Positions 1 to 64,000 of a DNA stretch of 64,000 nucleotides are shown here, piece after piece. Made by a program: the position numbers and the translations under genes. This stretch comes from Shewanella vesiculosa. Its GTDB lineage: Bacteria; Pseudomonadota; Gammaproteobacteria; Enterobacterales; Shewanellaceae. The stretch is taken from positions 4,138,501 to 4,202,500 of the forward strand of contig NZ_CP073588.1 of assembly GCF_021560015.1 (NCBI RefSeq), written 5' to 3'. The notes under the pieces are model-generated. The model was not told where the DNA came from, searched no databases, and was given only the letters and a program-made list of their open reading frames with translations. How positions within the stretch are numbered: position 1 is the first letter of the stretch; each line of letters begins with the position of its first letter.

Positions 1-1
1 T

Positions 2-301
2 CATGGCCAGAGCGTTAAGGTGGCTGCCCGTCTTCATACTGTGGGGGGCTTATCTGCTCATGCCGATCAAACCGAATTATTGAGTTGGTATCAGCATTTT
101 CATCAAGCCCCCCCGGTGATTTTGGTGCATGGTGAGTCAAAAGCGCAACAAGTATTAATTGAAGCATTGAATCAAGATGCCACTCATAAACCGAAAAATA
201 GTGCCATTGCCCAGCGCGGAGATTGCTTAGATTTAAACGCTTTGCCTGAGTTGGTATGGCTGAATAAGGCTAGTGAATCTAATGAGACACCAGAAACGTG
301 A
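2..301 (+). CDS. MBL-fold/beta-CASP RNA-processing hydrolase, C-terminal fragment
   Basis: The reading frame is open from the first bases of the window, so only the last ~99 residues are present and the true start lies upstream. The fragment carries the GGLSAHADQ signature, typical of the C-terminal RMMBL 'RNA specificity' segment of metallo-beta-lactamase-fold nucleases of the beta-CASP group; the conserved His of SAHAD is a metal-associated residue in that family. It is followed by a short strand containing ILVHGE, also usual for the family. The catalytic HxHxDH core would be upstream and cannot be checked. The last ~30 residues are polar and probably a disordered tail. It ends with TGA just before the convergent HxlR-type regulator. 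Confidence 0.8.
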   Translation, partial: HGQSVKVAARLHTVGGLSAHADQTELLSWYQHFHQAPPVILVHGESKAQQVLIEALNQDATHKPKNSAIAQRGDCLDLNALPELVWLNKASESNETPET

Positions 302-346
302 CTCGAGTTAATGTGTTATTAGGTGATCGATTGCTTAGCCTGCGGG

Positions 347-682
347 CTAAGCATCAATTTCGTGTTGCAGTTTTTCAATATCATCTAAAATACGCATAAA
401 CTTTTGCCCAAACTCGGTTACCTCATATTCTACTCTAGGTGGGATTTCAGGGTAGTTGGTTTTATTTAAGATGCCGAATTCGATGTTTTTCTTTAGGCAT
501 TGATTCAACACTTTAGTGCTCAGGCCTTCAACCGATTTGACCATTTCACCAGGGCGATTGATGTTATTAGCCAATAACTGATACACAGTTAACGACCATT
601 TGCAGCCGTAAATGGTTTCAACCATACGAGCACTTTTTTCTGGCGCCGATTTTCGGGTAAATAATTTTTCGTTTGTATTCAT
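347..682 (-). CDS. HxlR-family winged-helix transcriptional regulator
   Basis: About 111 residues, the usual length for the HxlR/MarR-like redox and aldehyde/quinone-responsive repressors. The family hallmark is visible: a conserved Cys near the N-terminus (YGCKWSL), then the recognition region around GLSTKVLNQCLKKN, then the wing ending PRVEYEVTEFG. A second Cys lies in the recognition helix. The MNTNEK start is preferred because the upstream alternative at 706 has no Shine-Dalgarno sequence. The gene is divergent from the SDR oxidoreductase at 788 and shares a ~105-bp intergenic region with it that contains an inverted repeat. By analogy with YodB/QorR-type regulators it probably represses itself and the SDR gene and responds through Cys modification; the inducer is unknown. 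Confidence 0.85.
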   Translation of the reverse strand: MNTNEKLFTRKSAPEKSARMVETIYGCKWSLTVYQLLANNINRPGEMVKSVEGLSTKVLNQCLKKNIEFGILNKTNYPEIPPRVEYEVTEFGQKFMRILDDIEKLQHEIDA

Positions 683-723
683 TAATATGTACCTAAAAGT
701 ACCCATGCAACCGATTTGTACTT

Positions 724-741
724 ACTATTCAAAAGGATAGT
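724..741. promoter_or_regulatory. Putative HxlR operator (inverted repeat)
   Basis: ACTAT (724-728) and ATAGT (737-741) form a perfect inverted repeat with an 8-bp spacer, centred between the divergent regulator and SDR genes. A second dyad, GTAC-N6-GTAC, overlaps the regulator's start region near 690-704. YodB-type sites are short TACT...AGTA dyads, which this resembles. Assignment is by position and symmetry only. Confidence 0.45.
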
Positions 742-787
742 TTACCAATAAGCTTACCACAATTACTATTACATTAGGTGCGAACAC

Positions 788-1555
788 ATGACGAATTTAA
801 CTTCAAAAACAGCGCTAATTATTGGCGGTACGAGTGGTATTGGTTTTGAAACGGCTAAGCAATTAGTCACTCAAGGTATTGATACCATTATTGTGGGTAA
901 CAAGGCTGATAAGCTTAATGCGGCAGTGGCGCAGCTATCATCATTAGGACATGTTAGCGGATTTCAAGCTAATTTATACGACGCAGAAGACTTAGCGCGT
1001 TTGCTCAAGATGATCGACGCAACTGATCATCATATTGCACACTTAGTGAATGCCGCTGGATACTTTAATCCTAAGCCATTTTTAGAGCATCAAGTGAGTG
1101 ATTACGATATTTATATGGAACTTAACAAAGCGATTTTTGTTATTTCCCAAGCCGCTGCTAAAAACATGGTTAAACATGGCGGTGGCAGCATAGTGAATAT
1201 TGGGTCTATGTGGGCTAAACAAGCCATCAAAGCCACACCATCAAGTGCCTATTCTATGGCTAAAGCAGGTTTACATGCGTTAACTCAACACATGGCAATG
1301 GAACTGGCAGACAGTCATATTCGAGTTAATGCAGTATCGCCAGCGGTTGTAAGCACGCCAATTTATGAAGCATTTATTGAACCGCAAGATATGACCGGTG
1401 TGCTTGAAAGCTTTAATGCATTTCATCCTATCGGCAGAGTGGGCAGTCCGACCGATGTTGCTAATAGCATAGTGTTTTTGTTATCAGAGCAAGCATCTTG
1501 GGTGACCGGAGCCGTGTGGGATATTGATGGCGGCGTAATGGCTGGCCGTAACTAG
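788..1555 (+). CDS. SDR-family NAD(P)-dependent oxidoreductase
   Basis: A 255-residue classical short-chain dehydrogenase/reductase. The Rossmann glycine motif GGTSGIG is at residues 13-19, the structural NAAG at 88-91, and the catalytic set is Ser140, Tyr155 and Lys159 (YSMAK). A C-terminal DIDGG motif is typical of the family. An AGGTG Shine-Dalgarno sequence lies ~8 bp before ATG. It is divergent from an HxlR regulator, a common arrangement for oxidoreductases that act on reactive carbonyls or quinones. Substrate and cofactor preference cannot be read from the sequence; the residues after the second strand (VGNKADK) lack the usual Asp that would point clearly to NAD. Confidence 0.9.
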
Positions 1556-1850
1556 TTATACTTCAAAAGGCCAATGCAGTCGCCATGGTCGTTACTGTTT
1601 GGCTATCGTCCTAATATCTAACCCAGTGTTGAGTATCCGACGATTAAGTTGTCGCGATGCGCTAATGCGCAGGTTGGGGTATTAATGTTCGATGTTAGTT
1701 GGCAAGGAGCGATCTGGTTCGCCCTTTGTTAGCAGAGGTCATCTTTTGAGGCTGATTAGATTAAATCACATTTAATAAGCGTTAATATTTCATTCTATAA
1801 ATCACTCTGACACGTTAAGCTATGCACAAATAAGTGATGTGAGCAGCGTG

Positions 1851-2375
1851 ATGAAGTTAGTTAACATAGATAAAAGCCGATACCGTTCAGTTAACAATCA
1901 AGTGCAAATAGGCTTAGTGGCAACACTGGCTATTTTATCTTTGGTGTTTGGCCAACTGATGATTTATTTCTTTGGCGTTAAACAGCTCGCGGGTGTTGAG
2001 TCGACGGGCAATTTCCATCTGAACTTTACCGGTTTTATTTTAGCGATAATGGCGTGTAGTTTATTAGTTCGCAATTTACGTCATAAGCCAAGGTTTTATG
2101 AAGTGTATTACGTGTGGCAGTTAAAGCAGCTACAAAACAAAATTTTCCGTAAACTAAAATCAGTACAACAAGCCGCCAAAGATAATAATCGCGATGCGTT
2201 AGTGATACTGAGTTTCTATTATCAAAGTTTATCGTTAGTTTATAACTTAGATAACAACACCTTAACTATATCAAACGTCAATAATGAATTGGATAAACTC
2301 CAACAGTGTATTGATGCTGCTGGATATTCAATTGATGTAGAAGAGTTTACTCCCGGGATGTTGCAAGCTTTTTAG
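1851..2375 (+). CDS. DUF3087-like inner-membrane protein
   Basis: About 174 residues beginning MKLVNIDKSRYR. Two hydrophobic segments are clear, roughly residues 18-40 (ATLAILSLVFGQLMIYFFG) and 56-72 (FILAIMACSLLV), followed by a basic, helical cytoplasmic C-terminal half. The N-terminal pattern and two-TM topology resemble the DUF3087 family of Shewanella and Vibrio; I recognise the family but know no function for it. An in-frame GTG at 1839 is an alternative start, but ATG 1851 gives the family-like N-terminus. It stands alone between the SDR gene and the luciferase-like gene. Confidence 0.7.
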   Translation: MKLVNIDKSRYRSVNNQVQIGLVATLAILSLVFGQLMIYFFGVKQLAGVESTGNFHLNFTGFILAIMACSLLVRNLRHKPRFYEVYYVWQLKQLQNKIFRKLKSVQQAAKDNNRDALVILSFYYQSLSLVYNLDNNTLTISNVNNELDKLQQCIDAAGYSIDVEEFTPGMLQAF

Positions 2376-2406
2376 TACCCTCTATTTTTACCTACAATAA
2401 GGAGCC

Positions 2407-3420
2407 ATGATGTCAATATTGGCAGATATTCCTTTTTCATTACTCGAACTTGCGCCGATGCGCGAAGATTCCACCATATCAGACACTTTACAAGGCAGTT
2501 TGCGTTATGCCCAACACGCCGAAAGCCTTGGTGTTAATCGTTTTTGGTTAGCAGAGCACCACAATATGCCGGGCATTATTTGTTCGGCTACTTCGATTTT
2601 AATAGGTTATATTGCCGGTGGTACCAAGCACATTCGTGTTGGTGCTGGTGGTATTATGTTGCCTAATCATCCTCCCCTAGTGGTAGCAGAGCAGTTTGGC
2701 ACTTTGGCTAGCTTGTATCCGGGACGAATTGATTTAGGCCTGGGCCGCGCACCAGGCAGTGATCCGGTGACCAGTTTAGCGCTTAATCGTGATAATCAAA
2801 GGGCAGAGCATTTTCCTGATGAAGTAAGCGAGTTGCAGTCGTTACTCGGCCCAAGTCAACAGCGTGAAAACCGTCACGATAAAGCAGTACGGGCGATCCC
2901 TGGAGAGGATACCAATGTGCCGATTTGGTTATTAGGCTCTAGCTTATTCAGTGCTAAATTAGCCGCTCAGCGTGGTTTACCTTATGTGTTTGCAGGTCAC
3001 TTTGCGCCACGTTTTCTGTCTGATGCCATAGCGCTTTATCGACGAGAATTTACCCCTTCTGCCGTGTTGGATAAACCTTATGTGATGGTGGGTTTGCCTT
3101 TAGTAGCCGCGCCTACCGATGCCGAGGCTCAGCATCTTAGTACGACCTCTAAACAACGTATTTTAGCGTTAATTCGTGGTCAAGAGATGTGGCTTAAGCC
3201 GCCGATCGACAGCATGGATGGTTTATGGAGCGAACAAGAAAAAAACTATGTTGATAGCTTTTTAAGTTTGTCTATTTGCGGTGGACCCGCAACCATTAAA
3301 CATCGTCTAGAAGTGTTTGTTGAACAGCTTGGTGTTGATGAGTTGATGTTTACTAATGATTTGTATGACAGCGAGCATCGTTTACGTGCCCTGGATATTT
3401 TAATGAGCGTGAAACAATAA
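2407..3420 (+). CDS. Luciferase-like (LLM class) flavin-dependent oxidoreductase
   Basis: 337 residues with the bacterial-luciferase TIM-barrel pattern: FSLLELAPM at the first strand, RFWLAEHHNMPG (~43-54), the IRVGAGGIMLPNHPPLVVAEQFGTL-type segment (~78-102) and GRIDLGLGRAPG (~106-117). These are the conserved segments of the 'LLM class, MsnO8/YhbW-like' oxidoreductases, which use FMNH2 or F420-like flavins; here FMN is likely. A strong AAGGAG precedes the ATG by 6-7 bp. There is no luxB partner and no flavin reductase nearby, so bioluminescence is not implied. A strong terminator follows. Confidence 0.88.
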   Translation: MMSILADIPFSLLELAPMREDSTISDTLQGSLRYAQHAESLGVNRFWLAEHHNMPGIICSATSILIGYIAGGTKHIRVGAGGIMLPNHPPLVVAEQFGTLASLYPGRIDLGLGRAPGSDPVTSLALNRDNQRAEHFPDEVSELQSLLGPSQQRENRHDKAVRAIPGEDTNVPIWLLGSSLFSAKLAAQRGLPYVFAGHFAPRFLSDAIALYRREFTPSAVLDKPYVMVGLPLVAAPTDAEAQHLSTTSKQRILALIRGQEMWLKPPIDSMDGLWSEQEKNYVDSFLSLSICGGPATIKHRLEVFVEQLGVDELMFTNDLYDSEHRLRALDILMSVKQ

Positions 3421-3453
3421 AATAGTTTGAATCACATCCCGTAAAGATGGATT

Positions 3454-3484
3454 AAAGCGCTCACAGTTTGTGAGCGCTTTTTTT
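3454..3484 (+). terminator. Rho-independent terminator of the LLM oxidoreductase
   Basis: Perfect 12-bp stem AAAGCGCTCACA / TGTGAGCGCTTT around a GTT loop, followed by a T-run. Confidence 0.92.
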
Positions 3485-3607
3485 ATGTCATAACAAATCA
3501 GTGTTCATTAATAAAGTGGGCGCGAATGATTTCTAATATGGCTATTTGGGTTGCCTTGCCATGTTGATTGAATTGATTCATATTAAGTTAATCAATGACT
3601 ACACGGA

Positions 3608-4795
3608 ATGTTGCCAATGTTGAGCGTTAAACGTTTATGCCACCCGAAGCTTGCCTTATTATTCTGTACTGTTTTACTTAGCGCTTGCTCTGTCCATTCA
3701 AAAAATAGCCAACACGCTTCTGATTTACCACAGTTTAATCAAGCACTGATCCATTCCACTTCTACTGAAAATGTCCCTGAGATTGCTAGTCTGACGTATC
3801 TGTCTGAAGCACAGCGACAAGAATTAGCTGCATTTATTGCCAAAGATAATATTAAAGCACTGCCCAATCGCTTAAAAGTGTCTGAGTTCATTAAGCATAA
3901 AATGACTAATTTTAATTATGAAGGCAAAAATTATACCAGTACTGAGTCATGGAAGAATCAATCTGGTAATTGTATGGCATTGGCATTATTGACCTATTCA
4001 GTTGCAAAAGAATTGAATGTATATCCGGTGTTTCAAGTGGTTCATGCTGCGCCAATATTGACCAATATTACTTCAGATATTCTTGTCACCTCAGACCATG
4101 TGCGCACGTTTTTGTATGACGAGAAACCAAGTGGGCATTTTTTTAGTGGCGGCACTGCAACTGTGATTGATTATTTTCCGGATCGTTTTGATCGCACTGG
4201 TGCCATCGTCTCAGAATCTGAATTTTTAGCGATGTTTTATCGTAATTTAGCGGCCGATGCCATGCTAGCAAAACAGTATGAATTTGCTTTTATATTACTT
4301 GAGCGAGGGTTAATGCTAGCGCCAGATTATGATGCTTTGATCAATATGATGGCCATTACTCATCGGCGCTTAGGCGACGAACAGACAGCTGAAAAACTCT
4401 ACCTGCATGCCCTTGATATTAAGCCGAATTCCTTGGCAGTATTAAGTAATTATCGCCTATTACTGGAATTACAAAACAGAATTGTAGCAGCAAAAAAGAT
4501 CGACCAATACTTGTTGTCGCTTGAGTCGAGTAACCCATATAGCTACTACAGTTTGGGTATTGAGGCATTGGAGTTCAAAGATTATCAAACCACAGTCACT
4601 TTCCTAGAAAAGTTTATCGATAACGCGCCTTATTTCCATCCGGCTTATTTTGCGCTGGCCAGAGCTCAATTGGGCCTAGGCAATACAGAAAAGGCTCAGA
4701 AAATATTAAAAAAAGCGATAGAACTGACTGATATGCCAGACAGTAAAAAGCATTATTTAGCAAAATTAGATATGTTAAACAATGTATCTGATTAG
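3608..4795 (+). CDS. Lipoprotein with transglutaminase-like domain and TPR repeats
   Basis: 395 residues. A signal sequence ends in a lipobox LLSAC with Cys27, so it is probably lipid-anchored. Residues ~85-195 look like a papain/transglutaminase fold: NCMALAL supplies a candidate nucleophile Cys122, DHVRTFLY a His164 and VIDYF an Asp188, in the order Cys-His-Asp. Residues ~205-390 are helical tetratricopeptide-like repeats (e.g. AEKLYLHALDIKPNS, AQKILKKAIELTD). ATG 3617 is an alternative start with a slightly better-spaced GGA. The combination suggests an envelope peptidase-like or scaffolding protein; the substrate is unknown. A bidirectional terminator separates it from the convergent ohr gene. 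Confidence 0.75.
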   Translation: MLPMLSVKRLCHPKLALLFCTVLLSACSVHSKNSQHASDLPQFNQALIHSTSTENVPEIASLTYLSEAQRQELAAFIAKDNIKALPNRLKVSEFIKHKMTNFNYEGKNYTSTESWKNQSGNCMALALLTYSVAKELNVYPVFQVVHAAPILTNITSDILVTSDHVRTFLYDEKPSGHFFSGGTATVIDYFPDRFDRTGAIVSESEFLAMFYRNLAADAMLAKQYEFAFILLERGLMLAPDYDALINMMAITHRRLGDEQTAEKLYLHALDIKPNSLAVLSNYRLLLELQNRIVAAKKIDQYLLSLESSNPYSYYSLGIEALEFKDYQTTVTFLEKFIDNAPYFHPAYFALARAQLGLGNTEKAQKILKKAIELTDMPDSKKHYLAKLDMLNNVSD

Positions 4796-4852
4796 CTTTT
4801 GACGCTTCATACCACAGTTGCTTACAAGCATGACATCCTTTGGCATCAACAT

Positions 4853-4882
4853 AAAAAACCAAGACAGATGTCTTGGTTTTTT
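4853..4882. terminator. Bidirectional terminator between convergent genes
   Basis: A 14-bp stem AAAAAACCAAGACA / TGTCTTGGTTTTTT with a 2-nt loop, T-rich on both strands, between the TPR lipoprotein and ohr. Confidence 0.9.
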
Positions 4883-4916
4883 GGTGTTTAAATCAGTGAA
4901 ACTAATTTATAACAGC

Positions 4917-5339
4917 TTAAATAGCTTGGCCATTTACGGTTAATTTCACATCAATATTGCCACGTACCGCGTTTGAGTATGGGCAAACTTGGTGCGCTGT
5001 TTTAACTAACTGTTCAGCTTCTGCTTGGCCTAAATCAAGTTCAACGGCTAGTGCCACTGTCAATGCAAAGCCACCATTATCATTGGCGCCAATACCGACC
5101 GTCGCTGTGGTTGGAGCCGCCTTGATAGCCACTTTAGTTTGGCCAGCGACATGCAAAATTGCGTTAGAAAAACACGCTGCATAACCTGAAGCAAATAACT
5201 GTTCTGGGTTAGTAAACTCACCACTACCACCCATTTCTTTTGGGTAGCTTAATTGTAAATCGACTTTTTTGTCGTCGGTAGAAACTTGGCCATTACGACC
5301 TGCAAGAGCTGTAGCTGAAGTTGTGTATAACGCTTTCAT
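4917..5339 (-). CDS. Ohr-type organic hydroperoxide resistance protein (OsmC superfamily)
   Basis: 140 residues from MKALYTT, the normal Ohr length. The two redox cysteines are visible: Cys56 in GYAACFSNA and Cys119 in QVCPYSNAVRG. The catalytic Arg is expected near the GRNGQ segment (residues 14-18). Ohr uses these residues to reduce organic hydroperoxides with lipoylated electron donors in the cytoplasm. The start is chosen because GAGG lies 7-8 bp upstream; an in-frame ATG at 5351 has no comparable signal. No ohrR lies beside it. The upstream region holds short dyads (CAAT-CTA-ATTG at 5458-5468; ATCAA-N5-TTGAT at 5375-5389) that could be regulatory. Confidence 0.92.
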   Translation of the reverse strand: MKALYTTSATALAGRNGQVSTDDKKVDLQLSYPKEMGGSGEFTNPEQLFASGYAACFSNAILHVAGQTKVAIKAAPTTATVGIGANDNGGFALTVALAVELDLGQAEAEQLVKTAHQVCPYSNAVRGNIDVKLTVNGQAI

Positions 5340-5712
5340 AATAGACCTCATAAAGTAGTTAAAGATATTGTTGTATCAATTCTGTTGATTGCCCTGGCTG
5401 ATATCTAAATTGTGTAGATAGCTCATCATTAACTGATTAATGATATTGAGTTGCGCGCAATCTAATTGTGTTCACTATAGGCCTAGTTTTTTACTTTTGC
5501 AACTACATTGTGTGCAATTTAATTTTCTATTATGTCTGCCTATCATGATTTGATTGGCGTAAAGAGTATTTTCATTGCGGTATCAATTTGATTAGCTTGT
5601 CATTCTTCTGTCACCTTTATGTCATCATTTGCTTTCACAATAGCATCTCATTAGACCTCTTAGGCAATGCTAAGCATCGCCATATAACAGCTAACGATAA
5701 AAAGGATAGGCT
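5340..5712. other. Divergent intergenic region ohr / phoD
   Basis: 373 bp without a gene. It contains the ohr upstream dyads described in the ohr entry and the Pho box listed separately. Nothing else was recognised. Confidence 0.6.
5597..5625 (+). promoter_or_regulatory. Pho box (PhoB-P binding site), three half-sites
   Basis: TTGTCAT (5597-5603), CTGTCAC (5608-5614) and ATGTCAT (5619-5625) repeat at exactly 11-bp spacing, each separated by 4 bp. This matches the direct-repeat architecture of PhoB boxes (consensus CTGTCAT-N4-CTGTCAT). It sits ~90 bp upstream of the phoD start codon, so PhoB-activated expression under phosphate limitation is a strong inference. Confidence 0.85.
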
Positions 5713-7473
5713 ATGAAACGGTTTGTAAATCGTCGAGATTTTCTGGCAATGTCAGCCAAAGGCGTAGGCGCGGTAGTCGTGTCGTATGGATTAATGGGCT
5801 GCGGTAGTGATGATGACGATGCAGTATCGGCTAAGTTTTTACAAGGTGTTGCCAGTGGCGATCCCGCCACTGATGCGGTGATTTTATGGACCCGTGTTAC
5901 GCCTGATGTTGACGCCGAGGTTACCGTTTCATGGGAGGTTGCCACCGACAGTAAGTTTACTCAGTTAGTCACTAACGGCCAAATGACAACGACTAAAGAC
6001 CGTGATTATACCGTTAAAGTTGACGCGGTCGGACTTGAAGCTGGACAGCAGTATTTTTATCGTTTTAAAGCTGGCGATACAGTGTCAGAAATTGGCCAAA
6101 CGCGCACCTTACCAGAGGGCAGTGTTGCATCGGTAAAGCTAGCGGTAATGTCATGTGCTAACTTCCCCGCGGGTTACTTTAATGTATACGAAATGGCGGC
6201 GCAGCAAGATGATTTAGACGCTGTGGTGCATTTAGGTGATTATTTATATGAATACGCTCGTGGTGAATATGCCAGTGAGCATGCCGTTGAGCTAGGTCGT
6301 GAAGTTCTGCCGGCCGGTGAGTTATTTCTACTAGAAGATTATCGCACCCGTTACAGCCAATATCGTAGTGACGCCAGTTTACAAAAACTGCATGCTAAAG
6401 TGCCATTTATCACAGTGTGGGACGACCATGAAGTCGCTAACGATACTTGGAAAGACGGCGCCGAAAATCATAACGATGGCGAAGGTGATTTTGATCTGCG
6501 CAAACAAGCCGCACTGCAAGCGTACTTTGAATGGCTGCCTATTCGACCATGGAGTGAAGGTAACCATGAGGAAATTTACAGAAGTTTCAATTTCGGTAAT
6601 TTGGTTGATTTGCACATGCTCGATACTCGGGTATTGGCTCGTGATAAGCAATTAGAATATAGCCAATACATTGATGCCACGACAGGGGCATTTAACAGTG
6701 CCACATTTTTAACTGATGTGACGGATACTAACCGTACTTTGCTAGGCCAAACACAGCTTTTGTGGTTACAGCAAACCTTATTGCAGTCTACTGCTAAGTG
6801 GCAAGTACTTGGTCAGCAAGTGTTAATGGCTAAGATGTTAATGCCAGCCGCTATTGCAACCCAACAAATGAGTATTCCGCAGTTTGCTGAGTTAGCTGGA
6901 ATCGCGCAATTAGCCGGTCGCGCTCAAGCAAGTGACCCAACATTAACTGCAGAAGAATTAGCGTATTTGCAAGCGAACCAAGCTAGGTTAACTCCAGAGG
7001 TTATGACCCTACTTCAATTACCTGCTATTCCATATAATTTAGATGCTTGGGATGGTTATGCTTACGAGCGAGAAGTGATTTTAGCAACCGCGAAATCGTT
7101 AAATCACAACTTGGTGGTTATTGCTGGTGATACCCACAATGCATGGGCGAGTGAATTAACTGACAGTGGCGGGGATGTCGTAGGAATAGAATTTGCCACC
7201 AGTTCGGTATCTTCTCCTGGGCTTGAGTATTATTTGGGATTGTCAGATGCTGAAATGCCATCAACAGAAGCCGCCATTGTGAGTTTGATTGCCGATCTTA
7301 AATATGCCAATTTAAAAGACCGCGGTTATTTATTGCTGAGCTTTACGCAAGATGAAGTGCGCAGTGATTGGCAGTATGTAGATACTATTTTAGATAAAAC
7401 CTTTGCTCGTTTAGACGCGCGTGGCTTCAGCGCCACCAGCACAGCAGGTAATCCTAAAGTGACTGCGGTGTAA
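5713..7473 (+). CDS. phoD: PhoD-family alkaline phosphatase/phosphodiesterase, Tat lipoprotein
   Basis: 586 residues. The N-terminus carries a twin-arginine signal (NRRDFLAMS) followed by a lipobox LMGC with Cys30, so it is a candidate Tat-exported lipoprotein. Residues ~40-140 are the PhoD N-terminal fibronectin-like domain (FLQGVASGDPATDAVILWTRV). The calcineurin-like core follows: VMSCANFPAGYFNVY, VHLGDYLYEY, VWDDHEVANDTW and VIAGDTHNAW supply the metal-binding Asp, Asn and His residues of the PhoD family, which uses Fe/Ca. AAGGAT lies before the ATG and a canonical Pho box lies upstream. The role is scavenging phosphate from phosphomonoesters or diesters outside the cytoplasm. It is monocistronic. 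Confidence 0.92.
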   Translation: MKRFVNRRDFLAMSAKGVGAVVVSYGLMGCGSDDDDAVSAKFLQGVASGDPATDAVILWTRVTPDVDAEVTVSWEVATDSKFTQLVTNGQMTTTKDRDYTVKVDAVGLEAGQQYFYRFKAGDTVSEIGQTRTLPEGSVASVKLAVMSCANFPAGYFNVYEMAAQQDDLDAVVHLGDYLYEYARGEYASEHAVELGREVLPAGELFLLEDYRTRYSQYRSDASLQKLHAKVPFITVWDDHEVANDTWKDGAENHNDGEGDFDLRKQAALQAYFEWLPIRPWSEGNHEEIYRSFNFGNLVDLHMLDTRVLARDKQLEYSQYIDATTGAFNSATFLTDVTDTNRTLLGQTQLLWLQQTLLQSTAKWQVLGQQVLMAKMLMPAAIATQQMSIPQFAELAGIAQLAGRAQASDPTLTAEELAYLQANQARLTPEVMTLLQLPAIPYNLDAWDGYAYEREVILATAKSLNHNLVVIAGDTHNAWASELTDSGGDVVGIEFATSSVSSPGLEYYLGLSDAEMPSTEAAIVSLIADLKYANLKDRGYLLLSFTQDEVRSDWQYVDTILDKTFARLDARGFSATSTAGNPKVTAV

Positions 7474-7559
7474 TAATGCTTGGATAATGGCCGTAATTCA
7501 GGTTGTGGCCATTTACGCCTATTTACTCACAGATAAGCGCTCATTTATATAAGAGATAA

Positions 7560-7587
7560 CATTCAGCCACCTTTAGGTGGCTGAATG
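7560..7587. terminator. Hairpin between convergent phoD and rRNA methyltransferase genes
   Basis: Perfect 12-bp stem CATTCAGCCACC / GGTGGCTGAATG with TTTA loop. The flanking T/A tracts are weak, so it may terminate partially or mainly protect 3' ends. Confidence 0.7.
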
Positions 7588-7614
7588 TATTATCCATAAA
7601 GCAGATAACGAAAA

Positions 7615-8622
7615 TTAATTTATCGTCAAGGCGACGATTTTTAATGGATGATTGTCATCAAAGGCGGGGAAGTCAGGGTGACAGTGAAGCCACTGGCTGC
7701 TAGTGACTGTGCGGCCTTGTTTTTCAACACAACGCACTAAGCTGTCGTACCATGCTTGGCGATCCACTTTAGCGACATTATTACAGCAAACTATAGTGCC
7801 ACCGGCTTTAGTTGTCAGCACTGCTGGCTTAAATAGGCCTTGGTAATCATTGACCAGATCGACTATACCAAAAGCACTCTTGGCAAAACGCGGGGGATCT
7901 AAAAACACTAAATCAAATTGAGTCGCGCGCAGTTTTGGGTATTTTGGCAGTTTTTGATTACGACGTCCGCCGATAGGTAAACCGGCTAATTGACGCAGTG
8001 CCGGAAACGCATCACTTTGGACAAACTCACACACATCAGTGACATTATTTAACTCGGCATTTTTTTGCCCAGCAGCCAATGCAAACGATGAGAAGTCGAC
8101 ATTCATGACGCGTCGCGCGCCGCCCATTGCCGCAGCAATACCAATGCCACACGTATATGAAAACAGATTTAATACGGTTTTATCTTGGCTATTGTTGCGA
8201 ATAAATTCGCGGCCAATGCGCATGTCTAAAAACAGTAGTGGGTCTTGACCTTCATGACGTAATTTAGAGGTAAATGCTATACCATTTTCATGGATAACTT
8301 GGGTTGATTGTGAGTAATCTTGGGCTTCATTTTCGCTATGGTTAGCAATGCGAGAATGGCTGCCTGAGCGATCGTTATATACGATATGGAAATCAGCATG
8401 GGCGCTAAGGATGCTTGATATGTCTTCAAGTTGTTGCGCCGTTAGCGTTTGGTGAAAGGTTTGGATTAACCATGCATCGCCGTAGCGGTCGATGTTTAAG
8501 CCATTTTCACCTTCAACAGTGCCATGAAAAACGCGATAACAATCGGTCTTATCGTGGGACGCTTGCTCAAAAAAAGCACTTCGTTTGGCTAGCGCATCGG
8601 CTAAAACAGCTTGAATAGACAT
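7615..8622 (-). CDS. Class I SAM-dependent RlmI-like rRNA methyltransferase
   Basis: 335 residues. The order resembles the catalytic part of RlmI/RlmL-C type m5C/m2G rRNA methyltransferases: an RFHGTVEGENGLNIDRYG-like N-terminal module, the SAM motif VLNLFSYTCGIGIAAAMGGA, the acidic loop VMNVDFS and the catalytic-type FDLVFLDPPRF. It is shorter than E. coli RlmI (~396 aa) and lacks an obvious N-terminal PUA domain. The target nucleotide is therefore uncertain; a 23S rRNA base is the best guess. It is monocistronic and convergent with phoD. Confidence 0.82.
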   Translation of the reverse strand: MSIQAVLADALAKRSAFFEQASHDKTDCYRVFHGTVEGENGLNIDRYGDAWLIQTFHQTLTAQQLEDISSILSAHADFHIVYNDRSGSHSRIANHSENEAQDYSQSTQVIHENGIAFTSKLRHEGQDPLLFLDMRIGREFIRNNSQDKTVLNLFSYTCGIGIAAAMGGARRVMNVDFSSFALAAGQKNAELNNVTDVCEFVQSDAFPALRQLAGLPIGGRRNQKLPKYPKLRATQFDLVFLDPPRFAKSAFGIVDLVNDYQGLFKPAVLTTKAGGTIVCCNNVAKVDRQAWYDSLVRCVEKQGRTVTSSQWLHCHPDFPAFDDNHPLKIVALTIN

Positions 8623-8697
8623 GGGGGCTCGTTAAATGGTGTGGCAATTGGCGCGGATTATAGCAAACATTCCCATTTAGTGAACTTACGGCAGAGA

Positions 8698-9093
8698 CTA
8701 TTCCTCAGGCAGGTATACCTTAAAGGTTTTGTCGGCAATGATTTTGCCATTGAGGGTTAATGTCATGCGCCAGTTACCAAGTTTGTTGTTAACCGGCGCC
8801 CAGATGCAATCACCCAGATAAAAGCGCCAATCATTTTCCTTGATAAACACTTCACCCTCAAACGGTGAGCGAATGTTACCGTCATCGTCAGGAATGTCAG
8901 GATGATAAATACAGTAAGTTAGTATCTGGTTTTTGGCTTTTTTGATGCGAGTGATAAAGCCAAATTCAGTATCGATAAGGGCGGGCACATGGACCGTTGC
9001 CTGTAACAAGCGCGGTAGCTCGTCACTACTATTGTCCCACTGGCTAAAAATCCCACTGTAAATAATACTGACATCCGCTTTTAATTTACTCAA
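8698..9093 (-). CDS. DUF3859-like hypothetical protein
   Basis: 131 residues with no signal peptide. It is beta-rich and aromatic-rich, with segments EGEVFIKENDWRFYLGDCIW and NWRMTLTLNGKIIADKTF. The size and the final strand pattern resemble the DUF3859 family, for which I know no function. It lies 18 bp downstream of aroQ on the same strand and may be co-transcribed with it. Confidence 0.65.
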   Translation of the reverse strand: MSKLKADVSIIYSGIFSQWDNSSDELPRLLQATVHVPALIDTEFGFITRIKKAKNQILTYCIYHPDIPDDDGNIRSPFEGEVFIKENDWRFYLGDCIWAPVNNKLGNWRMTLTLNGKIIADKTFKVYLPEE

Positions 9094-9111
9094 GCGCTAC
9101 CCTTATTCACT

Positions 9112-9558
9112 CTAGTGTTGATCATTTAAGTGTTTAATTGCCGCTTGTAACGCGAATTCATAACCTTGCGCGCCTAAGCCACAAATCACGCCCTGGGCTT
9201 TGTCAGAAAAGTACGAATGGTGTCTAAATGGCTCACGGGCATGTACGTTGGATAAATGCACTTCAATAAATGGAACAGCCACGCCGAGTATCGCATCGCG
9301 CAGAGCAACACTCGTGTGAGTAAAAGCAGCAGGGTTGATAATAATAAATTGTGCATCAGTTGCATGAATCGCATCAATAAGCTGGTACTCAGCATTGGAC
9401 TGAATATGTTCAAGTTGAACGCCAGCTAGGGCCGCATTTTTGCTTAACTCGTCAACAATAGTTGTCAGGGTTTGGTGACCGTAATGCCCCGGTTCGCGAC
9501 GGCCAAGTAGATTTAAATTAGGACCGTTGATCAATAAAATTTTTAGGGTTTGGCTCAT
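9112..9558 (-). CDS. aroQ: Type II 3-dehydroquinate dehydratase
   Basis: 148 residues from MSQTLKILL. The type II DHQase fold is clear: [20 protein letters not shown] with the catalytic Tyr and Arg near residues 20-29, [32 protein letters not shown] and [21 protein letters not shown] with the catalytic His. It dehydrates 3-dehydroquinate to 3-dehydroshikimate in the cytoplasmic shikimate pathway. The start is set by AGGAA ~7 bp upstream; a longer in-frame extension to 9621 lacks such a signal. In many gammaproteobacteria aroQ precedes accBC; here it does not. Confidence 0.95.
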
Positions 9559-9714
9559 AATGGTTCCTGTAAACATCGCAAAGTAAGTCGATTTAATCTG
9601 CAGCACAAAAGCGGTTAACAAGCATTCTTACCGAAGACGGTTATTAGGTAAACCAAAAAATGCTCAACTCGCGCATAAGGTTAAACGATTGAGCGATGGA
9701 AGAGACACTTTTTA

Positions 9715-10131
9715 TTAATAGTCAGATTTATTTTGGCGCATTGCCTTAGTGGCACCGCGTTGTTTCTTTGTTTCAATACGCCGTTTTTGACTGCCTTTTG
9801 TTGCTCTGGTGGGGATACGAGCTTTTTGCACAATACCCACGCTTTTTACCAGTTCAATAAACTGTTCTAATGCCGTTTGACGGTTAAAATCTTGGCTGCG
9901 TGATTGCTGACACTTTATAATGATCTTACCGCTTTTAGTTATGCGATGGTCGGCTTTTTCGAGCAGTTTTTGTTGATAAAACTCAGGTAAAGACGATGAG
10001 GCAATATCAAAGGTGAGTTGAGCTGCGGTAGAGACTTTATTAATGTGCTGGCCACCCGCACCGCTTGAGCGGACAAATTGCCATTCAATTTCGTTGTCTT
10101 GCAATATGACTCGTTGAGTAATTTGTATCAT
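9715..10131 (-). CDS. arfB: Alternative ribosome-rescue peptidyl-tRNA hydrolase ArfB (YaeJ)
   Basis: 138 residues, matching ArfB length. The release-factor GGQ motif is in SSGAGGQHINKVSTAAQLTFD (~residues 22-42). A basic C-terminal tail rich in Lys/Arg/Gln (residues ~105-138, e.g. KGSQKRRIETKKQRG) is the segment that ArfB inserts into the mRNA channel of stalled ribosomes. It hydrolyses peptidyl-tRNA on non-stop complexes. It lies upstream of aroQ on the same strand with a ~150-bp gap. Confidence 0.94.
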   Translation of the reverse strand: MIQITQRVILQDNEIEWQFVRSSGAGGQHINKVSTAAQLTFDIASSSLPEFYQQKLLEKADHRITKSGKIIIKCQQSRSQDFNRQTALEQFIELVKSVGIVQKARIPTRATKGSQKRRIETKKQRGATKAMRQNKSDY

Positions 10132-10452
10132 TCGGGTGTGGTCGTCCCCTTAAATTGATTATCGATAAACCTATTCTTATACTTAATATTTCAAAAGTAC
10201 GAGGGTTTATTTTATGTGGTATTGGCCTATTCTACCGTAATTGGACAAATTTTTCAGTGTTGTCATTTGACCACCTCTAGTCTGATCAGTTGGCTCGGAG
10301 CAACTAAAATTCTGATTGGCCTCTGAGTTATTACATATTTAATGAAATGAATAGAATAGTTTTGCTATTATTAGCGCCATTGTGGCTTTACACGATTACA
10401 TCACCGTATAAAGTCTGTTCTATGGCCTGATTACAAGGCTGGAGTTGCCGTT
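10132..10452. other. Intergenic region arfB / STAS-like gene
   Basis: 321 bp that must hold two divergent promoters. No distinctive repeat, hairpin or known operator was recognised. Confidence 0.5.
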
Positions 10453-10818
10453 ATGTTGTGTCAAATTCCCGATATTTCCAAGGGTGTGATTAGTTTATTT
10501 GTCAGTGGCCGTTTATCGGCACAAGATTATCGTACCCGTTTACAACCTGCCATTAAGAGTTACCGTAAAGATTGGAATCAAGTGTGTCTGTATATTGAAG
10601 CAGATGTATTACTCGAAGGCTGGGAATTTGGTTCATTAACCGGCAGTGGTGAAGTGCAGTTACCTGAGTTTGATGCGCTAGTGTTTGTCGGTGGCCCTGA
10701 TTGGGTGGGTAATTCTGTGAGGTTGATGGGGCCATTTATGCAAGGCGAAGTAGCATGGTTCCCATTAGAGCGTAAGCAAGATGCTGTCTCTTGGATTGCC
10801 AAACGTTCTGCGTGCTAG
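10453..10818 (+). CDS. SpoIIAA-like (STAS/SEC14-type) domain protein
   Basis: 121 residues, the length of single-domain SpoIIAA-like/DUF3478 proteins. The pattern is typical: an N-terminal strand ISLFVSGRLSAQDY ("GRLTAEDYE"-like), RLQPAIKSYRKDWNQVCLYIEAD, a helix, FDALVFVGGPDW and a final WFPLERKQDAVSWI helix. These small cytosolic proteins have no firmly assigned function; some are thought to bind lipids or partners. No operon neighbours are evident. Confidence 0.78.
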   Translation: MLCQIPDISKGVISLFVSGRLSAQDYRTRLQPAIKSYRKDWNQVCLYIEADVLLEGWEFGSLTGSGEVQLPEFDALVFVGGPDWVGNSVRLMGPFMQGEVAWFPLERKQDAVSWIAKRSAC

Positions 10819-10981
10819 AAGCCGTGTGGTAGCAGCTTTTATATTGCTAACGATTATTTATGGCGAAAATGACTCATCATAAGCGTTAGCTAGTAGCAAA
10901 TTATCAGCAACTGTTGCAAAATTCACCTTTAAAGGTCAGTAGGCCTTAGTATTAATCGATTACTCTAGAACAGGATTACTT

Positions 10982-11158
10982 ATGTCATTATCAAAGCTTT
11001 TTGCCGTATCAAGTGCGTTATTGTTAACGCTTAGTTTAACGGCATGCGCCCCTGAAGTGGGGAGTGAAGCATGGTGTAAGCAAATGAAAGAAAAACAAAG
11101 TGGTGATTGGACTGCTAATGAAGCTGCCGATTATGCCAAGCACTGCGTATTTAAATAA
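10982..11158 (+). CDS. Small DUF3012-like lipoprotein
   Basis: 58 residues, translated directly: a signal peptide with lipobox SLTAC (Cys22), then GSEAWCKQMKEKQSGDWTANEA and a final KHC. Two further Cys (32 and 55) flank the mature domain. This matches the DUF3012 pattern (G-x-E-x-WC ... DWTANEA ... YAKHC) known from Shewanella and Vibrio. AGGA lies 7 bp before the ATG. The role is unknown. It lies just ahead of the metal-efflux genes, but a link is only inference. Confidence 0.8.
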   Translation: MSLSKLFAVSSALLLTLSLTACAPEVGSEAWCKQMKEKQSGDWTANEAADYAKHCVFK

Positions 11159-11178
11159 TATTGTTTAGGAGTGGGTGG

Positions 11179-11613
11179 TTGAGTTATCGCGTTTTGCCTT
11201 TTATGGCTAGTATAGCCAAATTACTGATTGCCATTGTGCTACTTCAATTTGTGGGCGCCAACATGGGCGCGCATCAGTTGCATGCGGGCAACAGTAACGA
11301 AGAGCAAAATAACCACCCACATCTGCAATTTACCACCGAAGTGATTACCCTTGCTGAATGTGTCGACTGTGCCTGTGCGCTCGACGGCTTAGGTATTCAT
11401 TCCGTTAATGATGATCATCAGCATGCTGCCAGTAGTACCGATATTGAGCGCGTTGATGTGTGCTTAGATTGCCAGTGTCATGGCGGTCATGTGGCACTTG
11501 CTATGCTTAACGATAATATCACCCATGAGCATTTTCATGATGCTTATGCCAATGTTAGCCTGCACTACTTAGCTCCAGAATCTTTTCCGACTTATCGTCC
11601 TCCGATAGCTTAA
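11179..11613 (+). CDS. His/Cys-rich CzcI-like protein of the metal-efflux locus
   Basis: About 144 residues. TTG 11179 is preferred, with TAGGAG 7 bp upstream; ATG 11203 is an alternative. A hydrophobic N-terminal signal or anchor (SIAKLLIAIVLLQFVGA) is followed by a mature part rich in His and paired Cys (ECVDCACALDG, DDHQHAA, CLDCQCHGGH, HEHFHD). It precedes RND adaptor and pump genes, as CzcI-like small periplasmic proteins do in czc/cnr-type operons. A metal-binding or sensing role in the periplasm is inferred from composition and position; no enzyme motif is seen. Confidence 0.68.
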   Translation: MSYRVLPFMASIAKLLIAIVLLQFVGANMGAHQLHAGNSNEEQNNHPHLQFTTEVITLAECVDCACALDGLGIHSVNDDHQHAASSTDIERVDVCLDCQCHGGHVALAMLNDNITHEHFHDAYANVSLHYLAPESFPTYRPPIA

Positions 11614-11797
11614 TCCTTTTAAACAGCTTTTTATTGTTTAGTTCTGCACCTTGATCTGCTCACATTGCGTAAATGAGTGCTACTTTTTTGCATTTTATTT
11701 TAACGTTATCTGACGCTTATTAAGGCTGGTGGCTAAACCGATTATCGTTGATCCCCTCTGGGGTTGTCGACGGTCTAGATTGTTTTTAGGATTGACC

Positions 11798-11920
11798 ATG
11801 AAAACCAAATTAGTAGCGCTTTTATCTTTATTGGCAGGATTAAATGCCAAATTTACCGTACCTCATCTCAAGAGTCGTGTCGTTATCATTGCTCATTCAA
11901 CAGCATGGATAAATAGCTAG
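11798..11920 (+). CDS. Possible 40-residue leader ORF of the RND operon
   Basis: ATG with AGGA 6-7 bp upstream opens a 40-codon frame (MKTKLVALLSLLAG...) that stops with TAG at 11918-11920, nine bases before the TTG start of the adaptor and in the same frame. Its N-terminus looks like the start of a signal peptide but the rest does not. It may be a translationally coupled leader peptide, or the ancestral adaptor start cut off by a nonsense codon. Confidence 0.35.
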   Translation: MKTKLVALLSLLAGLNAKFTVPHLKSRVVIIAHSTAWINS

Positions 11921-11929
11921 AGGGGGCTA

Positions 11930-13030
11930 TTGCTCTGTTCTGGGTTATTGACATCATTATTGTTATTGTCGAGCTTGCCTGTTCAGGCAAGCAATGAATC
12001 TACAGCAACTGACCACCAAGAGTTATTGTTAAGCTTAAATGCTGAGCAAAGACAGTTAGCCGGAATTGAAGTGTCTGAATTGAGCCTACAAGCGTTTAAT
12101 TTACAGGCGGTCGCGACCGCGCAATTAATCGTCGATAAAGACAAAACCATTACCATAGCCCCGCAATTAGACATGCAGATCCTCAAGCGTCATGTAGTGC
12201 CCGGAGAGCAGGTCACCCAGGGGCAGCCGTTGTTAACCATAGGTGGTGCTGACATTGCTGCTGCCCAAGCCGATTACATTAATGCCGCCACTGAATGGGA
12301 TCGGATCAAGCGCATGACCCCAGGCACCATAAGTGCCAGTCAGCGGATGCAAATCGAAGTGAATGCCGAGTTAAAGCGAGCTATTTTACAAGCCATCATG
12401 ATGACACCCGCGCAAATTAAAGCCTTAGCTAAATCACCGAGTTCGATTGGCCAGTTCCAGTTATTAGCACCTATCAATGGGCGAGTTCAACAAGATGTCG
12501 CGACGTTAGGCCAGGTACTCGATGCGGGTACGCCTTTAATGCAACTCACCGATGAGTCGTATTTATGGGTGCAGGCCGAGCTTACGCCTCTACAAGCGGA
12601 TCAAGTGGATATGGGCCGCAATGTGTTAGTGCGTGTCGGTGATCGTACTCGTGACGGCATTATTATTGGTCGTTCCCATGAAATTAGTGCGCAAACCCGT
12701 ACCGAGCAAGTGTTGGTGAGAATGGCAAATCCAGGCCATGAATTACATGCAGGAGAGTTTGCCGAATTGTACCTAGCGGAAGATAAGCAGGTTAAATCGG
12801 TTGGCTTTATTGTACCTGATGCTGCGTTAACTCGCAGTGGTGATGGCGACTGGCAAGTGTTTATTGAGCAGGAGGGGAAGTTCAGTGCAGTCGAGGTGAC
12901 TGTGGTTGAGCGTCAACGCGGGTTGAGTTTTATTCGCGGTTTAACACCGAAAACTCGGGTGGTGATCTCTGGGGCTTTTTTCTTAGCATCTGAGCAAGCC
13001 AAAGCTGGTTTTGACATCCACAATCACTAA
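11930..13030 (+). CDS. RND efflux periplasmic adaptor (CzcB/CusB-like membrane fusion protein)
   Basis: 366 residues starting at TTG with AGAGGGG ~7 bp upstream. A signal peptide (LLTSLLLLSSLPVQAS) is followed by the adaptor order: barrel-sandwich half KTITIAPQLDMQILKRHVVPGEQVTQGQPLLTI, a short helical hairpin (~residues 105-155), the second lipoyl half LAPINGRVQQDVATLGQVLDAGTPL, a beta-barrel and a membrane-proximal domain. It links the inner-membrane pump at 13047 to an outer-membrane channel; no TolC-like gene is present here, so the channel must be encoded elsewhere. The gap to the pump is 16 bp. An unusual TTG start follows a small in-frame ORF. Confidence 0.88.
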   Translation: MLCSGLLTSLLLLSSLPVQASNESTATDHQELLLSLNAEQRQLAGIEVSELSLQAFNLQAVATAQLIVDKDKTITIAPQLDMQILKRHVVPGEQVTQGQPLLTIGGADIAAAQADYINAATEWDRIKRMTPGTISASQRMQIEVNAELKRAILQAIMMTPAQIKALAKSPSSIGQFQLLAPINGRVQQDVATLGQVLDAGTPLMQLTDESYLWVQAELTPLQADQVDMGRNVLVRVGDRTRDGIIIGRSHEISAQTRTEQVLVRMANPGHELHAGEFAELYLAEDKQVKSVGFIVPDAALTRSGDGDWQVFIEQEGKFSAVEVTVVERQRGLSFIRGLTPKTRVVISGAFFLASEQAKAGFDIHNH

Positions 13031-13046
13031 GCGCTAGGACATCATC

Positions 13047-16000
13047 ATGTTATATAAATTAATTGAGATTGCCGTTGAAAAGCGGTTATTGGTTTTACTT
13101 AGCTTGCTCGCAGCGGTTGTGGCTTCAATATTCATGCTGCCAAAACTAAATTTAGATGCATTTCCAGATGTGACTAATGTGCAAGTGACCATTAACACAG
13201 AAGCTGAAGGTTTGGCTGCCGAAGAAGTTGAAAAACTGATTAGTTATCCGGTCGAGTCGGCTATGTATGCCTTACCCGCGGTGACTGAAGTGCGTTCATT
13301 ATCGCGCACTGGTTTGTCGTTGGTGACCGTAGTGTTTGCCGAGGGAACCGATATTTACTTTGCCCGTCAGCAAGTGTTTGAACAACTACAAGCTGCCAAA
13401 GAGTCGATTCCTGCGGGTGTCGGTACTCCCGAAATAGGCCCAAACACCTCGGGTTTAGGGCAAATTTATCAATACATTTTACGGGCTGAACCTGAAACCC
13501 ATATCAGCGCATCTGAGCTGCGTAGCTTAAATGATTACTTAGTTAAGCTGATATTAATGCCAGTAAGCGGTGTGACCGAAGTATTGTCATTTGGCGGCGA
13601 GGTGCTGCAATACCAAGTGCAAGTTGACCCTAATAAACTGCGCAGTTATGGCTTGTCGCTGACCCAAGTTAGCCAAGCATTGGAAAGTAATAATCGTAAC
13701 GCAGGCGGTTGGTTTATGGACCAAGGCCAAGAGCAATTAGTGGTCCGTGGTTATGGTTTATTGCCCGCAGGCGATGCTGGCTTACAAGCCATTGCCGACA
13801 TTCCGTTAACCGAAATCAATGGCACGCCTATTCGAGTGGCCGACATTGCTAACGTGGCATTTGGTAGTGAAATAAGAGTCGGCGCAGTGACTATGTCGCG
13901 TAGGCAAGCTGCTGATAATAACTCGTCATCCGATGTACAAGCACTGGGTGAAGTTGTTGCTGGCGTCGTGCTTAAACGCATGGGGGCCAATACCAAAGCC
14001 ACCATTGATGACATCAATTCACGTATTAGTTTGATTGAGCAATCCTTACCAAAAGGAGTGTCATTTGAGGTGTTTTATGACCAAGCCGATTTGGTCGAGC
14101 AAGCGGTAACCACAGTCGTTGAAGCGTTATTGATGGCCTTTGGGTTTATCGTGATTATTCTGGCGTTGTTTTTGGTCAACATCCGCGCCACCTTGTTGGT
14201 ATTGCTGTCGATCCCAGTGTCGATCGGGATCGCGTTATTGATCATGTCTTATTATGGTATGTCGGCTAACTTAATGTCCTTGGGTGGTCTGGCGGTCGCA
14301 ATAGGTATGCTCGTTGATGGCTCGGTGGTGATGGTTGAGAACATCTTTAAGCATGTTAGCGCTGAAACGGGCGCCAACCCAAATGCTGCTGTGCATCTTG
14401 ATGGTGATCATCATGCTACTCGTAAAAGTGGCTCTGATGCCCAAACCCAAAGTATGGCGATTAGGGTCATGCTGGCGGCCAAAGAAGTGTGCAGCCCTAT
14501 CTTCTTTGCGACAGCGATTATCATCGTGGTGTTCATGCCGTTATTTGCCCTTGAAGGTGTAGAAGGTAAGTTATTTCAGCCGATGGCGATTAGCATTATT
14601 TTAGCCATGATGGCGGCATTGGTGGTGGCATTATTTGCAGTACCCGCATTAGCGGTATTCTTGTTCAAACGCGGTGTTGTGGTGCGTCAAAGTAAAGTGC
14701 TGGCACCCATTGATGCGGTTTATCGCCGTATTTTGACACTGGTATTATCAAGCCCTAAATCGGTGATGTTAGCCGCTGTAGTGTTGTTTATCTCAAGCAT
14801 GTTGTTATTGCCAAAGTTAGGCACTGAATTTGTGCCAGAACTCGAAGAAGGCACCATTAACTTACGCGTCACACTGGCACCGACAGCAAGCTTGGCCACT
14901 TCTATTAACGTCGCGCCTAAAATTGAAGCCATGCTGCTGGAGTTTCCAGAGGTGGAATATGCCTTAAGTCGCATTGGCGCACCAGAGCTTGGCGGCGACC
15001 CCGAACCTGTGAGTAATATTGAAATCTATATTGGTCTTAAGCCGATAGAACAATGGACATCGGCAAGTAACCGCTTTGAGCTTCAGCGCTTAATGGAGCA
15101 AAGATTAGCGATATTCCCGGGATTATTGCTGACCTTCTCACAACCCATTGCGACTCGAGTGGATGAGCTATTATCAGGGGTTAAAGCGCAGTTAGCGATT
15201 AAGATATTTGGCCCAGATTTGAGCATATTATCGGAAAAAGGTCAGGTACTAACAGACTTAGTCGCAGCCATTCCTGGGGCGGTTGATGTATCGTTAGAAC
15301 AAGTCAGCGGTGAAGCTCAGTTAGTGGTTCGGCCTAAACGTGAAGTACTGGCACGTTATGGGATCAGCGTTGATGAAGTGATGAGTTTAGTCACTCAAGG
15401 TATTGGTGGTGCCAGCGCTGGTCAGGTGATTGACGGTAACGCTCGTTATGACATTAACCTGCGATTAGCCGCGCAATATCGTAATGCGCCTGATGCAATT
15501 GAAGATTTGCTCCTCAGTGGCGCCAATGGTGCGATTGTTCGCTTGGGCGATCTCGCTGATGTGGTGATTGAAATGGCGCCACCGAATATTCGTCGTGACG
15601 ATGTACAGCGCCGCGTGGTGGTGCAAGCCAACGTGTCGGGGCGTGATATGGGCTCGGTGGTCAATGATATTTATGCCATAGTGCCGCAAGCTGAATTACC
15701 TGCTGGCTATACTGTGGTGGTGGGCGGCCAATATGAAAACCAGCAACGAGCGCAACAAAAGCTAATGTTAGTGGTGCCCATTTCTATCGCACTGATTGGC
15801 CTATTGCTGTATTTCTCGTTTGGTTCAGTCAAACAAGTGGCCTTGATTATGGCTAATGTGCCATTGGCATTAATCGGCGGCGTAGTGGCTTTATATGCTA
15901 CTGGCACCTATTTATCTGTGCCCAGCTCCATCGGCTTTATCACCTTGTTTGGTGTTGCGGTGTTAAATGGTGTGGTGCTGGTGGACTCAATTAACCAGCG

Positions 16001-16259
16001 CAGACAATCATCAACTGAAAGCCTATACGACAGTGTTTATCAAGGTACAGTCGGGCGTTTACGTCCGGTGTTAATGACGGCACTGACGTCTGCATTAGGG
16101 CTGATCCCTATTTTGTTATCGTCTGGCGTGGGCAGTGAAATTCAACAGCCGTTAGCTGTCGTGATCATCGGCGGTTTGTTTAGCTCAACCGCCTTGACGT
16201 TATTAGTGTTGCCTACGGTTTATCAATGGTTGTATCGCGATAAACTATCATTGTCATAA
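13047..16259 (+). CDS. Heavy-metal efflux RND transporter (CzcA/CusA family)
   Basis: 1070 residues, the normal HME-RND length, with 12 predicted TM segments and two large periplasmic loops. Motifs: LDAFPDVTNVQVTI after TM1, GGLAVAIGMLVDGSVVMVEN in TM4, and FGVAVLNGVVLVDS in TM10-11. In TM4 the second Asp and the Glu of the proton relay (Asp/Glu of LVDG...VEN) are present, but the first Asp of the CzcA DFG element is replaced by Ala (GGLAVAIG), which is the CusA-like pattern. The CusA export methionine in the 'NEGD' region is not seen (ELEEGTINLRV). A cytoplasmic loop at ~430-475 has a His/Asp-rich insertion (HLDGDHH). The metal is therefore uncertain. Confidence 0.9.
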   Translation: MLYKLIEIAVEKRLLVLLSLLAAVVASIFMLPKLNLDAFPDVTNVQVTINTEAEGLAAEEVEKLISYPVESAMYALPAVTEVRSLSRTGLSLVTVVFAEGTDIYFARQQVFEQLQAAKESIPAGVGTPEIGPNTSGLGQIYQYILRAEPETHISASELRSLNDYLVKLILMPVSGVTEVLSFGGEVLQYQVQVDPNKLRSYGLSLTQVSQALESNNRNAGGWFMDQGQEQLVVRGYGLLPAGDAGLQAIADIPLTEINGTPIRVADIANVAFGSEIRVGAVTMSRRQAADNNSSSDVQALGEVVAGVVLKRMGANTKATIDDINSRISLIEQSLPKGVSFEVFYDQADLVEQAVTTVVEALLMAFGFIVIILALFLVNIRATLLVLLSIPVSIGIALLIMSYYGMSANLMSLGGLAVAIGMLVDGSVVMVENIFKHVSAETGANPNAAVHLDGDHHATRKSGSDAQTQSMAIRVMLAAKEVCSPIFFATAIIIVVFMPLFALEGVEGKLFQPMAISIILAMMAALVVALFAVPALAVFLFKRGVVVRQSKVLAPIDAVYRRILTLVLSSPKSVMLAAVVLFISSMLLLPKLGTEFVPELEEGTINLRVTLAPTASLATSINVAPKIEAMLLEFPEVEYALSRIGAPELGGDPEPVSNIEIYIGLKPIEQWTSASNRFELQRLMEQRLAIFPGLLLTFSQPIATRVDELLSGVKAQLAIKIFGPDLSILSEKGQVLTDLVAAIPGAVDVSLEQVSGEAQLVVRPKREVLARYGISVDEVMSLVTQGIGGASAGQVIDGNARYDINLRLAAQYRNAPDAIEDLLLSGANGAIVRLGDLADVVIEMAPPNIRRDDVQRRVVVQANVSGRDMGSVVNDIYAIVPQAELPAGYTVVVGGQYENQQRAQQKLMLVVPISIALIGLLLYFSFGSVKQVALIMANVPLALIGGVVALYATGTYLSVPSSIGFITLFGVAVLNGVVLVDSINQRRQSSTESLYDSVYQGTVGRLRPVLMTALTSALGLIPILLSSGVGSEIQQPLAVVIIGGLFSSTALTLLVLPTVYQWLYRDKLSLS

Positions 16260-16290
16260 AGCCTATTCGCTAAATAATACTTCAATCTTA

Positions 16291-16317
16291 AGCCTAATCA
16301 TCTGATTAGGCTTTTTC
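16291..16317 (+). terminator. Terminator of the RND operon
   Basis: Stem AGCCTAATC / GATTAGGCT, ATCT loop, then TTTTT. Confidence 0.9.
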
Positions 16318-16360
16318 ATTTTTATGAGTAAATCATGTAAAAAACTGCTTGCTTATTTAA

Positions 16361-16402
16361 GATTACAGTTGTAATTCAAATAAATAGATTACGTCTGTAA
16401 TC
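16361..16402 (+). promoter_or_regulatory. Tandem BlaI-type operators
   Basis: Two palindromes lie 26 bp apart (centre to centre) upstream of blaI: ATTACA-GT-TGTAAT (16362-16375) and GATTAC-GTCT-GTAATC (16387-16402). Both contain the TACA/TGTA-like core recognised by BlaI/MecI repressors. The arrangement predicts autorepression of the blaI-M56 pair. Confidence 0.8.
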
Positions 16403-16446
16403 CTTTTTTGTCCTCACAAGTTTTAACAACAAATGAGCGGTATAGC

Positions 16447-16821
16447 ATGAAAGAGATCAGCAATAGTGAATTAGTGGTGTTGCAGCAGCTTTGGCAACAG
16501 TCGCCATTAACCTCGAGCGAAGTGGTTGATGCCTTAGCACAAAGCCATGACATGCATGAGAAAACGGTGAAAACCTTGCTTAATCGTTTAGTTAAAAAAC
16601 AAGCCGTCAGTTTTGAAAAGCAGGGGCGGGTTTACCATTATTCACCGTTAATCGCTGAGCAGGACTATACCGTTAAAGAGTCACTTTCTTTTGTGGATCG
16701 CATGTTTGCCGGCAAGTTAACCCCACTGGTTGCCGGATTTGCGCAGAAAAACAAGCTGTCGGCAGAAGATGTCGCCGACCTGCAAACTTTACTCGATGAT
16801 TGGCAAAAGGAACAAAAGTGA
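16447..16821 (+). CDS. blaI: BlaI/MecI-family transcriptional repressor
   Basis: 124 residues from MKEISNSE, standard BlaI/CopY-superfamily size. The winged helix is evident (ELVVLQQLWQQSPLTSSEVVDAL, then EKTVKTLLNRLVKKQAV) followed by the wing RVYHYSPLI and a C-terminal dimerisation helix pair (~70-124). The classical cleavage region of BlaI/MecI would lie near the linker. Two palindromic operators lie just upstream. It overlaps the M56 peptidase gene by one base (TGATG), indicating translational coupling. The pair is a generic sensor-repressor module; no beta-lactamase gene is adjacent, so antibiotic induction is not implied. Confidence 0.9.
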   Translation: MKEISNSELVVLQQLWQQSPLTSSEVVDALAQSHDMHEKTVKTLLNRLVKKQAVSFEKQGRVYHYSPLIAEQDYTVKESLSFVDRMFAGKLTPLVAGFAQKNKLSAEDVADLQTLLDDWQKEQK

Positions 16822-18038
16822 TGATCAATTGGTTTATGGAACAAACCCTTTCACTGAGTATGGTGTGTTTGGCAATACTGCTATTACATCGGTTTTTATT
16901 GTCTAAGCTTGGCGCGCACTATACCTATTTTATGTGGATATCAGTGCCGCTATTTGTTTTTGCCGATTTACTGCAAATGATATTACCACAGCACTTTAGC
17001 TGGTTTGGCAGCAGTAATGGCGTCTCAGTCATCGAGCAATATTATGTGTTGGCGAATGATACTGTTGCCTTGTCGGCAGGTTTACTTGATCAACGCTATT
17101 TGCCTTATCTCTACGCCGCAGTGGTTGCCTTATTAGTGATTAATATCGTAATGGAATACGCCAATCTGCAACGGTTAATTAATGATGCAAAACCGCTAGA
17201 GGTAAGCTCTAGCAAGCTTAAGGTGCTGGTTCATTCTCAGATTGAATCACCTATGTTAGCGGGATTTTTCACCCCCAGTATTTTAGTCCCTCATAGCTTT
17301 ATGCAACTCGATGATAGCCAGCAGCAAGCCATTATTCAGCACGAGATGTATCACTATCAACGTGGTGATTTGTGGATGAATATATTGGCTTATGGCTTAA
17401 CCGTGTTGTTTTGGTTCAATCCCTTGATGTGGCTCAGCTACCGCCGATTTAGACAAGATCAAGAATTGTCATGTGATGCGCAAGTGACCGCCGACATGAA
17501 AACCCAAGCTAAAATTGCCTATAGCAAAACACTATTGGCCTATTCACAGCATGCACCTTTGAGCATGCTACACACCCCTTATGGGGACAAAACTATCTTA
17601 AAAGAGAGGATCTTACAGATGAAAAAGCAACATGGAAAAAGCACGCTAGCATTGGTTGGAATGACCTTGGTTATTGGTATGAGTGCCTTTATGTTTAATC
17701 AGCAGGCATTGGCAGGTGACAATCTTAAGGCTAAAACCAACACTGATGCTATGGCAATGCCAGTAATCAGAATTGAGCCTAGCTATCCCATAGATGCCGC
17801 TAAAGAAGGGCTCAACGGCTATGTGCAAATGATATTTGATATTAGCCCAGCAGGAAAAGTGAGTAATGTTAGGGTAATGAAGTCAGCGCCAAAACAAATG
17901 TTCGACGCATCGGCAGTTGAGGCGCTTGAACAGTGGCAGTATCAAACTTCAGCAGATGGTTTTAAAGACGTACAAGTACAGTTAGATTATGTGATCCATC
18001 AGCCTGAAAAATCAGTGGAGAGAATCACAGTAAATTAG
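16821..18038 (+). CDS. M56-family (BlaR1-like) membrane metallopeptidase with TonB C-terminal domain
   Basis: 405 residues. Four TM segments are suggested in the N-terminal ~300 residues. The gluzincin site HEMYH is in QQAIIQHEMYHYQRGDLW, with the downstream Glu in DQELSCDAQV. A further hydrophobic segment (STLALVGMTLVIGMSAFMF) leads to a periplasmic TonB C-terminal-type domain at ~310-395 (EPSYPIDAAKEGLNGYVQMIFDI...). No penicillin-binding sensor domain is present, unlike BlaR1. It probably senses an envelope signal and causes loss of BlaI repression. The TonB-like end in place of a PBP sensor is common in Shewanella/Vibrio relatives. Confidence 0.87.
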   Translation: MINWFMEQTLSLSMVCLAILLLHRFLLSKLGAHYTYFMWISVPLFVFADLLQMILPQHFSWFGSSNGVSVIEQYYVLANDTVALSAGLLDQRYLPYLYAAVVALLVINIVMEYANLQRLINDAKPLEVSSSKLKVLVHSQIESPMLAGFFTPSILVPHSFMQLDDSQQQAIIQHEMYHYQRGDLWMNILAYGLTVLFWFNPLMWLSYRRFRQDQELSCDAQVTADMKTQAKIAYSKTLLAYSQHAPLSMLHTPYGDKTILKERILQMKKQHGKSTLALVGMTLVIGMSAFMFNQQALAGDNLKAKTNTDAMAMPVIRIEPSYPIDAAKEGLNGYVQMIFDISPAGKVSNVRVMKSAPKQMFDASAVEALEQWQYQTSADGFKDVQVQLDYVIHQPEKSVERITVN

Positions 18039-18062
18039 GGTTTAGTCATATCGCCAATATTG

Positions 18063-18106
18063 AAAATGATTCAATGCCTCATTGCTATGGGGCATTGAAT
18101 CATTTT
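18063..18106. terminator. Bidirectional terminator between M56 peptidase and antiporter genes
   Basis: Perfect 16-bp stem AAAATGATTCAATGCC / GGCATTGAATCATTTT with a 12-nt loop; it abuts the antiporter stop codon. T-rich on both strands. Confidence 0.92.
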
Positions 18107-19314
18107 TAAACCTGAGGCGGTTTGGGCTTTAATTTGAGTCCCAGTTTATTGGCAAGTGGTTCGATGGCTGCGCCTTGAACAATGACCGATATCAGCACAA
18201 TAAAAAACACCATGTGGATCATTTCTCGCGAACCTTCAACACCTGCCGCAGCGGGGATCAGCGCAAATACAATTGGCGTAGCGCCTTTTAGACCTATCAT
18301 AGAGACAAACAAACGCTTGCGCCAAGTTGCTTGCCTAAAGGGCAGATAACACAATTGCACCGCTAATGGCCGTGCCACCAGAATAAGCAAGATAGCAGGC
18401 AGTAAAGACACCATAAACACAGGTAATAACTGCTGCGGGAATATTTGTAAGCCCAAAATAATAAACATTAATGATTGCGCTAACCAAGAAATCCCATTAA
18501 AAAAATGCTTACTGACTTCAGCACCTTTCTTTAAATAGTTACCAATAATCACTCCGGTAATGTAAACCGCAATCAGTTCGTTACCGCCTAATATTTCGGT
18601 ACCAGATACTGTGATGGCAAAAGTCGCCAAAATAAATACAGGAATAAGTCCAAATTCAGGTAGTTTGATACGATTCAATGTCCAAACGGTTATTTTACCC
18701 ATCAATAGGCCAATAATTGCCCCAACACCAATTTGTTGTCCTAGGTTTAATAGTATCGATATTGTTGTCGGAGCGCCGTTAGTACTATTGATAATGTAGT
18801 CGGTTAGCATGATAACCATCAGCAAGGCGACCGGGTCATTAGTGGCCGATTCGAATTCTAAAATAGTGCCGGTGCCGTGTTTTAATTTAAGTTTTTTGGA
18901 TTCTAAAATAGAAAATACGGCTGCAGCATCAGTCGATGACACTACCGCCGCAAATAACATGCAAGTAATGAGGTTAAAGTCGAGTAAGGCATTCAGGATA
19001 AAGCCAAAAATGATTGTCGTGAAGATGACGCCGGCAGTGGACAGCATGCCGCCTTCTTTCCAAGAAAATTGAATATTTTTCATTGGTGTATTCAGCCCGC
19101 CCACAAATACTATGGTGTTTAATGCGAGAGTGCCAATCAACGAGGTCAGTTGCAGATCATCGTATACAAAACCAAATTCCCCATTACCAAAGGCAAGTCC
19201 TACACCCATGAAAATTAAGAGTGAGGGTAGGCCTAATGTCTTAGAAGGGTGATGGAGCAAAATGCCAATAGCAATAAGAATAGAGATCCCTAAAATAATG
19301 ATATCAGATGGCAT
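18106..19314 (-). CDS. CPA1-family cation/proton antiporter (NhaP/CvrA-like)
   Basis: 402 residues, nearly all hydrophobic, with about 12 TM segments. Typical motifs are GVGLAFGNGEFGFVYDDLQLTSLIGTLALNTIVFVGGLNT near the N-terminus, the acidic pair in AAVVSSTDAAAVFSIL and SATNDPVALLMVIM, and a late GLKGATPIVFALIPA. The family exchanges K+ or Na+ for H+ across the inner membrane. CvrA/NhaP2 proteins (~570 aa) carry cytoplasmic RCK/CorC-type regulatory domains; these are absent here and the protein ends in a short basic tail (KLKPKPPQV), so regulation must differ. It is monocistronic. Confidence 0.87.
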   Translation of the reverse strand: MPSDIIILGISILIAIGILLHHPSKTLGLPSLLIFMGVGLAFGNGEFGFVYDDLQLTSLIGTLALNTIVFVGGLNTPMKNIQFSWKEGGMLSTAGVIFTTIIFGFILNALLDFNLITCMLFAAVVSSTDAAAVFSILESKKLKLKHGTGTILEFESATNDPVALLMVIMLTDYIINSTNGAPTTISILLNLGQQIGVGAIIGLLMGKITVWTLNRIKLPEFGLIPVFILATFAITVSGTEILGGNELIAVYITGVIIGNYLKKGAEVSKHFFNGISWLAQSLMFIILGLQIFPQQLLPVFMVSLLPAILLILVARPLAVQLCYLPFRQATWRKRLFVSMIGLKGATPIVFALIPAAAGVEGSREMIHMVFFIVLISVIVQGAAIEPLANKLGLKLKPKPPQV

Positions 19315-19617
19315 ATAGGCACTCCTTGGCTAATTTAAACGTTACTAAATGGCTATTTTAACATTAAATTAGCCCAAACTTGCTTTATGAGTATTTATTA
19401 ATAGTTATTAATATTAATTTATAACTCATCAGTGATTTGCACCAACTAGCATGCGTTCAGGTATCAGAGTTTATAAATAGCGGCTATGAGCCACTCTACT
19501 TTAGCTTTCATCATAATTGATAGATCTTTTTTCCTGCTCAACAATATTGGTTTGCCACATTTTCATTACATTATTTGGTGCTAATATCTGCATATAGAAG
19601 TGCATTGTGGAGATATC
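19315..19617. other. Divergent intergenic region
   Basis: 303 AT-rich bases between the antiporter and a small membrane-protein gene. No defined signal was recognised. Confidence 0.45.
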
Positions 19618-19992
19618 ATGGCGATATTAATTAGTGTTTGGGGCGTTATTATCAGTTGTGTTGGGCTGTTTATGTTACTTAAGCCACAAGGTTTTGCTGA
19701 TGCTATTGTTCTATTTAGTCGCCAAAGGTATTTTCATGCTGTCGAGATCATTTCTCGGTTAATGATTGGCGCAGCATTGTTACTCGATGCGGATAATACT
19801 TCATTCCCGCTAGTGTTTGAGGTTATAGCTAACTTACTGTTTATCATTGCAGTTTTTTTAGTTTTTATGACTGAAAAATATCATAAGATGTTTGCTTTAT
19901 GGGCCGGTACACATTGTATTAGTTGGTTCAGACCTGCTGGTGTTAGTGCGCTGATATTTGGCTTATGGGCAGTATATGTCAGCATCAATTAA
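19618..19992 (+). CDS. Small multi-pass membrane protein of unknown function
   Basis: 124 residues from ATG 19618, chosen because GGAG lies 6 bp upstream; an upstream ATG has no such signal. Four hydrophobic stretches are visible: ILISVWGVIISCVGLFMLL, a segment around MIGAALLL, VIANLLFIIAVFLVFM and SALIFGLWAVYVSI. A central RYFHAVEIISRLMIGAALLLDAD segment is conserved-looking. I do not assign a family. It has no close co-directional neighbour. Confidence 0.65.
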   Translation: MAILISVWGVIISCVGLFMLLKPQGFADAIVLFSRQRYFHAVEIISRLMIGAALLLDADNTSFPLVFEVIANLLFIIAVFLVFMTEKYHKMFALWAGTHCISWFRPAGVSALIFGLWAVYVSIN

Positions 19993-20223
19993 CCACTCTT
20001 ATTTGTTATATAAACAGTTGCTAAGTTATTTTTTTGTCTTTTTTGTTAATTTTTTTTCGCAAGTGAAATCCCTCCTAAGCCGCAGCACCATTGAACTTGA
20101 ATATTTCTGAAATGTTAATGAAATGTAAGCGTAATATTTAAGCAGTCTCTTTGTCATTTTTGCAGGTTAGTTTGTCATCCAGCCAACTTACTCACATGCT
20201 TACATCCGTCTCCGGAGATGATA

Positions 20224-23046
20224 ATGGAACTGAAAAATCTTTTTAAACTGACTGCACTTTCTACTGCTCTTGCTGCAACATTAGGGCTCGCTGGTTGTGG
20301 TGGCGATATTAATATCAATACAGGTAGTGATGTTGTTACCCCTACCACACCAACAACGCCAACTACTCCAACTCAGACAGCTCAAGAAAAATCATACAGT
20401 GGCTTTGCAACTAAAAGCACCACAATGACTGCTGTTGATGGAAAAGAAGTTTGGGTATTAAAAGGAACATTAGCGCCTTCAACCGCCGCATCAACCGTGA
20501 CAACTGGTGGCCAAGATGGCGACAAAATTGTACTAGGTAACGATGTTGTTTGGCAGCTAGATGGTGCTGTCATCGCCGGTGGCGATAACGCTAATTCGGT
20601 TGAGTTATCTATTTTGCCAGGCACTAAAATACTCGGTGGTAGCGATTCTTATTTAGTGATCAGCCGTGGTTCAAAAATCATTGCCGACGGTACAGCAACT
20701 GCGCCAATCGTATTTACTTCAGTTGAAACCGCTTTAGGGCAAGAGGGTAAAGCGGGTCAGTGGGGTGGCTTAGTGTTGCTTGGTAATGCACCGGTAAACA
20801 CATGTCCTGATTTAACCAATTGTTCAGCGTCATTTGAAGTGGGTAACCATAGCTACGGCGGTAACGATACTGAAGATAATTCTGGCTCAATCAAGTATGT
20901 ACGCGTTGAGTTTGGTGGTTTCAAAATTAACGACACACAAGAAATGAACGGCATCAGTTTTGCTGCTGTAGGTGCGGGTACTGAAGTTGATCACGTACAA
21001 GTGCACATGAATAACGATGATGGTTTTGAATTTTGGGGCGGCAATGTTTCCGTTACCAATATCGTACTAACAGAAAACTTTGATGACTCGTTAGATTGGA
21101 CTAACGGTTGGCAAGGTAGCGCACAACACGTTTATATTCGTCAAGCTGATAACGGTTCTAACCGTGGTATTGAAGCCGACAGTAACAGCGACGCAAGCGC
21201 ATTACCTATGTCGAAACCAACACTCGCCAACTTCACTATCCAAGTCGCTAACGGCACTAACAGTGGCGGTGACGATGCAGAAGGCATTTTGTTCCGTAAA
21301 GGCACAGGTGTTAATGCTTATAACATGCTCGTTAAAGGTGATGTTGATTCGGGCGAATGTTTAGAAGTTAACGATGACGACACAGTAAACAATGCCAATA
21401 CTGCAGAATTAATCATGCAGAACAGTTTAATTGACTGTGTTGAGCCGTTTAAAAATGCTAAGGCAGATGCAGCAGAAGGCCGTACATTGGCATTAGATGT
21501 TGAAGCATGGTTTAACGACCAAGGCGGTAACTTAGTTGCTGCAGCAGATTTAACTGACTATATGCCTAATTCATCATCGGTAGCCTTAACCGGTGGTAAA
21601 GCTGACTTAAGCAACCTTGATTCTCGCTTAGTGAATGCCCAGTATATTGGTGCATTTGACGGCACAAATGATTGGACGACTGGTTGGACTACAGCAATCC
21701 ATGATGATGCGACGCCAACACCAACTGAGCTACCGGTGTTAACTTCTTGTCCTGTTGGCACCACAGCTTCAGCTGCGACAGCGGGTTTATATAAAGATGC
21801 ATCAGTGACGCTTATTTGTACCCTAGAAGGGAATGTTCTGAGTAACACAACCTTACTTGCTGGTCAGAACGTGATGTACAAAATTGATGGCGGCGCTGTT
21901 CTTGTCGGGGCAGATAAAACCACATCGGCAACATTAGCAATTCAAGCGGGTGTTAAATTATTCGCGACATCTAACAGCTATATTGCCATTAGCCGTGGTT
22001 CTAAAATTATGGCTCAAGGTAGTGCTACTCACCCAATCGAAATGACGTCTGAAGAAGATGTTATTGCCGGTGCCACTGGTGAGCGCGGACAATGGGGTGG
22101 ATTAGTTATCTTAGGTAACGGTTTAACAAATACCTGCCCAGATAAAACGGCTTGTGATGCATCGTTTGAAGTCGGTGACTTCCCATATGGTGGTAACGAC
22201 AACGCAGATAACAGCGGACAAATCAGTTACGTAGTAGTTAAGTATGCTGGCTTTAAAGTCAATGATACTCAAGAAATGAACGGTATCTCATTTGCGGCAG
22301 TAGGCAGCGGAACTCAAGTAGACCATATTCAAATTCACGCTAACGGCGACGATGGCGTTGAGTTTTGGGGCGGTGCTGTAAACTTGAAATATGTCTACTT
22401 AACAGCCAACTTCGATGACAGCTTAGACTGGACCAATGGTTGGACGGGTAAAGCACAGTTTGTCTACATCACTCATGAAGACGGCAATGCAAACCGCGGT
22501 ATTGAAGCTGATAGCAGCAGTGCTGGCGCAGCAGCGACCCCTGTTTCTGCCCCTAAGTTAGCTAACTTCACTATTCTACCCGGTACAGATACTGCAAACG
22601 CTAGCGGTGACAACGGCGAAGGTATCTTACTTCGAGTGGGTACTGCTGGTGAGTTATACAACGTACTGGTGCAAGGCCGCAAAGGTAGTACTGCTGACAC
22701 TGAGTCTGGTGAGTGTTTAGAGCTAGATGGTTCAGTATCAAGCTTGGTTGATAACGTGAATAACAACACCTTAGTGATGTCTCATTCAATTATCGATTGT
22801 AATGAGCCATTCAAGACTTCAGGTACTACCGCGATTAATACTGAAACCTGGTTCTTGGGTCAACAAGGTAACTCTGCAACGGCAGTGACTATCACTGACG
22901 GCATGCCAGCAGCAACCGATACAACACTACTTGGTAAAGGTAAAGATTTAAGTACAGATGATAGCTTCTTCGAATCAACCAACTTTATTGGTGCATTCGA
23001 TGGCCAGAATGACTGGCGTCAAGGTTGGGCTTACTTTCCACAGTAA
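20224..23046 (+). CDS. Large repeat-containing surface/periplasmic lipoprotein (two tandem beta-helix-like halves)
   Basis: About 940 residues. A signal peptide ends in lipobox LAGC (Cys ~25), then a Thr-Pro linker (TPTTPTTPTTP). The rest is two homologous ~400-residue units. Unit 1 holds SYLVISRGSKIIADGTA, GQWGGLVLLGNAPVNTCP, YGGNDTEDNSGSIKYVRVEF, NDTQEMNGISFAAVG and ENFDDSLDWTNGW; unit 2 repeats each motif (SYIAISRGSKIMAQGSA, GQWGGLVILGNG, YGGNDNADNSGQISY, NDTQEMNGISFAAVG, ANFDDSLDWTNGW). Each ends in IGAFDG-N-DW. The pattern suggests right-handed parallel beta-helices with Asp-rich turns and conserved Cys pairs. ATG 20224 fits the GGAG spacing. It precedes a TonB receptor gene and may be its surface partner; the ligand is unknown. 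Confidence 0.8.
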   Translation: MELKNLFKLTALSTALAATLGLAGCGGDININTGSDVVTPTTPTTPTTPTQTAQEKSYSGFATKSTTMTAVDGKEVWVLKGTLAPSTAASTVTTGGQDGDKIVLGNDVVWQLDGAVIAGGDNANSVELSILPGTKILGGSDSYLVISRGSKIIADGTATAPIVFTSVETALGQEGKAGQWGGLVLLGNAPVNTCPDLTNCSASFEVGNHSYGGNDTEDNSGSIKYVRVEFGGFKINDTQEMNGISFAAVGAGTEVDHVQVHMNNDDGFEFWGGNVSVTNIVLTENFDDSLDWTNGWQGSAQHVYIRQADNGSNRGIEADSNSDASALPMSKPTLANFTIQVANGTNSGGDDAEGILFRKGTGVNAYNMLVKGDVDSGECLEVNDDDTVNNANTAELIMQNSLIDCVEPFKNAKADAAEGRTLALDVEAWFNDQGGNLVAAADLTDYMPNSSSVALTGGKADLSNLDSRLVNAQYIGAFDGTNDWTTGWTTAIHDDATPTPTELPVLTSCPVGTTASAATAGLYKDASVTLICTLEGNVLSNTTLLAGQNVMYKIDGGAVLVGADKTTSATLAIQAGVKLFATSNSYIAISRGSKIMAQGSATHPIEMTSEEDVIAGATGERGQWGGLVILGNGLTNTCPDKTACDASFEVGDFPYGGNDNADNSGQISYVVVKYAGFKVNDTQEMNGISFAAVGSGTQVDHIQIHANGDDGVEFWGGAVNLKYVYLTANFDDSLDWTNGWTGKAQFVYITHEDGNANRGIEADSSSAGAAATPVSAPKLANFTILPGTDTANASGDNGEGILLRVGTAGELYNVLVQGRKGSTADTESGECLELDGSVSSLVDNVNNNTLVMSHSIIDCNEPFKTSGTTAINTETWFLGQQGNSATAVTITDGMPAATDTTLLGKGKDLSTDDSFFESTNFIGAFDGQNDWRQGWAYFPQ

Positions 23047-23079
23047 TCACCTTTGATGAACTAAATCTGTGACCTATTA

Positions 23080-23103
23080 ATAGCCGCTCGCAAGGGCGGC
23101 TAT
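23080..23103 (+). other. Intercistronic hairpin between lipoprotein and TonB receptor genes
   Basis: Stem ATAGCCGC / GCGGCTAT with an 8-nt loop and no following T-run. It is probably a 3'-end stabiliser or partial attenuator giving more lipoprotein than receptor. Confidence 0.6.
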
Positions 23104-23130
23104 CTGAACCGCATACAGGATAGTATAAGT

Positions 23131-25817
23131 ATGAAAACCAAGCCGAGTTTTACCGTTAATAAGTTAAGCCTTGCCATTATCTCTGTGATTTCTGCGGCAA
23201 CGTTATTAACCACAACCCCCCGTATACTCGCAAGAACCCGCGCCTGTTCGTGATCCTGGTGAAGTGATTCCGATTGAACCCATTGAAGTTATTTCAGTGA
23301 CAGGGCGTTTACGCAGCTCAGCATCAGAAGCAACCGAAGAGCGTCGTGAACAAATTGCTGTAGCCGATATTATGGGCTCAGAACAAATTTCAAGAACCGG
23401 TGACGGTGATGCAGCAGCAGCGCTTCGTCGTGTGACAGGTTTGACCTTAAAAGATGGTAAATTTATCTATGTTCGTGGTCTGGGTGAACGTTATTCAAGT
23501 ACTTCGCTTAACGGCGCGACTGTACCCTCACCGGATCCAACCCGTAACGTAGTGCCACTGGATATGTTCCCAGCATCGATCATTGAATCGTTATCGGTGC
23601 AAAAGTCAGCGTCAGCCAATGCGCCAGCAGCATTTGGTGGCGGACATGTGGATATTCGTACTAAATCTATCCCTGCAGATTTCTTTTTTTAAAGCTTCAG
23701 TAGGCGGTCGTTATAACACTAATGACTCGAATGACAGCTACACCTATAACGGTGGTGGCGATGATTGGACTGGCCAAGACGATGGCACCCGCGGTATGCC
23801 AAGCAACATTAATAATACTATTGATCAATACGGTGGCATCAGCCCGATTGATATCGTCAGTGGCTCAAATGGAGCGATTAATTATCCTGCGGCGCAACAA
23901 ATTAACCGTGAGTTAGCGTTAGATATGTATCGCGACATGACGCTACAAAGTCAAAGTACTGATCCTGCCGTGCGCGGTGATATTGCCATTGGTGATCGTT
24001 GGGACATTAGCGACGACATCATTTTTGGTGCTTTGTCTGCGGTGTCGTACAAGAAACAAGCTGAAAATTACACTAAACGTGAAGTTGAACTTGATGGCGA
24101 CAGCAGCCAAGTGCAAGTTGAAAACCAAAAAGATATTGTTGGCACCGATTCGATAGTGCAAGTGTCTGGCATGTTGAACTTAGGTTTAGAAATTGGCTAC
24201 AACCATAAAATAGAAACCTTCACCACTTATCTTCAAGATACCTCAGATGACGTATCAACGGGTATTGAAGAAACTATCGATACCTTAGGCGAGCCTAATG
24301 CACTGCAAGTTTATGCTATTGATTACGAAGAACGTTCATTAATCAGTAATCAAATAAAAGGTCATCATTTCATTGAATATTTGAATGACGCTGAATTTAA
24401 TTGGAAGTTTTCTGATGCACGTTCTGAGCGTTATGCACCAAATGAAGTGTCGTATACCTATAACGTGATTTTAGATGCAAACAACCAGTTGCTCTCTCGC
24501 AATCTTAACACTCAAGATGCACCTAAGTATGTCTACAGTCGCTTAGAAGATAACACTCAAAACTACGCCTGGGACTTTACTTACCCAATCAATTTAGATG
24601 CCACAGTGATTAAACTGACAACGGGTTATGAATATTTTGAACGCACCCGAGAAAGCTATGCTACCCGCTTAGGTTTTGATGTTGATTTAAGCCCAACAGA
24701 TGTTAACGGTGGTATTTTATCCGGCGACTTTAATGATATTTTCTCTGATAAAAATATCAACGACAACACTCTAGGGCTAGAGTTGAAAGACGCGTCAACC
24801 GATACTGAAGACTACATTGCCGCCGAGAAAAACGATGCTGCGTTTGTCAGCATGGACATCGACTTTGACGATGTATGGCGAGTCTATGCTGGTCTTCGCT
24901 ACGAAGACTTCCGCCGTGTCACTTTGCCTATTGACCCAAATGGACAGATTTCAGATGAAGGTGGCCGTTACGATTTGGCTGATTACGCCATCGCTGAAGA
25001 TGGTTGGTTCCCGTCGTTATCATTAACCTGGAAACAAACCGACACCACTCAGTGGCGTTTAGGCGCAAGTAAAACCATAGTGCGTCCAGATCTCCGTGAA
25101 GTATCGCCAGTGCGGTTCCAAGATCCGGTTACCGATTTTGATTTCTTCGGTAATCCAGAACTTAAGAGCTCCGACATTCTAAACTTCGACTTACGTTGGG
25201 AATATTACTCAGATTCGGGTAACAATTTCAGTATGGGCGCGTTCTATAAGGATGTAGATGCACCGATTGAACCTATTCAACGTATTTCAGAAGCCGGCCG
25301 TCAGCTGAAGTTTTATAACGCCGAGTCGGGTTATGTGTATGGTCTTGAAACCGAGTTTTTACAAGAATTGGCGTTTTTGGGCAGCGAAGGCAGTATTTGG
25401 GAAGACTTCTTTGTGGCGGGGAACTTAACCCTTGGCGACTCAGAAATCAATATCGCTGCTAATGGCGAAATTGACCCAACCAATCAAACGCGTCGTATGA
25501 CTGGGCATTCACAATGGGTGGCTAACTTACAATTAAGTTACGACTCATCAGACAGTTATCACAGTGCTACATTGGTATATAACGTGTTTGGCGAACGCAT
25601 TGCTTACGGCGGACGTGGTGGTTTAGATGATGTATTAGAAAAGCCATTTCACAGCCTAGATTTTACCTATAGTTTCTTCCCGACAACCAGCACTACTGTG
25701 AAGTTAAAAGCGAAGAATATCTTAGGTGAAACCACGGAATACCAACAGCAAGATATTGAAGTTTATGCCAAAGATCCTGGCACTGAATTTACCTTGCAGT
25801 TTAGTTATCAATACTAA
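23131..25817 (+). pseudogene. TonB-dependent outer-membrane receptor with two +1 frameshifts
   Basis: An ATG (23131) opens a signal peptide (MKTKPSFTVNK...). Frame changes are needed at a C6 run (23216-23221) and a T7 run (23684-23690); reading five C and six T gives one continuous ~895-residue receptor. The plug carries VISVTGRL, an RTGDGDAAAALRRVTGL stretch, RGLGERYSSTSLNGATVPSP and GGHVDIRTKSIPADF; the barrel runs from KASVGGRY to a C-terminal FTLQFSYQY. No internal stop occurs in the ~2.1 kb after the second shift. This is a recently broken receptor, a phase-variable one, or a pair of sequence errors. The substrate is probably related to the preceding lipoprotein. A terminator follows. 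Confidence 0.85.
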
Positions 25818-25897
25818 TACGCGTTAGTTTTAAGACTTAGAAGAGTACTGGTTTTTAGTGATTTTTACTCATCATTTCAATCGCTAAAAATGTGCAC

Positions 25898-25934
25898 GGC
25901 CACTTTCTTCGGAACAAAGAAAGTGGCCTTTTTA
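25898..25934 (+). terminator. Terminator of the lipoprotein-TonB receptor operon
   Basis: Stem GGCCACTTTCTT / AAGAAAGTGGCC followed by TTTTT. Confidence 0.92.
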
Positions 25935-26079
25935 GTTTCAAATTATCATTGTAGTTAGGTTATTTGATAAATATGCATTCTCTTTACATTACAAGTAATA
26001 GTGTAAATAGTAGAAGCTTTTTTTTATGATTTTTTTTTGTTATTTTATAATTCAAACTTAAATTAATGGATTGCTTATT

Positions 26080-26490
26080 ATGGATAGGAAAGTTTGTCCA
26101 ACGATTGTAGATCTTCAGCTTGATACTAAGAGTATTGAAGCAATAAATTCGATAAATGATATTTTAAAAACTAAAGACACAGGTTTGTGGGTTACATTAA
26201 TTGGCCAATTACTTCTTATTTTTGGTGGTTTAGGAGTTAATGCCAAAGCGTCAAATAATGTAATTGAAAAGAGTTTAGTGTTTAAATCTGTGTCTAGTGA
26301 TTCAAGTCAAACTTCGTATAGTATTTTTTCTACAAATTGGGAGTATTTTTTTAAGACTTTCTCTTCGCTTGATAGGTTTGCTAACAATCAAATTGAAACT
26401 ATTGCTGGTATGCAAATGTTAAGATCTGAAATTTCATCAAAGGAGAGAGTTTTTTGGAAATCAGTTCATTATGGTTGCAAAGTAAAATGA
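26080..26490 (+). CDS. Orphan single-TM protein, first gene of an AT-rich pair
   Basis: 136 residues with no recognised family. An N-terminal ~35-residue soluble part (MDRKVCPTIVDLQLD...) is followed by one hydrophobic segment (GLWVTLIGQLLLIFGGLGVN, ~46-65) and a Ser/Phe-rich C-terminal part. No clear Shine-Dalgarno sequence precedes ATG 26080. The region is markedly more AT-rich than its surroundings, with long T/A tracts upstream (26020-26070), which suggests acquired DNA. Its TGA overlaps the ATG of the next gene (ATGA), so the two are translationally coupled. Confidence 0.55.
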   Translation: MDRKVCPTIVDLQLDTKSIEAINSINDILKTKDTGLWVTLIGQLLLIFGGLGVNAKASNNVIEKSLVFKSVSSDSSQTSYSIFSTNWEYFFKTFSSLDRFANNQIETIAGMQMLRSEISSKERVFWKSVHYGCKVK

Positions 26491-26987
26491 AGATATTATC
26501 GTTTTTATTCTTTATCTTAACTACCTCATCTTCACAAGTTTTAGCTGATGAGTTCTTAGATTTCGGTATGAATTTACTGGGTGATAAGTTTACAGCCTTT
26601 GAAGTCAAACATAATAAATGTTTAACCATGTCAAAAAAGAATCAATTATCTGATAGCAGCATTGCCACTCTAAAACAGTTACCAGTTTCAGTTGGTGAGG
26701 CTTTAGGCTATTTACATCTTAAAGCGATACGGATGTGCGTGGGTGATGAATATACTGAGTTACTCCAAGTGCTTCTAGATTTAGAAAATGAAAATAAGAC
26801 AGAACAGAATACTTTTGTCACACAAGAAATAGATAAGATCAAATTGTTAATTTTTTCTACTTCGGAGTTAAGAGCTCAGAAGCAATATGATTCTTTACCT
26901 GTTGAGTACAAAAATAAACTACAGCTAGTGGAAGGTATTCATCAGCCATTTGATATGATCAATGCATTTGAACGAGCGTGGTTATAA
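26487..26987 (+). CDS. Orphan secreted protein, second gene of the AT-rich pair
   Basis: 166 residues from MKILSFLFF. A clear signal peptide (ILSFLFFILTTSSSQVLA) precedes a mature domain starting near DEFLDFG. The mature part is mainly helical, with two Cys (KCLTM and RMCVGD) that could form a disulfide, and a charged DLENENKTEQN stretch. No family was recognised. The start overlaps the upstream stop codon by ATGA. The pair ends at a good terminator, so it forms a self-contained two-gene unit: a membrane-anchored protein plus a periplasmic one. Confidence 0.6.
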   Translation: MKILSFLFFILTTSSSQVLADEFLDFGMNLLGDKFTAFEVKHNKCLTMSKKNQLSDSSIATLKQLPVSVGEALGYLHLKAIRMCVGDEYTELLQVLLDLENENKTEQNTFVTQEIDKIKLLIFSTSELRAQKQYDSLPVEYKNKLQLVEGIHQPFDMINAFERAWL

Positions 26988-27009
26988 TTAATTAGTAATC
27001 TTTATAAAG

Positions 27010-27038
27010 TCGATTAACATAAGTTAATCGATTTTTTT
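27010..27038 (+). terminator. Terminator of the AT-rich gene pair
   Basis: Stem TCGATTAAC / GTTAATCGA, ATAA loop, then seven T. Confidence 0.9.
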
Positions 27039-27117
27039 ATTTTTTTAATAATAGTCACTGATATTGTTGCTAGAATACGGCTACTTTTTGCAAGCTGCAG
27101 TTCGAGTCAATAATCTT

Positions 27118-28101
27118 ATGTTTAACCGTCGTTCTCTGTTTTTATACTTAATTTTGACGTTATCAGCCAGTGCTTGTGCTATGCCTCTAGGGCTCACTCA
27201 AGCCGGTACGATTGTGTCATCTGATATTGATGAGGCAAGTGGTTTAGCCATATCGCGACTTAATGACAAGGTATTATGGGTACATAATGATAGCGGCGAT
27301 TCGGCGCGTTTGTTTGCGATTGACTCAAGCGGTAAGCAACTGGCAACGGTTAATGTGGAAGGGGTAAAAAGTATCGATTGGGAAGATATAGCCTCGTTTA
27401 CGTATCACAATCAGTCTTATTTACTCATCGCCGATATCGGTGATAACCAGGCGCAACGATCGCAGTATCAATTACATCTGATCAAAGAGCCTGATTTGAG
27501 TCAATTACACGGTAATAAACTACTCTCGGTCAAACCCAGTTGGAGTATGACATTTACCTATGGAGATGGTGCTCACGATAGTGAATCTGTAGCGGTTGAT
27601 GTTGCCAAGCAAAAAATACTGCTACTGACTAAACGCGATAAATTGCCTATTTTGTATGAGTTGCCATTGATCGATCCTGCTTTAGGACAAACTGAATCAA
27701 ACCATTCAGCTAACAATCTAGCCGCTAATTCAACTAAACAGTTCAACAGGCAAGCAAAAAAGTTGGGCGAGATAGCGCCGTTACCATCGGCGATGCTCGA
27801 TTACACCAGTATCTATACTTGGATAGGTTTTGCCGGAAAGCCTACGGCAATGGACATTTCTGCTGATGGCTTATCGGCGGTGGTATTAACCTACACTCAC
27901 GCGTTCTATTTTACTCAAACAGAGCCAGGCGATTGGTTAACGCTGTTTTCTTCACCGCCACAACAGATCAATTTACCCAATATCAGACAAGCCGAAGCGG
28001 TGGGTTTTAGCCAAGATGGCCGCAGTATTTACATCACGTCTGAAAATCTACCTGCGCCATTGTATAAAGTTGATTTAAAGGCTTATCGAACTCAATTTTA
28101 G
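27118..28101 (+). CDS. Secreted beta-propeller-like protein of unknown function
   Basis: About 327 residues from MFNRRSLF; the frame extends upstream to 27064, but this start places a signal peptide (LFLYLILTLSASAC) at the N-terminus, with Cys in a possible lipobox. The mature part has propeller-like strands: SDIDEASGLAISR, LWVHNDSGDSARLFAID, IDWEDIASF, LLIADIGDNQAQR, DSESVAVDV and AEAVGFSQDGRSIYITSE. Such EASGLA/NDSGD/DWEDIA motifs recur in a family of secreted hypothetical proteins. No catalytic residues can be assigned. It is convergent with the mesXD pair. Confidence 0.62.
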   Translation: MFNRRSLFLYLILTLSASACAMPLGLTQAGTIVSSDIDEASGLAISRLNDKVLWVHNDSGDSARLFAIDSSGKQLATVNVEGVKSIDWEDIASFTYHNQSYLLIADIGDNQAQRSQYQLHLIKEPDLSQLHGNKLLSVKPSWSMTFTYGDGAHDSESVAVDVAKQKILLLTKRDKLPILYELPLIDPALGQTESNHSANNLAANSTKQFNRQAKKLGEIAPLPSAMLDYTSIYTWIGFAGKPTAMDISADGLSAVVLTYTHAFYFTQTEPGDWLTLFSSPPQQINLPNIRQAEAVGFSQDGRSIYITSENLPAPLYKVDLKAYRTQF

Positions 28102-28169
28102 GTGATTTGCACCCGCGCTGCGATGAAATCCCCTAGATTGAATAAATGTTAACCCTCAAGGTTCAACAA

Positions 28170-29216
28170 TCACTTGGCCGAGAGCTCTTTTCTAACAATT
28201 TCAGCCCCTGCACTCAAGGCATGTAACTTACCTCTTGCGACATGATGAGGTAAGGGCGCCATGCCACAGTTGGTGCATGGATATAGTTTATCGGCATCGA
28301 CATACTGAAGTGCTTTTCGCAGGGTATTGGCGACTTCCTCTGGTGTTTCAATCGTATTGCTTGCTACATCTATGGCACCAACCATCACTTTTTTACCTCG
28401 AATGAGTTCTAGCAGCTCAATGGGCACATGAGAGTTGTGGCATTCTAGTGAGATAATATCGATATTAGACTGCTGTAGTTTAGGGAAAGCTTTTTCATAC
28501 TGTCGCCACTCTGAACCCAGTGTTTTTTTCCAATCTGTGTTGGCTTTGATGCCATAGCCATAACAAATATGCACAGCTGTTTCGCACTTTAGTCCTTCAA
28601 TGGCTCTTTCTAAACAAGCAATCCCCCAATCATTTACCTCATCAAAAAAGACATTAAATGCTGGCTCATCAAATTGAATAATATCAACACCTGCCGCTTC
28701 TAATTCTTTGGCTTCCTGATTAAGTATTTTAGCAAATTCCCACGCTAGCTTTTCGCGACTTTTATAATGGTCATCAAAAAGCGTATCTATCATTGTCATG
28801 GGGCCTGGCAGAGCCCATTTAATGGGCTGTGTGGTTTGCTGACGTAAAAACTTGGCATCTTCAACAAAAACTGATTTTTGGCGACTAACCGGGCCGACAA
28901 CCGTTGGTACACTGGCATCATAGCGATCACGAATTTTAACGGTTTTACGTTTATTAAAATCAACGCCGTTAAGATGTTCAATAAACGTAGTCACAAAATG
29001 TTGGCGTGTTTGCTCACCATCACCAACAATATCAATGCCTGCGTGTTGTTGATCTTGTAATGACAAACGTAACGCGTCTTGTTTGCCCTTAATTAATTCT
29101 TCACCTTGTAGTTTCCAAGGTGACCAAAGTGTTTCGGGTTCAGCGAGCCAAGAAGGCTTAGGTAAACTGCCTGCAGTTGAAGTGGGTAGTATTCTTTTGT
29201 TAATAAGTTTTTTCAT
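28170..29216 (-). CDS. mesD: MesD-type folate-independent methionine synthase (MetE catalytic-domain homologue)
   Basis: 348 residues, only the C-terminal catalytic half of MetE (~750 aa). The start motif LPTSTAGSLPKPSWL is MetE-like. The zinc ligands are conserved: His and Cys in AVHICYGYG, Glu in SLECHNSH and Cys in PCTNCGMAP. GDGEQTRQ and WALPGPMTM are core MetE motifs. The N-terminal folate-binding module is absent, so the methyl donor is not methyl-tetrahydrofolate polyglutamate. It lies 44 bp downstream of a DUF1852 gene. That pairing defines the MesD/MesX class described by Price and colleagues, in which MesX is required together with oxygen. Product: methionine from homocysteine; the methyl donor is unknown. 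Confidence 0.88.
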   Translation of the reverse strand: MKKLINKRILPTSTAGSLPKPSWLAEPETLWSPWKLQGEELIKGKQDALRLSLQDQQHAGIDIVGDGEQTRQHFVTTFIEHLNGVDFNKRKTVKIRDRYDASVPTVVGPVSRQKSVFVEDAKFLRQQTTQPIKWALPGPMTMIDTLFDDHYKSREKLAWEFAKILNQEAKELEAAGVDIIQFDEPAFNVFFDEVNDWGIACLERAIEGLKCETAVHICYGYGIKANTDWKKTLGSEWRQYEKAFPKLQQSNIDIISLECHNSHVPIELLELIRGKKVMVGAIDVASNTIETPEEVANTLRKALQYVDADKLYPCTNCGMAPLPHHVARGKLHALSAGAEIVRKELSAK

Positions 29217-29260
29217 AATAAATCATGCCGTATATTGGGTGTAATTATTAAACGCAGCGA

Positions 29261-30235
29261 TTAAACGTAATTGGCAGACCATTGCTCAAGCACCGTTTGA
29301 TATGGTTTGATGAAGTGTTTTTCAGCAAACTTTCCCTGCTCATTAGCCAACTGGCTACGTTCTTCTCGATCATAAACAATTTGCGTTAATGAATGATCCT
29401 GGTTCTTTAAATTGGGTTGATAGGACTTTCCAGCAGCGGCATTCGCATTATAAATCTCTGGTCGGTAGATTTTTTGAAAGGTTCCCATGGTGCTGATGGT
29501 GCTTATAAGCTCAAGATTAGTGTAATCATTAAGTAGATCACCAAAGAAATGGAAAGCCAACGGCGCAACACTATTTGGCGGCATAAAATAACGTACCTGT
29601 AGGCCCATTTTTTTGAAATATTGCTCAGTCAAAGACGACTCGTTTGGCTGGTATTCAACACCCAATACAGGATGCTGATTTTCAGTTCTATGATAGGTTT
29701 TGTTATCTGAAACACTAAGGCAGATAACAGGCGTTTTGTTAAAATTTTGTTTGTAAGCATCTGAATTAACAAAATACTGAAACAGCTTGCCATGCAGCTC
29801 GCCAAAGTTATCAGGAATGCTGAAGTTGGGCTGGTCTTTATTATGAGCCTGCAGTAATACGCTAAAATCATAATCCCGCACATAAGAGGAAAAATTATTT
29901 CCTACAATACCTTCAATGCGTTGATTAGTTTGATGATCAACAATATTCGTTTTCAATATTTCAATCGATGGGAAGGTTTTACCACTGCCTTCAATATCCA
30001 TATCAACAGAAATGATTTCAAGTTCGACGGAGTAACGATCGCCTTTAGGATTATCCCAATTCGCTAAGGCATTAAAACTGTTGTCAATCATCTTCAACGC
30101 GTTGCGCAAGTTTGCTTGGCGATAGCTTCCTCTGGCCAAATTAGCAAAGTTGGTGGTGATACGTGTATTGTTTGATGGATGATAATTTTCATCGAGACAA
30201 ATGCTCTTAATCGTAAATGTGAAATCTTTATTCAT
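29261..30235 (-). CDS. mesX: MesX (DUF1852), partner of MesD
   Basis: 324 residues without signal or TM segments. The N-terminus FTIKSICLDENYHPSNNTRITTNFANLARG and the segments VRDYDFSVLLQAHNKDQPNF, LQVRYFMPPNSVAPLAFHFFGD and GTFQKIYRPEIYNANAAAGK fit the DUF1852 family as I know it. Established knowledge: DUF1852 (MesX) is needed for MesD activity in Acinetobacter. It is the first gene of the mesX-mesD operon. I found no tandem MetJ boxes in the ~100 bp upstream, in contrast with metB and metF, so control may differ. The biochemical role of MesX (methyl-donor generation is one idea) is inference. Confidence 0.85.
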   Translation of the reverse strand: MNKDFTFTIKSICLDENYHPSNNTRITTNFANLARGSYRQANLRNALKMIDNSFNALANWDNPKGDRYSVELEIISVDMDIEGSGKTFPSIEILKTNIVDHQTNQRIEGIVGNNFSSYVRDYDFSVLLQAHNKDQPNFSIPDNFGELHGKLFQYFVNSDAYKQNFNKTPVICLSVSDNKTYHRTENQHPVLGVEYQPNESSLTEQYFKKMGLQVRYFMPPNSVAPLAFHFFGDLLNDYTNLELISTISTMGTFQKIYRPEIYNANAAAGKSYQPNLKNQDHSLTQIVYDREERSQLANEQGKFAEKHFIKPYQTVLEQWSANYV

Positions 30236-31030
30236 GATGATCTGGTATCCAATTTTGTGATTTAAAAGCCGGAATTTATGTTTTGCTCTTTATCGATACG
30301 TGCTATTCGTACTGATTTTCTGAGCAAGTCGCTGTTACCGCTTTGTTTGCTTGGTGCCTGATGGCTTACTTAGGGAGCAGCTGTAATATTGCTTGGCGCT
30401 AAAAGCATGAGTTATTTATACGTGGGTCGTAACATGAAGAAAAACGGTTTTATTTCACCTGCTACATGAGCAGTATTCATGATTATAATTAAGCGTGATT
30501 ACCTAGACATAGTTTGCGGTGTCGGATGACAATTCTGGATAATATGAGTATTGAATAACAGGCTATCTGACCTTGTTAGCCAGTGCTTGTTGAAGAGACT
30601 GGAGATATTTTTGTACTAAAACCTGTAACATTTTCACTATCTAACCAAACAGCAGCAGCGAAAAAATGGCGACGAAATGGATCCCGCTTTTAACTTCATT
30701 TGTAGTCAGCTTCGGTCCATCTGATTTGTAAAGAGTGAAAATTCTAACGTTTTCCATGGGGAGCTGATGTGAATGGAATCACGAATGTCGTGCCGGCATG
30801 GTCAATAATGTTCTCGACATCAACTGACATTCCCCATATCCATATGGGTCAGGTGCCAAAGAGCGACCCTGCCACCGAAAACTAGCCTGACGTCTTGTCA
30901 TTCTCAAGTATTCTTCTCTTTTATAAATAGTCTTCAATCCATTGTATTTTCATAGGTTTGAAGTTAAGAACTCTCAAAGAGGTAATCGAAAAGTTTGTCG
31001 GTTTCAGCTAATGTGCTCGCAATATTTACA
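30236..31030. other. 795-bp gene-poor region upstream of mesX
   Basis: No convincing gene. A GC-richer stretch at about 30750-30890 reads on the minus strand as short open segments (one containing ENIIDHAGTTFVIPF) that break in all frames; it looks like a decayed gene or mobile-element remnant. A single MetJ-like octamer TGACGTCT occurs at 30888-30895 without a tandem partner. The promoter of mesX must lie near 30240-30330. Confidence 0.4.
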
Positions 31031-31627
31031 TTACTGTTGTTTGGCTTGATATTGCTGTTTAACGTCTTCAATCAGTTTTTGCCACTGAGGATATTCAGCA
31101 AAGCTTTGTTGTAAGTCGCCCCAAGGCGTTAGCGCATCGGCCATTGAAGGTGCTTTAGATTGTGTGGTCTGGTATAAATAATAAAATGCTGACGCACGAT
31201 AATTTGCTGCGCAATGGACTAGCACTGGAGCGTCGCCATTTTTCTTCATCAGGCTAAAAAACTGCTCAACATCTTCTTTTGTAGGATGCTGCCAGTCCAC
31301 GCTAATATTGTGATAATTCATCCCTAGCTGAGTCACTATTTGCTGCTCATTTTTTAATGCATTTGGGTTGTCATTAGGAATGAGATTTATCACCGTTTTG
31401 ATACCTGCTTGAGCGAGTTGTGCAAATTGCTGCTGTGTGGGCAAACCCGCGGTAATCACTTGTTGGTTATTAAATTTAACCGCTTTTATGTCGCCAAGTT
31501 TACTGGTGTCAATATGAGTCATGCTACCTCCTTTGTTCATATCCGCACTGAACACTTGCGCACTAAAAAAGAAACAACAGATCAATAAGCTAGCTGACAG
31601 TACGCAATAGCGTTGCAGTATATTCAT
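31031..31627 (-). CDS. Periplasmic DUF442/dual-specificity phosphatase-like protein
   Basis: 198 residues. A signal peptide (LSASLLICCFFFSAQVFSAD) predicts export. The rest follows the 'beta-lactamase hydrolase-like' (DUF442) phosphatase fold: VITAGLPTQQQFAQLAQAGIKTVINLIPNDNP, then the Cys-phosphatase P-loop HCAANYRAS (C-x5-R) with its preceding VLV strand. A general acid Asp may be in the SVDWQHPTKED loop. Exported members of this family are common in Shewanella; substrates are unknown. It is monocistronic. Confidence 0.8.
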   Translation of the reverse strand: MNILQRYCVLSASLLICCFFFSAQVFSADMNKGGSMTHIDTSKLGDIKAVKFNNQQVITAGLPTQQQFAQLAQAGIKTVINLIPNDNPNALKNEQQIVTQLGMNYHNISVDWQHPTKEDVEQFFSLMKKNGDAPVLVHCAANYRASAFYYLYQTTQSKAPSMADALTPWGDLQQSFAEYPQWQKLIEDVKQQYQAKQQ

Positions 31628-32079
31628 GTGAGTCCCTCAGATTGATTGAATATGTAATAACACGTTTCGAATTTCCGCTAAGCTGGTTAATCATTGATGA
31701 TAGTTAAGCGTGTCCGATATGCGCAATTATCTGCAATTAATACCAGTGATAGCAATCCTTAAATTGACAGTTAACGGGCACAGGCTATTTTTGTTGTCAC
31801 TGCTGCTGAATCTCATTATTGAGCAATTGTTGTGTAAATTGCTCGGTATTTCAAGTTGTCCTTTCGCTTGAGTAACAATCCGCTCAGGGTTGGTTTGCTA
31901 ATCAGTATCAAGGCTTGTTTAATGTCTTTTTCATCGTTAAACACAGTGAAATAGATATCGATTGGTTAAATATCATTGTCGAGTTAAAACTTGTCTATAT
32001 CGACTCCAAATTGCTTAGTGTCACTATCCAGTCTACTTTTAAAGTAAGACAAGACAAAAAACTCATCAAAGGACGTGTT
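31628..32079. other. Intergenic region upstream of the first solute-binding protein
   Basis: 452 bp. One inverted repeat GAGCAATT / AATTGCTC (31821-31844, 8-nt loop), not followed by a T-run. The frame of the downstream gene stays open to 31915, but that extension lacks a signal peptide and is taken as non-coding. Confidence 0.5.
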
Positions 32080-32835
32080 ATGCAGACATTTACAAAGTCA
32101 TTTATCTTAGTTTCTGTTCTTAGCAGTAGTGCAGTATTGGCGGATACCATTAGCATCCGAGCCGACAATTGGTTTCCCATGAATGGCCAACCCAATGCTA
32201 AGCAACCAGGTTACATGATTGAGTTAGCGACCAATATTTTTACTGCGGCAGGTCATACTGTGGATTACAAATTAATGCCTTGGGAGCGCGCTGTTGACTC
32301 AGTACGTAAGGGCGAATTTGACTGTGTGGTGGGTGCCTACAAAGATGACGCGCCAGATTTTATATATCCTCAGGTACCCTGGGGAATGGACAGTACGGTA
32401 TTTTTTGTTAAAGCAGGAGGTAGCTGGACTTACACTGGACTGTCATCACTACAAGGAAATAAGATTGCGATAATTAAAGGTTATGCCTACGGTGATGAAT
32501 TTGATAAATATGTGACAGAGAACCCCAGTGTGTTTGATGCCATAGGTGCCAATAATGGCCTTGAAAACAACATTAAGAAACTCCAGGCAGGAAGGGTAAA
32601 TGCTGTTGCCGAATCTCCCAGTGTCATGGGAGCAAAACTTAAAGATATGGGCGTTAGTGGCATAGTTGCGGCGGGCTCTTTGGGCGAGGCGACAGAAATG
32701 TATATTGCCTGCAGTCCGGCAAAGGCAACGTCTGCTGGCTACATCAAGTTGATTGATGAGGGAACGGCAAAACTGAGGGCATCGGGCGAATTCAATAAAA
32801 TATTATCATCTTATGGGATCAGTGATTGGCAGTAA
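32080..32835 (+). CDS. Family-3 periplasmic solute-binding protein
   Basis: 251 residues from MQTFTKSF, set by AAGGA 7 bp upstream and a signal peptide ending near VLADT. The SBP_bac_3 fold is indicated by ISIRADNWFPMNG, GYMIELATNIFTAAGHTVDYKLMPWERAVDSVRKGEFDCVVGA and the domain-2 segment LQGNKIAIIKGYAYGDEF. No permease or ATPase gene is adjacent, so it may serve a distant transporter or act as a stand-alone sensor input, as many orphan family-3 proteins in Shewanella seem to do. The ligand is unknown; an amino acid or small polar solute is usual. Confidence 0.82.
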   Translation: MQTFTKSFILVSVLSSSAVLADTISIRADNWFPMNGQPNAKQPGYMIELATNIFTAAGHTVDYKLMPWERAVDSVRKGEFDCVVGAYKDDAPDFIYPQVPWGMDSTVFFVKAGGSWTYTGLSSLQGNKIAIIKGYAYGDEFDKYVTENPSVFDAIGANNGLENNIKKLQAGRVNAVAESPSVMGAKLKDMGVSGIVAAGSLGEATEMYIACSPAKATSAGYIKLIDEGTAKLRASGEFNKILSSYGISDWQ

Positions 32836-33344
32836 TTGTGTGCCACTATAGTTAGTCATTCTACATCCATTCAGCCTTGTGCGAGCAAGATACTGAAGAC
32901 AATATATCGTCACTCAAACATAGACGCTTTCGGTGAATTAAGACCATCGTCTCTCACCGAAGGCTCTTGATCTAAGACTATTGCCTAAGCTATCTATTTA
33001 ACTGCTCTCCCTTGTTGTTACGTTTGATGCGACTCATCCTGCTATAAGCGATTGTACTGCGCTGGTATTCATCAAAGAGGCAGGCTATGCATGCATTCTT
33101 TTGAATGGGGTCCCCCAATGAAATCCGTACCACTGTGCCTGTCAATTGTCACCCCCATGCGGATAACCTTATCCTTAGCCCATTCGGGCTAGTACGGGTT
33201 GGACTGTGTCACTTATTCATTGTAAACAGCAACCTTAGTGAGTTTGCAAAATTATACCGAGTTACCCTAGCTTGGTTTCTATTTGCGAAAATGAGCATTG
33301 TCGTTTATTGTTCAACGACTATCCTCACCTTCGATTTTCTATAT
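32836..33344. other. Intergenic region between two solute-binding protein genes
   Basis: 509 bp. Inverted repeat TTCGGTGA (32929-32936) / TCACCGAA (32954-32961), without a T-run, may act as a weak terminator for the upstream gene. The frame of the downstream gene is open from 33105, but no start with a signal peptide occurs before 33345. Confidence 0.45.
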
Positions 33345-34085
33345 ATGCGAAAGCTCGCACTTCTAATTCTTGTTTGCTCTACTCTGGAAGCTTGGGCTAC
33401 GCCAGGGGTAAGAGTTGAGTATCGTGATAAGCCTCCTTACACTTATAGCGAAAGTGGTCAACCTCGCGGCTTTATTATCGATATGACCCAGGAGATCTTC
33501 CGCCGTGCTGGTGTTGCAGCAACTTATTCAGAAGTCCCGGTTAAGCGTATTTTTGCTAATATTCAGAACGACAGTGAAGCTATCTGCTCCCCCAGCTGGT
33601 ATAAGCTGGCCGACCGGGAGTTATATGCAAATTTTTCTCTGGTGATCCATAAAGATAGGCCGCATATGGTGCTAGTGGCCCCCAGAGTTATCGAGCTTGT
33701 AAAACAACACCAGAGCTTAAGTTCATTGTTCGAAGATCCACGACTCAAGCTCGGCGTGGTTGCCCACGTGTCCTATGGCCCTGAGCTTGATCTGGTGATA
33801 GAGAGTAAAAGTCATTCTGTAACAGATTCGGCGCGATCCGTGGAGAGTTTGGCTAAGATGGTGTCACTCAATCATGGGGCCGACTATATGCTTATAGACA
33901 GGGAAGATTATGATTATATCAACCGAATGGGTGAAATCAGTGCCATGGGTTTGTTGCCAATGTATTATTCTGACATGCCGCCAGGACTTAATCGTTACCT
34001 TATGTGTTCCAAAAGCGTAGATGCAGAGACTATGGCTCGTCTGAATCAGGCAATACGTGAGTTGTTACCCGAACTCAACGACTGA
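33345..34085 (+). CDS. Second orphan family-3 solute-binding protein
   Basis: 246 residues from MRKLALLIL, where a signal peptide (LLILVCSTLEAWA) begins. The open frame extends 240 bases further upstream, but that part is not signal-like. Family-3 features: VRVEYRDKPPYTYSESGQPRGFIIDMTQEIFRRAGVAATYSEVPVKRIFANIQ, and a second lobe around LKLGVVAHVSYG. It is clearly divergent from the protein at 32080, although both are small single-domain SBPs in the same orientation 500 bp apart. No transporter subunits are nearby. No Shine-Dalgarno sequence is obvious before ATG 33345, so the start is less certain. Confidence 0.72.
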   Translation: MRKLALLILVCSTLEAWATPGVRVEYRDKPPYTYSESGQPRGFIIDMTQEIFRRAGVAATYSEVPVKRIFANIQNDSEAICSPSWYKLADRELYANFSLVIHKDRPHMVLVAPRVIELVKQHQSLSSLFEDPRLKLGVVAHVSYGPELDLVIESKSHSVTDSARSVESLAKMVSLNHGADYMLIDREDYDYINRMGEISAMGLLPMYYSDMPPGLNRYLMCSKSVDAETMARLNQAIRELLPELND

Positions 34086-34165
34086 TGCATCGAGCTACCC
34101 ACGGTTAAGTTTATTCACTTGGCTCATTCGTTCTGCCCCCACTTATGAGCATAGTCCCTGCTTAG

Positions 34166-34600
34166 TTAATCTAGTTGCATCCAATCGACTTGAACGCCAG
34201 CTTGCTCAAACATATCTTGGCTGACTTTAATCTTATCTCCCCAGCGTGACAGGTAATCTTCGTTGGGTTGTGGACTATGTACGGCGCGCAATCCAGTTTG
34301 GATAATCTTGGCGGCGCAGTTTGGACAAGGGAAGTGGGTCACCCAAATCTCACAGCTACTGAGATCTCGTTTTGCATGGAGAATGGCATTTTCTTCTGCA
34401 TGAAGTGTCTTTAGCAGTTTCATTTCACGGTTATCGGTTTCAGCACTATCAGATATTCCGTGAGGATAACCATTAAAGCCTAAAGAGACGATGCGATTGT
34501 TTTCGGTGATTACTGCGCCAACTCGGGTGGAGGGATCTTTACTCCAAGATGCTACGAGCTCGGCCATTTGTAAAAAGCGTATCGCCCATTTTGTCATCAT
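34166..34600 (-). CDS. dCMP deaminase family protein
   Basis: 144 residues. The zinc-dependent deaminase signature is complete: the catalytic HAEEN in KTLHAEENAILHAK, and the PCPNCA Cys pair in THFPCPNCAAKII. The N-terminal DPSTRVGAVI and GFNGYPHGI segments are those of deoxycytidylate deaminases (ComEB type). It converts dCMP to dUMP, feeding dTMP synthesis; many enteric bacteria use dCTP deaminase instead. ATG 34600 or 34597 could start it. It is monocistronic. Confidence 0.9.
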   Translation of the reverse strand: MMTKWAIRFLQMAELVASWSKDPSTRVGAVITENNRIVSLGFNGYPHGISDSAETDNREMKLLKTLHAEENAILHAKRDLSSCEIWVTHFPCPNCAAKIIQTGLRAVHSPQPNEDYLSRWGDKIKVSQDMFEQAGVQVDWMQLD

Positions 34601-34818
34601 CTTATTGCTATTCCTATGCTTTATGTATCACTTTAATTGGCAGCTATTCTCTATGCAGAACAGTGATAAATCAACCTTCAACCTTCAACCTTCAATATTC
34701 TAATCTTGGACCCACTTATCCTTTGTTATATAAGTAGGGTCATAGTGCGCCTGTAAAGCTGAATTTGACTGCCAATTCTTTAGGTTGCGTTGACTTATTC
34801 CAATGAGAGAGCCCGAAC

Positions 34819-36754
34819 TTACTCTTCATGGCTCAAAATAAAATTATTCACAGCTTTTGATATCAGGTCTTTTTTCATCGTAGTGCGTGCGAGAGGCTGG
34901 TTAAACCAAAAGCTCATCGGCTGATCAAAACCGATACCGTGCATATAGTTGTAAAGCGCTTTACGTAGCCCTTCGCCAAGCATGTCATGATCGGTACCTG
35001 TTGGGTCGGTGAAGTCGACATCGTTTTCAGCGAATAAGATTTCAGGACGTTCAGCAAGGGTGATGCCAAATTGCTCTGGGTTGATGCCGATAGGGCTGTG
35101 GATCGTGGCGACAAAACGGTGCCAGTAGGCGGACTGGAAACAACCTTGCTGCATCAACTGACGCACCATTTCCAATGAGTCTATGGTTTCTTGTTCGGTT
35201 TGTGTGGGAAAACCATACATTAAATAGGCATGCACCAGAATACCCGCGTCACTGAAGGCTTTAGTCACGTGGGCGACTCGTTCAACGCTCACGCCTTTTT
35301 TCATTAGTTTCAGTAGTCTGTCTGACGCCACTTCAAGGCCGCCGCTGACCGCGATACAACCAGAATCTGCCAGTAACTGGCAGCGGTCTGGGCTAAAGGT
35401 GCGCTCAAAACGGATATTGCCCCACCAACTGATCACGACCCCACGTTCTATAAGGCGTTTTGCAAACGCAAATAAGGTTTTTGGCGGTAAAGCTTCATCG
35501 ACAAAATGAAAACCTGTTTGTCCGGTTTCTTCGATAAGCTCTACAATTCGGTCAACCAACACATCGGCGCCTGCGGTATCGTAGCGGTCGATGTAGTCCA
35601 AGCTAACGTCGCAGAAGCTGCATTTGCGCCAGTAACAGCCATGGGCTATGGTCAGTTTATTCCAGCGGCCATCACTCCAAATTCGGTGCATCGGGTTGAG
35701 CATTTCACACAAAGACAGGTATTCGCCAGTGGCAGGCCGTCGTAAATCGGTGCGCCGACTTCGCTTTGCGGAATATCGTGCAGCTGATCATTCTGATTTA
35801 AGTGGACATAAGGTTGGCCATTTTCATCTTCGGCGAGAAAGTGTAAGTTCGCACTAACTCGTCGATCTCACGTTTACCTTCAAAGTACTCCAGTAGGGTG
35901 ATTAAGGGACGTTCGCCGTCGTCTAGACAGATATAATCGACAAACTCAAATACCCTAGGGTCTTTGAGTGCGCGCAGTTCGGTATTAACAAACCCGCCGC
36001 CCATGACGATAGGGATATCAGGGTTAATGGCCTTACAGGTTTGCGCAATCCGTAACGCGCCGAGCATATTACCGGGAAACGGCACGGTTAGTGCGACTAC
36101 GCTCGGTTGCGTGTCTTCCAGATACATCTCGACCAACTGCTCCAAAATTTCAGAGCTGAAACTCGGTTCGCCTATTAGAGTGTCGTAAAGGTTGTCAAAG
36201 CTTGGGTTGGCCGCTGCTAATTTCTCGCCATAACGGCTGACTTCAAAATACGGGTCAACACCTTGAGTGATGACATTCGACAGATCATTGATAAACAGGG
36301 TGGCGAGATATTTAGCTTTATCTTGTACGCCTAAATTACCAAAGGCCGCTTGCAACACATCGCCAGATACGGCTTCCATTTGAGCAATTGCATCAAACGC
36401 TGGGCCTTCGGGTAAGAAGCGGCGCGAGTTAATCCGCATCGCTAGGCTGGGGTCTTTACCCTGTAAAAAACGAATCGCGGGCTCTACGGTCAGATGATAA
36501 CGCTCAAACTCAGCCAGAAAATTGAAGATAACATCAGGCAGTTCATCGTCTTCAAAATGCTCGAAGTTTTCTTCCACGTGCTGACGAATAATCTCTAGCG
36601 CAGGCGCCGTCATCATCTCAAGAAACAGCTCAATCGCAGGATCTCGTTGCACCGCCTCATAGCCTCGTGAGCGTAAAAAACCGGTCAAATACGCTGTTGC
36701 TGGATACGGTGTATTCAGCTGAGTCATAGGTGGAGTCATTAGAAGAACGGTCAT
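34819..36754 (-). pseudogene. B12-binding-domain radical SAM protein with two -1 frameshifts
   Basis: Joined, the frames give one ~645-residue protein. The N-terminal part (36754 down to about 35830) has a cobalamin-type region with VVALTVPFPGNMLGALRIAQ and VMGGGFVNTEL. The C-terminal part has the radical SAM cluster motif CYWRKCSFC (C-x3-C-x2-C type) and VSGGLEVASDRLLKLMKKG. The first shift lies near 35830-35840, after RTYTFS, and the second near 35720-35730, before YLSLCEMLNP. Inserting one base at each restores a continuous frame (TFSAEDENGQPYVHLNQ... PLA.EYLSLCEM). No other stop interrupts it. Function is unknown; such proteins often act in methyl transfer or ring modification. Confidence 0.82.
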
Positions 36755-37069
36755 AACCTGCCTTTAAATAGTAAAACCTGAATGCTTATTGCGAAGCAGA
36801 ATAATGGCAGCAAATACGGCGGCCACAACATAATAATGAATTCTAACAAATGGCCTGTAAAAAAGCCCCGTAAATTAGACAATGGTTGATTGAACATCAG
36901 CTCTTTAATTCATCAGGATTGACTATATGCTGCGTCACTCAAGGATGAATAGTCGTCAGTTTCGACTTTATAGTTTGCGAACCATGCGATTAGGACGCTG
37001 AGGCTCGCTGATAAAGTGCTCGAGTCAGATGGACTGAATCTTCATCTGACCCTTTTTAAGGTTTTAGCG
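36755..37069. other. Intergenic region with plus-strand terminator-like hairpin
   Basis: 315 bp. GTCAGATG (37024-37031) / CATCTGAC (37043-37050) is followed on the plus strand by CCTTTTT. No plus-strand gene lies upstream, so this may end a small RNA transcribed through 36900-37058. No convincing promoter was found. Confidence 0.4.
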
Positions 37070-37747
37070 TTAATTAAGAATAGGGCGTAAATAGCCTGCG
37101 CCAAGTTGTTTCATTTGTCGTTCAACCCAGACGACTCTCTGGCGAAGGTAAGGGGTTAAATTATTGGGATCGCGTTTGCGAGGGCTTGGTAGTAGCACTG
37201 CCAGCCGCGCGGCTTCATTACTGCTGAGATTGCGTGCCGATTTATGAAAGTAATGCTGGCTGGCTGCTTCTACGCCGTAAATTCCTTTGCCAAACTCAGC
37301 TACGTTTACATACACCTCTAAGATACGTTTTTTACCCCAAATCACCTCAAGGCTCAAGGCTAAACCCGCTTCCAGACCTTTACGAATAAAGCTTCGCCCC
37401 GGCCATAGCAAAAGGTTTTTAGCCGTTTGTTGGGTTATAGTGCTGGCCCCGCGAAGGCCTTCGCCATCGTCTGACTGGTTAAGTGCTTTACTGATAGCAG
37501 TGAAATCGACACCGAAGTGCTCTGGAAAACGCTGATCTTCTGAGGCAACCATCGCCAGCGCTATTTGCGACGGCAACTTATCAATGCTGACCCAGTGCTG
37601 GGTAACTGGATAAGGGCTTTGCAGCATAAATGACGTAGTCGGTGGTGGCACAAATCGTAGCAGCAATAATAATAGCGTCAGTAATAGCAACAACCGCCAC
37701 ATGACAAACCATGTCCAACCGAAAAAACCTCGTTTACGATCTGCCAT
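37070..37747 (-). CDS. mtgA: Monofunctional biosynthetic peptidoglycan transglycosylase
   Basis: 225 residues. One N-terminal TM anchor (WFVMWRLLLLLTLLLLLLRFV) is followed by the GT51 domain: MVASEDQRFPEHFGVD with the catalytic Glu, GLRGASTITQQTAKNLLLWPGRS, RKGLEAGLALSLEVIWGKKRILEVYVNVAEFG and IYGVEAASQHYFHKSA. No transpeptidase domain is present, as expected for MtgA. It polymerises lipid II into glycan strands at the outer face of the inner membrane. It is monocistronic. Confidence 0.96.
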   Translation of the reverse strand: MADRKRGFFGWTWFVMWRLLLLLTLLLLLLRFVPPPTTSFMLQSPYPVTQHWVSIDKLPSQIALAMVASEDQRFPEHFGVDFTAISKALNQSDDGEGLRGASTITQQTAKNLLLWPGRSFIRKGLEAGLALSLEVIWGKKRILEVYVNVAEFGKGIYGVEAASQHYFHKSARNLSSNEAARLAVLLPSPRKRDPNNLTPYLRQRVVWVERQMKQLGAGYLRPILN

Positions 37748-37949
37748 TCACTGCCTCTTGTTATCATTAGCCTTTGGGGCTGTGTCGTTTTCGACGTGCA
37801 AGAGTATAGGATATTAACCATCAATACCAAATGCTAATCAATGTCATGCAGATTATATATCTAAAAGGCAGATTATCTGGTCTCTGAGTACCGATTGGAT
37901 TAAGCCACAACACTAAGCCATGACGTAAAAATGTGTTCTTATGACAACC

Positions 37950-38591
37950 TCAACAAGCTGGAGGATTTGATAAAATAGTACGGATGTCGGCTAAACTCGT
38001 TTGCCATTGTTGGTAATCAAGCCTGATAGGATAGGCGTCGTTAGCAACCATCAATACTAACGAGGGGAATCCTTGAATAGGCAGTTGGCGGGCAAGGTTA
38101 ATTTCTGTGATTAATTGCTCTTCTGTTTCACTGGCGTTTAGTTGCTGGTTAAAAAGATCTGCCGGGATGCCTAATTGAGTGGCGATAGATGTTAAGGTGC
38201 CAATATCAGATGGATTGCGCGCGTGCAGGTAATAAGCCTGTTGGATTGAGTTGATCATTTGCTGCTCAAGTCCATATTGGCGTGCAACAATAGTGGTTCT
38301 GCAGGCCAGATAAGTTGATCGTCTAGGTTGGCAGTGCTGCCAAAAATCGTGATTAAATTGAGTCCCCAATTGTTGAGCTATCTTGTGCCAAGTTTGTTGG
38401 AGCATTTGCTGCATGGCCTGTGGCATAGGCAGTTCAGAATCGGGTGCTAAACCGCCAACTAAGTATTTTATTGTCAGTTGTTGGTTAAATTGCTGCAGCA
38501 GTTGGGCTTGGAGGGTGTCCCATGTGGGGCGATATCCCCAACACCAGCTGCACATAGGGTCGTGCACATAATAGAGTGTTGTATCTGACAT
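37950..38591 (-). CDS. DsbA-family (FrnE-like) thioredoxin-fold oxidoreductase
   Basis: 213 residues with no signal peptide, so probably cytoplasmic. The active site is CSWC in YVHDPMCSWCWGYRPTW (residues ~13-16), characteristic of FrnE/DsbA-like 2-hydroxychromene isomerase-fold proteins. A large helical insertion (~45-165) is Gln-rich (QQLLQQFNQQ, MQQMLQQTW). The cis-Pro loop is in IQGFPSLVL. A disulfide or glutathione-linked role is inferred; the partner is unknown. Confidence 0.85.
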   Translation of the reverse strand: MSDTTLYYVHDPMCSWCWGYRPTWDTLQAQLLQQFNQQLTIKYLVGGLAPDSELPMPQAMQQMLQQTWHKIAQQLGTQFNHDFWQHCQPRRSTYLACRTTIVARQYGLEQQMINSIQQAYYLHARNPSDIGTLTSIATQLGIPADLFNQQLNASETEEQLITEINLARQLPIQGFPSLVLMVANDAYPIRLDYQQWQTSLADIRTILSNPPAC

Positions 38592-38661
38592 TATGGTTCT
38601 CTTTATTAATTGCTTTGCAGCCTAGCAACTCAATCTATCTTAAATACAGTAGATACTAATA

Positions 38662-38690
38662 TTGTCATATTAGTTCGCTATTTTAGTCAT
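38662..38690 (+). promoter_or_regulatory. Possible degenerate Pho box upstream of the GDPD gene
   Basis: TTGTCAT (38662-38668) and TAGTCAT (38684-38690) are exactly 22 bp apart, two turns as in multi-half-site Pho boxes, but the middle half-site (38673-38679) matches poorly. Weak on its own; it is suggestive because the downstream gene encodes a secreted phosphodiesterase. Confidence 0.3.
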
Positions 38691-38754
38691 ATTCATTGCG
38701 TAAGATAATTTTAACAAACAATGCATTACAGCATTACTACACGGAGGTACTAAA

Positions 38755-40032
38755 ATGACAGGGCAAAAAAGTATAACACTGGGCATTATTTCTATTTTAA
38801 CCAGTATGTTATGGGTCTCAGGCTGTAACAGTAACGACAATAATGACACGGCTTCAGCAGTGGTAGATAAAAGTGTTGTCGCGCAAGTCGGCCCTAGGCC
38901 GTTATTTTTAGTCGATCAAATGCAAGACAGTGAATTAAAAACTCAATTAGCCCAATGCGAGACTGGACCATTTTACCGCACTGACTTTGCCATTGGCCAT
39001 CGTGGTGCCTCGATGCAATTTCCTGAGCACACCAAAGAATCTTATCAAGCGGCTATTGATTCCGGTGCCGGTATTGTTGAGTGTGACGTCACTTTTACAG
39101 CCGACAAAGCGCTGGTATGTCGCCATTCACAGTGCGACTTAGCAACGACGACGAATATTCTCGCAATCCCTGAGCTTGCCAATAAATGTTCGGTGCCGTT
39201 TTCACCTGCCGATGCCGCTAACGGCGTGAGTGCTACAGCAACCTGTTGTACAAGTGATATTACGCTGGCTGAATTTAAAACCTTAAAAGGCAAAATGGAT
39301 GGCTTTAATCCTAAGGCCACCACGGTTGCAGAGTTTATTGATGGTACACCAAACTGGCGCACCGATTTATATGCGGGTAATGGCACCTTAATGACCCATG
39401 CTGAGAGTATAGCCTTGTTTAAAGCCGCAGGTGTAAAGATGACCCCTGAGCTTAAATCGGCCAGTGTGAGCATGCCTTATGATGGATTTACTCAGCAAGA
39501 TTATGCCCAAAAAATGCTAGATGAATATGCCGCCGCAGGTGTCGATGCATCACAGGTATTCCCGCAGTCATTTAATTTAGATGATGTAAAATATTGGATA
39601 GCCAATGCGCCAGAGTTTGCCGAGCAGGCGGTTTACCTTGATGGCCGCGATGAGCTGGCTGGATTCGATCCGCAAAACAGCGCGACTTGGTCACCGAGTA
39701 TGGATGCCTTAGCCGCTGATGGCGTGAAAATTATCGCGCCACCTTTATGGATGTTAGTCACCTTAGATAATAACAAGGCCATCATACCTTCTGAATATGC
39801 CAACGCGGCTAATGCAGCAGGCTTAAAAATTATCGCATGGTCTCTTGAGCGTTCCGGCCCACTGAGTCAAGGTGGGGGCGGTTGGTATTATCAAAGCATT
39901 GCTGATGCGATAGATAACGAAGGCGACACTTTTGAGTTATTAGATGTACTGGCTAAAGATGTTGGTGTTATTGGTGTGTTTTCCGATTGGCCTGCAACGG
40001 TAACTTATTATGCAAATTGCATGAATATGTAA
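38755..40032 (+). CDS. Secreted glycerophosphodiester phosphodiesterase, lipoprotein
   Basis: 425 residues. The signal peptide ends in lipobox VSGC (Cys24), giving a lipid anchor. The GDPD catalytic region is clear: [19 protein letters not shown] (catalytic His-Arg with Glu) and [22 protein letters not shown] (metal-binding Glu/Asp and second His). A Cys-rich insertion (CSVPFSP...CCTSD) follows. It hydrolyses glycerophosphodiesters to glycerol-3-phosphate outside the cytoplasm, yielding phosphate and carbon. GGAGG lies before the ATG. It is monocistronic and ends in a terminator. Confidence 0.9.
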
Positions 40033-40084
40033 TGTTTAACAGCATGCTTATCCCGCGTTTAAATGGGGTAAACAGGATTGACTT

Positions 40085-40116
40085 AAAAGGTGCCAACATT
40101 GTTGGCACCTTTTTTA
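40085..40116 (+). terminator. Terminator of the GDPD gene
   Basis: Stem AAAAGGTGCCAAC / GTTGGCACCTTTT with ATT loop and a T-run. Confidence 0.93.
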
Positions 40117-40361
40117 TTCTATTCACTATACTCGTTATGGTGCGGTATTAATCACTCACGGTTCGATTAGCGATACACAATGGGTGATGATCATTGCCTA
40201 GGTTACGTGTCGAAGCATTATTGAAGTGACTGAAATAGTAAATAAATTCAATCTACAACCATGTTGTTAGCCTTTAGTCTATATAGGCAGTATTGGATGA
40301 CAGTGGTAGTGTTACAGCACAATAATACTGATAACAATATAAAAAATAAGGATATTGCAGG
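40117..40361. other. Upstream region of the TAXI-TRAP operon
   Basis: About 245 bp between the GDPD terminator and the TAXI gene. No specific operator was recognised; the operon promoter should lie here. Confidence 0.4.
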
Positions 40362-41315
40362 ATGAAATTAACCAAACGTTTTTGCATGATTGGCGCAGCT
40401 GCTGCGCTGTCTATTAGTACCGCTGTTATGGCTGCGCCGACATTTATTAACATCCTCACCGGCGGAACCAGTGGTGTGTATTATCCTATTGGAGTTGCAC
40501 TTTCACAACTCTATAGCAAGGGTATTGAGGGCTCTAAAACTTCTGTTCAAGCGACTAAAGCTTCTGTTGAAAATCTTAACTTATTACAAGCGGGACGAGG
40601 TGAGTTAGCCCTTGCATTAGGTGATTCTGTGTCTGCAGCATGGGCTGGTGATGCTGACGCTGGCTTTAACAAACCACTGGATAAGTTACGTGTGATTGCG
40701 GCAACCTATCCAAACTTTATTCAAATTGTCGCCAATAAAGACGCTGGGATTAATAGCCTTGCAGATTTAAAAGGTAAACGCATTTCTGTCGGCGCCCCTA
40801 AATCAGGTACCGAGTTAAACGCACGCGCTATTTTCAGCGCTGCCGGCTTAAGTTATGACGATATGGCTAAAGTCGAGTTTTTGCCTTATGCCGAATCTGT
40901 TGAGTTGATTAAAAACCGTCAATTGGATGCGACGTTGCAGTCATCTGGCCTAGGTATGGCAGCCATTCGAGATTTAGCAGCAACAATGGCGATTAACTTT
41001 GTTGAGATCCCTGCTGATGTGGTGGCTAAAATCAATAATCCTGCTTACCAAGTCGGAGTGATTACAGCCAATACTTATGAAGGTCAAACGGAAGATGTCA
41101 GTACCGTGGCGATTCAGAATTTACTTGTGAGCCACAGTAAGGTCTCTGATGAAATTGCTTATCAAATGACTAAGTTGATGTTTGAAAACCTTGACCGTTT
41201 AGGCACAGCGCACTCTGCGGCGAAAGACATAAGCTTAGAAACGGCTACTAAAAACTTACCCATCCCATTACATCCAGGTGCTGAACGTTACTACAAAGAA
41301 GTGAATGCACTGTAA
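40362..41315 (+). CDS. TAXI-family TRAP transporter solute-binding protein
   Basis: 317 residues. A signal peptide (CMIGAAAALSISTAVMAAP) precedes the TAXI fold: INILTGGTSGVYYPIGVALSQLYS, VQATKASVENLNLLQAGRGELALALGDS, LKGKRISVGAPKSGTELNARAIF and a C-terminal IPLHPGAERYYKE. TAXI proteins capture small carboxylates or amino acids in the periplasm for TRAP permeases. It is the first gene of a three-gene operon with a fused TRAP permease and a DUF1850 protein. A hairpin after the gene probably raises its expression relative to the permease. The ligand is unknown. Confidence 0.94.
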   Translation: MKLTKRFCMIGAAAALSISTAVMAAPTFINILTGGTSGVYYPIGVALSQLYSKGIEGSKTSVQATKASVENLNLLQAGRGELALALGDSVSAAWAGDADAGFNKPLDKLRVIAATYPNFIQIVANKDAGINSLADLKGKRISVGAPKSGTELNARAIFSAAGLSYDDMAKVEFLPYAESVELIKNRQLDATLQSSGLGMAAIRDLAATMAINFVEIPADVVAKINNPAYQVGVITANTYEGQTEDVSTVAIQNLLVSHSKVSDEIAYQMTKLMFENLDRLGTAHSAAKDISLETATKNLPIPLHPGAERYYKEVNAL

Positions 41316-41334
41316 TCTTATGCTTCTTTTTGTG

Positions 41335-41374
41335 AGCGCTTGCTTAACCTTAAGCAAGCGCTTAGTTGTTTTTT
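41335..41374 (+). terminator. Attenuator/terminator between TAXI and permease genes
   Basis: Stem AGCGCTTGCTTA / TAAGCAAGCGCT with ACCT loop, followed by TAG-TTG-TTTTTT. Partial termination would give excess binding protein. Confidence 0.85.
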
Positions 41375-41415
41375 AGACACACCGATTTTAGCTGTAGTAA
41401 GTGTAGAGGCGTACC

Positions 41416-43473
41416 ATGAGTGATCCATCCAATAACCAGGCAACTATGTCTGAACATGGCTTAAGTGCAGATACCCGCGATTGGCCAAAAGCATTGTTTT
41501 TTGTGGCGCTGATTTTTTCAATTTTTCAAATTACCACAGCTGCATTTCATCCGGTTTCAACCCAAGTATTACGCGCAGTGCACGTGGGTTTTTTATTATT
41601 AGTGGTGTTTATCAGTTACCCCGGTATGGGCAAGAGTCAGCCATGGCAACCTTTGGCGTGGCTACTCGGTTTAGCGGGTATGGCAACTGCTGTGTATCAA
41701 TGGGTGTTTGAAGCAGACTTAATTCAACGCTCTGGTGACTTAACTCAAAATGACATGATAATTGGTGTGGTATTAGTTGCGTTAGTGTTTGAAGCGGCTA
41801 GGCGAGTGATGGGCATTGCACTGCCTATTATCTGTGGTTTGTTTTTAGCTTATGGTTTATTTGGTGAATATTTACCGGGTGAATTAATGCACCGGGGCTA
41901 TGGTTTTGACCAAATAGTTAACCAGTTAGCCTTTGGTACAGAAGGCTTATATGGCACACCAACCTATGTTTCAGCGACTTATATTTTCTTATTTATTTTG
42001 TTCGGTGCCTTTTTAGAACAAGCCGGAATGATCCGTTTATTCACCGATTTTGCCATGGGCTTATTTGGTCACAAAGTCGGTGGGCCAGCAAAAGTGTCTG
42101 TGGTGTCATCGGCACTCATGGGCACCATTACCGGGTCGGGGGTTGCTAATGTTGTCACCACTGGACAGTTTACTATTCCGCTTATGAAACGCTTTGGCTA
42201 TCGTTCAGCTTTTGCCGGCGGGGTCGAGGCCACGTCCAGTATGGGTAGCCAAATTATGCCGCCGATTATGGGCGCTGTGGCTTTTATTATGGCCGAAACC
42301 ATTAACGTGCAATTTATTGAAATTGCTAAAGCGGCGATGATCCCTGCGGTATTGTACTTTTGCTCAGTATTCTGGATGGTGCATTTAGAGGCCAAACGCG
42401 CCAATTTATCTGGCTTACCCAAAGATCAATGTCCTGATCCATGGGCGGCGATTAAGTTACGTTGGTACTTACTCATTCCGTTATTTATTTTGATTGGTTT
42501 GTTGTTTTCTGGGCGTACGCCACTGTTTTCAGGCATGGTAGGTTTAGCACTGACCGCCATTGTGATTTTAGGTTCGGCGATAATTTTAAATGTGTCATCT
42601 GCTGTGATGCGTTTTGCTTTTTGGATAGCACTTGGCGTGTTATGTGCTGGCTTCTTTCAATTGGGCATAGGGGTGATGTTTGGCATCATTGCCATGCTGA
42701 TGGTGATGTGTTGGTTTGTTAAAGGCGGCAAAGCAACCCTAACATTATGTTTGCACGCATTAGTTGAAGGTGCCCGTCATGCTGTGCCTGTTGGTATTGC
42801 CTGTGCGCTGGTGGGGGTGATTATTGGTATCGTCTCACTTACGGGTATAGCCTCTACTTTTGCTGGATATATCTTGGCGGTGGGTCAAGATAATCTGTTT
42901 TTATCCTTAGTATTGACCATGGTAACTTGTCTTATTTTAGGCATGGGGATCCCCACTATTCCTAACTACATTATTACCAGTTCAATAGCTGCTCCAGCAT
43001 TACTCGACTTAGGTGTGCCGTTAATTGTGTCGCACATGTTTGTGTTTTATTTTGGCATTATGGCTGACCTCACTCCACCGGTTGCGCTAGCGTGTTTCGC
43101 GGCCGCGCCAATAGCAAAAGAGAAAGGCTTAAAAATCAGTTTGTGGGCTATTCGTATTGCGATTGCTGGGTTTATTATTCCTTTTATGGCGGTATACGAC
43201 CCCGCGTTAATGCTCCAAAGTGGCGGTGTGCTAGAGACTATTTTTGTAGTGCTTAAAGCAACCGTTGCTATTGGTATTTGGGGGGTGATTTTTACTGGCT
43301 ACTTATTACAAAACCTTTATTGGTGGGAACGTATTTTAGGCTTTGTTGCTGGTGGCTGTTTGATTTTAGCAACGCCATTAAGTGATGAATTAGGCTTTGG
43401 TTTAGCTCTGGCATTTATTTTACACCACGTATGGCGCGCTCGTAAGCTCAAACGTTTAGCCCAGGACGAATAA
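41416..43473 (+). CDS. TRAP transporter permease, fused 4TM/12TM type
   Basis: 685 residues, almost entirely hydrophobic, with about 17-19 TM segments. The N-terminal ~180 residues correspond to the small TRAP subunit and the remainder to the large subunit. Large-subunit motifs include GSGVANVVTTGQFTIPLMKRFGYRSAFAGGVEATSSMGSQIMPPIMGAVAF, LILGMGIPTIPNYIITSSIAAPAL and MADLTPPVALACFAAAPIA. Such DctQM fusions pair with TAXI binding proteins and use an ion gradient rather than ATP. It overlaps the DUF1850 start by one base (TAATG). Confidence 0.94.
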   Translation: MSDPSNNQATMSEHGLSADTRDWPKALFFVALIFSIFQITTAAFHPVSTQVLRAVHVGFLLLVVFISYPGMGKSQPWQPLAWLLGLAGMATAVYQWVFEADLIQRSGDLTQNDMIIGVVLVALVFEAARRVMGIALPIICGLFLAYGLFGEYLPGELMHRGYGFDQIVNQLAFGTEGLYGTPTYVSATYIFLFILFGAFLEQAGMIRLFTDFAMGLFGHKVGGPAKVSVVSSALMGTITGSGVANVVTTGQFTIPLMKRFGYRSAFAGGVEATSSMGSQIMPPIMGAVAFIMAETINVQFIEIAKAAMIPAVLYFCSVFWMVHLEAKRANLSGLPKDQCPDPWAAIKLRWYLLIPLFILIGLLFSGRTPLFSGMVGLALTAIVILGSAIILNVSSAVMRFAFWIALGVLCAGFFQLGIGVMFGIIAMLMVMCWFVKGGKATLTLCLHALVEGARHAVPVGIACALVGVIIGIVSLTGIASTFAGYILAVGQDNLFLSLVLTMVTCLILGMGIPTIPNYIITSSIAAPALLDLGVPLIVSHMFVFYFGIMADLTPPVALACFAAAPIAKEKGLKISLWAIRIAIAGFIIPFMAVYDPALMLQSGGVLETIFVVLKATVAIGIWGVIFTGYLLQNLYWWERILGFVAGGCLILATPLSDELGFGLALAFILHHVWRARKLKRLAQDE

Positions 43474-43877
43474 TGCTAGGGTTATGTTTAGGGCTAGCTG
43501 GCACTATTTGGGCGCAAGTGCCGGCTGAACAAATGACTCTGTCTTGGACGCATACGATTGAAAAAATTCGTTGGGCCGAAGATTATCGTTTAACGAATGA
43601 AGGTTTTATTTTAGAACAAGCCAGGGTAAAAGGCAGTGGTGCAGGGATGGAAATTCCTGCCGATGCGGTGTTAAAAGATGGCAGTTGGCACTACAAACCC
43701 AATTTACCTATTTTGCCAATACTAAAGTTAGGCCGAACTCCAGAAGCGGGGGATTATCAGTTATGTGTTTCATCGGCTCAGGCTGGGCAACAATGCCACC
43801 CAATGAGTTATTGGGTCGGTGAGCCTAACACTAAACAGCCCTCCATTGAGCTATGGGGCTGTGATATACCAATATGA
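43473..43877 (+). CDS. DUF1850 protein of the TAXI-TRAP operon
   Basis: 134 residues. Signal-like N-terminus (MLGLCLGLAGTIWA) followed by the DUF1850 pattern: LSWTHTIEKIRWAEDYRLTNEGFILEQARVKGSGAGMEIP, then a Tyr/Trp-containing strand and a final CHPMSYWVG. DUF1850 proteins commonly accompany TAXI-TRAP permeases and are suspected accessory periplasmic factors. Translation is coupled to the permease by a TAATG overlap. A terminator follows. Confidence 0.85.
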   Translation: MLGLCLGLAGTIWAQVPAEQMTLSWTHTIEKIRWAEDYRLTNEGFILEQARVKGSGAGMEIPADAVLKDGSWHYKPNLPILPILKLGRTPEAGDYQLCVSSAQAGQQCHPMSYWVGEPNTKQPSIELWGCDIPI

Positions 43878-43917
43878 GTTTGGTGTGTTAACTATGCCGA
43901 TAAGATGTATTAGACAT

Positions 43918-43949
43918 AAAAAAGCTGAATCAATTGATTCAGCTTTTTT
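43918..43949. terminator. Bidirectional terminator between the TRAP operon and ppaC
   Basis: Palindrome AAAAAAGCTGAATC-AATT-GATTCAGCTTTTTT, T-rich on both strands. Confidence 0.93.
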
Positions 43950-43969
43950 ATTGAATTTTTTACCACGAC

Positions 43970-44893
43970 TTACTTTGCAAATGCATCTTGTAGTGCAGGT
44001 ACAACTTGTTTTTTACGGCTTAATACGCCGTCTAACCACACGCGGCCATCAACGGTAGACTTACCGTAAGCACGCTCGGTTAAATCTGCTGAATCAGAAA
44101 CCACTAACATTTCTGAACCTTCTTTCATGATATCGGTTAGCAGTAATAATACGCTGTGACGATTGCCTTCGACTTTCAATTTAGCTATATCAGCTTCTAA
44201 ATCAGCTTTGATGTCGTCAAATACAGCCAAGTCGATCACTTCTAATTGGCCAATACCAACTAAGTTACCGTTCATGTTGAAGTCTTTAAAATCGCGCATA
44301 ACTAGGTCACGTGCTGGCGTGCCTTCAACTGCTGATTTTACTTTAAACATGTCCATGCCGACTTCTTTAAAGTCTTCAACACCCGCTATTTCAGCTAATG
44401 CTTCGACACAACGAATGTCTGCAGTGGTACAGGTTGGTGATTTGAAAATGACAGTGTCACTTAAAATGGCGCACATCATGATGCCAGCGATGTTTGCTGG
44501 AATTTTTACTTGGTAAAAATCGTACATCATTTTGATCACTGTGTTGCTACAACCCACTGGGCGAATCCAACATTCTAGCGGAGTAGAAGTGGTGAGATCG
44601 CCTAATTTGTGGTGGTCAACAATACCGACGATAGTTGCTTGAGCAATATCATCTGGTGCTTGAGTAATTTCTGAATGGTCAACAATGTAGACTTCTTCAC
44701 CAGCATAGCTGGTTTTGTATTCAGGTGCTTCAAAACCAAATTTCTCTAAAATAAATGCGGTTTCTGGTGATAACTCACCTAAACGGGCAGCAATAGCTGG
44801 TTCACCGATTTGGTTTTTTAAATATGCTAATGCGATTGCACCACAAATTGAATCTGAATCAGGGATCTTGTGACCCACTACATACATTGCCAT
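43970..44893 (-). CDS. ppaC: Manganese-dependent (family II) inorganic pyrophosphatase
   Basis: 307 residues. DHH-family motifs in order: VVGHKIPDSDSICGA (metal-binding His and Asp), VYIVDHSE, IVGIVDHHKLGD (DHH), then the DHHA2 domain with SRKKQVVPAL near the C-terminus, which supplies the substrate-binding Ser-Arg-Lys. It hydrolyses pyrophosphate and pulls biosynthetic reactions forward. Shewanella and Vibrio often carry this enzyme besides the family I Ppa. GGAG lies 9 bp before ATG 44893; an in-frame ATG follows at 44887. Monocistronic. Confidence 0.96.
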   Translation of the reverse strand: MAMYVVGHKIPDSDSICGAIALAYLKNQIGEPAIAARLGELSPETAFILEKFGFEAPEYKTSYAGEEVYIVDHSEITQAPDDIAQATIVGIVDHHKLGDLTTSTPLECWIRPVGCSNTVIKMMYDFYQVKIPANIAGIMMCAILSDTVIFKSPTCTTADIRCVEALAEIAGVEDFKEVGMDMFKVKSAVEGTPARDLVMRDFKDFNMNGNLVGIGQLEVIDLAVFDDIKADLEADIAKLKVEGNRHSVLLLLTDIMKEGSEMLVVSDSADLTERAYGKSTVDGRVWLDGVLSRKKQVVPALQDAFAK

Positions 44894-45022
44894 TGAAACA
44901 CTCTCCTATAAAGTTACCATGATTTTAACAAGGATTAATCCTGATAGCATTAAAAAATACCACTTGAGTTGTTTAGCGCATCACCGGAGTATTTTTACTA
45001 ATGATTTGAGTCATCCATTAAT

Positions 45023-45051
45023 AAAAAGCCCCAAGCTAAGAGTCTCAAGGC
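45023..45051 (-). terminator. Terminator of the YhcH-like gene
   Basis: On the minus strand, GCCTTGAG / CTTGGGGC (with G-U pairs) closes an 8-nt loop and is followed by TTTTT. Moderate stability. Confidence 0.6.
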
Positions 45052-45112
45052 CTATTGTATTCTATAACCTAAAATAGCATATATGAACTTAGCTATCTTT
45101 TATGTAAGGCCA

Positions 45113-45574
45113 TTAAATTCGAACTTTAATGACTACTTTGCGGACTTTCTGTGGGGTTGCGCTCGTACCAGGCATATGAATGTCACCAGGGAAAAATAGC
45201 GCAAACATCCCCGCCTTTAGCGGAATAAATGCTGCGTCATCTTGGTTCGATTGAAAATCGAATTCGGCGTAATCATGCTTATCAAAATATGGCTTAGAAG
45301 GGGTTTGGTTGGCTAAAGGTAAATAGCCAAACTCTTCTTCACCGCTAACCACATATTGCACATCAATATATTGACGATGAACTTCAAATGGCTCTGTTTC
45401 TTTGGGTTTAGTTTCATAATCATTAATGATAACGAAAATATCTTTGCCTTCGATTGGGTAGCTTCCTACCTCAAGTTGGCTAAAGTCGGTCTCGGCAAGA
45501 TGGGCTAAGGCTTTGGCTAATCTCGGGCTGAGTGACGTATATAGGTGACGGTTAGTTAAAGTATCAACAATCAT
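45113..45574 (-). CDS. YhcH/YjgK/YiaL-family protein
   Basis: 153 residues, the family length. Typical segments: MIVDTLTN at the N-terminus, DIFVIINDYETKPKETEPFEVHRQYIDVQYVVSGEE, then a jelly-roll metal-site pattern in MFALFFPGDIHMPG, with candidate ligands His (EVHRQY), Glu and His (DIHMP). The fold is cupin-like. Members are linked to sugar acid catabolism (sialic acid, 2,3-diketogulonate), but no such genes adjoin here, so the substrate is open. Monocistronic. Confidence 0.87.
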   Translation of the reverse strand: MIVDTLTNRHLYTSLSPRLAKALAHLAETDFSQLEVGSYPIEGKDIFVIINDYETKPKETEPFEVHRQYIDVQYVVSGEEEFGYLPLANQTPSKPYFDKHDYAEFDFQSNQDDAAFIPLKAGMFALFFPGDIHMPGTSATPQKVRKVVIKVRI

Positions 45575-45679
45575 AAAAATTCCGTAAGATAATAATCACA
45601 AAAACATCATAGCGTGTTAGCGTTAAAGCATACAGTTTTAGCAAGATATCAGCATTACAAATATAAGAAGGATTGTACA

Positions 45680-46734
45680 TTGCCTGCATTACGTTTACTT
45701 GCTGGACCAACTGCTTACGAACAACTTGAAGCGAACGGCTTGCAACAATCATTATTTACCCAGATTTTTGCTGCTTCAGGCGGGCCTAAATGGTTGGCGA
45801 TAGCGGGTTTAGATAAATATTTATTTAGTGAGTTTTTTAAACAACGCCAAGATCCGCTCTATACCATGGGCGCCTCGTCGGGCGCATGGCGCTTATCTTG
45901 TATGGCACAACAAGACCCCATAGTGGCTTATGAAAGATTAGAACATTTTTATATCCATCAAGATTACCAAAAAAAACCAACGCGTGAACAAGTCAGTGCC
46001 CAAGTATTGCACATTGTGGATGGTATTCTGGGTGAGCAGCAAGGCGCTGATATTATTGCTAATCCGTTAATTCGCCATCATATGGTGGCGTGCCGCGCTC
46101 GGCATTTAAATCGCATTCAGGCCAAGTTTGGCTTAATGATTGGGCTGTCTATGGCGGCTGTGAGTAATGTGGTTAATCGTAAAAGCTTAGGTTGGCATTT
46201 TGAGCGGGTCATTCTGAGCCATAAAGATGATGCATCACCTTTTAGGCTTAAAAGATTTGCCGACTAAGCATGTTGAATTAACTCAAGACAATATTCGTCA
46301 TGGACTATTGGCCAGTGGATCGATCCCGTTGCTACTTTGATCCGGTTAAAGATCTGCAAGGATCGCCAAAAGGCCATTATTACGATGGCGGCATTACCGA
46401 TTACCATTTTGATATGCCATTACCCGCAGCAACTGGCTTGAGTTTATATCCGCACTTTTATCCTTATATGAGCCCCGGCTGGTTTGATAAATCCCTGTTA
46501 TGGCGCAAAGCCAAAGCCAATTACCACAATGGCTTAATTTTAGCACCGAGTAAGCAATTTATTGCCAGTTTACCCTTTAGTAAAATTCCAGACCGTGAAG
46601 ATTTTAAGCATTTAGATACCCCAACTCGTATTGCTTATTGGCAGCAAAGTGTACAACAAAGTCAAATATTAGCGGATGAATTTGCCGAGATAGTCGCCTC
46701 TGGCACGATAATGGATCGTATTGAACGTTTGTAA
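45680..46734 (+). pseudogene. Patatin-like phospholipase with two +1 frameshifts
   Basis: Start TTG 45680 has AAGGAT ~7-8 bp upstream. The N-terminal part carries the oxyanion-type ASGGPKWLAI and the nucleophile elbow GASSGAWRL (G-x-S-x-G); the C-terminal part carries the catalytic YDGGITDYHFD (DGG). They sit in different frames. Reading three A instead of four near 46250-46256 (giving RLKDLPTKHVELT) and two T instead of three near 46336-46341 (SIPLLLDPVKDL) restores a single ~350-residue protein with the whole Ser-Asp dyad. No other stop occurs. Lipid acyl hydrolysis is expected if the gene is intact. Confidence 0.82.
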
Positions 46735-46947
46735 AGTGGCCACTCTTTGAGTGTTTTTTGTGCCGTTTGTGAAAGATAGTCTTATTGAACTAGGTCTATT
46801 GAAATAAGACCAAGTGTAAATGGCTGGTGCCGTCGGTAATAAGCATTATTTACACTGCTTAAGTTGTTGAAATATTAACCACTGCTACACTTGTCTTATT
46901 GATTTGACTTTAGTTCAGTAACTTCACCTATGGTGTAGGAGGCTGTT

Positions 46948-47526
46948 ATGCAAACAAAAGAAGTGGCATTACTTATCCAAGATGGAGTGTTATTGCCAGG
47001 TGGTCGACTTGAAATTCGAGTGGTGACACCGAGCGATTTACGCATGGTTGCCGATGTACTCAAAGGCCACTATGGCTTAGCATTCGCGCCATTGAAACTC
47101 AATAGTGAGCCGCCTTGTTACATTGCCGTTACCCAATGTAATATCATTGATTTCAACCAGTTAGATGATGGCTCTTTAAGCATTATTATTGAAGGTTTAC
47201 AGCGGCTTAAAATATTATCTGCAGCAAAAAAACGCGACGGTTGCTGGATAGCCCGCGCGCTTCCTTGCGCTAATTGGGATCATGAACCCATTGCGGGCGA
47301 GTTTGAAATTATCAGTGCCGCACTGGACCAATTTTATCAAGTGAATCCAGATTTACTGGAATTGTATTCACAAACTCATTTAGAAGATGCTACTTGGGTT
47401 AGTCAGCGTTGGTTAGAAGTCTTACCTATGTATAATCGCGATAAGTTGATTCTTGTCGAGCAACCTAACTGCCATAAAACCATGGATTTTGTCCTGCAGT
47501 TGCTTAAATCGCATGTGGATGTATGA
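46948..47526 (+). CDS. LON substrate-binding-domain protein
   Basis: 192 residues. The pattern of the N-terminal domain of Lon protease is present without ATPase or protease parts: VALLIQDGVLLPGGRLEIRVVTPSDLRMVADVL, GLAFAPLKLN, CNIIDFNQLDDGSLSIIIEGLQRLKIL, and a C-terminal helical region ending MDFVLQLLKSHVDV. Stand-alone LON-domain proteins are widespread in gammaproteobacteria; their role is not firmly known. GTAGGAGG precedes the start. Monocistronic. Confidence 0.88.
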   Translation: MQTKEVALLIQDGVLLPGGRLEIRVVTPSDLRMVADVLKGHYGLAFAPLKLNSEPPCYIAVTQCNIIDFNQLDDGSLSIIIEGLQRLKILSAAKKRDGCWIARALPCANWDHEPIAGEFEIISAALDQFYQVNPDLLELYSQTHLEDATWVSQRWLEVLPMYNRDKLILVEQPNCHKTMDFVLQLLKSHVDV

Positions 47527-47637
47527 CGCATGACGTGGCTTATTGAGATAGTGATAATCAAGATACAATCTGGGCCTAGCCTGATAAGATAGCGTTATCA
47601 TTTTGCCATTTGTTATCTTCATATAGCCAAGTTATTT

Positions 47638-48618
47638 ATGCCTAATTCAGCAAACTATAGCAAGAGTCACACTCAATCAGCCTCCAAAACAGCAACCGCC
47701 GCCATTGCCGCTCAACCTTCGTACATTGTGTTACCACGCGCGACTGAGTTAGCGGGCAAGCAATACCAAACTGTGTTGGCGTTTTTGGTCGATCATTTTC
47801 AGCAAATCGATGTCAGTGTATGGCAACAGCGGATTAACGATGGCAAAGTGCATTGGCTAAATGGTGAATTAATTACCGCTGACAGTGCTTATCAAGCAAC
47901 TGCGCGGGTATATTATTACCGTGAAGTGTTAGCTGAAACGCAAGTGCCGTTTGCAGAGCAAGTACTGTATCAAGACAGTCATACCATTATCGTCTACAAG
48001 CCGCATTTTTTACCTGTAACGCCAGGTGGTAATTACGTTAACGAATGCCTAGTACATCGATTACGTATTTCGACACAAATTGACACTGTTGCACCCGCTC
48101 ATCGGCTCGATAAGGACACCGCAGGGGTGATGTTAATGACACTCAATCCACAAACTCGGCATGCTTATCATCAATTGTTTTTAGATGGCAACATCACTAA
48201 AAACTATCAAGCCATTGCAAAGATAACCCCGCAATTATTGACTCAATTAGCTGATAATAGCTGTGCATTACCTATCCACTGGACGGTGAAAAATCGTATC
48301 GCCCCAGCTAACCCAAGCTTTACTATGCAGGTGATTGAAGGTGAGGCCAATAGCCATTCTGAAATCAGCTTAGTGGCAGTAAAAGGTGATTTAGGATTAT
48401 TTGAGTTAAGCCCGATTACTGGCAAAACTCATCAATTACGAGTACATATGCTGAGTCTGGGCATGCCTATCATCAATGATCGCTTTTATCCGGTTTTACA
48501 ACCTAAAGGGCCGGATAATTTTGATAAACCATTACAGTTATTAGCTAAACGCTTGCGTTTTATTGATCCTGTCAGTGGTATTGAACAAGATTTCCAGTGC
48601 CAAGGTTTAGCTTTTTAG
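47638..48618 (+). CDS. RluA-family pseudouridine synthase
   Basis: 326 residues. Catalytic motif HRLDKDTAGVMLM with Asp158. An N-terminal S4-like/variable region (~30-95) has WLNGELI. VYKPHFLPVTPGG and ITGKTHQLRVHMLSLGMPIINDRFYP are family motifs. This subgroup (RluA-type, with the KPxxxPxxP variant) modifies uridines in rRNA or tRNA; the exact site is uncertain. Ala/Ser-rich first ~30 residues may be disordered. A strong terminator follows. Confidence 0.9.
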   Translation: MPNSANYSKSHTQSASKTATAAIAAQPSYIVLPRATELAGKQYQTVLAFLVDHFQQIDVSVWQQRINDGKVHWLNGELITADSAYQATARVYYYREVLAETQVPFAEQVLYQDSHTIIVYKPHFLPVTPGGNYVNECLVHRLRISTQIDTVAPAHRLDKDTAGVMLMTLNPQTRHAYHQLFLDGNITKNYQAIAKITPQLLTQLADNSCALPIHWTVKNRIAPANPSFTMQVIEGEANSHSEISLVAVKGDLGLFELSPITGKTHQLRVHMLSLGMPIINDRFYPVLQPKGPDNFDKPLQLLAKRLRFIDPVSGIEQDFQCQGLAF

Positions 48619-48638
48619 TCCATTTTTAACGACTAAAA

Positions 48639-48670
48639 AAAACCGCCATCAATATGTTGATGGCGGTTTT
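48639..48670. terminator. Bidirectional terminator between the pseudouridine synthase and otr
   Basis: Stem AAAACCGCCATCAA / TTGATGGCGGTTTT, TATG loop; T/A-rich flanks on both sides. Confidence 0.93.
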
Positions 48671-48711
48671 AGGTTTGATACTCGTCTTTTACACTAGAGA
48701 TTTATGCGACT

Positions 48712-50106
48712 TTATTCTGCTTTAGCGTGCTTAATCCCTTTGCTGTTTTTCATTGGGTCGCCATCATAACCAAGGGCTTGCCAGTTTAAACGTTGGCCTT
48801 TGTTATGGCAGTCATTACATTGTAATGCTTTATCTTTTGGTGACACCATATGGTTGATACGCCACCACATTTCGGTTTCAACAAAACCATGTTTACCGCT
48901 GTACTTAAGTCCTTTTTCTACCATGGTTGGGTTTGCTTCCATACCCAGTTTGGCCGCTAAGTCCCAATCAAAGTCAGTCCAGTAACCACCTTTACCGTAT
49001 GTTTTAGGGGTCAGCAATATGTTGAGTTCGGTGTCGTATATTTGCTTACCTGTATGCACTTTAAATGGATAGATTTTAGCTTTAGGGTCTTTTATATCAC
49101 CTAATGGAAAAGCTAATTTTACCACTGTAGTTGGATCAATTTTGTCGCCCGCCATGTAGGCATCTGCGTGACCGTTAAACCAAGCGTATTGTGGTGGAAC
49201 GTCTTTTTGCCAAATAAAGCTGCCTTTCTTTTTCATAAAGGTGTGCTTGCCATATTGGTCTGTAGTTTCAGGAAGATCTTGTCCTGCCTTTGACCAGTCC
49301 CAACGCATTTTAGTGGGTTCATTTTTAGCAAATGATGGTATATGACAGGTTTGACACGCTACTGTTGCAGTATGTGTATTAAGCTTTTTATTTTTGTGAG
49401 GCGCGGCATCATGGCAGTTTTCACAACCAATTTTGTTTTCACCACCAGGTGATACACCCATAGCGTTACCGCTGATTTGATGATTTTCAGTGACGTGACA
49501 AGTTTGGCATTGGAAGTCATTACCGTCGGCGTCCATGTGGACATCGGTAGCCTTGTCTGGGTAAGCCATTGATGAGTCTAAATCACCATGTTTAACGGCA
49601 TCACCACCGCCGCCGTAGAAGTGGCAACTGCCGCAATTATCACGCACGGGCGCACCCACATTCTGTGCTACGTTCGTTAAATTGACTTTGGCTAACGGTT
49701 CACCTGCGCCAGCTGGATCTTTAATGTACGTCCCTGTTGTGTCATGACATACCAAGCAATCGACTTTGGTCATGTCTTTAAAATCAAATGTAGAATCTTT
49801 CCAACCATAACCCGCATGGCAACTGGTACAACGTGGTTCATTGCCGGAGATCGACACACAAAAGTTGTTGATGCTATTTTTCTTGCCTCTTTTAACAGTG
49901 CGACCTGGCAGTTTTTGTTCTAACTCCCAAGTCCAGTGGGAAGATTTCATAAATTCTTCGGCATGTTCTTGATGGCAGGTTAAGCATTGTGTTGTCACCT
50001 CGGTGCCGCTGGTAAAAGGCCCTTGTAACGCCTCTTTGTGGTTAAAGGCAGCCTGTGCACTACTGCTTAATAACAGTAATACAGCCAGTGCTGATAATAG
50101 TTTCAT
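48712..50106 (-). CDS. otr: Octaheme tetrathionate reductase (OTR)
   Basis: 464 residues. A signal peptide (LLSALAVLLLLSSSAQAAF) predicts a periplasmic enzyme. Eight CxxCH motifs are visible: CLTCH, CTSCH, CLVCH, CGSCH, CQTCH, CENCH, CQTCH and CNDCH. Segments such as NNFCVSISGNEPRCTSCH and EMWWRINHMVSP match the Shewanella oneidensis OTR (SO_4144 family), which reduces tetrathionate and also nitrite and hydroxylamine in vitro and has a Lys-ligated active-site heme. The start is fixed by AAGGA 7 bp upstream and by the signal peptide. It is the last gene of an operon with a DUF3373 barrel protein and a monoheme cytochrome. Confidence 0.95.
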   Translation of the reverse strand: MKLLSALAVLLLLSSSAQAAFNHKEALQGPFTSGTEVTTQCLTCHQEHAEEFMKSSHWTWELEQKLPGRTVKRGKKNSINNFCVSISGNEPRCTSCHAGYGWKDSTFDFKDMTKVDCLVCHDTTGTYIKDPAGAGEPLAKVNLTNVAQNVGAPVRDNCGSCHFYGGGGDAVKHGDLDSSMAYPDKATDVHMDADGNDFQCQTCHVTENHQISGNAMGVSPGGENKIGCENCHDAAPHKNKKLNTHTATVACQTCHIPSFAKNEPTKMRWDWSKAGQDLPETTDQYGKHTFMKKKGSFIWQKDVPPQYAWFNGHADAYMAGDKIDPTTVVKLAFPLGDIKDPKAKIYPFKVHTGKQIYDTELNILLTPKTYGKGGYWTDFDWDLAAKLGMEANPTMVEKGLKYSGKHGFVETEMWWRINHMVSPKDKALQCNDCHNKGQRLNWQALGYDGDPMKNSKGIKHAKAE

Positions 50107-50168
50107 GGTGTTTGTCCTTACCCCTGAGATTGTGCTCAGGGGGGCCAAGTTAGAAGGTTAAGCGAGTG

Positions 50169-51884
50169 TTAGAAGTTAACGGTAAGTGAGGCATTGACGT
50201 CATAAGCGGTGTCAACCACAGGCAACATTGAGTAGGCACTACCGGCAATCACATCGTCAATTTTCTGAGGAGCACCCACTGGCGAGCCACTTCCGGTATA
50301 TTCATAGTCGTAATACAAACCGGCTAACTTGATAAACATTTTTGGATTAATATCAAAGATATAATAGGCTTCGGCAACATGACCGCGGGTGGCTAACTTA
50401 CTGCCGATTGGGTCGTCTTGTGCTTGGGTGAAGGGACTCCAGTATTTAGAACCATAGTTATATTCCAAGCCGAATTTACCGAAGGGGGCAGGGATTTGCA
50501 TACCTACATAAATGCCATAACCGTCTTTGGTGTCGCTATCAATGGTTTCTTTTGGCACCATAATGATTTCAGTACCTGTGCTATTAAGTTCGGCTTCAAA
50601 TACTGCATCGCTTAACATGCCGCCGAATAAACCGGCATTGCCGTTAGGTTCTGCACGAGTCCAGCCGAGTGAAGCAAACACTTTCATATCGTCATCGGAT
50701 TCATAGGCATAACCTAGTCCACCTAAGTACATATCACCAATCACACCGCTTGGTTGCACGCGGGTGACGAAGTTAAAGTTGTCAAATTTTTGCATGTCTT
50801 GATACATGGTTGGGGCAAAGATACCCGCCAGTTGAGTTGGGAATGCCATGGTGCCTGTAAAGCCATCATTGACATCTTTAGCACCGAATAAGGTGAACTG
50901 TAAGAAATGGCTACCGTCATTAATCACGTCGATATTAAACCCGCCGAGGTGGGTGTCTTTAGTGATGATGTCACCAAACAATTCGCCATTACCGTACTGT
51001 GACTCAAAGCCTTGACCGTAGCAAAAACGTACAGTTTGCCCTTCAATACCTGTGATATCACCTAAGTTGTAACCTAAGGTAAGACCATCGAAGTTGAAAT
51101 TGACTAAGTGGCCTGACGGTGTGCCGCCTCTGAGTTCATTTTCACGATAATGGCTTGGTGGGCCATAGGTTGAAGGACGACGCCCAATAGAGAGGTAAAC
51201 GCCACTATCGTTAATATCTTTCCAGTTAAAATAGGCGCGCTCTACTTTTAACTCATCACCACTGGTGCTACCGCTACTGGTGCCATCCATGGTGAATGAG
51301 TTCCACGAGTCGAATACTTTAACCCCAGCTGAGTCTCCCCAACTCTTAAACATGGTTAAGCGTCCGGCAAAGCTGACGTTGTCCCATACTTTGGCATCAA
51401 TGTTTAGGCGTAACCGGGTAGTGTAAAATATGTCGTTATTAATATCTTGTTGGGTTTTTTGGCCTAACACCATTGGCATAATGCCTTGCAGCATACCGCT
51501 TTGAAACGCGCTGGCTAAATCAGGATTAGCCATCATCATTTGGCCCAATGGTGAGCTGGCACTATTTGGATCGCCAAATGCTCCTGACATGGCTTTCGCG
51601 CCAAAATCAGAAAAGTTAACGTTCATGGCAGGGTTCCATGTGACATTTTGATAATGTAATGAGTGTGCTTTGGTTCTAAAGTCACCAGTGATGGACACTC
51701 TGTCCAGTGCCGTATGGCGCTCAGTTTTATCAACCCGTGAGTTTAAGTCGTCAAGATCTTCGGTAATGGTGGCCAGTTGTTGTTTAAGATCGGCAATCTT
51801 TTGTGCATCGCTGTCTGCCGCTAAGCTAGCGCCGCTCATGAAAAGCGCATTAGCTACAAGTATTGATATCAGAGTTCTCATCAT
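50169..51884 (-). CDS. DUF3373-family outer-membrane barrel protein of the OTR operon
   Basis: 571 residues. The signal peptide (LISILVANALFMSGASLAAD) is followed by a coiled-coil segment (KIADLKQQLATITEDLDDLNSRVDKTERH, residues ~28-56). Then come alternating strands typical of a large beta barrel, e.g. VSFAGRLTMFKSWG, YLSIGRRPSTYGPPSHYRENELRGG and FGLEYNYGSKYWSPFTQ, ending in VNASLTVNF with a C-terminal aromatic. It matches the DUF3373 protein of S. oneidensis next to OTR. It may conduct solute or electrons across the outer membrane. It lies 62 bp upstream of otr. Confidence 0.9.
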   Translation of the reverse strand: MMRTLISILVANALFMSGASLAADSDAQKIADLKQQLATITEDLDDLNSRVDKTERHTALDRVSITGDFRTKAHSLHYQNVTWNPAMNVNFSDFGAKAMSGAFGDPNSASSPLGQMMMANPDLASAFQSGMLQGIMPMVLGQKTQQDINNDIFYTTRLRLNIDAKVWDNVSFAGRLTMFKSWGDSAGVKVFDSWNSFTMDGTSSGSTSGDELKVERAYFNWKDINDSGVYLSIGRRPSTYGPPSHYRENELRGGTPSGHLVNFNFDGLTLGYNLGDITGIEGQTVRFCYGQGFESQYGNGELFGDIITKDTHLGGFNIDVINDGSHFLQFTLFGAKDVNDGFTGTMAFPTQLAGIFAPTMYQDMQKFDNFNFVTRVQPSGVIGDMYLGGLGYAYESDDDMKVFASLGWTRAEPNGNAGLFGGMLSDAVFEAELNSTGTEIIMVPKETIDSDTKDGYGIYVGMQIPAPFGKFGLEYNYGSKYWSPFTQAQDDPIGSKLATRGHVAEAYYIFDINPKMFIKLAGLYYDYEYTGSGSPVGAPQKIDDVIAGSAYSMLPVVDTAYDVNASLTVNF

Positions 51885-52033
51885 CTTTCTCTCCCCCTAA
51901 ACTTGCCAAATGTATAAGCTGATGTGGCAAATTTTTGGTGTAAAAATCCCTGAGGCTAAGCCTCACTATTTTGTCAGTTTGGTTATTGGCTGATGTGTAC
52001 GCTTAAGACGACAAGGCCCTAAGCTGTAATGAC

Positions 52034-52363
52034 TTAGCCACAGGTTGCTGGTTGGTCTGAATCGGCTGCGTGGTCATATAAAAACTGTTGAATATCTTTC
52101 AAGTCTTTTTCTGATAGCGCCTCGAAAACAGCAGGTTTGGCTTTATGCATATCGCGGGTGAAAAAGCGATCCCACTGGCTCATGGTTTTGGTCATCGGGG
52201 TGAGCTCTTTGCCTTCACTATTGGCACTGTGGCAAGCTTTACATTCTTTTTTATAAAGATGTTTACCTTTTTTAGGGTTACCACCTTCTGCAGCCATTAC
52301 TTGGCTACCAAGAGAAAATGCAATCGCGATTGCAATACCAACTTTAACGTAAATGTTCATCAT
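52034..52363 (-). CDS. Monoheme c-type cytochrome of the OTR operon
   Basis: 109 residues. Signal peptide (IAIAIAFSLGSQVMAAEGG), one CKACH heme site at residues 41-45, and a likely axial Met in ELTPMTKTM. It ends CG after DSDQPAT. It is the first gene of the OTR operon, as in S. oneidensis, and is probably the periplasmic electron donor or shuttle for OTR. Two conspicuous sequences upstream (see the entry for 52364-52672) could be CRP and FNR sites for anaerobic control. Confidence 0.93.
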   Translation of the reverse strand: MMNIYVKVGIAIAIAFSLGSQVMAAEGGNPKKGKHLYKKECKACHSANSEGKELTPMTKTMSQWDRFFTRDMHKAKPAVFEALSEKDLKDIQQFLYDHAADSDQPATCG

Positions 52364-52672
52364 TTTATCCTCTACAAAGCTTTTTATGGCTGGTGCCTTG
52401 GCAACATATATTTATTGTTTTGCTGTAAATAATGTTACCTAAAAGGAGTTAGTGTTAATTTGAAGTAGATCATATCCATGAGAAAAAACTAATTGAAAAA
52501 AAGTTAATTGATAAAAATCTAATGGAGTTGGTGTGATGCAGATCTATTGTCTAGAGGGTAATAGTTTGCTAGAGGATAAATTAACGTTTAGTGACAGGGA
52601 TTCAGCCACATAAAATAATGCGCAGCCCTGTTTATTGGAAGGTCATTTGATAAAGAGAATCAGTGGGTGGCG
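52364..52672. other. Upstream region of the OTR operon with FNR/CRP-like sites
   Basis: 309 AT-rich bases. TTGAT-AAAA-ATCTA (52508-52521) is close to the FNR/EtrA dyad TTGAT-N4-ATCAA. TGTGATGCAGATCTAT (52532-52547) has a perfect CRP left half-site and a poor right half. Both fit anaerobic regulation of OTR. A 25-codon ATG frame at 52536-52613 has a GGAG upstream but no support otherwise. Confidence 0.4.
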
Positions 52673-53410
52673 TTAAATTAATGCGATTGTCGACTTTATT
52701 ACTAATATTGTTGCGCTAATGCTACACAATATTAATGTCGCAGCCCGGGTTTTCTCTTTATCGACACGGCCAATTAATCGACCAGAGACAAGGTAGCCAG
52801 CAATGACTGAGGGGAGTAATAGCAGTGATAGCCATAAATGTTTTACTTCAACTAAGCCGACAACGGCTAAAATAGCCAATGCGATTAATGAGCTAAAGAC
52901 AAAAAAGGCTGATAGCGCCGCCCTAAATTGACTGGCATCTTGACCGGCAAGTAAAATGGCCATTGGTGGGCCGCCGATCGCAGCGATATTGCCAAATATG
53001 CCCGAAAATACCCCAGCGATAAATAAACTGATGCGATTGATTGGTGCGGTAAAGCGAAAGACGCTTAGGATAACGGCAATAAACACGATTGCTGCAATCA
53101 CCAAGCCTAGTATGGCTTGTGGTGCAAACAGTAATAACCCAGCACCTAAAAATCCTCCTGGAATACGTCCAAGTAAGGCATATTGTAATCCATTAAACTG
53201 CAGGTGGCCGCGCTCTCTAAACAAGGTCATTGCAGAGATTGCAAAACCCATGGCAATAATAGGAACAGGAACTAATTGAGGATTAACAATATACAGTAGT
53301 GGGCTTGCTACAACGGCTAACCCAAAGCCAATTAAGCTTTGAGTTAGCGCGCCAAAAAATACAATAATTGATGCCAGTATCAAAGTGGTTGGATCGATAA
53401 ATGACATCAT
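52673..53410 (-). CDS. TSUP-family (TauE/SafE) membrane permease
   Basis: 245 residues, hydrophobic throughout with about 7-8 TM segments. TSUP features: GALTQSLIGFGLAVVASPLLYIVNPQLVPVPIIAMG near the N-terminus and the repeat GIFGNIAAIGGPPMAILLAG in the second half. TSUP proteins move anions such as sulfite, sulfonates or related compounds across the inner membrane. Location between the OTR operon and metJ/metB makes a sulfur compound plausible, but this is inference. The start may be 53410 or 53407. Monocistronic. Confidence 0.88.
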   Translation of the reverse strand: MMSFIDPTTLILASIIVFFGALTQSLIGFGLAVVASPLLYIVNPQLVPVPIIAMGFAISAMTLFRERGHLQFNGLQYALLGRIPGGFLGAGLLLFAPQAILGLVIAAIVFIAVILSVFRFTAPINRISLFIAGVFSGIFGNIAAIGGPPMAILLAGQDASQFRAALSAFFVFSSLIALAILAVVGLVEVKHLWLSLLLLPSVIAGYLVSGRLIGRVDKEKTRAATLILCSISATILVIKSTIALI

Positions 53411-53604
53411 AATTTCTCTTTAAAATATTACTGCTTATAGCAATCCACATTGAAATTGGATCTATTTTAGGCGTACAGCAACTTTGCCTTTAAAAGACTG
53501 CCTCGAATACCACGCTAATCATTTTCGCTAAAAGAGCAAACTTCAATTAGGATTGGTATCAATGGGCAGTTTTAAAGTCGGTGAGGGATTCATTAACCTG
53601 TAGG

Positions 53605-53919
53605 TTATTCGAGCTCTTCCCATTCTATACCCATATCATCCATTAACTTTTTCGCTTCACTTGGAATGCTATCAGGCTGATCTTTTGATAAATCACCGTC
53701 ATAAGGTAATGGTTGACCTGTGTACGCGTGCAAAAATGCTTCGCATAGCAGTTCACTGTTAGTTGCATGGCGCAGATTATTTATCTGGCGACGCGTCCGC
53801 TCATCTGTCAGTACTTTTAATACTTTTAAAGGGATAGAAACCGTAATTTTTTTTACTTGTTCATTTTTTTTGCCGTGTTCGGCATATGGGCTGATATATT
53901 CGCCATTCCATTCAGTCAT
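53605..53919 (-). CDS. metJ: Methionine repressor MetJ
   Basis: 104 residues, exactly the MetJ length. The ribbon-helix-helix region [50 protein letters not shown] is the conserved DNA-binding core, where the beta-ribbon Lys-Thr residues contact AGACGTCT boxes with S-adenosylmethionine as corepressor. The N-terminus [15 protein letters not shown] also matches. It is divergent from metB with MetJ boxes between them, so it autoregulates and represses metB (and metF downstream). Confidence 0.97.
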
Positions 53920-54025
53920 TAACTTACCCTTAACGATAAATACGCTGCAGATTTTAAACCGTTACAATCTCTAGTCAAATTATTGCTACTATTTAATCCC
54001 GATGCAAATAGATTTCTCGATGTTT

Positions 54026-54041
54026 AGACGTCTAAACGGCT
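54026..54041. promoter_or_regulatory. MetJ boxes near the metJ promoter
   Basis: Two contiguous octamers AGACGTCT (54026-54033, perfect consensus) and AAACGGCT (54034-54041). The preceding octamer CGATGTTT matches partly. These probably control metJ and contribute to metB repression. Confidence 0.85.
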
Positions 54042-54048
54042 ATTTTGG

Positions 54049-54077
54049 TTGACTCGGGGAGAACTCTTCGGTAAATT
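54049..54077 (+). promoter_or_regulatory. Candidate sigma-70 promoter of metB
   Basis: TTGACT (54049-54054), 17-bp spacer, TAAATT (54072-54077); flanked on both sides by MetJ boxes. Confidence 0.65.
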
Positions 54078-54078
54078 T

Positions 54079-54094
54079 GGACGTCTAGACATCT
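54079..54094. promoter_or_regulatory. MetJ boxes at the metB promoter
   Basis: GGACGTCT (54079-54086) followed directly by AGACATCT (54087-54094). They lie right after the -10 element, ideal to block metB transcription. Confidence 0.85.
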
Positions 54095-54126
54095 ATTGTG
54101 TGTTTGTGACTTTTTAGGAATCAATT

Positions 54127-55296
54127 ATGACTCAGTATCAAAGTGCCACTTTGGCCGTTCGCCAGGGTATAGAAACAGACACACAACATGGTGCTATCGT
54201 GCCGCCGATTTATTTATCGACCAATTATTCATTTGATGGCCATACTAATCCTCGCGAGTTTGACTACAGCCGTTCAGGTAACCCGACGCGTTGTATATTA
54301 GGTGAGGCGATTGCAAAACTTGAGCAAGGTGTAACTGGTGTGGTGACATGTACCGGCATGGCGGCCATTACCTTAGTGACCAGTTTGTTGGGCCCTGATG
54401 ATTTATTGGTTGTGCCGCACGATTGTTATGGTGGCAGTTACCGTTTATTTACTAACCTGGCCAAAAAAGGTCAATTTAAGTTATTGGTTGTTGATCAAAC
54501 TGATGCGCAAGCGCTGGGCAACGCGATAGCGCAAAATCCCAAAATGGTCTGGTTAGAAACGCCATCAAATCCATTACTGCGGGTAGTCGATATTAATGCG
54601 ATCAGTATCGCTTGCCATGAGGTTGGCGCGTTAGTGGCGGTTGATAACACTTTTTTGTCGCCAATATTACAACAACCTTTATTGTTGGGGGCCGATATCG
54701 TTATTCACTCAACCACTAAATACATTAATGGTCACAGTGATGTGGTCGGTGGCGCTGTGGTGGCTAAAGATGCTGAAGTGGGTGAATTATTACATTGGTG
54801 GTCAAACACCCTTGGATTAACCGGTTCTGCTTTTGATAGCTATTTAACCTTACGTGGCTTAAGAACGCTGGCAGTCCGCATTCGTGAGCATCAACGTAAT
54901 GCGCAAAAAATTGTAGAATTACTCAATGCCAGTGATGTGGTTGCCAAGGTGTATTACCCAGGGCTAAAAGACCATCCGGGTCACGAAATTGCCGCAAAAC
55001 AACAACAAGGTTTTGGCGCTATGTTAAGTTTTGAATTAACCGGTGGTGAAGCTGAAGTGGTGGCCTTTTTACAGGCATTATCTTTGTTTAGTATTGCTGA
55101 AAGTTTAGGCGGAGTGGAAAGTTTAGTTGCTGTTCCTGCCACCATGACTCACCGTGCAATGGACCCACAGGCAAGGCAGCAGGCTGGTATTAAAGACACT
55201 TTACTGAGATTATCTGTCGGTATTGAAGATGCAGATGACCTGCTCGCGGATATTCAAGCCGGTCTCGCCGCTGTTACTGCGATAAAATCAGCTTGA
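54127..55296 (+). CDS. metB: Cystathionine gamma-synthase
   Basis: 389 residues, normal MetB length. PLP-dependent Cys/Met-metabolism family motifs: FDYSRSGNPTR (~46-55), TGMAAITLV, WLETPSNPLLRVVDI, AVDNTFLSPI and the PLP Lys198 in IHSTTKYINGHSDVVGG. The SVGIEDADDLLADI C-terminus fits MetB rather than MetC. It condenses O-succinylhomoserine with cysteine to cystathionine, the first dedicated step of transsulfuration. MetJ boxes sit at the promoter and metL follows 140 bp later. Confidence 0.95.
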   Translation: MTQYQSATLAVRQGIETDTQHGAIVPPIYLSTNYSFDGHTNPREFDYSRSGNPTRCILGEAIAKLEQGVTGVVTCTGMAAITLVTSLLGPDDLLVVPHDCYGGSYRLFTNLAKKGQFKLLVVDQTDAQALGNAIAQNPKMVWLETPSNPLLRVVDINAISIACHEVGALVAVDNTFLSPILQQPLLLGADIVIHSTTKYINGHSDVVGGAVVAKDAEVGELLHWWSNTLGLTGSAFDSYLTLRGLRTLAVRIREHQRNAQKIVELLNASDVVAKVYYPGLKDHPGHEIAAKQQQGFGAMLSFELTGGEAEVVAFLQALSLFSIAESLGGVESLVAVPATMTHRAMDPQARQQAGIKDTLLRLSVGIEDADDLLADIQAGLAAVTAIKSA

Positions 55297-55436
55297 GTTG
55301 GCTTAATTCGAGTTTAAGTTTGCTGTGGTTCCGGCCAAATAAAGTAAAATAGAAAATATGCACTTGCCACACTGTTTATTTCAAATTAGAAGTATAGCTG
55401 TCGCAATAAAAGTCTTAGTTGTTTAAGGAGTTAGTA

Positions 55437-57829
55437 ATGACGCGAAGTCATTTACATAAGTTTGGTGGTTCAAGTTTAGCGGATGCAGATTGCTATCGCC
55501 GTGTTGCCCATATTTTGCTTACACATGGTCAAAGTGATGATTTAGTTGTGGTATCGGCCGCCGGCAAAACGACTAACTTTTTATACAAATTACTCACTCT
55601 GCGTGACAGCGGTCAGTTATGGCAAGAAGAGCTTCAAGTGCTGATCAGTTATCAGCAGACATTAATTGAACAGTTATTATCAAATGAGCTGGCTCGTGAC
55701 CTACGTGAGCGCCTGTCGACTGACAAATCGCAATTAGTCAGTTTATTGTCTTTAGAGCAGCGTAATGACTACCAATTAAACCAAGTGGTCAGTTTTGGTG
55801 AGCGTTGGTCTGCACGCCTTATGGCCGCATTGCTGAGAGAAATGGGTGTAACAGCCACTCATGTGGATGCGTGTTCTATTTTGGTTGCAGACGAAGGTGC
55901 TATTCCCAATATTTTAGTGGCGCAATCGCGTGAAAAAGTACAAGCCTTACTCGCTTTGCATCCGCAAGAGCGTTTAGTTATTACAGGTTTTATTTGTGCT
56001 AATCGTCATGGTGATACGTTATTGTTGGGCCGTAATGGTTCAGATTTTAGCGCTACCTTAATCGCCAGTTTAGCCGACATTGAGCGTGTGACGATTTGGA
56101 CTGATGTTGAAGGGGTATTTAACGCCGACCCGAATAAAATTAATGACGCTAAATTACTCAAGAGTATGTCACTAGCAGAAGCGGATCGCTTAGCTCGTCT
56201 AGGCTCGCCTGTATTGCACTCGCGTACCCTACATTGTTTAATACTCACACGTAAGTTTAGCCGTGCGGTCCAGTTATGCTTCACACACTGACTTTACCTT
56301 GATTGCTCCACTGAGTTCATCAGCCAGTGCACCCGTTGTGACTAACTTAAATGAAGTGGTGTTGTTTAGTTTTAAAATGAACGCTGACATTGAGCCGTTA
56401 CTGACTATTTTAGATAACGTTGGCATTACGCCTTTAGCTTATTGGTCGCTAGCACAGAATAAGATTGAACTTGCGCTTACCCTAGAGTGCCAGAAACAAG
56501 TACAGGCCTTATTGACGCAATACAGCAGTGAGTTTGGTATTGACGAGTTAAGTGCCCAAACTGATTTAGGTTTAGTGGCCCTTGTCAGTGCTGATGCGCA
56601 TCACTTTAGACGCAGTTTTGCCCGATTACTTAGCCGCGATGCTAAACCTGTTTATCAAGATTCACTGAGTTTAGTCACCTTAGTGCCGCAAGCTCAAGTG
56701 AGCTTATTGACTCAGAAAGTGCATCGTCGTTGCGCTGGGCCAAGAATGCGCATCGGAGTATTATTGTTGGGCGTGGGCAATATAGGTGAGGCGTGGATTG
56801 ATTTATTTAAACGCGCAAGCCCTGCATTGGATCACGAACTTGAGGCTACTGTTGAGTTAGTGGGTTTAGTCGGCTCGAAAAAAAGCCTTGATCTCTAATG
56901 ACGGAATTAACCTCGAGCAATGGCAACAAGATTATCAGCAGCACGGCATTGAATGGGATTATGACAAATTGTTTGATCAGTTGGCACTGTTGTCATGCGA
57001 TGAAATCGTCGCACTCGATATCAGTGCCAGTGCAGCGTTAACCTTACAATATCCAGAGTTATTTGCCCGCGGAATTCATGTGGTGAGCGCAAATAAATTA
57101 GCCGGCTCTGGGCCATTACCTTTTTATCGCGAATTAAAACTGCAACTCAGTAATCGTCGCTTGTTTTGGCGTTATAACGCGAGTTGTGGCGCCGGTTTAC
57201 CAATACAACATGCATTAAATGATTTACGTAACAGTGGCGACACAATTGAGGCCGTTGGTGGCATATTTTCCGGCACCTTGTGTTGGCTGTTTGAAAATTA
57301 TGACGGCAGTAAACCGTTTTCTGAATTAGTACTCCACGCTCGAAGTTTAGGTATTACAGAACCTGATCCGCGTGATGACTTGTCGGGCCGCGATATGCAA
57401 CGTAAGTTGTTAATCTTGGCGCGCGAGATTGGTTTGGCGATAGAATTAGATGATATCAGTCTTAATTCGTTAGTGCCTAAAGCCTTAGCCGAGTTATCAC
57501 TTGAAGACTTTTTATCACGCATCAGTGAATTAGATGATGGTTTGTTGCAGCAATATGTCGCTGCAACAGAGCAACATAAAGTACTGCGCTATGTGGCTTC
57601 GTTGGATAAAGTGGAAGGTAAGTTACAAGCTGAAGTGAGTTTGCAGTGGGTGGATAATCATCATCCTTATGCCAATTTAACCCCAGGCGATAATGTGTTT
57701 GTTATTCGCAGTACGTTTTATCAAGGTAACCCTTTGATTATCCGCGGACCAGGGGCCGGGCGTGAGGTGACTGCTGCAGCGGTGCAGTCCGATTTAGTGC
57801 ATATCTGCAAAGACCTGTTACAAGAGTAA
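55437..57829 (+). pseudogene. metL: Bifunctional aspartokinase/homoserine dehydrogenase II with two frame changes
   Basis: ATG 55437 has AAGGAG 6 bp upstream. The three frames join to ~797 residues, as in MetL. Aspartokinase: HKFGGSSLAD, LVVVSAAGKTTN, GFICANRHGDTLLLGRNGSDFSATLIASL, LGSPVLHSRTL. Homoserine dehydrogenase: VLLLGVGNIGEAWIDLF, VVSANKLAGSGPLPFYREL, ASCGAGLPI, GIFSGTLCWLF, RGPGAGREVTAAAVQSDL. The first change (+1 or equivalent) lies at about 56235-56262, where the usual TLQP motif reads TLHC. The second is an A7 run at 56878-56884; six A restore GSKKALISNDGINLEQW. Either metL is recently inactivated or these are sequence errors; other aspartokinases would be needed if it is dead. 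Confidence 0.88.
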
Positions 57830-57840
57830 GTCAATTAAGT

Positions 57841-57876
57841 TGTCATCCCGGTAACACTTTGGAGCCGGGGTTTAGC
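57841..57876. repeat. REP-like short repeat, copy 1
   Basis: TGTCATCCCGG...GCCGGGGTTTAGC. Similar to copy 2 at 57946 over 36 bp (about 25 identical) and internally palindromic (CCCGG / CCGGG). Confidence 0.6.
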
Positions 57877-57945
57877 TTTTTTGCCTGCGGCCATCAACGT
57901 CAGCCCGACACTTCACTATTTAGTCATTTTGATATTTCAATATTT

Positions 57946-57981
57946 CGTCATTCCGGCAATGCTTGTGAGCCGGAATCCAGC
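57946..57981. repeat. REP-like short repeat, copy 2
   Basis: CGTCATTCCGGC...GCCGGAATCCAGC; arms TTCCGGC / GCCGGAA. The GTCATTCCGG...CCGGAATCCAGC shape is common among dispersed intergenic repeats of gammaproteobacteria. Confidence 0.65.
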
Positions 57982-58041
57982 ACTATTATTTATTGCTTTG
58001 TACTTATGGCCAGCGGCCAGCCAGCTTAGTGGTGCTTGGCT

Positions 58042-58164
58042 CATAACAGAGTAAAGGGGTAGGGCGCTTATACCCTTTTGCAAACCCTTAGCGCCCGATC
58101 AACATTTCTGAAAGCGAACACTTCACGACAGGGTTTTATCCTACTGCTCACGTATTCTGTTATG
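58042..58164. repeat. Possible miniature element with 12-bp terminal inverted repeats
   Basis: CATAACAGAGTA (58042-58053) and TATTCTGTTATG (58153-58164) are inverted repeats (11 of 12). Between them GGGCGCT (58062-58068) pairs with AGCGCCC (58090-58096). No target duplication was found and no coding frame; it may be a MITE-like element or a structured RNA region. Confidence 0.4.
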
Positions 58165-58287
58165 GGAAGTTTTCAACGGCCTCAATGTTAGTTAGCATTA
58201 CCGTTATGGATAAAGCCAACTAGCGATTTATGCTCTTATCAATATCGCCACAAATCAGTACTGACTCTCTGGGCAAAAGGATATCCA

Positions 58288-58884
58288 ATGCAAAGGCCAA
58301 CAAAGGAACAAATTCGAGATTTACCCCTTTATGACGGTATTAGTTTAGAGAATATCATCGTTGTTACAAACAAAGCCGACTCTATAAATGCAATAGCGGA
58401 GTTAAGAACTCATTCTTGTTTAGGGTTTGATACAGAGAGTAAACCTTGTTTTGTAAAAGGTGAGGTCAGTGATGGACCTCATTTAATTCAGATAGCCACA
58501 AAATCTAAAGTATTCTTATTTCCTACAAAATTTTATGAAAACTTTACTGCAATTGCTGAAATATTATCTGACCCGACAATAAGGAAGGTAGGTTTTGGAT
58601 TGAAAGAAGATAAAAAACTTCTTTTTAGAAAATTTGGCATTAAATTAATCAATACAGAAGAACTCTCTTCAAAGGTGATGCGTTTTGCGCAAGTTAAACA
58701 ACGCGTTGGCGCTAGAGTTGCGGTTGCGATGTTTTTTAATCAACGGCTATCTAAGAGTGCACAACAATCCAATTGGTCAATATTCCCTTTACACGATCAT
58801 CAGAAAAGATACGCCGCAAATGATGCACATAGCGCATTATTAATTGATCTCGAAATAGAAAGACAGAGCCATTCATCTCCCTAA
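58288..58884 (+). CDS. RNase D-like DEDDy 3'-5' exonuclease domain protein
   Basis: 198 residues, only the exonuclease domain. ExoI motif FDTESKP (Asp-Glu), ExoII around KVGFGLKEDKKLLFRKFGI, ExoIII YAANDAHSALLI (Tyr...Asp), i.e. DEDDy type. No HRDC domain follows, unlike RNase D. It probably trims RNA or single-stranded nucleic acid 3' ends in the cytoplasm. AAAAGGAT precedes the ATG. It lies in an AT-richer setting after a repeat-filled intergenic region. Close homologues are annotated as 3'-5' exonucleases in Shewanella. Confidence 0.85.
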   Translation: MQRPTKEQIRDLPLYDGISLENIIVVTNKADSINAIAELRTHSCLGFDTESKPCFVKGEVSDGPHLIQIATKSKVFLFPTKFYENFTAIAEILSDPTIRKVGFGLKEDKKLLFRKFGIKLINTEELSSKVMRFAQVKQRVGARVAVAMFFNQRLSKSAQQSNWSIFPLHDHQKRYAANDAHSALLIDLEIERQSHSSP

Positions 58885-59231
58885 AGAATATGAGCCTCTC
58901 ACCAATCAATAATCAACATTAGCTTATTTGGCTAAGTAAATAAGCTTGTTGACAATTAGTTGGGGTCATCAAGTTCCCTGCACTTAATCACTCACCTATT
59001 AAACCCGTTGCTTGATTTCTACTCTTTGGTTCTCAAACTTTTTTGCTGTGTTGAATTTGTCTTATTGGCTAAAGCTACACCATTGCTTGAGAATCTCTAT
59101 TTTGTGATTATCAAAGTGTTATAAATTTAAATTATCAATTAGATAAGTTTTGATAATTTTTATTCATTCACTGTCCGCCGTAAGATTACGCCATCGAACA
59201 AAGACGAATCAATAGTTTTTAGGAGTAAGTT
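58885..59231. other. Intergenic region with a 9-bp hairpin
   Basis: 347 bp. AGCTTATTT (58921-58929) / AAATAAGCT (58938-58946) forms a perfect stem with an 8-nt loop after the exonuclease gene, but no T-run follows on the plus strand. Nothing else was recognised. Confidence 0.5.
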
Positions 59232-59717
59232 ATGAAAATGAATCATGTAGGTTTGATGGTTGGCGACATGGATAAAGCGGTTGAGTTTTATACTAAAGCG
59301 CTGGGACTAAGAGTGGTGATGGGTAACACTAAGGTTCAAGAAGAACGTAAAACTGCTATTGGCAGAATGTGTGTGGCCGTTTTTGGTGAAGGCTTTAAAG
59401 GCTTTAACATTGCACACTTAGTCACGACTGACGGTATTGGTGTGGAGATGTTTGAAATGATCGACCGTCAACAACGTCACGAAGTTGATTTTACCCGTCT
59501 TGGTATCTTCCACTTTTGTTTGCAAACAGATGACTTTGAAGGCGCTATTGCGCGTACGGAGCAATATGGCGGTAAAGTAAGAATGGACATTATGCGCTAC
59601 CACCCAGAAGACGACAGTAAGCTAGCACAAATGGTCTACTTAGAAGACCCGTTTGGCAACTTGTTTGAACTTTACTCGCACAGCTATGAAGAAACTTACT
59701 CTACTGATTACGAGTAA
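59232..59717 (+). CDS. VOC-family (glyoxalase-fold) metalloprotein
   Basis: 161 residues with two beta-alpha-beta-beta-beta modules. Metal-ligand-type residues are visible: His in MNHVGLMVGDMDKAVEFYTKALG, Glu in GVEMFEMID, His in FHFCLQTDDFEGAI and Glu in DPFGNLFELYSH. The spacing is that of glyoxalase/methylmalonyl-CoA epimerase-like members. AGGAG lies 6-7 bp before the ATG. The substrate is unknown. Monocistronic with its own terminator. Confidence 0.87.
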   Translation: MKMNHVGLMVGDMDKAVEFYTKALGLRVVMGNTKVQEERKTAIGRMCVAVFGEGFKGFNIAHLVTTDGIGVEMFEMIDRQQRHEVDFTRLGIFHFCLQTDDFEGAIARTEQYGGKVRMDIMRYHPEDDSKLAQMVYLEDPFGNLFELYSHSYEETYSTDYE

Positions 59718-59747
59718 TTTGTTTAACGATATCCGTATTACTTTAAC

Positions 59748-59770
59748 GCTACCTAGATGGTAGCTTTTTT
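59748..59770 (+). terminator. Terminator of the VOC gene
   Basis: Stem GCTACC / GGTAGC, TAGAT loop, then TTTTTT. Confidence 0.88.
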
Positions 59771-60142
59771 ATGTCATGGGAAATGTTTTTGAGGTTACTT
59801 TTGAGCATTTTTGCAGATAAACTTAAAATATATCAACTGATTAAATAAGCTAATCAGCTTCATCAGAGTAATACTCGCTTTTTATTAACCGCATAAGAAA
59901 CTCATTTATTGTCAGTTTGATTGTTTATCACACCGTGATTTGATAAAGGCTTGCAGACATATGCTGATGGCTGCGTAACTGATTTGAGCTGTTAGGCACT
60001 AAAAGGAATACAGTGAACACTTATAGTCGGTCTGTAATCATTTTTATTGTGGTTCAAAGGATTTGGCTGGTTTCGTTAGCGCTCGCGTTATTGCTTGCGA
60101 TTGAGCTGTAGACTTAAATTGGTTAATTGATGGTATTTTAGC
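59771..60142. other. Long upstream region of metF
   Basis: About 370 bp between the VOC terminator and the metF promoter. Apart from the possible 32-residue ORF at 60013 nothing was recognised. An untranslated or small-protein role is possible. Confidence 0.4.
60013..60111 (+). CDS. Possible 32-residue single-TM small protein
   Basis: GTG start with AAAAGGA 5-7 bp upstream; it translates to MNTYSRSVIIFIVVQRIWLV followed by SLALALLLAIEL, one long hydrophobic segment, then TAG. The size and composition fit bacterial small membrane proteins, but there is no conservation evidence and a GTG start lowers confidence. It precedes the metF promoter by ~30 bp. Confidence 0.35.
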   Translation: MNTYSRSVIIFIVVQRIWLVSLALALLLAIEL

Positions 60143-60196
60143 TTGACTTAGGATGCAGTTAAACTAGTATATGGACATATAGACGTCCAAACGGCT
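60143..60196 (+). promoter_or_regulatory. metF promoter with three contiguous MetJ boxes
   Basis: TTGACT (60143-60148) and TAGTAT (60165-60170) form a sigma-70-like promoter. Immediately downstream lie GGACATAT (60173-60180), AGACGTCC (60181-60188) and AAACGGCT (60189-60196), three end-to-end octamers of the AGACGTCT type. AAACGGCT is identical to the second box at metJ. Confidence 0.82.
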
Positions 60197-60231
60197 AAAT
60201 TAAAAGTTAGTTAATTGGTATTGGCTCCTAA

Positions 60232-61143
<912 letters not shown>

Positions 61144-61145
61144 AC

Positions 61146-61170
61146 AGGCGTAACGACTCTACGCCTATTT
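61146..61170 (+). terminator. metF terminator
   Basis: AGGCGTA / TACGCCT with a 7-nt loop followed by ATTTTAT, 3 bp after the stop codon. Confidence 0.78.
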
Positions 61171-61227
61171 TATCGTTGCAAAAATGCTCATTCATTTAAA
61201 CCATTAAATTGCGCCTTTTGCCTTGAA

Positions 61228-61364
61228 CTAAGCGTAAATGGCTTAGCGTTGAATAGGCCGTCCTATTCAAAAAAGTTAAATTAGAATGGCTGCTGAGTCG
61301 ATACCAACAGACGCAGTGGTCATAGTCTCTAACCCCCGTTAATGATTTCATTAGCGGGGTTTTT
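61228..61364 (+). ncRNA. Structured intergenic segment ending in a strong terminator (possible sRNA or leader)
   Basis: Three consecutive dyads: CTAAGC / GCTTAG (61228-61246), GAATAGG-CCGT-CCTATTC (61251-61268) and CCCCGTTAATGA / TCATTAGCGGGG (61333-61359) with TTTTTG after it. The last is a good intrinsic terminator with no gene before it, 110 bp upstream of the cytochrome pair. No family was recognised; a small RNA or attenuator are both possible. Confidence 0.4.
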
Positions 61365-61475
61365 GTTTAATATTTATGGCCTTTTGTGTGAGTATTCGAC
61401 GTTTGCCGTATTCTTTTTTTCATATTTATAGCCTATGGTATATTAACAACAATTAATAACTAAAAAGGTGTGATG

Positions 61476-62099
61476 ATGAAAACATCCTTTTATGTACTCA
61501 GTGTATTGGCTGGCTTAACCATAGTTAATATTGTGCAAGCAAATGCTGCAGAACCTCAACAAGCCATTCCACCCGCCGCTCAGTTATGTACTTCTTGTCA
61601 TGGTGCTCAAGGTCAAGGAATTGATATCATTGGCCCTCGTTTAGCTGGTTTATCGGCTGAATACATTACCAATCAACTCAAGTTGTTTCATGCCGGTAAA
61701 CGTCAAAACCCCACCATGCTAGCAATGGCTGCCACGGTACAAGGTGATAATATTGGCCTAGTGGCACAATATTTTAGCCAACAGCCAGTTGCAGATATTT
61801 CGCTGCAATTTCGCGGTGACAAGGTTGCCATTAGTGATCCCTCTGAAAGATTAGCCTTTCAAGGCGATTGGTCGCGAACTATTCCGGCGTGTACCAGTTG
61901 TCATGGGCCATCGGCCATTGGTGGAGGCAATTTCCCTCGCTTAGCAGGCCAGCAAGCCAGTTACATCAAGACCCAACTATTAGCTTGGCAAGACGGCACT
62001 CGAACCGGTGATGTTGACAATATGATGGGTAATATTGCGCGGAAATTAACAGCTGCCGAAATCGATGGATTATCGCAGTATTTTGCCAATATAAAATAA
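61476..62099 (+). CDS. Diheme c-type cytochrome, TsdB-like
   Basis: 207 residues. Signal peptide (SVLAGLTIVNIVQANAAE) and two c4-type heme domains: CTSCHGAQGQGIDIIGPRLAGLSAEYITNQL and CTSCHGPSAIGGGNFPRLAGQQASYIKTQL. Each has the PRLAG-Q motif of cytochrome c4/c5 proteins. It precedes a TsdA-like gene by about 10 bp, the tsdBA arrangement in which TsdB is the electron acceptor. ATG 61476 gives the best Shine-Dalgarno spacing; GTG/ATG codons just upstream are alternatives. Confidence 0.88.
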   Translation: MKTSFYVLSVLAGLTIVNIVQANAAEPQQAIPPAAQLCTSCHGAQGQGIDIIGPRLAGLSAEYITNQLKLFHAGKRQNPTMLAMAATVQGDNIGLVAQYFSQQPVADISLQFRGDKVAISDPSERLAFQGDWSRTIPACTSCHGPSAIGGGNFPRLAGQQASYIKTQLLAWQDGTRTGDVDNMMGNIARKLTAAEIDGLSQYFANIK

Positions 62100-62109
62100 G
62101 GACATGGCT

Positions 62110-63207
62110 ATGAAATTATTATCGCTATTGAGCATTGGTGTCCTGTTTAGCTTGCCTTTACAGGCCAATGAAATGTTAACTGAAGTCCCTGTTACAGCTT
62201 CAGCAGCACTACCTGATCGCCAAGCGGCATTGCCTGCATTACCTAAAAAAGTGGGTGAGAACTATCTACAACCTGCGTCATTAACCGATATTCCTGCGGG
62301 AGTTTTTGGTGACAAAGTTCGCCTAGGTTATCAATTGTTCGTGAATACTCAAACGCTTAGAGATAAGTACGTTGGTAATCAACTCAGTTGTGCTAATTGT
62401 CATATGAATGCAGGGCAACAAGCTAATTCGTCGCCTTTATGGGGGGCATATTTTGCCTATCCGGCCTATCGTAAGAAAAATGATAAAGTGAACAGCTTTC
62501 AAGAGCGTGTTCAAGGTTGTTTTACTTATTCAATGAACGGTAAAGCGCCCGAGTCTGGTTCTCCTGAGTTAGTGGCAATATCTGCTTATTCATACTGGTT
62601 AGGCATGAGTGGATTAATGGCACAATATAACGTTAGCGGCCCTGTGCCTGAGTTATCTGATGCTGAATTAGTGAAAGGTGCAATGCGGGATGATTTCCCG
62701 ATGCCAGAGGCCATTGCCAAAAATTTAGATACCAAAGCGCTAAGTCAGTTACCTGGACGGGGCTTTCCTAAAGCGCCAGATCCAGAATTAGCCTATGCGC
62801 CGGAGCGCGGTATGATTGTTTATCAAGCTCATTGCCAAACTTGTCATGGCGAAGATGGTCAAGGACAAATAATCGCTGGGGTTGCTGCCTTGCCGCCATT
62901 ATGGGGACCTCAAAGCTTCAACTGGGGCGCTGGAATGCATCGCGTAAATACGGCTGCTGATTTTATTTATGAAAATATGCCGTTAGGTAAAAGTGTCCAG
63001 CTTACCGTTCAGCAAGCTTGGGATGTTGCCGCTTATGTTAATTCGTTTGATCGCCCACAAGATCCTCGTTTTGATGGTGATGTGAGTAAGACTCAAGCCA
63101 CATACCATCAGCACCAGGGCTATTATGGCCAATCGGTTGCCGGTAAGCCTATTTTAGGGACTGATTCGTATCCGGTTTTTCCGCTTAAAAATACAGTTAA
63201 GCCTTGA
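62110..63207 (+). CDS. TsdA-like diheme thiosulfate dehydrogenase / tetrathionate reductase
   Basis: 365 residues. A signal peptide (LSLLSIGVLFSLPLQAN) precedes two hemes: CANCH (N-terminal domain) and CQTCH (C-terminal domain). The N-terminal domain shows TsdA features: CANCHMNAGQQANSSPLWGAYFAYPAYRKKNDKVN, and a Cys in ERVQGCFTYSMNGKAP at the position of the TsdA active-site Cys heme ligand. TsdA oxidises thiosulfate to tetrathionate or runs in reverse. Start ATG 62110 fits AAGGA 7 bp upstream; ATG 62104 is too close. Translation follows tsdB closely. Direction of catalysis cannot be read from sequence. Confidence 0.87.
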   Translation: MKLLSLLSIGVLFSLPLQANEMLTEVPVTASAALPDRQAALPALPKKVGENYLQPASLTDIPAGVFGDKVRLGYQLFVNTQTLRDKYVGNQLSCANCHMNAGQQANSSPLWGAYFAYPAYRKKNDKVNSFQERVQGCFTYSMNGKAPESGSPELVAISAYSYWLGMSGLMAQYNVSGPVPELSDAELVKGAMRDDFPMPEAIAKNLDTKALSQLPGRGFPKAPDPELAYAPERGMIVYQAHCQTCHGEDGQGQIIAGVAALPPLWGPQSFNWGAGMHRVNTAADFIYENMPLGKSVQLTVQQAWDVAAYVNSFDRPQDPRFDGDVSKTQATYHQHQGYYGQSVAGKPILGTDSYPVFPLKNTVKP

Positions 63208-63241
63208 TATCTATCTGAATTAAGATAAACCTATGAATGAT

Positions 63242-63273
63242 GCCCATTGAGTGAACGCTTAATGGGCTTTTTT
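63242..63273 (+). terminator. Terminator of the tsdBA-like operon
   Basis: GCCCATT / AATGGGC stem followed by a seven-T run. Confidence 0.9.
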
Positions 63274-63376
63274 GTAAGTGTACACATTACTTAGACAGAG
63301 CTTATTGAGCATAGCGATCAGAAATGGCAGTATGTTGATCTTAGCTTTTATTTATTATTACCTCATAGGTTGGGCA

Positions 63377-63631
63377 ATGACATTATTCACCTTTGCTGCA
63401 CAATTGTGCCCACTGTGCCAACAAGATAATGCTTGTGCCATGGAGCAAGGATTAGCCATAGATGCATGTTGGTGCGCTAAGCAAACAGTGGATATGCCCT
63501 CAGTTATTGCGCAGTTTAACGCAACATCTTCTGGGGTTGATTTACCCAATAATCAATGTGTTTGTCAGTCTTGTATGGCTAAATTAGTGCAACAATCTGA
63601 TATTGATGCCGTTGAAATTTATTCACCCTAA
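63377..63631 (+). CDS. Cysteine-rich CWC-family small protein
   Basis: 84 residues from MTLFTFAAQ; the frame is open upstream to 63278 but that extension is hydrophobic and lacks a good start. The Cys pattern CPLCQQDNACAM, ACWCAK and CVCQSCM matches the Cysteine-rich CWC family, probably a zinc-binding knuckle. An AGG lies ~8 bp upstream. Function unknown; such genes are usually single and widely distributed in gammaproteobacteria. Confidence 0.78.
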   Translation: MTLFTFAAQLCPLCQQDNACAMEQGLAIDACWCAKQTVDMPSVIAQFNATSSGVDLPNNQCVCQSCMAKLVQQSDIDAVEIYSP

Positions 63632-64000
63632 CCTTAGATTACTCATTAGCGAAATCTCAATGCTATTTGAGTGATGGTTTGTGTTACCGCTTCGAAGCGG
63701 CTTAACTTGGCATATAAACACTTAACGCCAATCAATAGCTGCTTTGATGTCCTCGCTCTTGTCCTTCCCAAGTAAGTTAATATTTTATTTATCGACCTAT
63801 AAACCAATATTGGTACTTATCTATAACCGTCTCTGAATGCATATTTGTGTCATGGCAGAACAATGCGCGATTTATATTAATAGGGGGATCTTCTGATGAC
63901 TTTAGGACGGTATTATTGAAGTTGGCGCTAGTCACATATACATGGTTGCTATGATTAACGAAATCGAGGTAATCTAAAATGATTGTTTTTCAACGGAGTT
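63632..64000. other. Terminal intergenic region and possible start of a truncated gene
   Basis: A 14-bp palindrome CCGCTTCGAAGCGG occurs at 63687-63700, with GTTA/TAAC-like flanks. At 63979 an ATG preceded by GAGG (10 bp) begins MIVFQRS and runs off the window; it may be the first codons of the next gene. Nothing else was recognised. Confidence 0.4.

Follow-up and report, generated by a model that had tools for sequence, protein, structure and literature searches.

A 64,000-nt stretch of the Shewanella vesiculosa genome (the window) carries two adjacent genes on the minus strand, mesX and mesD, with a predicted LysR-type promoter upstream of mesX and several genes of the classical methionine pathway further along. 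The features of the window, together with regulator genes from related loci, are listed in Table 1.

Table 1. Features of the mesX-mesD locus, the classical methionine genes and MesR genes of related loci (window positions unless a locus is named)
Feature	Coordinates	Strand	Description
mesD	28170..29216	-	Folate-independent core methionine synthase, 348 aa, MetE catalytic half only (assigned by sequence)
mesX	29261..30235	-	PF08908/DUF1852 putative oxygenase, partner of MesD, 324 aa
Inferred 5′ leader, about 173 nt	30236..30408	-	No Rfam match above chance, ordinary fold
Predicted -10, TATAAAT	30414..30420	-	60 bp from box 1 start
Degenerate second MetR-like site	30434..30448	-	32 bp past box 1 start; right half TTCAT alone retained
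MetR-like box 1, ATGAATACTGCTCAT	30466..30480	-	1 mismatch to ATGAA-N5-TTCAT; 230 bp before mesX start
metJ	53605-53919	-	Confirmed in window
Tandem MetJ boxes	54018..54094		metJ-metB intergenic; 2-3 mismatches of 16
metB	54127-55296	+	Confirmed in window
MetJ boxes	60173..60196		Upstream of metF; 3-4 mismatches of 16
metF	60244-61143	+	Confirmed in window
MesR genes	L024 9322-10206; L068 4903-5790; L125 7361-8260; L129 3996-4868; L130 about 3810-4682		

In a profile search, the mesX product matched PF08908 over the entire profile (positions 1-323 of 323) with 611.9 bits, the cut-off being 25. The mesD product scored 711.7 bits against the NCBIfam methionine synthase model PRK09121 (cut-off 392) and at most 233 bits against other methionine synthase models, and PF01717 spans its residues 10-335. 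Residues 3-347 aligned with PDB entry 3RPD at 723 bits, as against 86 bits or less for MetE chains, and the N-terminal folate domain PF08267 gave just 19.9 bits, under its cut-off of 27. By motif, His216, Cys218, Glu258 and Cys317 of MesD are the zinc ligands corresponding to His641, Cys643, Glu665 and Cys726 of the E. coli enzyme, and Ser17, Glu68 and Asp183 occupy the homocysteine-binding positions; these roles come from a comparison by eye with the residues that PMC7857596 gives in its excerpted text. A first-pass annotation of the window, made from its letters alone, had described a DUF1852 gene followed after 44 bp by a MetE catalytic half with all four zinc ligands retained and no folate domain. 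Both reading frames and the 44-bp gap are where it had placed them, the DUF1852 assignment and the domain and ligand description are borne out, and the MetE homologue sides with MesD rather than with MetE chains. Judged by these matches, the two genes are mesD and mesX and make up a mesX-mesD operon.

The partner protein is less easily placed by structure. No relative of MesX was found by sequence in the PDB, and a profile search for remote homologues returned two matches to poxvirus proteins (E values of 0.023 and 0.82, about 79 residues) that were judged to be chance. An alignment of 38 hand-picked MesX sequences, each sharing 58% identity or more with the window protein, contained too many invariant positions to locate an active site. 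The best named relative is from Shewanella frigidimarina (97% protein identity), followed by Colwellia (93%). Relatives of mesX were also seen on 209 plasmid records, many of them from Pantoea, Acinetobacter, Agrobacterium and Acetobacter, and so the pair moves on plasmids; in Pantoea piersonii, one match is split in two, with an IS1 transposase annotated beneath it.

Conservation of the putative promoter was assessed in the nearest named mesX loci (the best 80 of 421 confirmed), of which one, L080, was dropped because its upstream stretch was too short, leaving 79. A box 1 within one mismatch of the published ATGAA-N5-TTCAT is present in 72 of the 79 relatives, compared to about 3 in shuffled sequences. 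With one mismatch allowed in the -10 element and two in box 1, TATAAA follows the box by 57-64 bp in 78 of 79, compared to 7.0 of 79 in shuffles; the shuffles preserve base composition only, and the counts overstate independence because the relatives share ancestry. The spacing itself is 59-61 bp in 77 of 79. The half-site that reads CTCAT instead of TTCAT in the window box deviates in the same way in most relatives. In 20 of 78 relatives there is a second site, ATCAA-N5-TTCAT with at most one mismatch per half, 31 bp past the start of box 1. Counted from the predicted start, the centre of box 1 falls at about -65, the classical position for a LysR-type activator. Across the 4.78-Mb genome, the variant box with at most one mismatch occurs at 19 sites, the mesX site included, versus 8 for a reversed control, so the box alone is weak and it is conservation that carries the argument; the metE-metR region has MetR sites with two mismatches only. 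The inferred leader differs in length and sequence among relatives, and a riboswitch or structured leader was rejected for now, the window leader giving two chance-level Rfam matches and a fold z of -0.77. We predict from this architecture a MetR-type promoter, and its geometry, with a MetR-like box and a -10 element at a set distance, goes beyond the literature searched.

Regulation of mesXD by MetJ was also considered and rejected. Tandem AGACGTCT MetJ boxes were not found over positions 30236-31030 before mesX, where the best 16-mer has 6 mismatches, equal to shuffled sequence. The boxes near metJ, metB and metF (Table 1) are matched by others at metE-metR and at metH. The metL gene (aspartate kinase II/homoserine dehydrogenase II; 55419-57829, plus strand) is distributed over three ORFs in different frames, probably through sequencing indels or decay, and no clear MetJ box was found in the stretch directly before it (best 5 mismatches). 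The first-pass annotation had listed metB, metL, metF and metJ with MetJ boxes, and had seen no box before mesX. This holds for metB, metF, metJ and mesX; metL as an intact, boxed gene does not stand. Its proposal that mesX is under a control different from that of the classical pathway was right, and the control predicted here is a MetR-type promoter.

The rest of the genome, a single contig of 4.78 Mb, encodes a complete MetE of 763 aa. Divergent from metE is metR (locus L087 3810-4712, plus strand), whose best NCBIfam match is the MetR model at 256.6 bits, a score below that model's cut-off of 382. The metH gene (L086 1033-4747; genome C1:2502532-2506246) has a frameshift inside its C-terminal activation domain and continues in a second reading frame; the other 35 genomes of the genus have this domain in a single frame, two of them showing an extra partial match. 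Three genes of the TSUP transporter family (TauE/SafE, PF01925) are likewise in pieces (G000:C1:1098436-1099151, 1670705-1671416 and 4111944-4112628), and no internal stops were found among the TSUP matches of 24 other genomes. Since metL, metH and the TSUP genes are split in one and the same assembly, we treat the frameshifts as likely indel errors or general decay. For that reason, and with metE intact, the metH frameshift was rejected as proof that the host depends on MesXD.

The neighbourhoods of mesXD in relatives have two recurrent members, the more frequent being a TSUP gene, which is linked in 60 of the 80 nearest loci (best 80 of 421; L006-L085). In 45 of these loci the gene belongs to one subfamily and lies divergently upstream of mesX, and in 15 it belongs to a second, 36% identical to the first, and lies downstream of mesD. 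In an evenly drawn sample of the phylum, mesX was found in 25 of 299 genomes, or 24 after leaving out the window's own. A TSUP gene lies within about 6 kb of mesXD in 6 of these 24 (one contig is just 4.5 kb), against about 0.34 expected from per-genome TSUP numbers, and is absent in the other 18; the nominal Poisson value (1.7e-6) overstates the case, as four of the six genomes come from one family. The genes for MesX, MesD, a flavin reductase and a third type of TSUP stand in a row in G129, which is among the six, an order repeated on an Acinetobacter lwoffii plasmid with the TSUP frame shortened. Taken together over loci L006-L085 and L133-L170, the linked TSUPs span three distant lineages. 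Within the genus, mesX is present in 12 of 36 genomes and a linked TSUP gene in 4 of those 12.

The second recurrent member is a MetR-like LysR subfamily distinct from MetR, here named MesR. It is linked to mesXD in 15 of the 80 near loci, 13 times with the second TSUP subfamily and never with the first, and near-locus members often accompany the second promoter box, ATCAATTTTATTCAT, 31 bp downstream of box 1. MesR proteins are 46-70% identical between lineages and about 35% identical to the host MetR. Linked genes also occur in 3 of the 24 phylum genomes (a fourth, G137, has a gene closer to MetR, at 43%) and in plasmid records of Acetobacter, Paracoccus and Burkholderia, so that the subfamily spans gamma-, alpha- and betaproteobacteria.

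At the window's own mesXD, no linked TSUP, MesR or flavin reductase gene was found. Positions 30481-31030, between the mesX promoter and the next gene, comprise about 550 bp in which no ORF reaches 80 aa; in many relatives the same stretch holds the divergent TSUP gene, and tblastn found no TSUP remnant in it here. The next gene upstream (31031-31627, minus strand) encodes a DSP-phosphatase-like protein that is weakly similar to the sulfur transferase part of Blh and has, by eye, an apparent N-terminal signal peptide; it is not recurrent in 47 other loci compared. The host genome's best relatives of the first linked TSUP are just 46% and 42% identical to it. A TSUP gene does occur elsewhere in the window (52673-53410, minus strand; 84 bits to PF01925), where it follows metJ immediately and in the same orientation, at a distance of 22 kb from mesXD, and it matched none of the mesXD-linked types.

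Two reference flavin reductases found no match in any part of the window. Of the loci searched, L127 and L129 (their sources), L110/L150 and L130 gave matches to them, the last at 27-28%: this Burkholderia arboris plasmid carries after mesD a distant flavin reductase gene (L130 7179-7676) with that identity to the Acinetobacter and Paracoccus types. The host's two PF01613 flavin reductase genes were set aside as candidates, since neither has a match at E 1e-3 to the mes-linked type of Acinetobacter or Paracoccus. Plasmids of A. lwoffii (L127 1549-3605) and B. arboris (L130 7833-9338, 2613-3332) also have, near mesXD, a QueH-type gene and a gene for a methylenetetrahydrofolate reductase-like protein whose C-terminal domain is DUF5981.

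Orthologues of the pair have been studied in some depth. According to the excerpted text of PMC7857596, MesD needs MesX and oxygen, not MetF or cobalamin, and MesXD orthologues rescue metE and metF mutants of E. coli, but only in air. The same excerpts predict that a central metabolite is the source of the methyl group, which MesX would make with oxygen and perhaps reduced flavin, note that 3RPD contains zinc and selenomethionine, and describe a flavin reductase gene as often near MesX, not as a defining trait. PF08908-metE2 is listed in the MetR regulon in the part of PMC4239095 available, and PMC3228920, likewise in part, describes a 'MetE1' adjoining pfam08908 without metboxes. In two strains of Acinetobacter baumannii, B12 lowers DUF1852 transcripts about 300-fold (log2 of -8.3 and -8.1; PMC12892962, in excerpt), in keeping with a role as a cobalamin-free backup. 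None of the literature matches listed names the methyl donor of MesD/MesX, in line with the first-pass annotation.

Based on these results, the operon very probably constitutes a MetR-activated bypass, aerobic and free of both methyl-THF and cobalamin, beside a folate route marked by MetJ boxes. From our analysis this draws on gene identity, the conserved ligands, promoter conservation and the genomic metR, metE and frameshifted metH. MesD would be a zinc-dependent methyltransferase that methylates homocysteine; because it lacks the methyl-folate-binding domain, MesX would have to supply the methyl group, by acting on a common cell metabolite in a reaction that consumes oxygen. The homocysteine-sensing activator MetR would switch the operon on from the LysR-type promoter, some 230-170 bp before mesX, the genes of the folate route (metB, metF, metE and metH) carrying MetJ boxes instead. 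The bypass would then act when homocysteine builds up, under aerobic conditions and with need of neither cobalamin nor methyl-THF. For this host, we infer activity, MetR binding and the condition of use. Counting against this reading are the deviating half-site of box 1, a host MetR that scores below the NCBIfam cut-off, the two-mismatch MetR sites at metE-metR, and the lack of the flavin reductase neighbour that Acinetobacter has. The earlier suggestion of methionine synthesis without methyl-THF in this host is reasonable in view of the tested orthologues, and the interpretation in which it stood is, overall, partly supported. The pair represents a known two-gene pathway with which a Shewanella-like host probably completes methionine without the usual folate methyl donor.

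The promoter of a functional pair might obey some other LysR-type regulator or signal, with the housekeeping MetR marginal. The linkage of MesR in near loci and in Acetobacter, Paracoccus and Burkholderia, often with the second box in the near loci, favours such a regulator, and Acinetobacter has the B12-repressed pair (PMC12892962) in a family reportedly without MetR (PMC4239095, both in excerpt). However, no MesR gene lies at the window operon, the nearest relative of MesR in the host genome is metR itself (36% identity; next best 28%), and published regulon work, in the part of PMC4239095 available, places the pair under MetR. We consider control by another regulator unlikely in this host.

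That the operon is a decaying leftover making no contribution is very unlikely. It is true that mesX is confined to a third of the same-genus genomes, that the window copy lacks the TSUP and regulator genes common beside its relatives, and that metE is intact. Against this, mesX and mesD are both uninterrupted and of full length where the same assembly splits other genes, the promoter is conserved, and MesX is nearly identical to its S. frigidimarina counterpart. Some MetE-like proteins have other functions, and with MesX having neither a known substrate nor a PDB relative by sequence, the pair could be imagined as a non-methionine methyltransferase, for example for another thiol, with an oxygenase partner. 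Yet the zinc and homocysteine residues are all kept in MesD, 3RPD holds zinc and selenomethionine, and orthologues restore methionine growth (PMC7857596, in excerpt); such a function has, if anything, slightly less to recommend it than decay.

The MetR-activated bypass may in turn be only the core of a modular locus. We tentatively propose, as a possibility that is less likely than not, that mesXD recurrently acquires a TSUP partner, drawn from at least three distant lineages, and in several lineages MesR; that the TSUP exports what MesX leaves over (a small acid or sulfite) or imports its substrate; and that the window copy is a stripped-down version using the housekeeping MetR and transporters encoded elsewhere. 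The TSUP link suggests a small anion as the leftover or substrate of MesX. The transporter cannot be strictly required, because mesD and mesX alone suffice in E. coli (PMC7857596, in excerpt). If the proposal is true, the methyl source would be narrowed to small anions, providing a testable handle on the MesX reaction.

Much of the biology had been published: absence of MetJ boxes in 2011, control by MetR in 2014, and function, oxygen need and MetF independence in 2021. The novelty implied by the first-pass annotation is thus smaller than it seems, and the window operon is an ordinary member of a known system that does not solve the chemistry of MesX. What goes beyond the literature searched lies in the promoter architecture and in the TSUP/MesR linkage among relatives rather than in the operon itself. 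The main text of PMC7857596 makes no mention of TauE, SafE, transporters or LysR, nor does PMC4239095 mention TauE or COG0730; among the literature matches listed, none was on point, by title and opening of the abstract, for TauE with MetR and methionine synthase or metE2. How MesX reaches a methyl group via oxygen is a question of core metabolism, as it concerns methionine made without methyl-folate or cobalamin. The recurrent TSUP and MesR neighbours offer a concrete lead on the by-product or substrate of MesX, and the promoter architecture predicts the conditions under which the bypass is used.

Among known systems, the nearest solved relative of the window MesD is that of Shewanella sp. 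W3-18-1 (PDB 3RPD), with which nearly the whole protein aligns and from which no functional difference is visible. The MetE1 group, in the excerpts of PMC3228920, likewise has a half-size MetE downstream of pfam08908 without metboxes, and no difference from the window was seen. The PF08908-metE2 operon of the MetR regulon shares with the window a MetR-type box before the operon, whereas the available part of that account (PMC4239095) says nothing of promoter geometry, a second box or linkage to MesR and TSUP genes. The pairs of Acinetobacter baylyi (ACIAD3523/3524) and Sphingomonas koreensis (MesD/MesX) comprise the same two adjacent families with the same zinc and substrate residues (PMC7857596, in excerpt). 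In contrast to these, the window operon has no adjoining flavin reductase gene, and its host possesses metE, metR and a folate route equipped with MetJ boxes.
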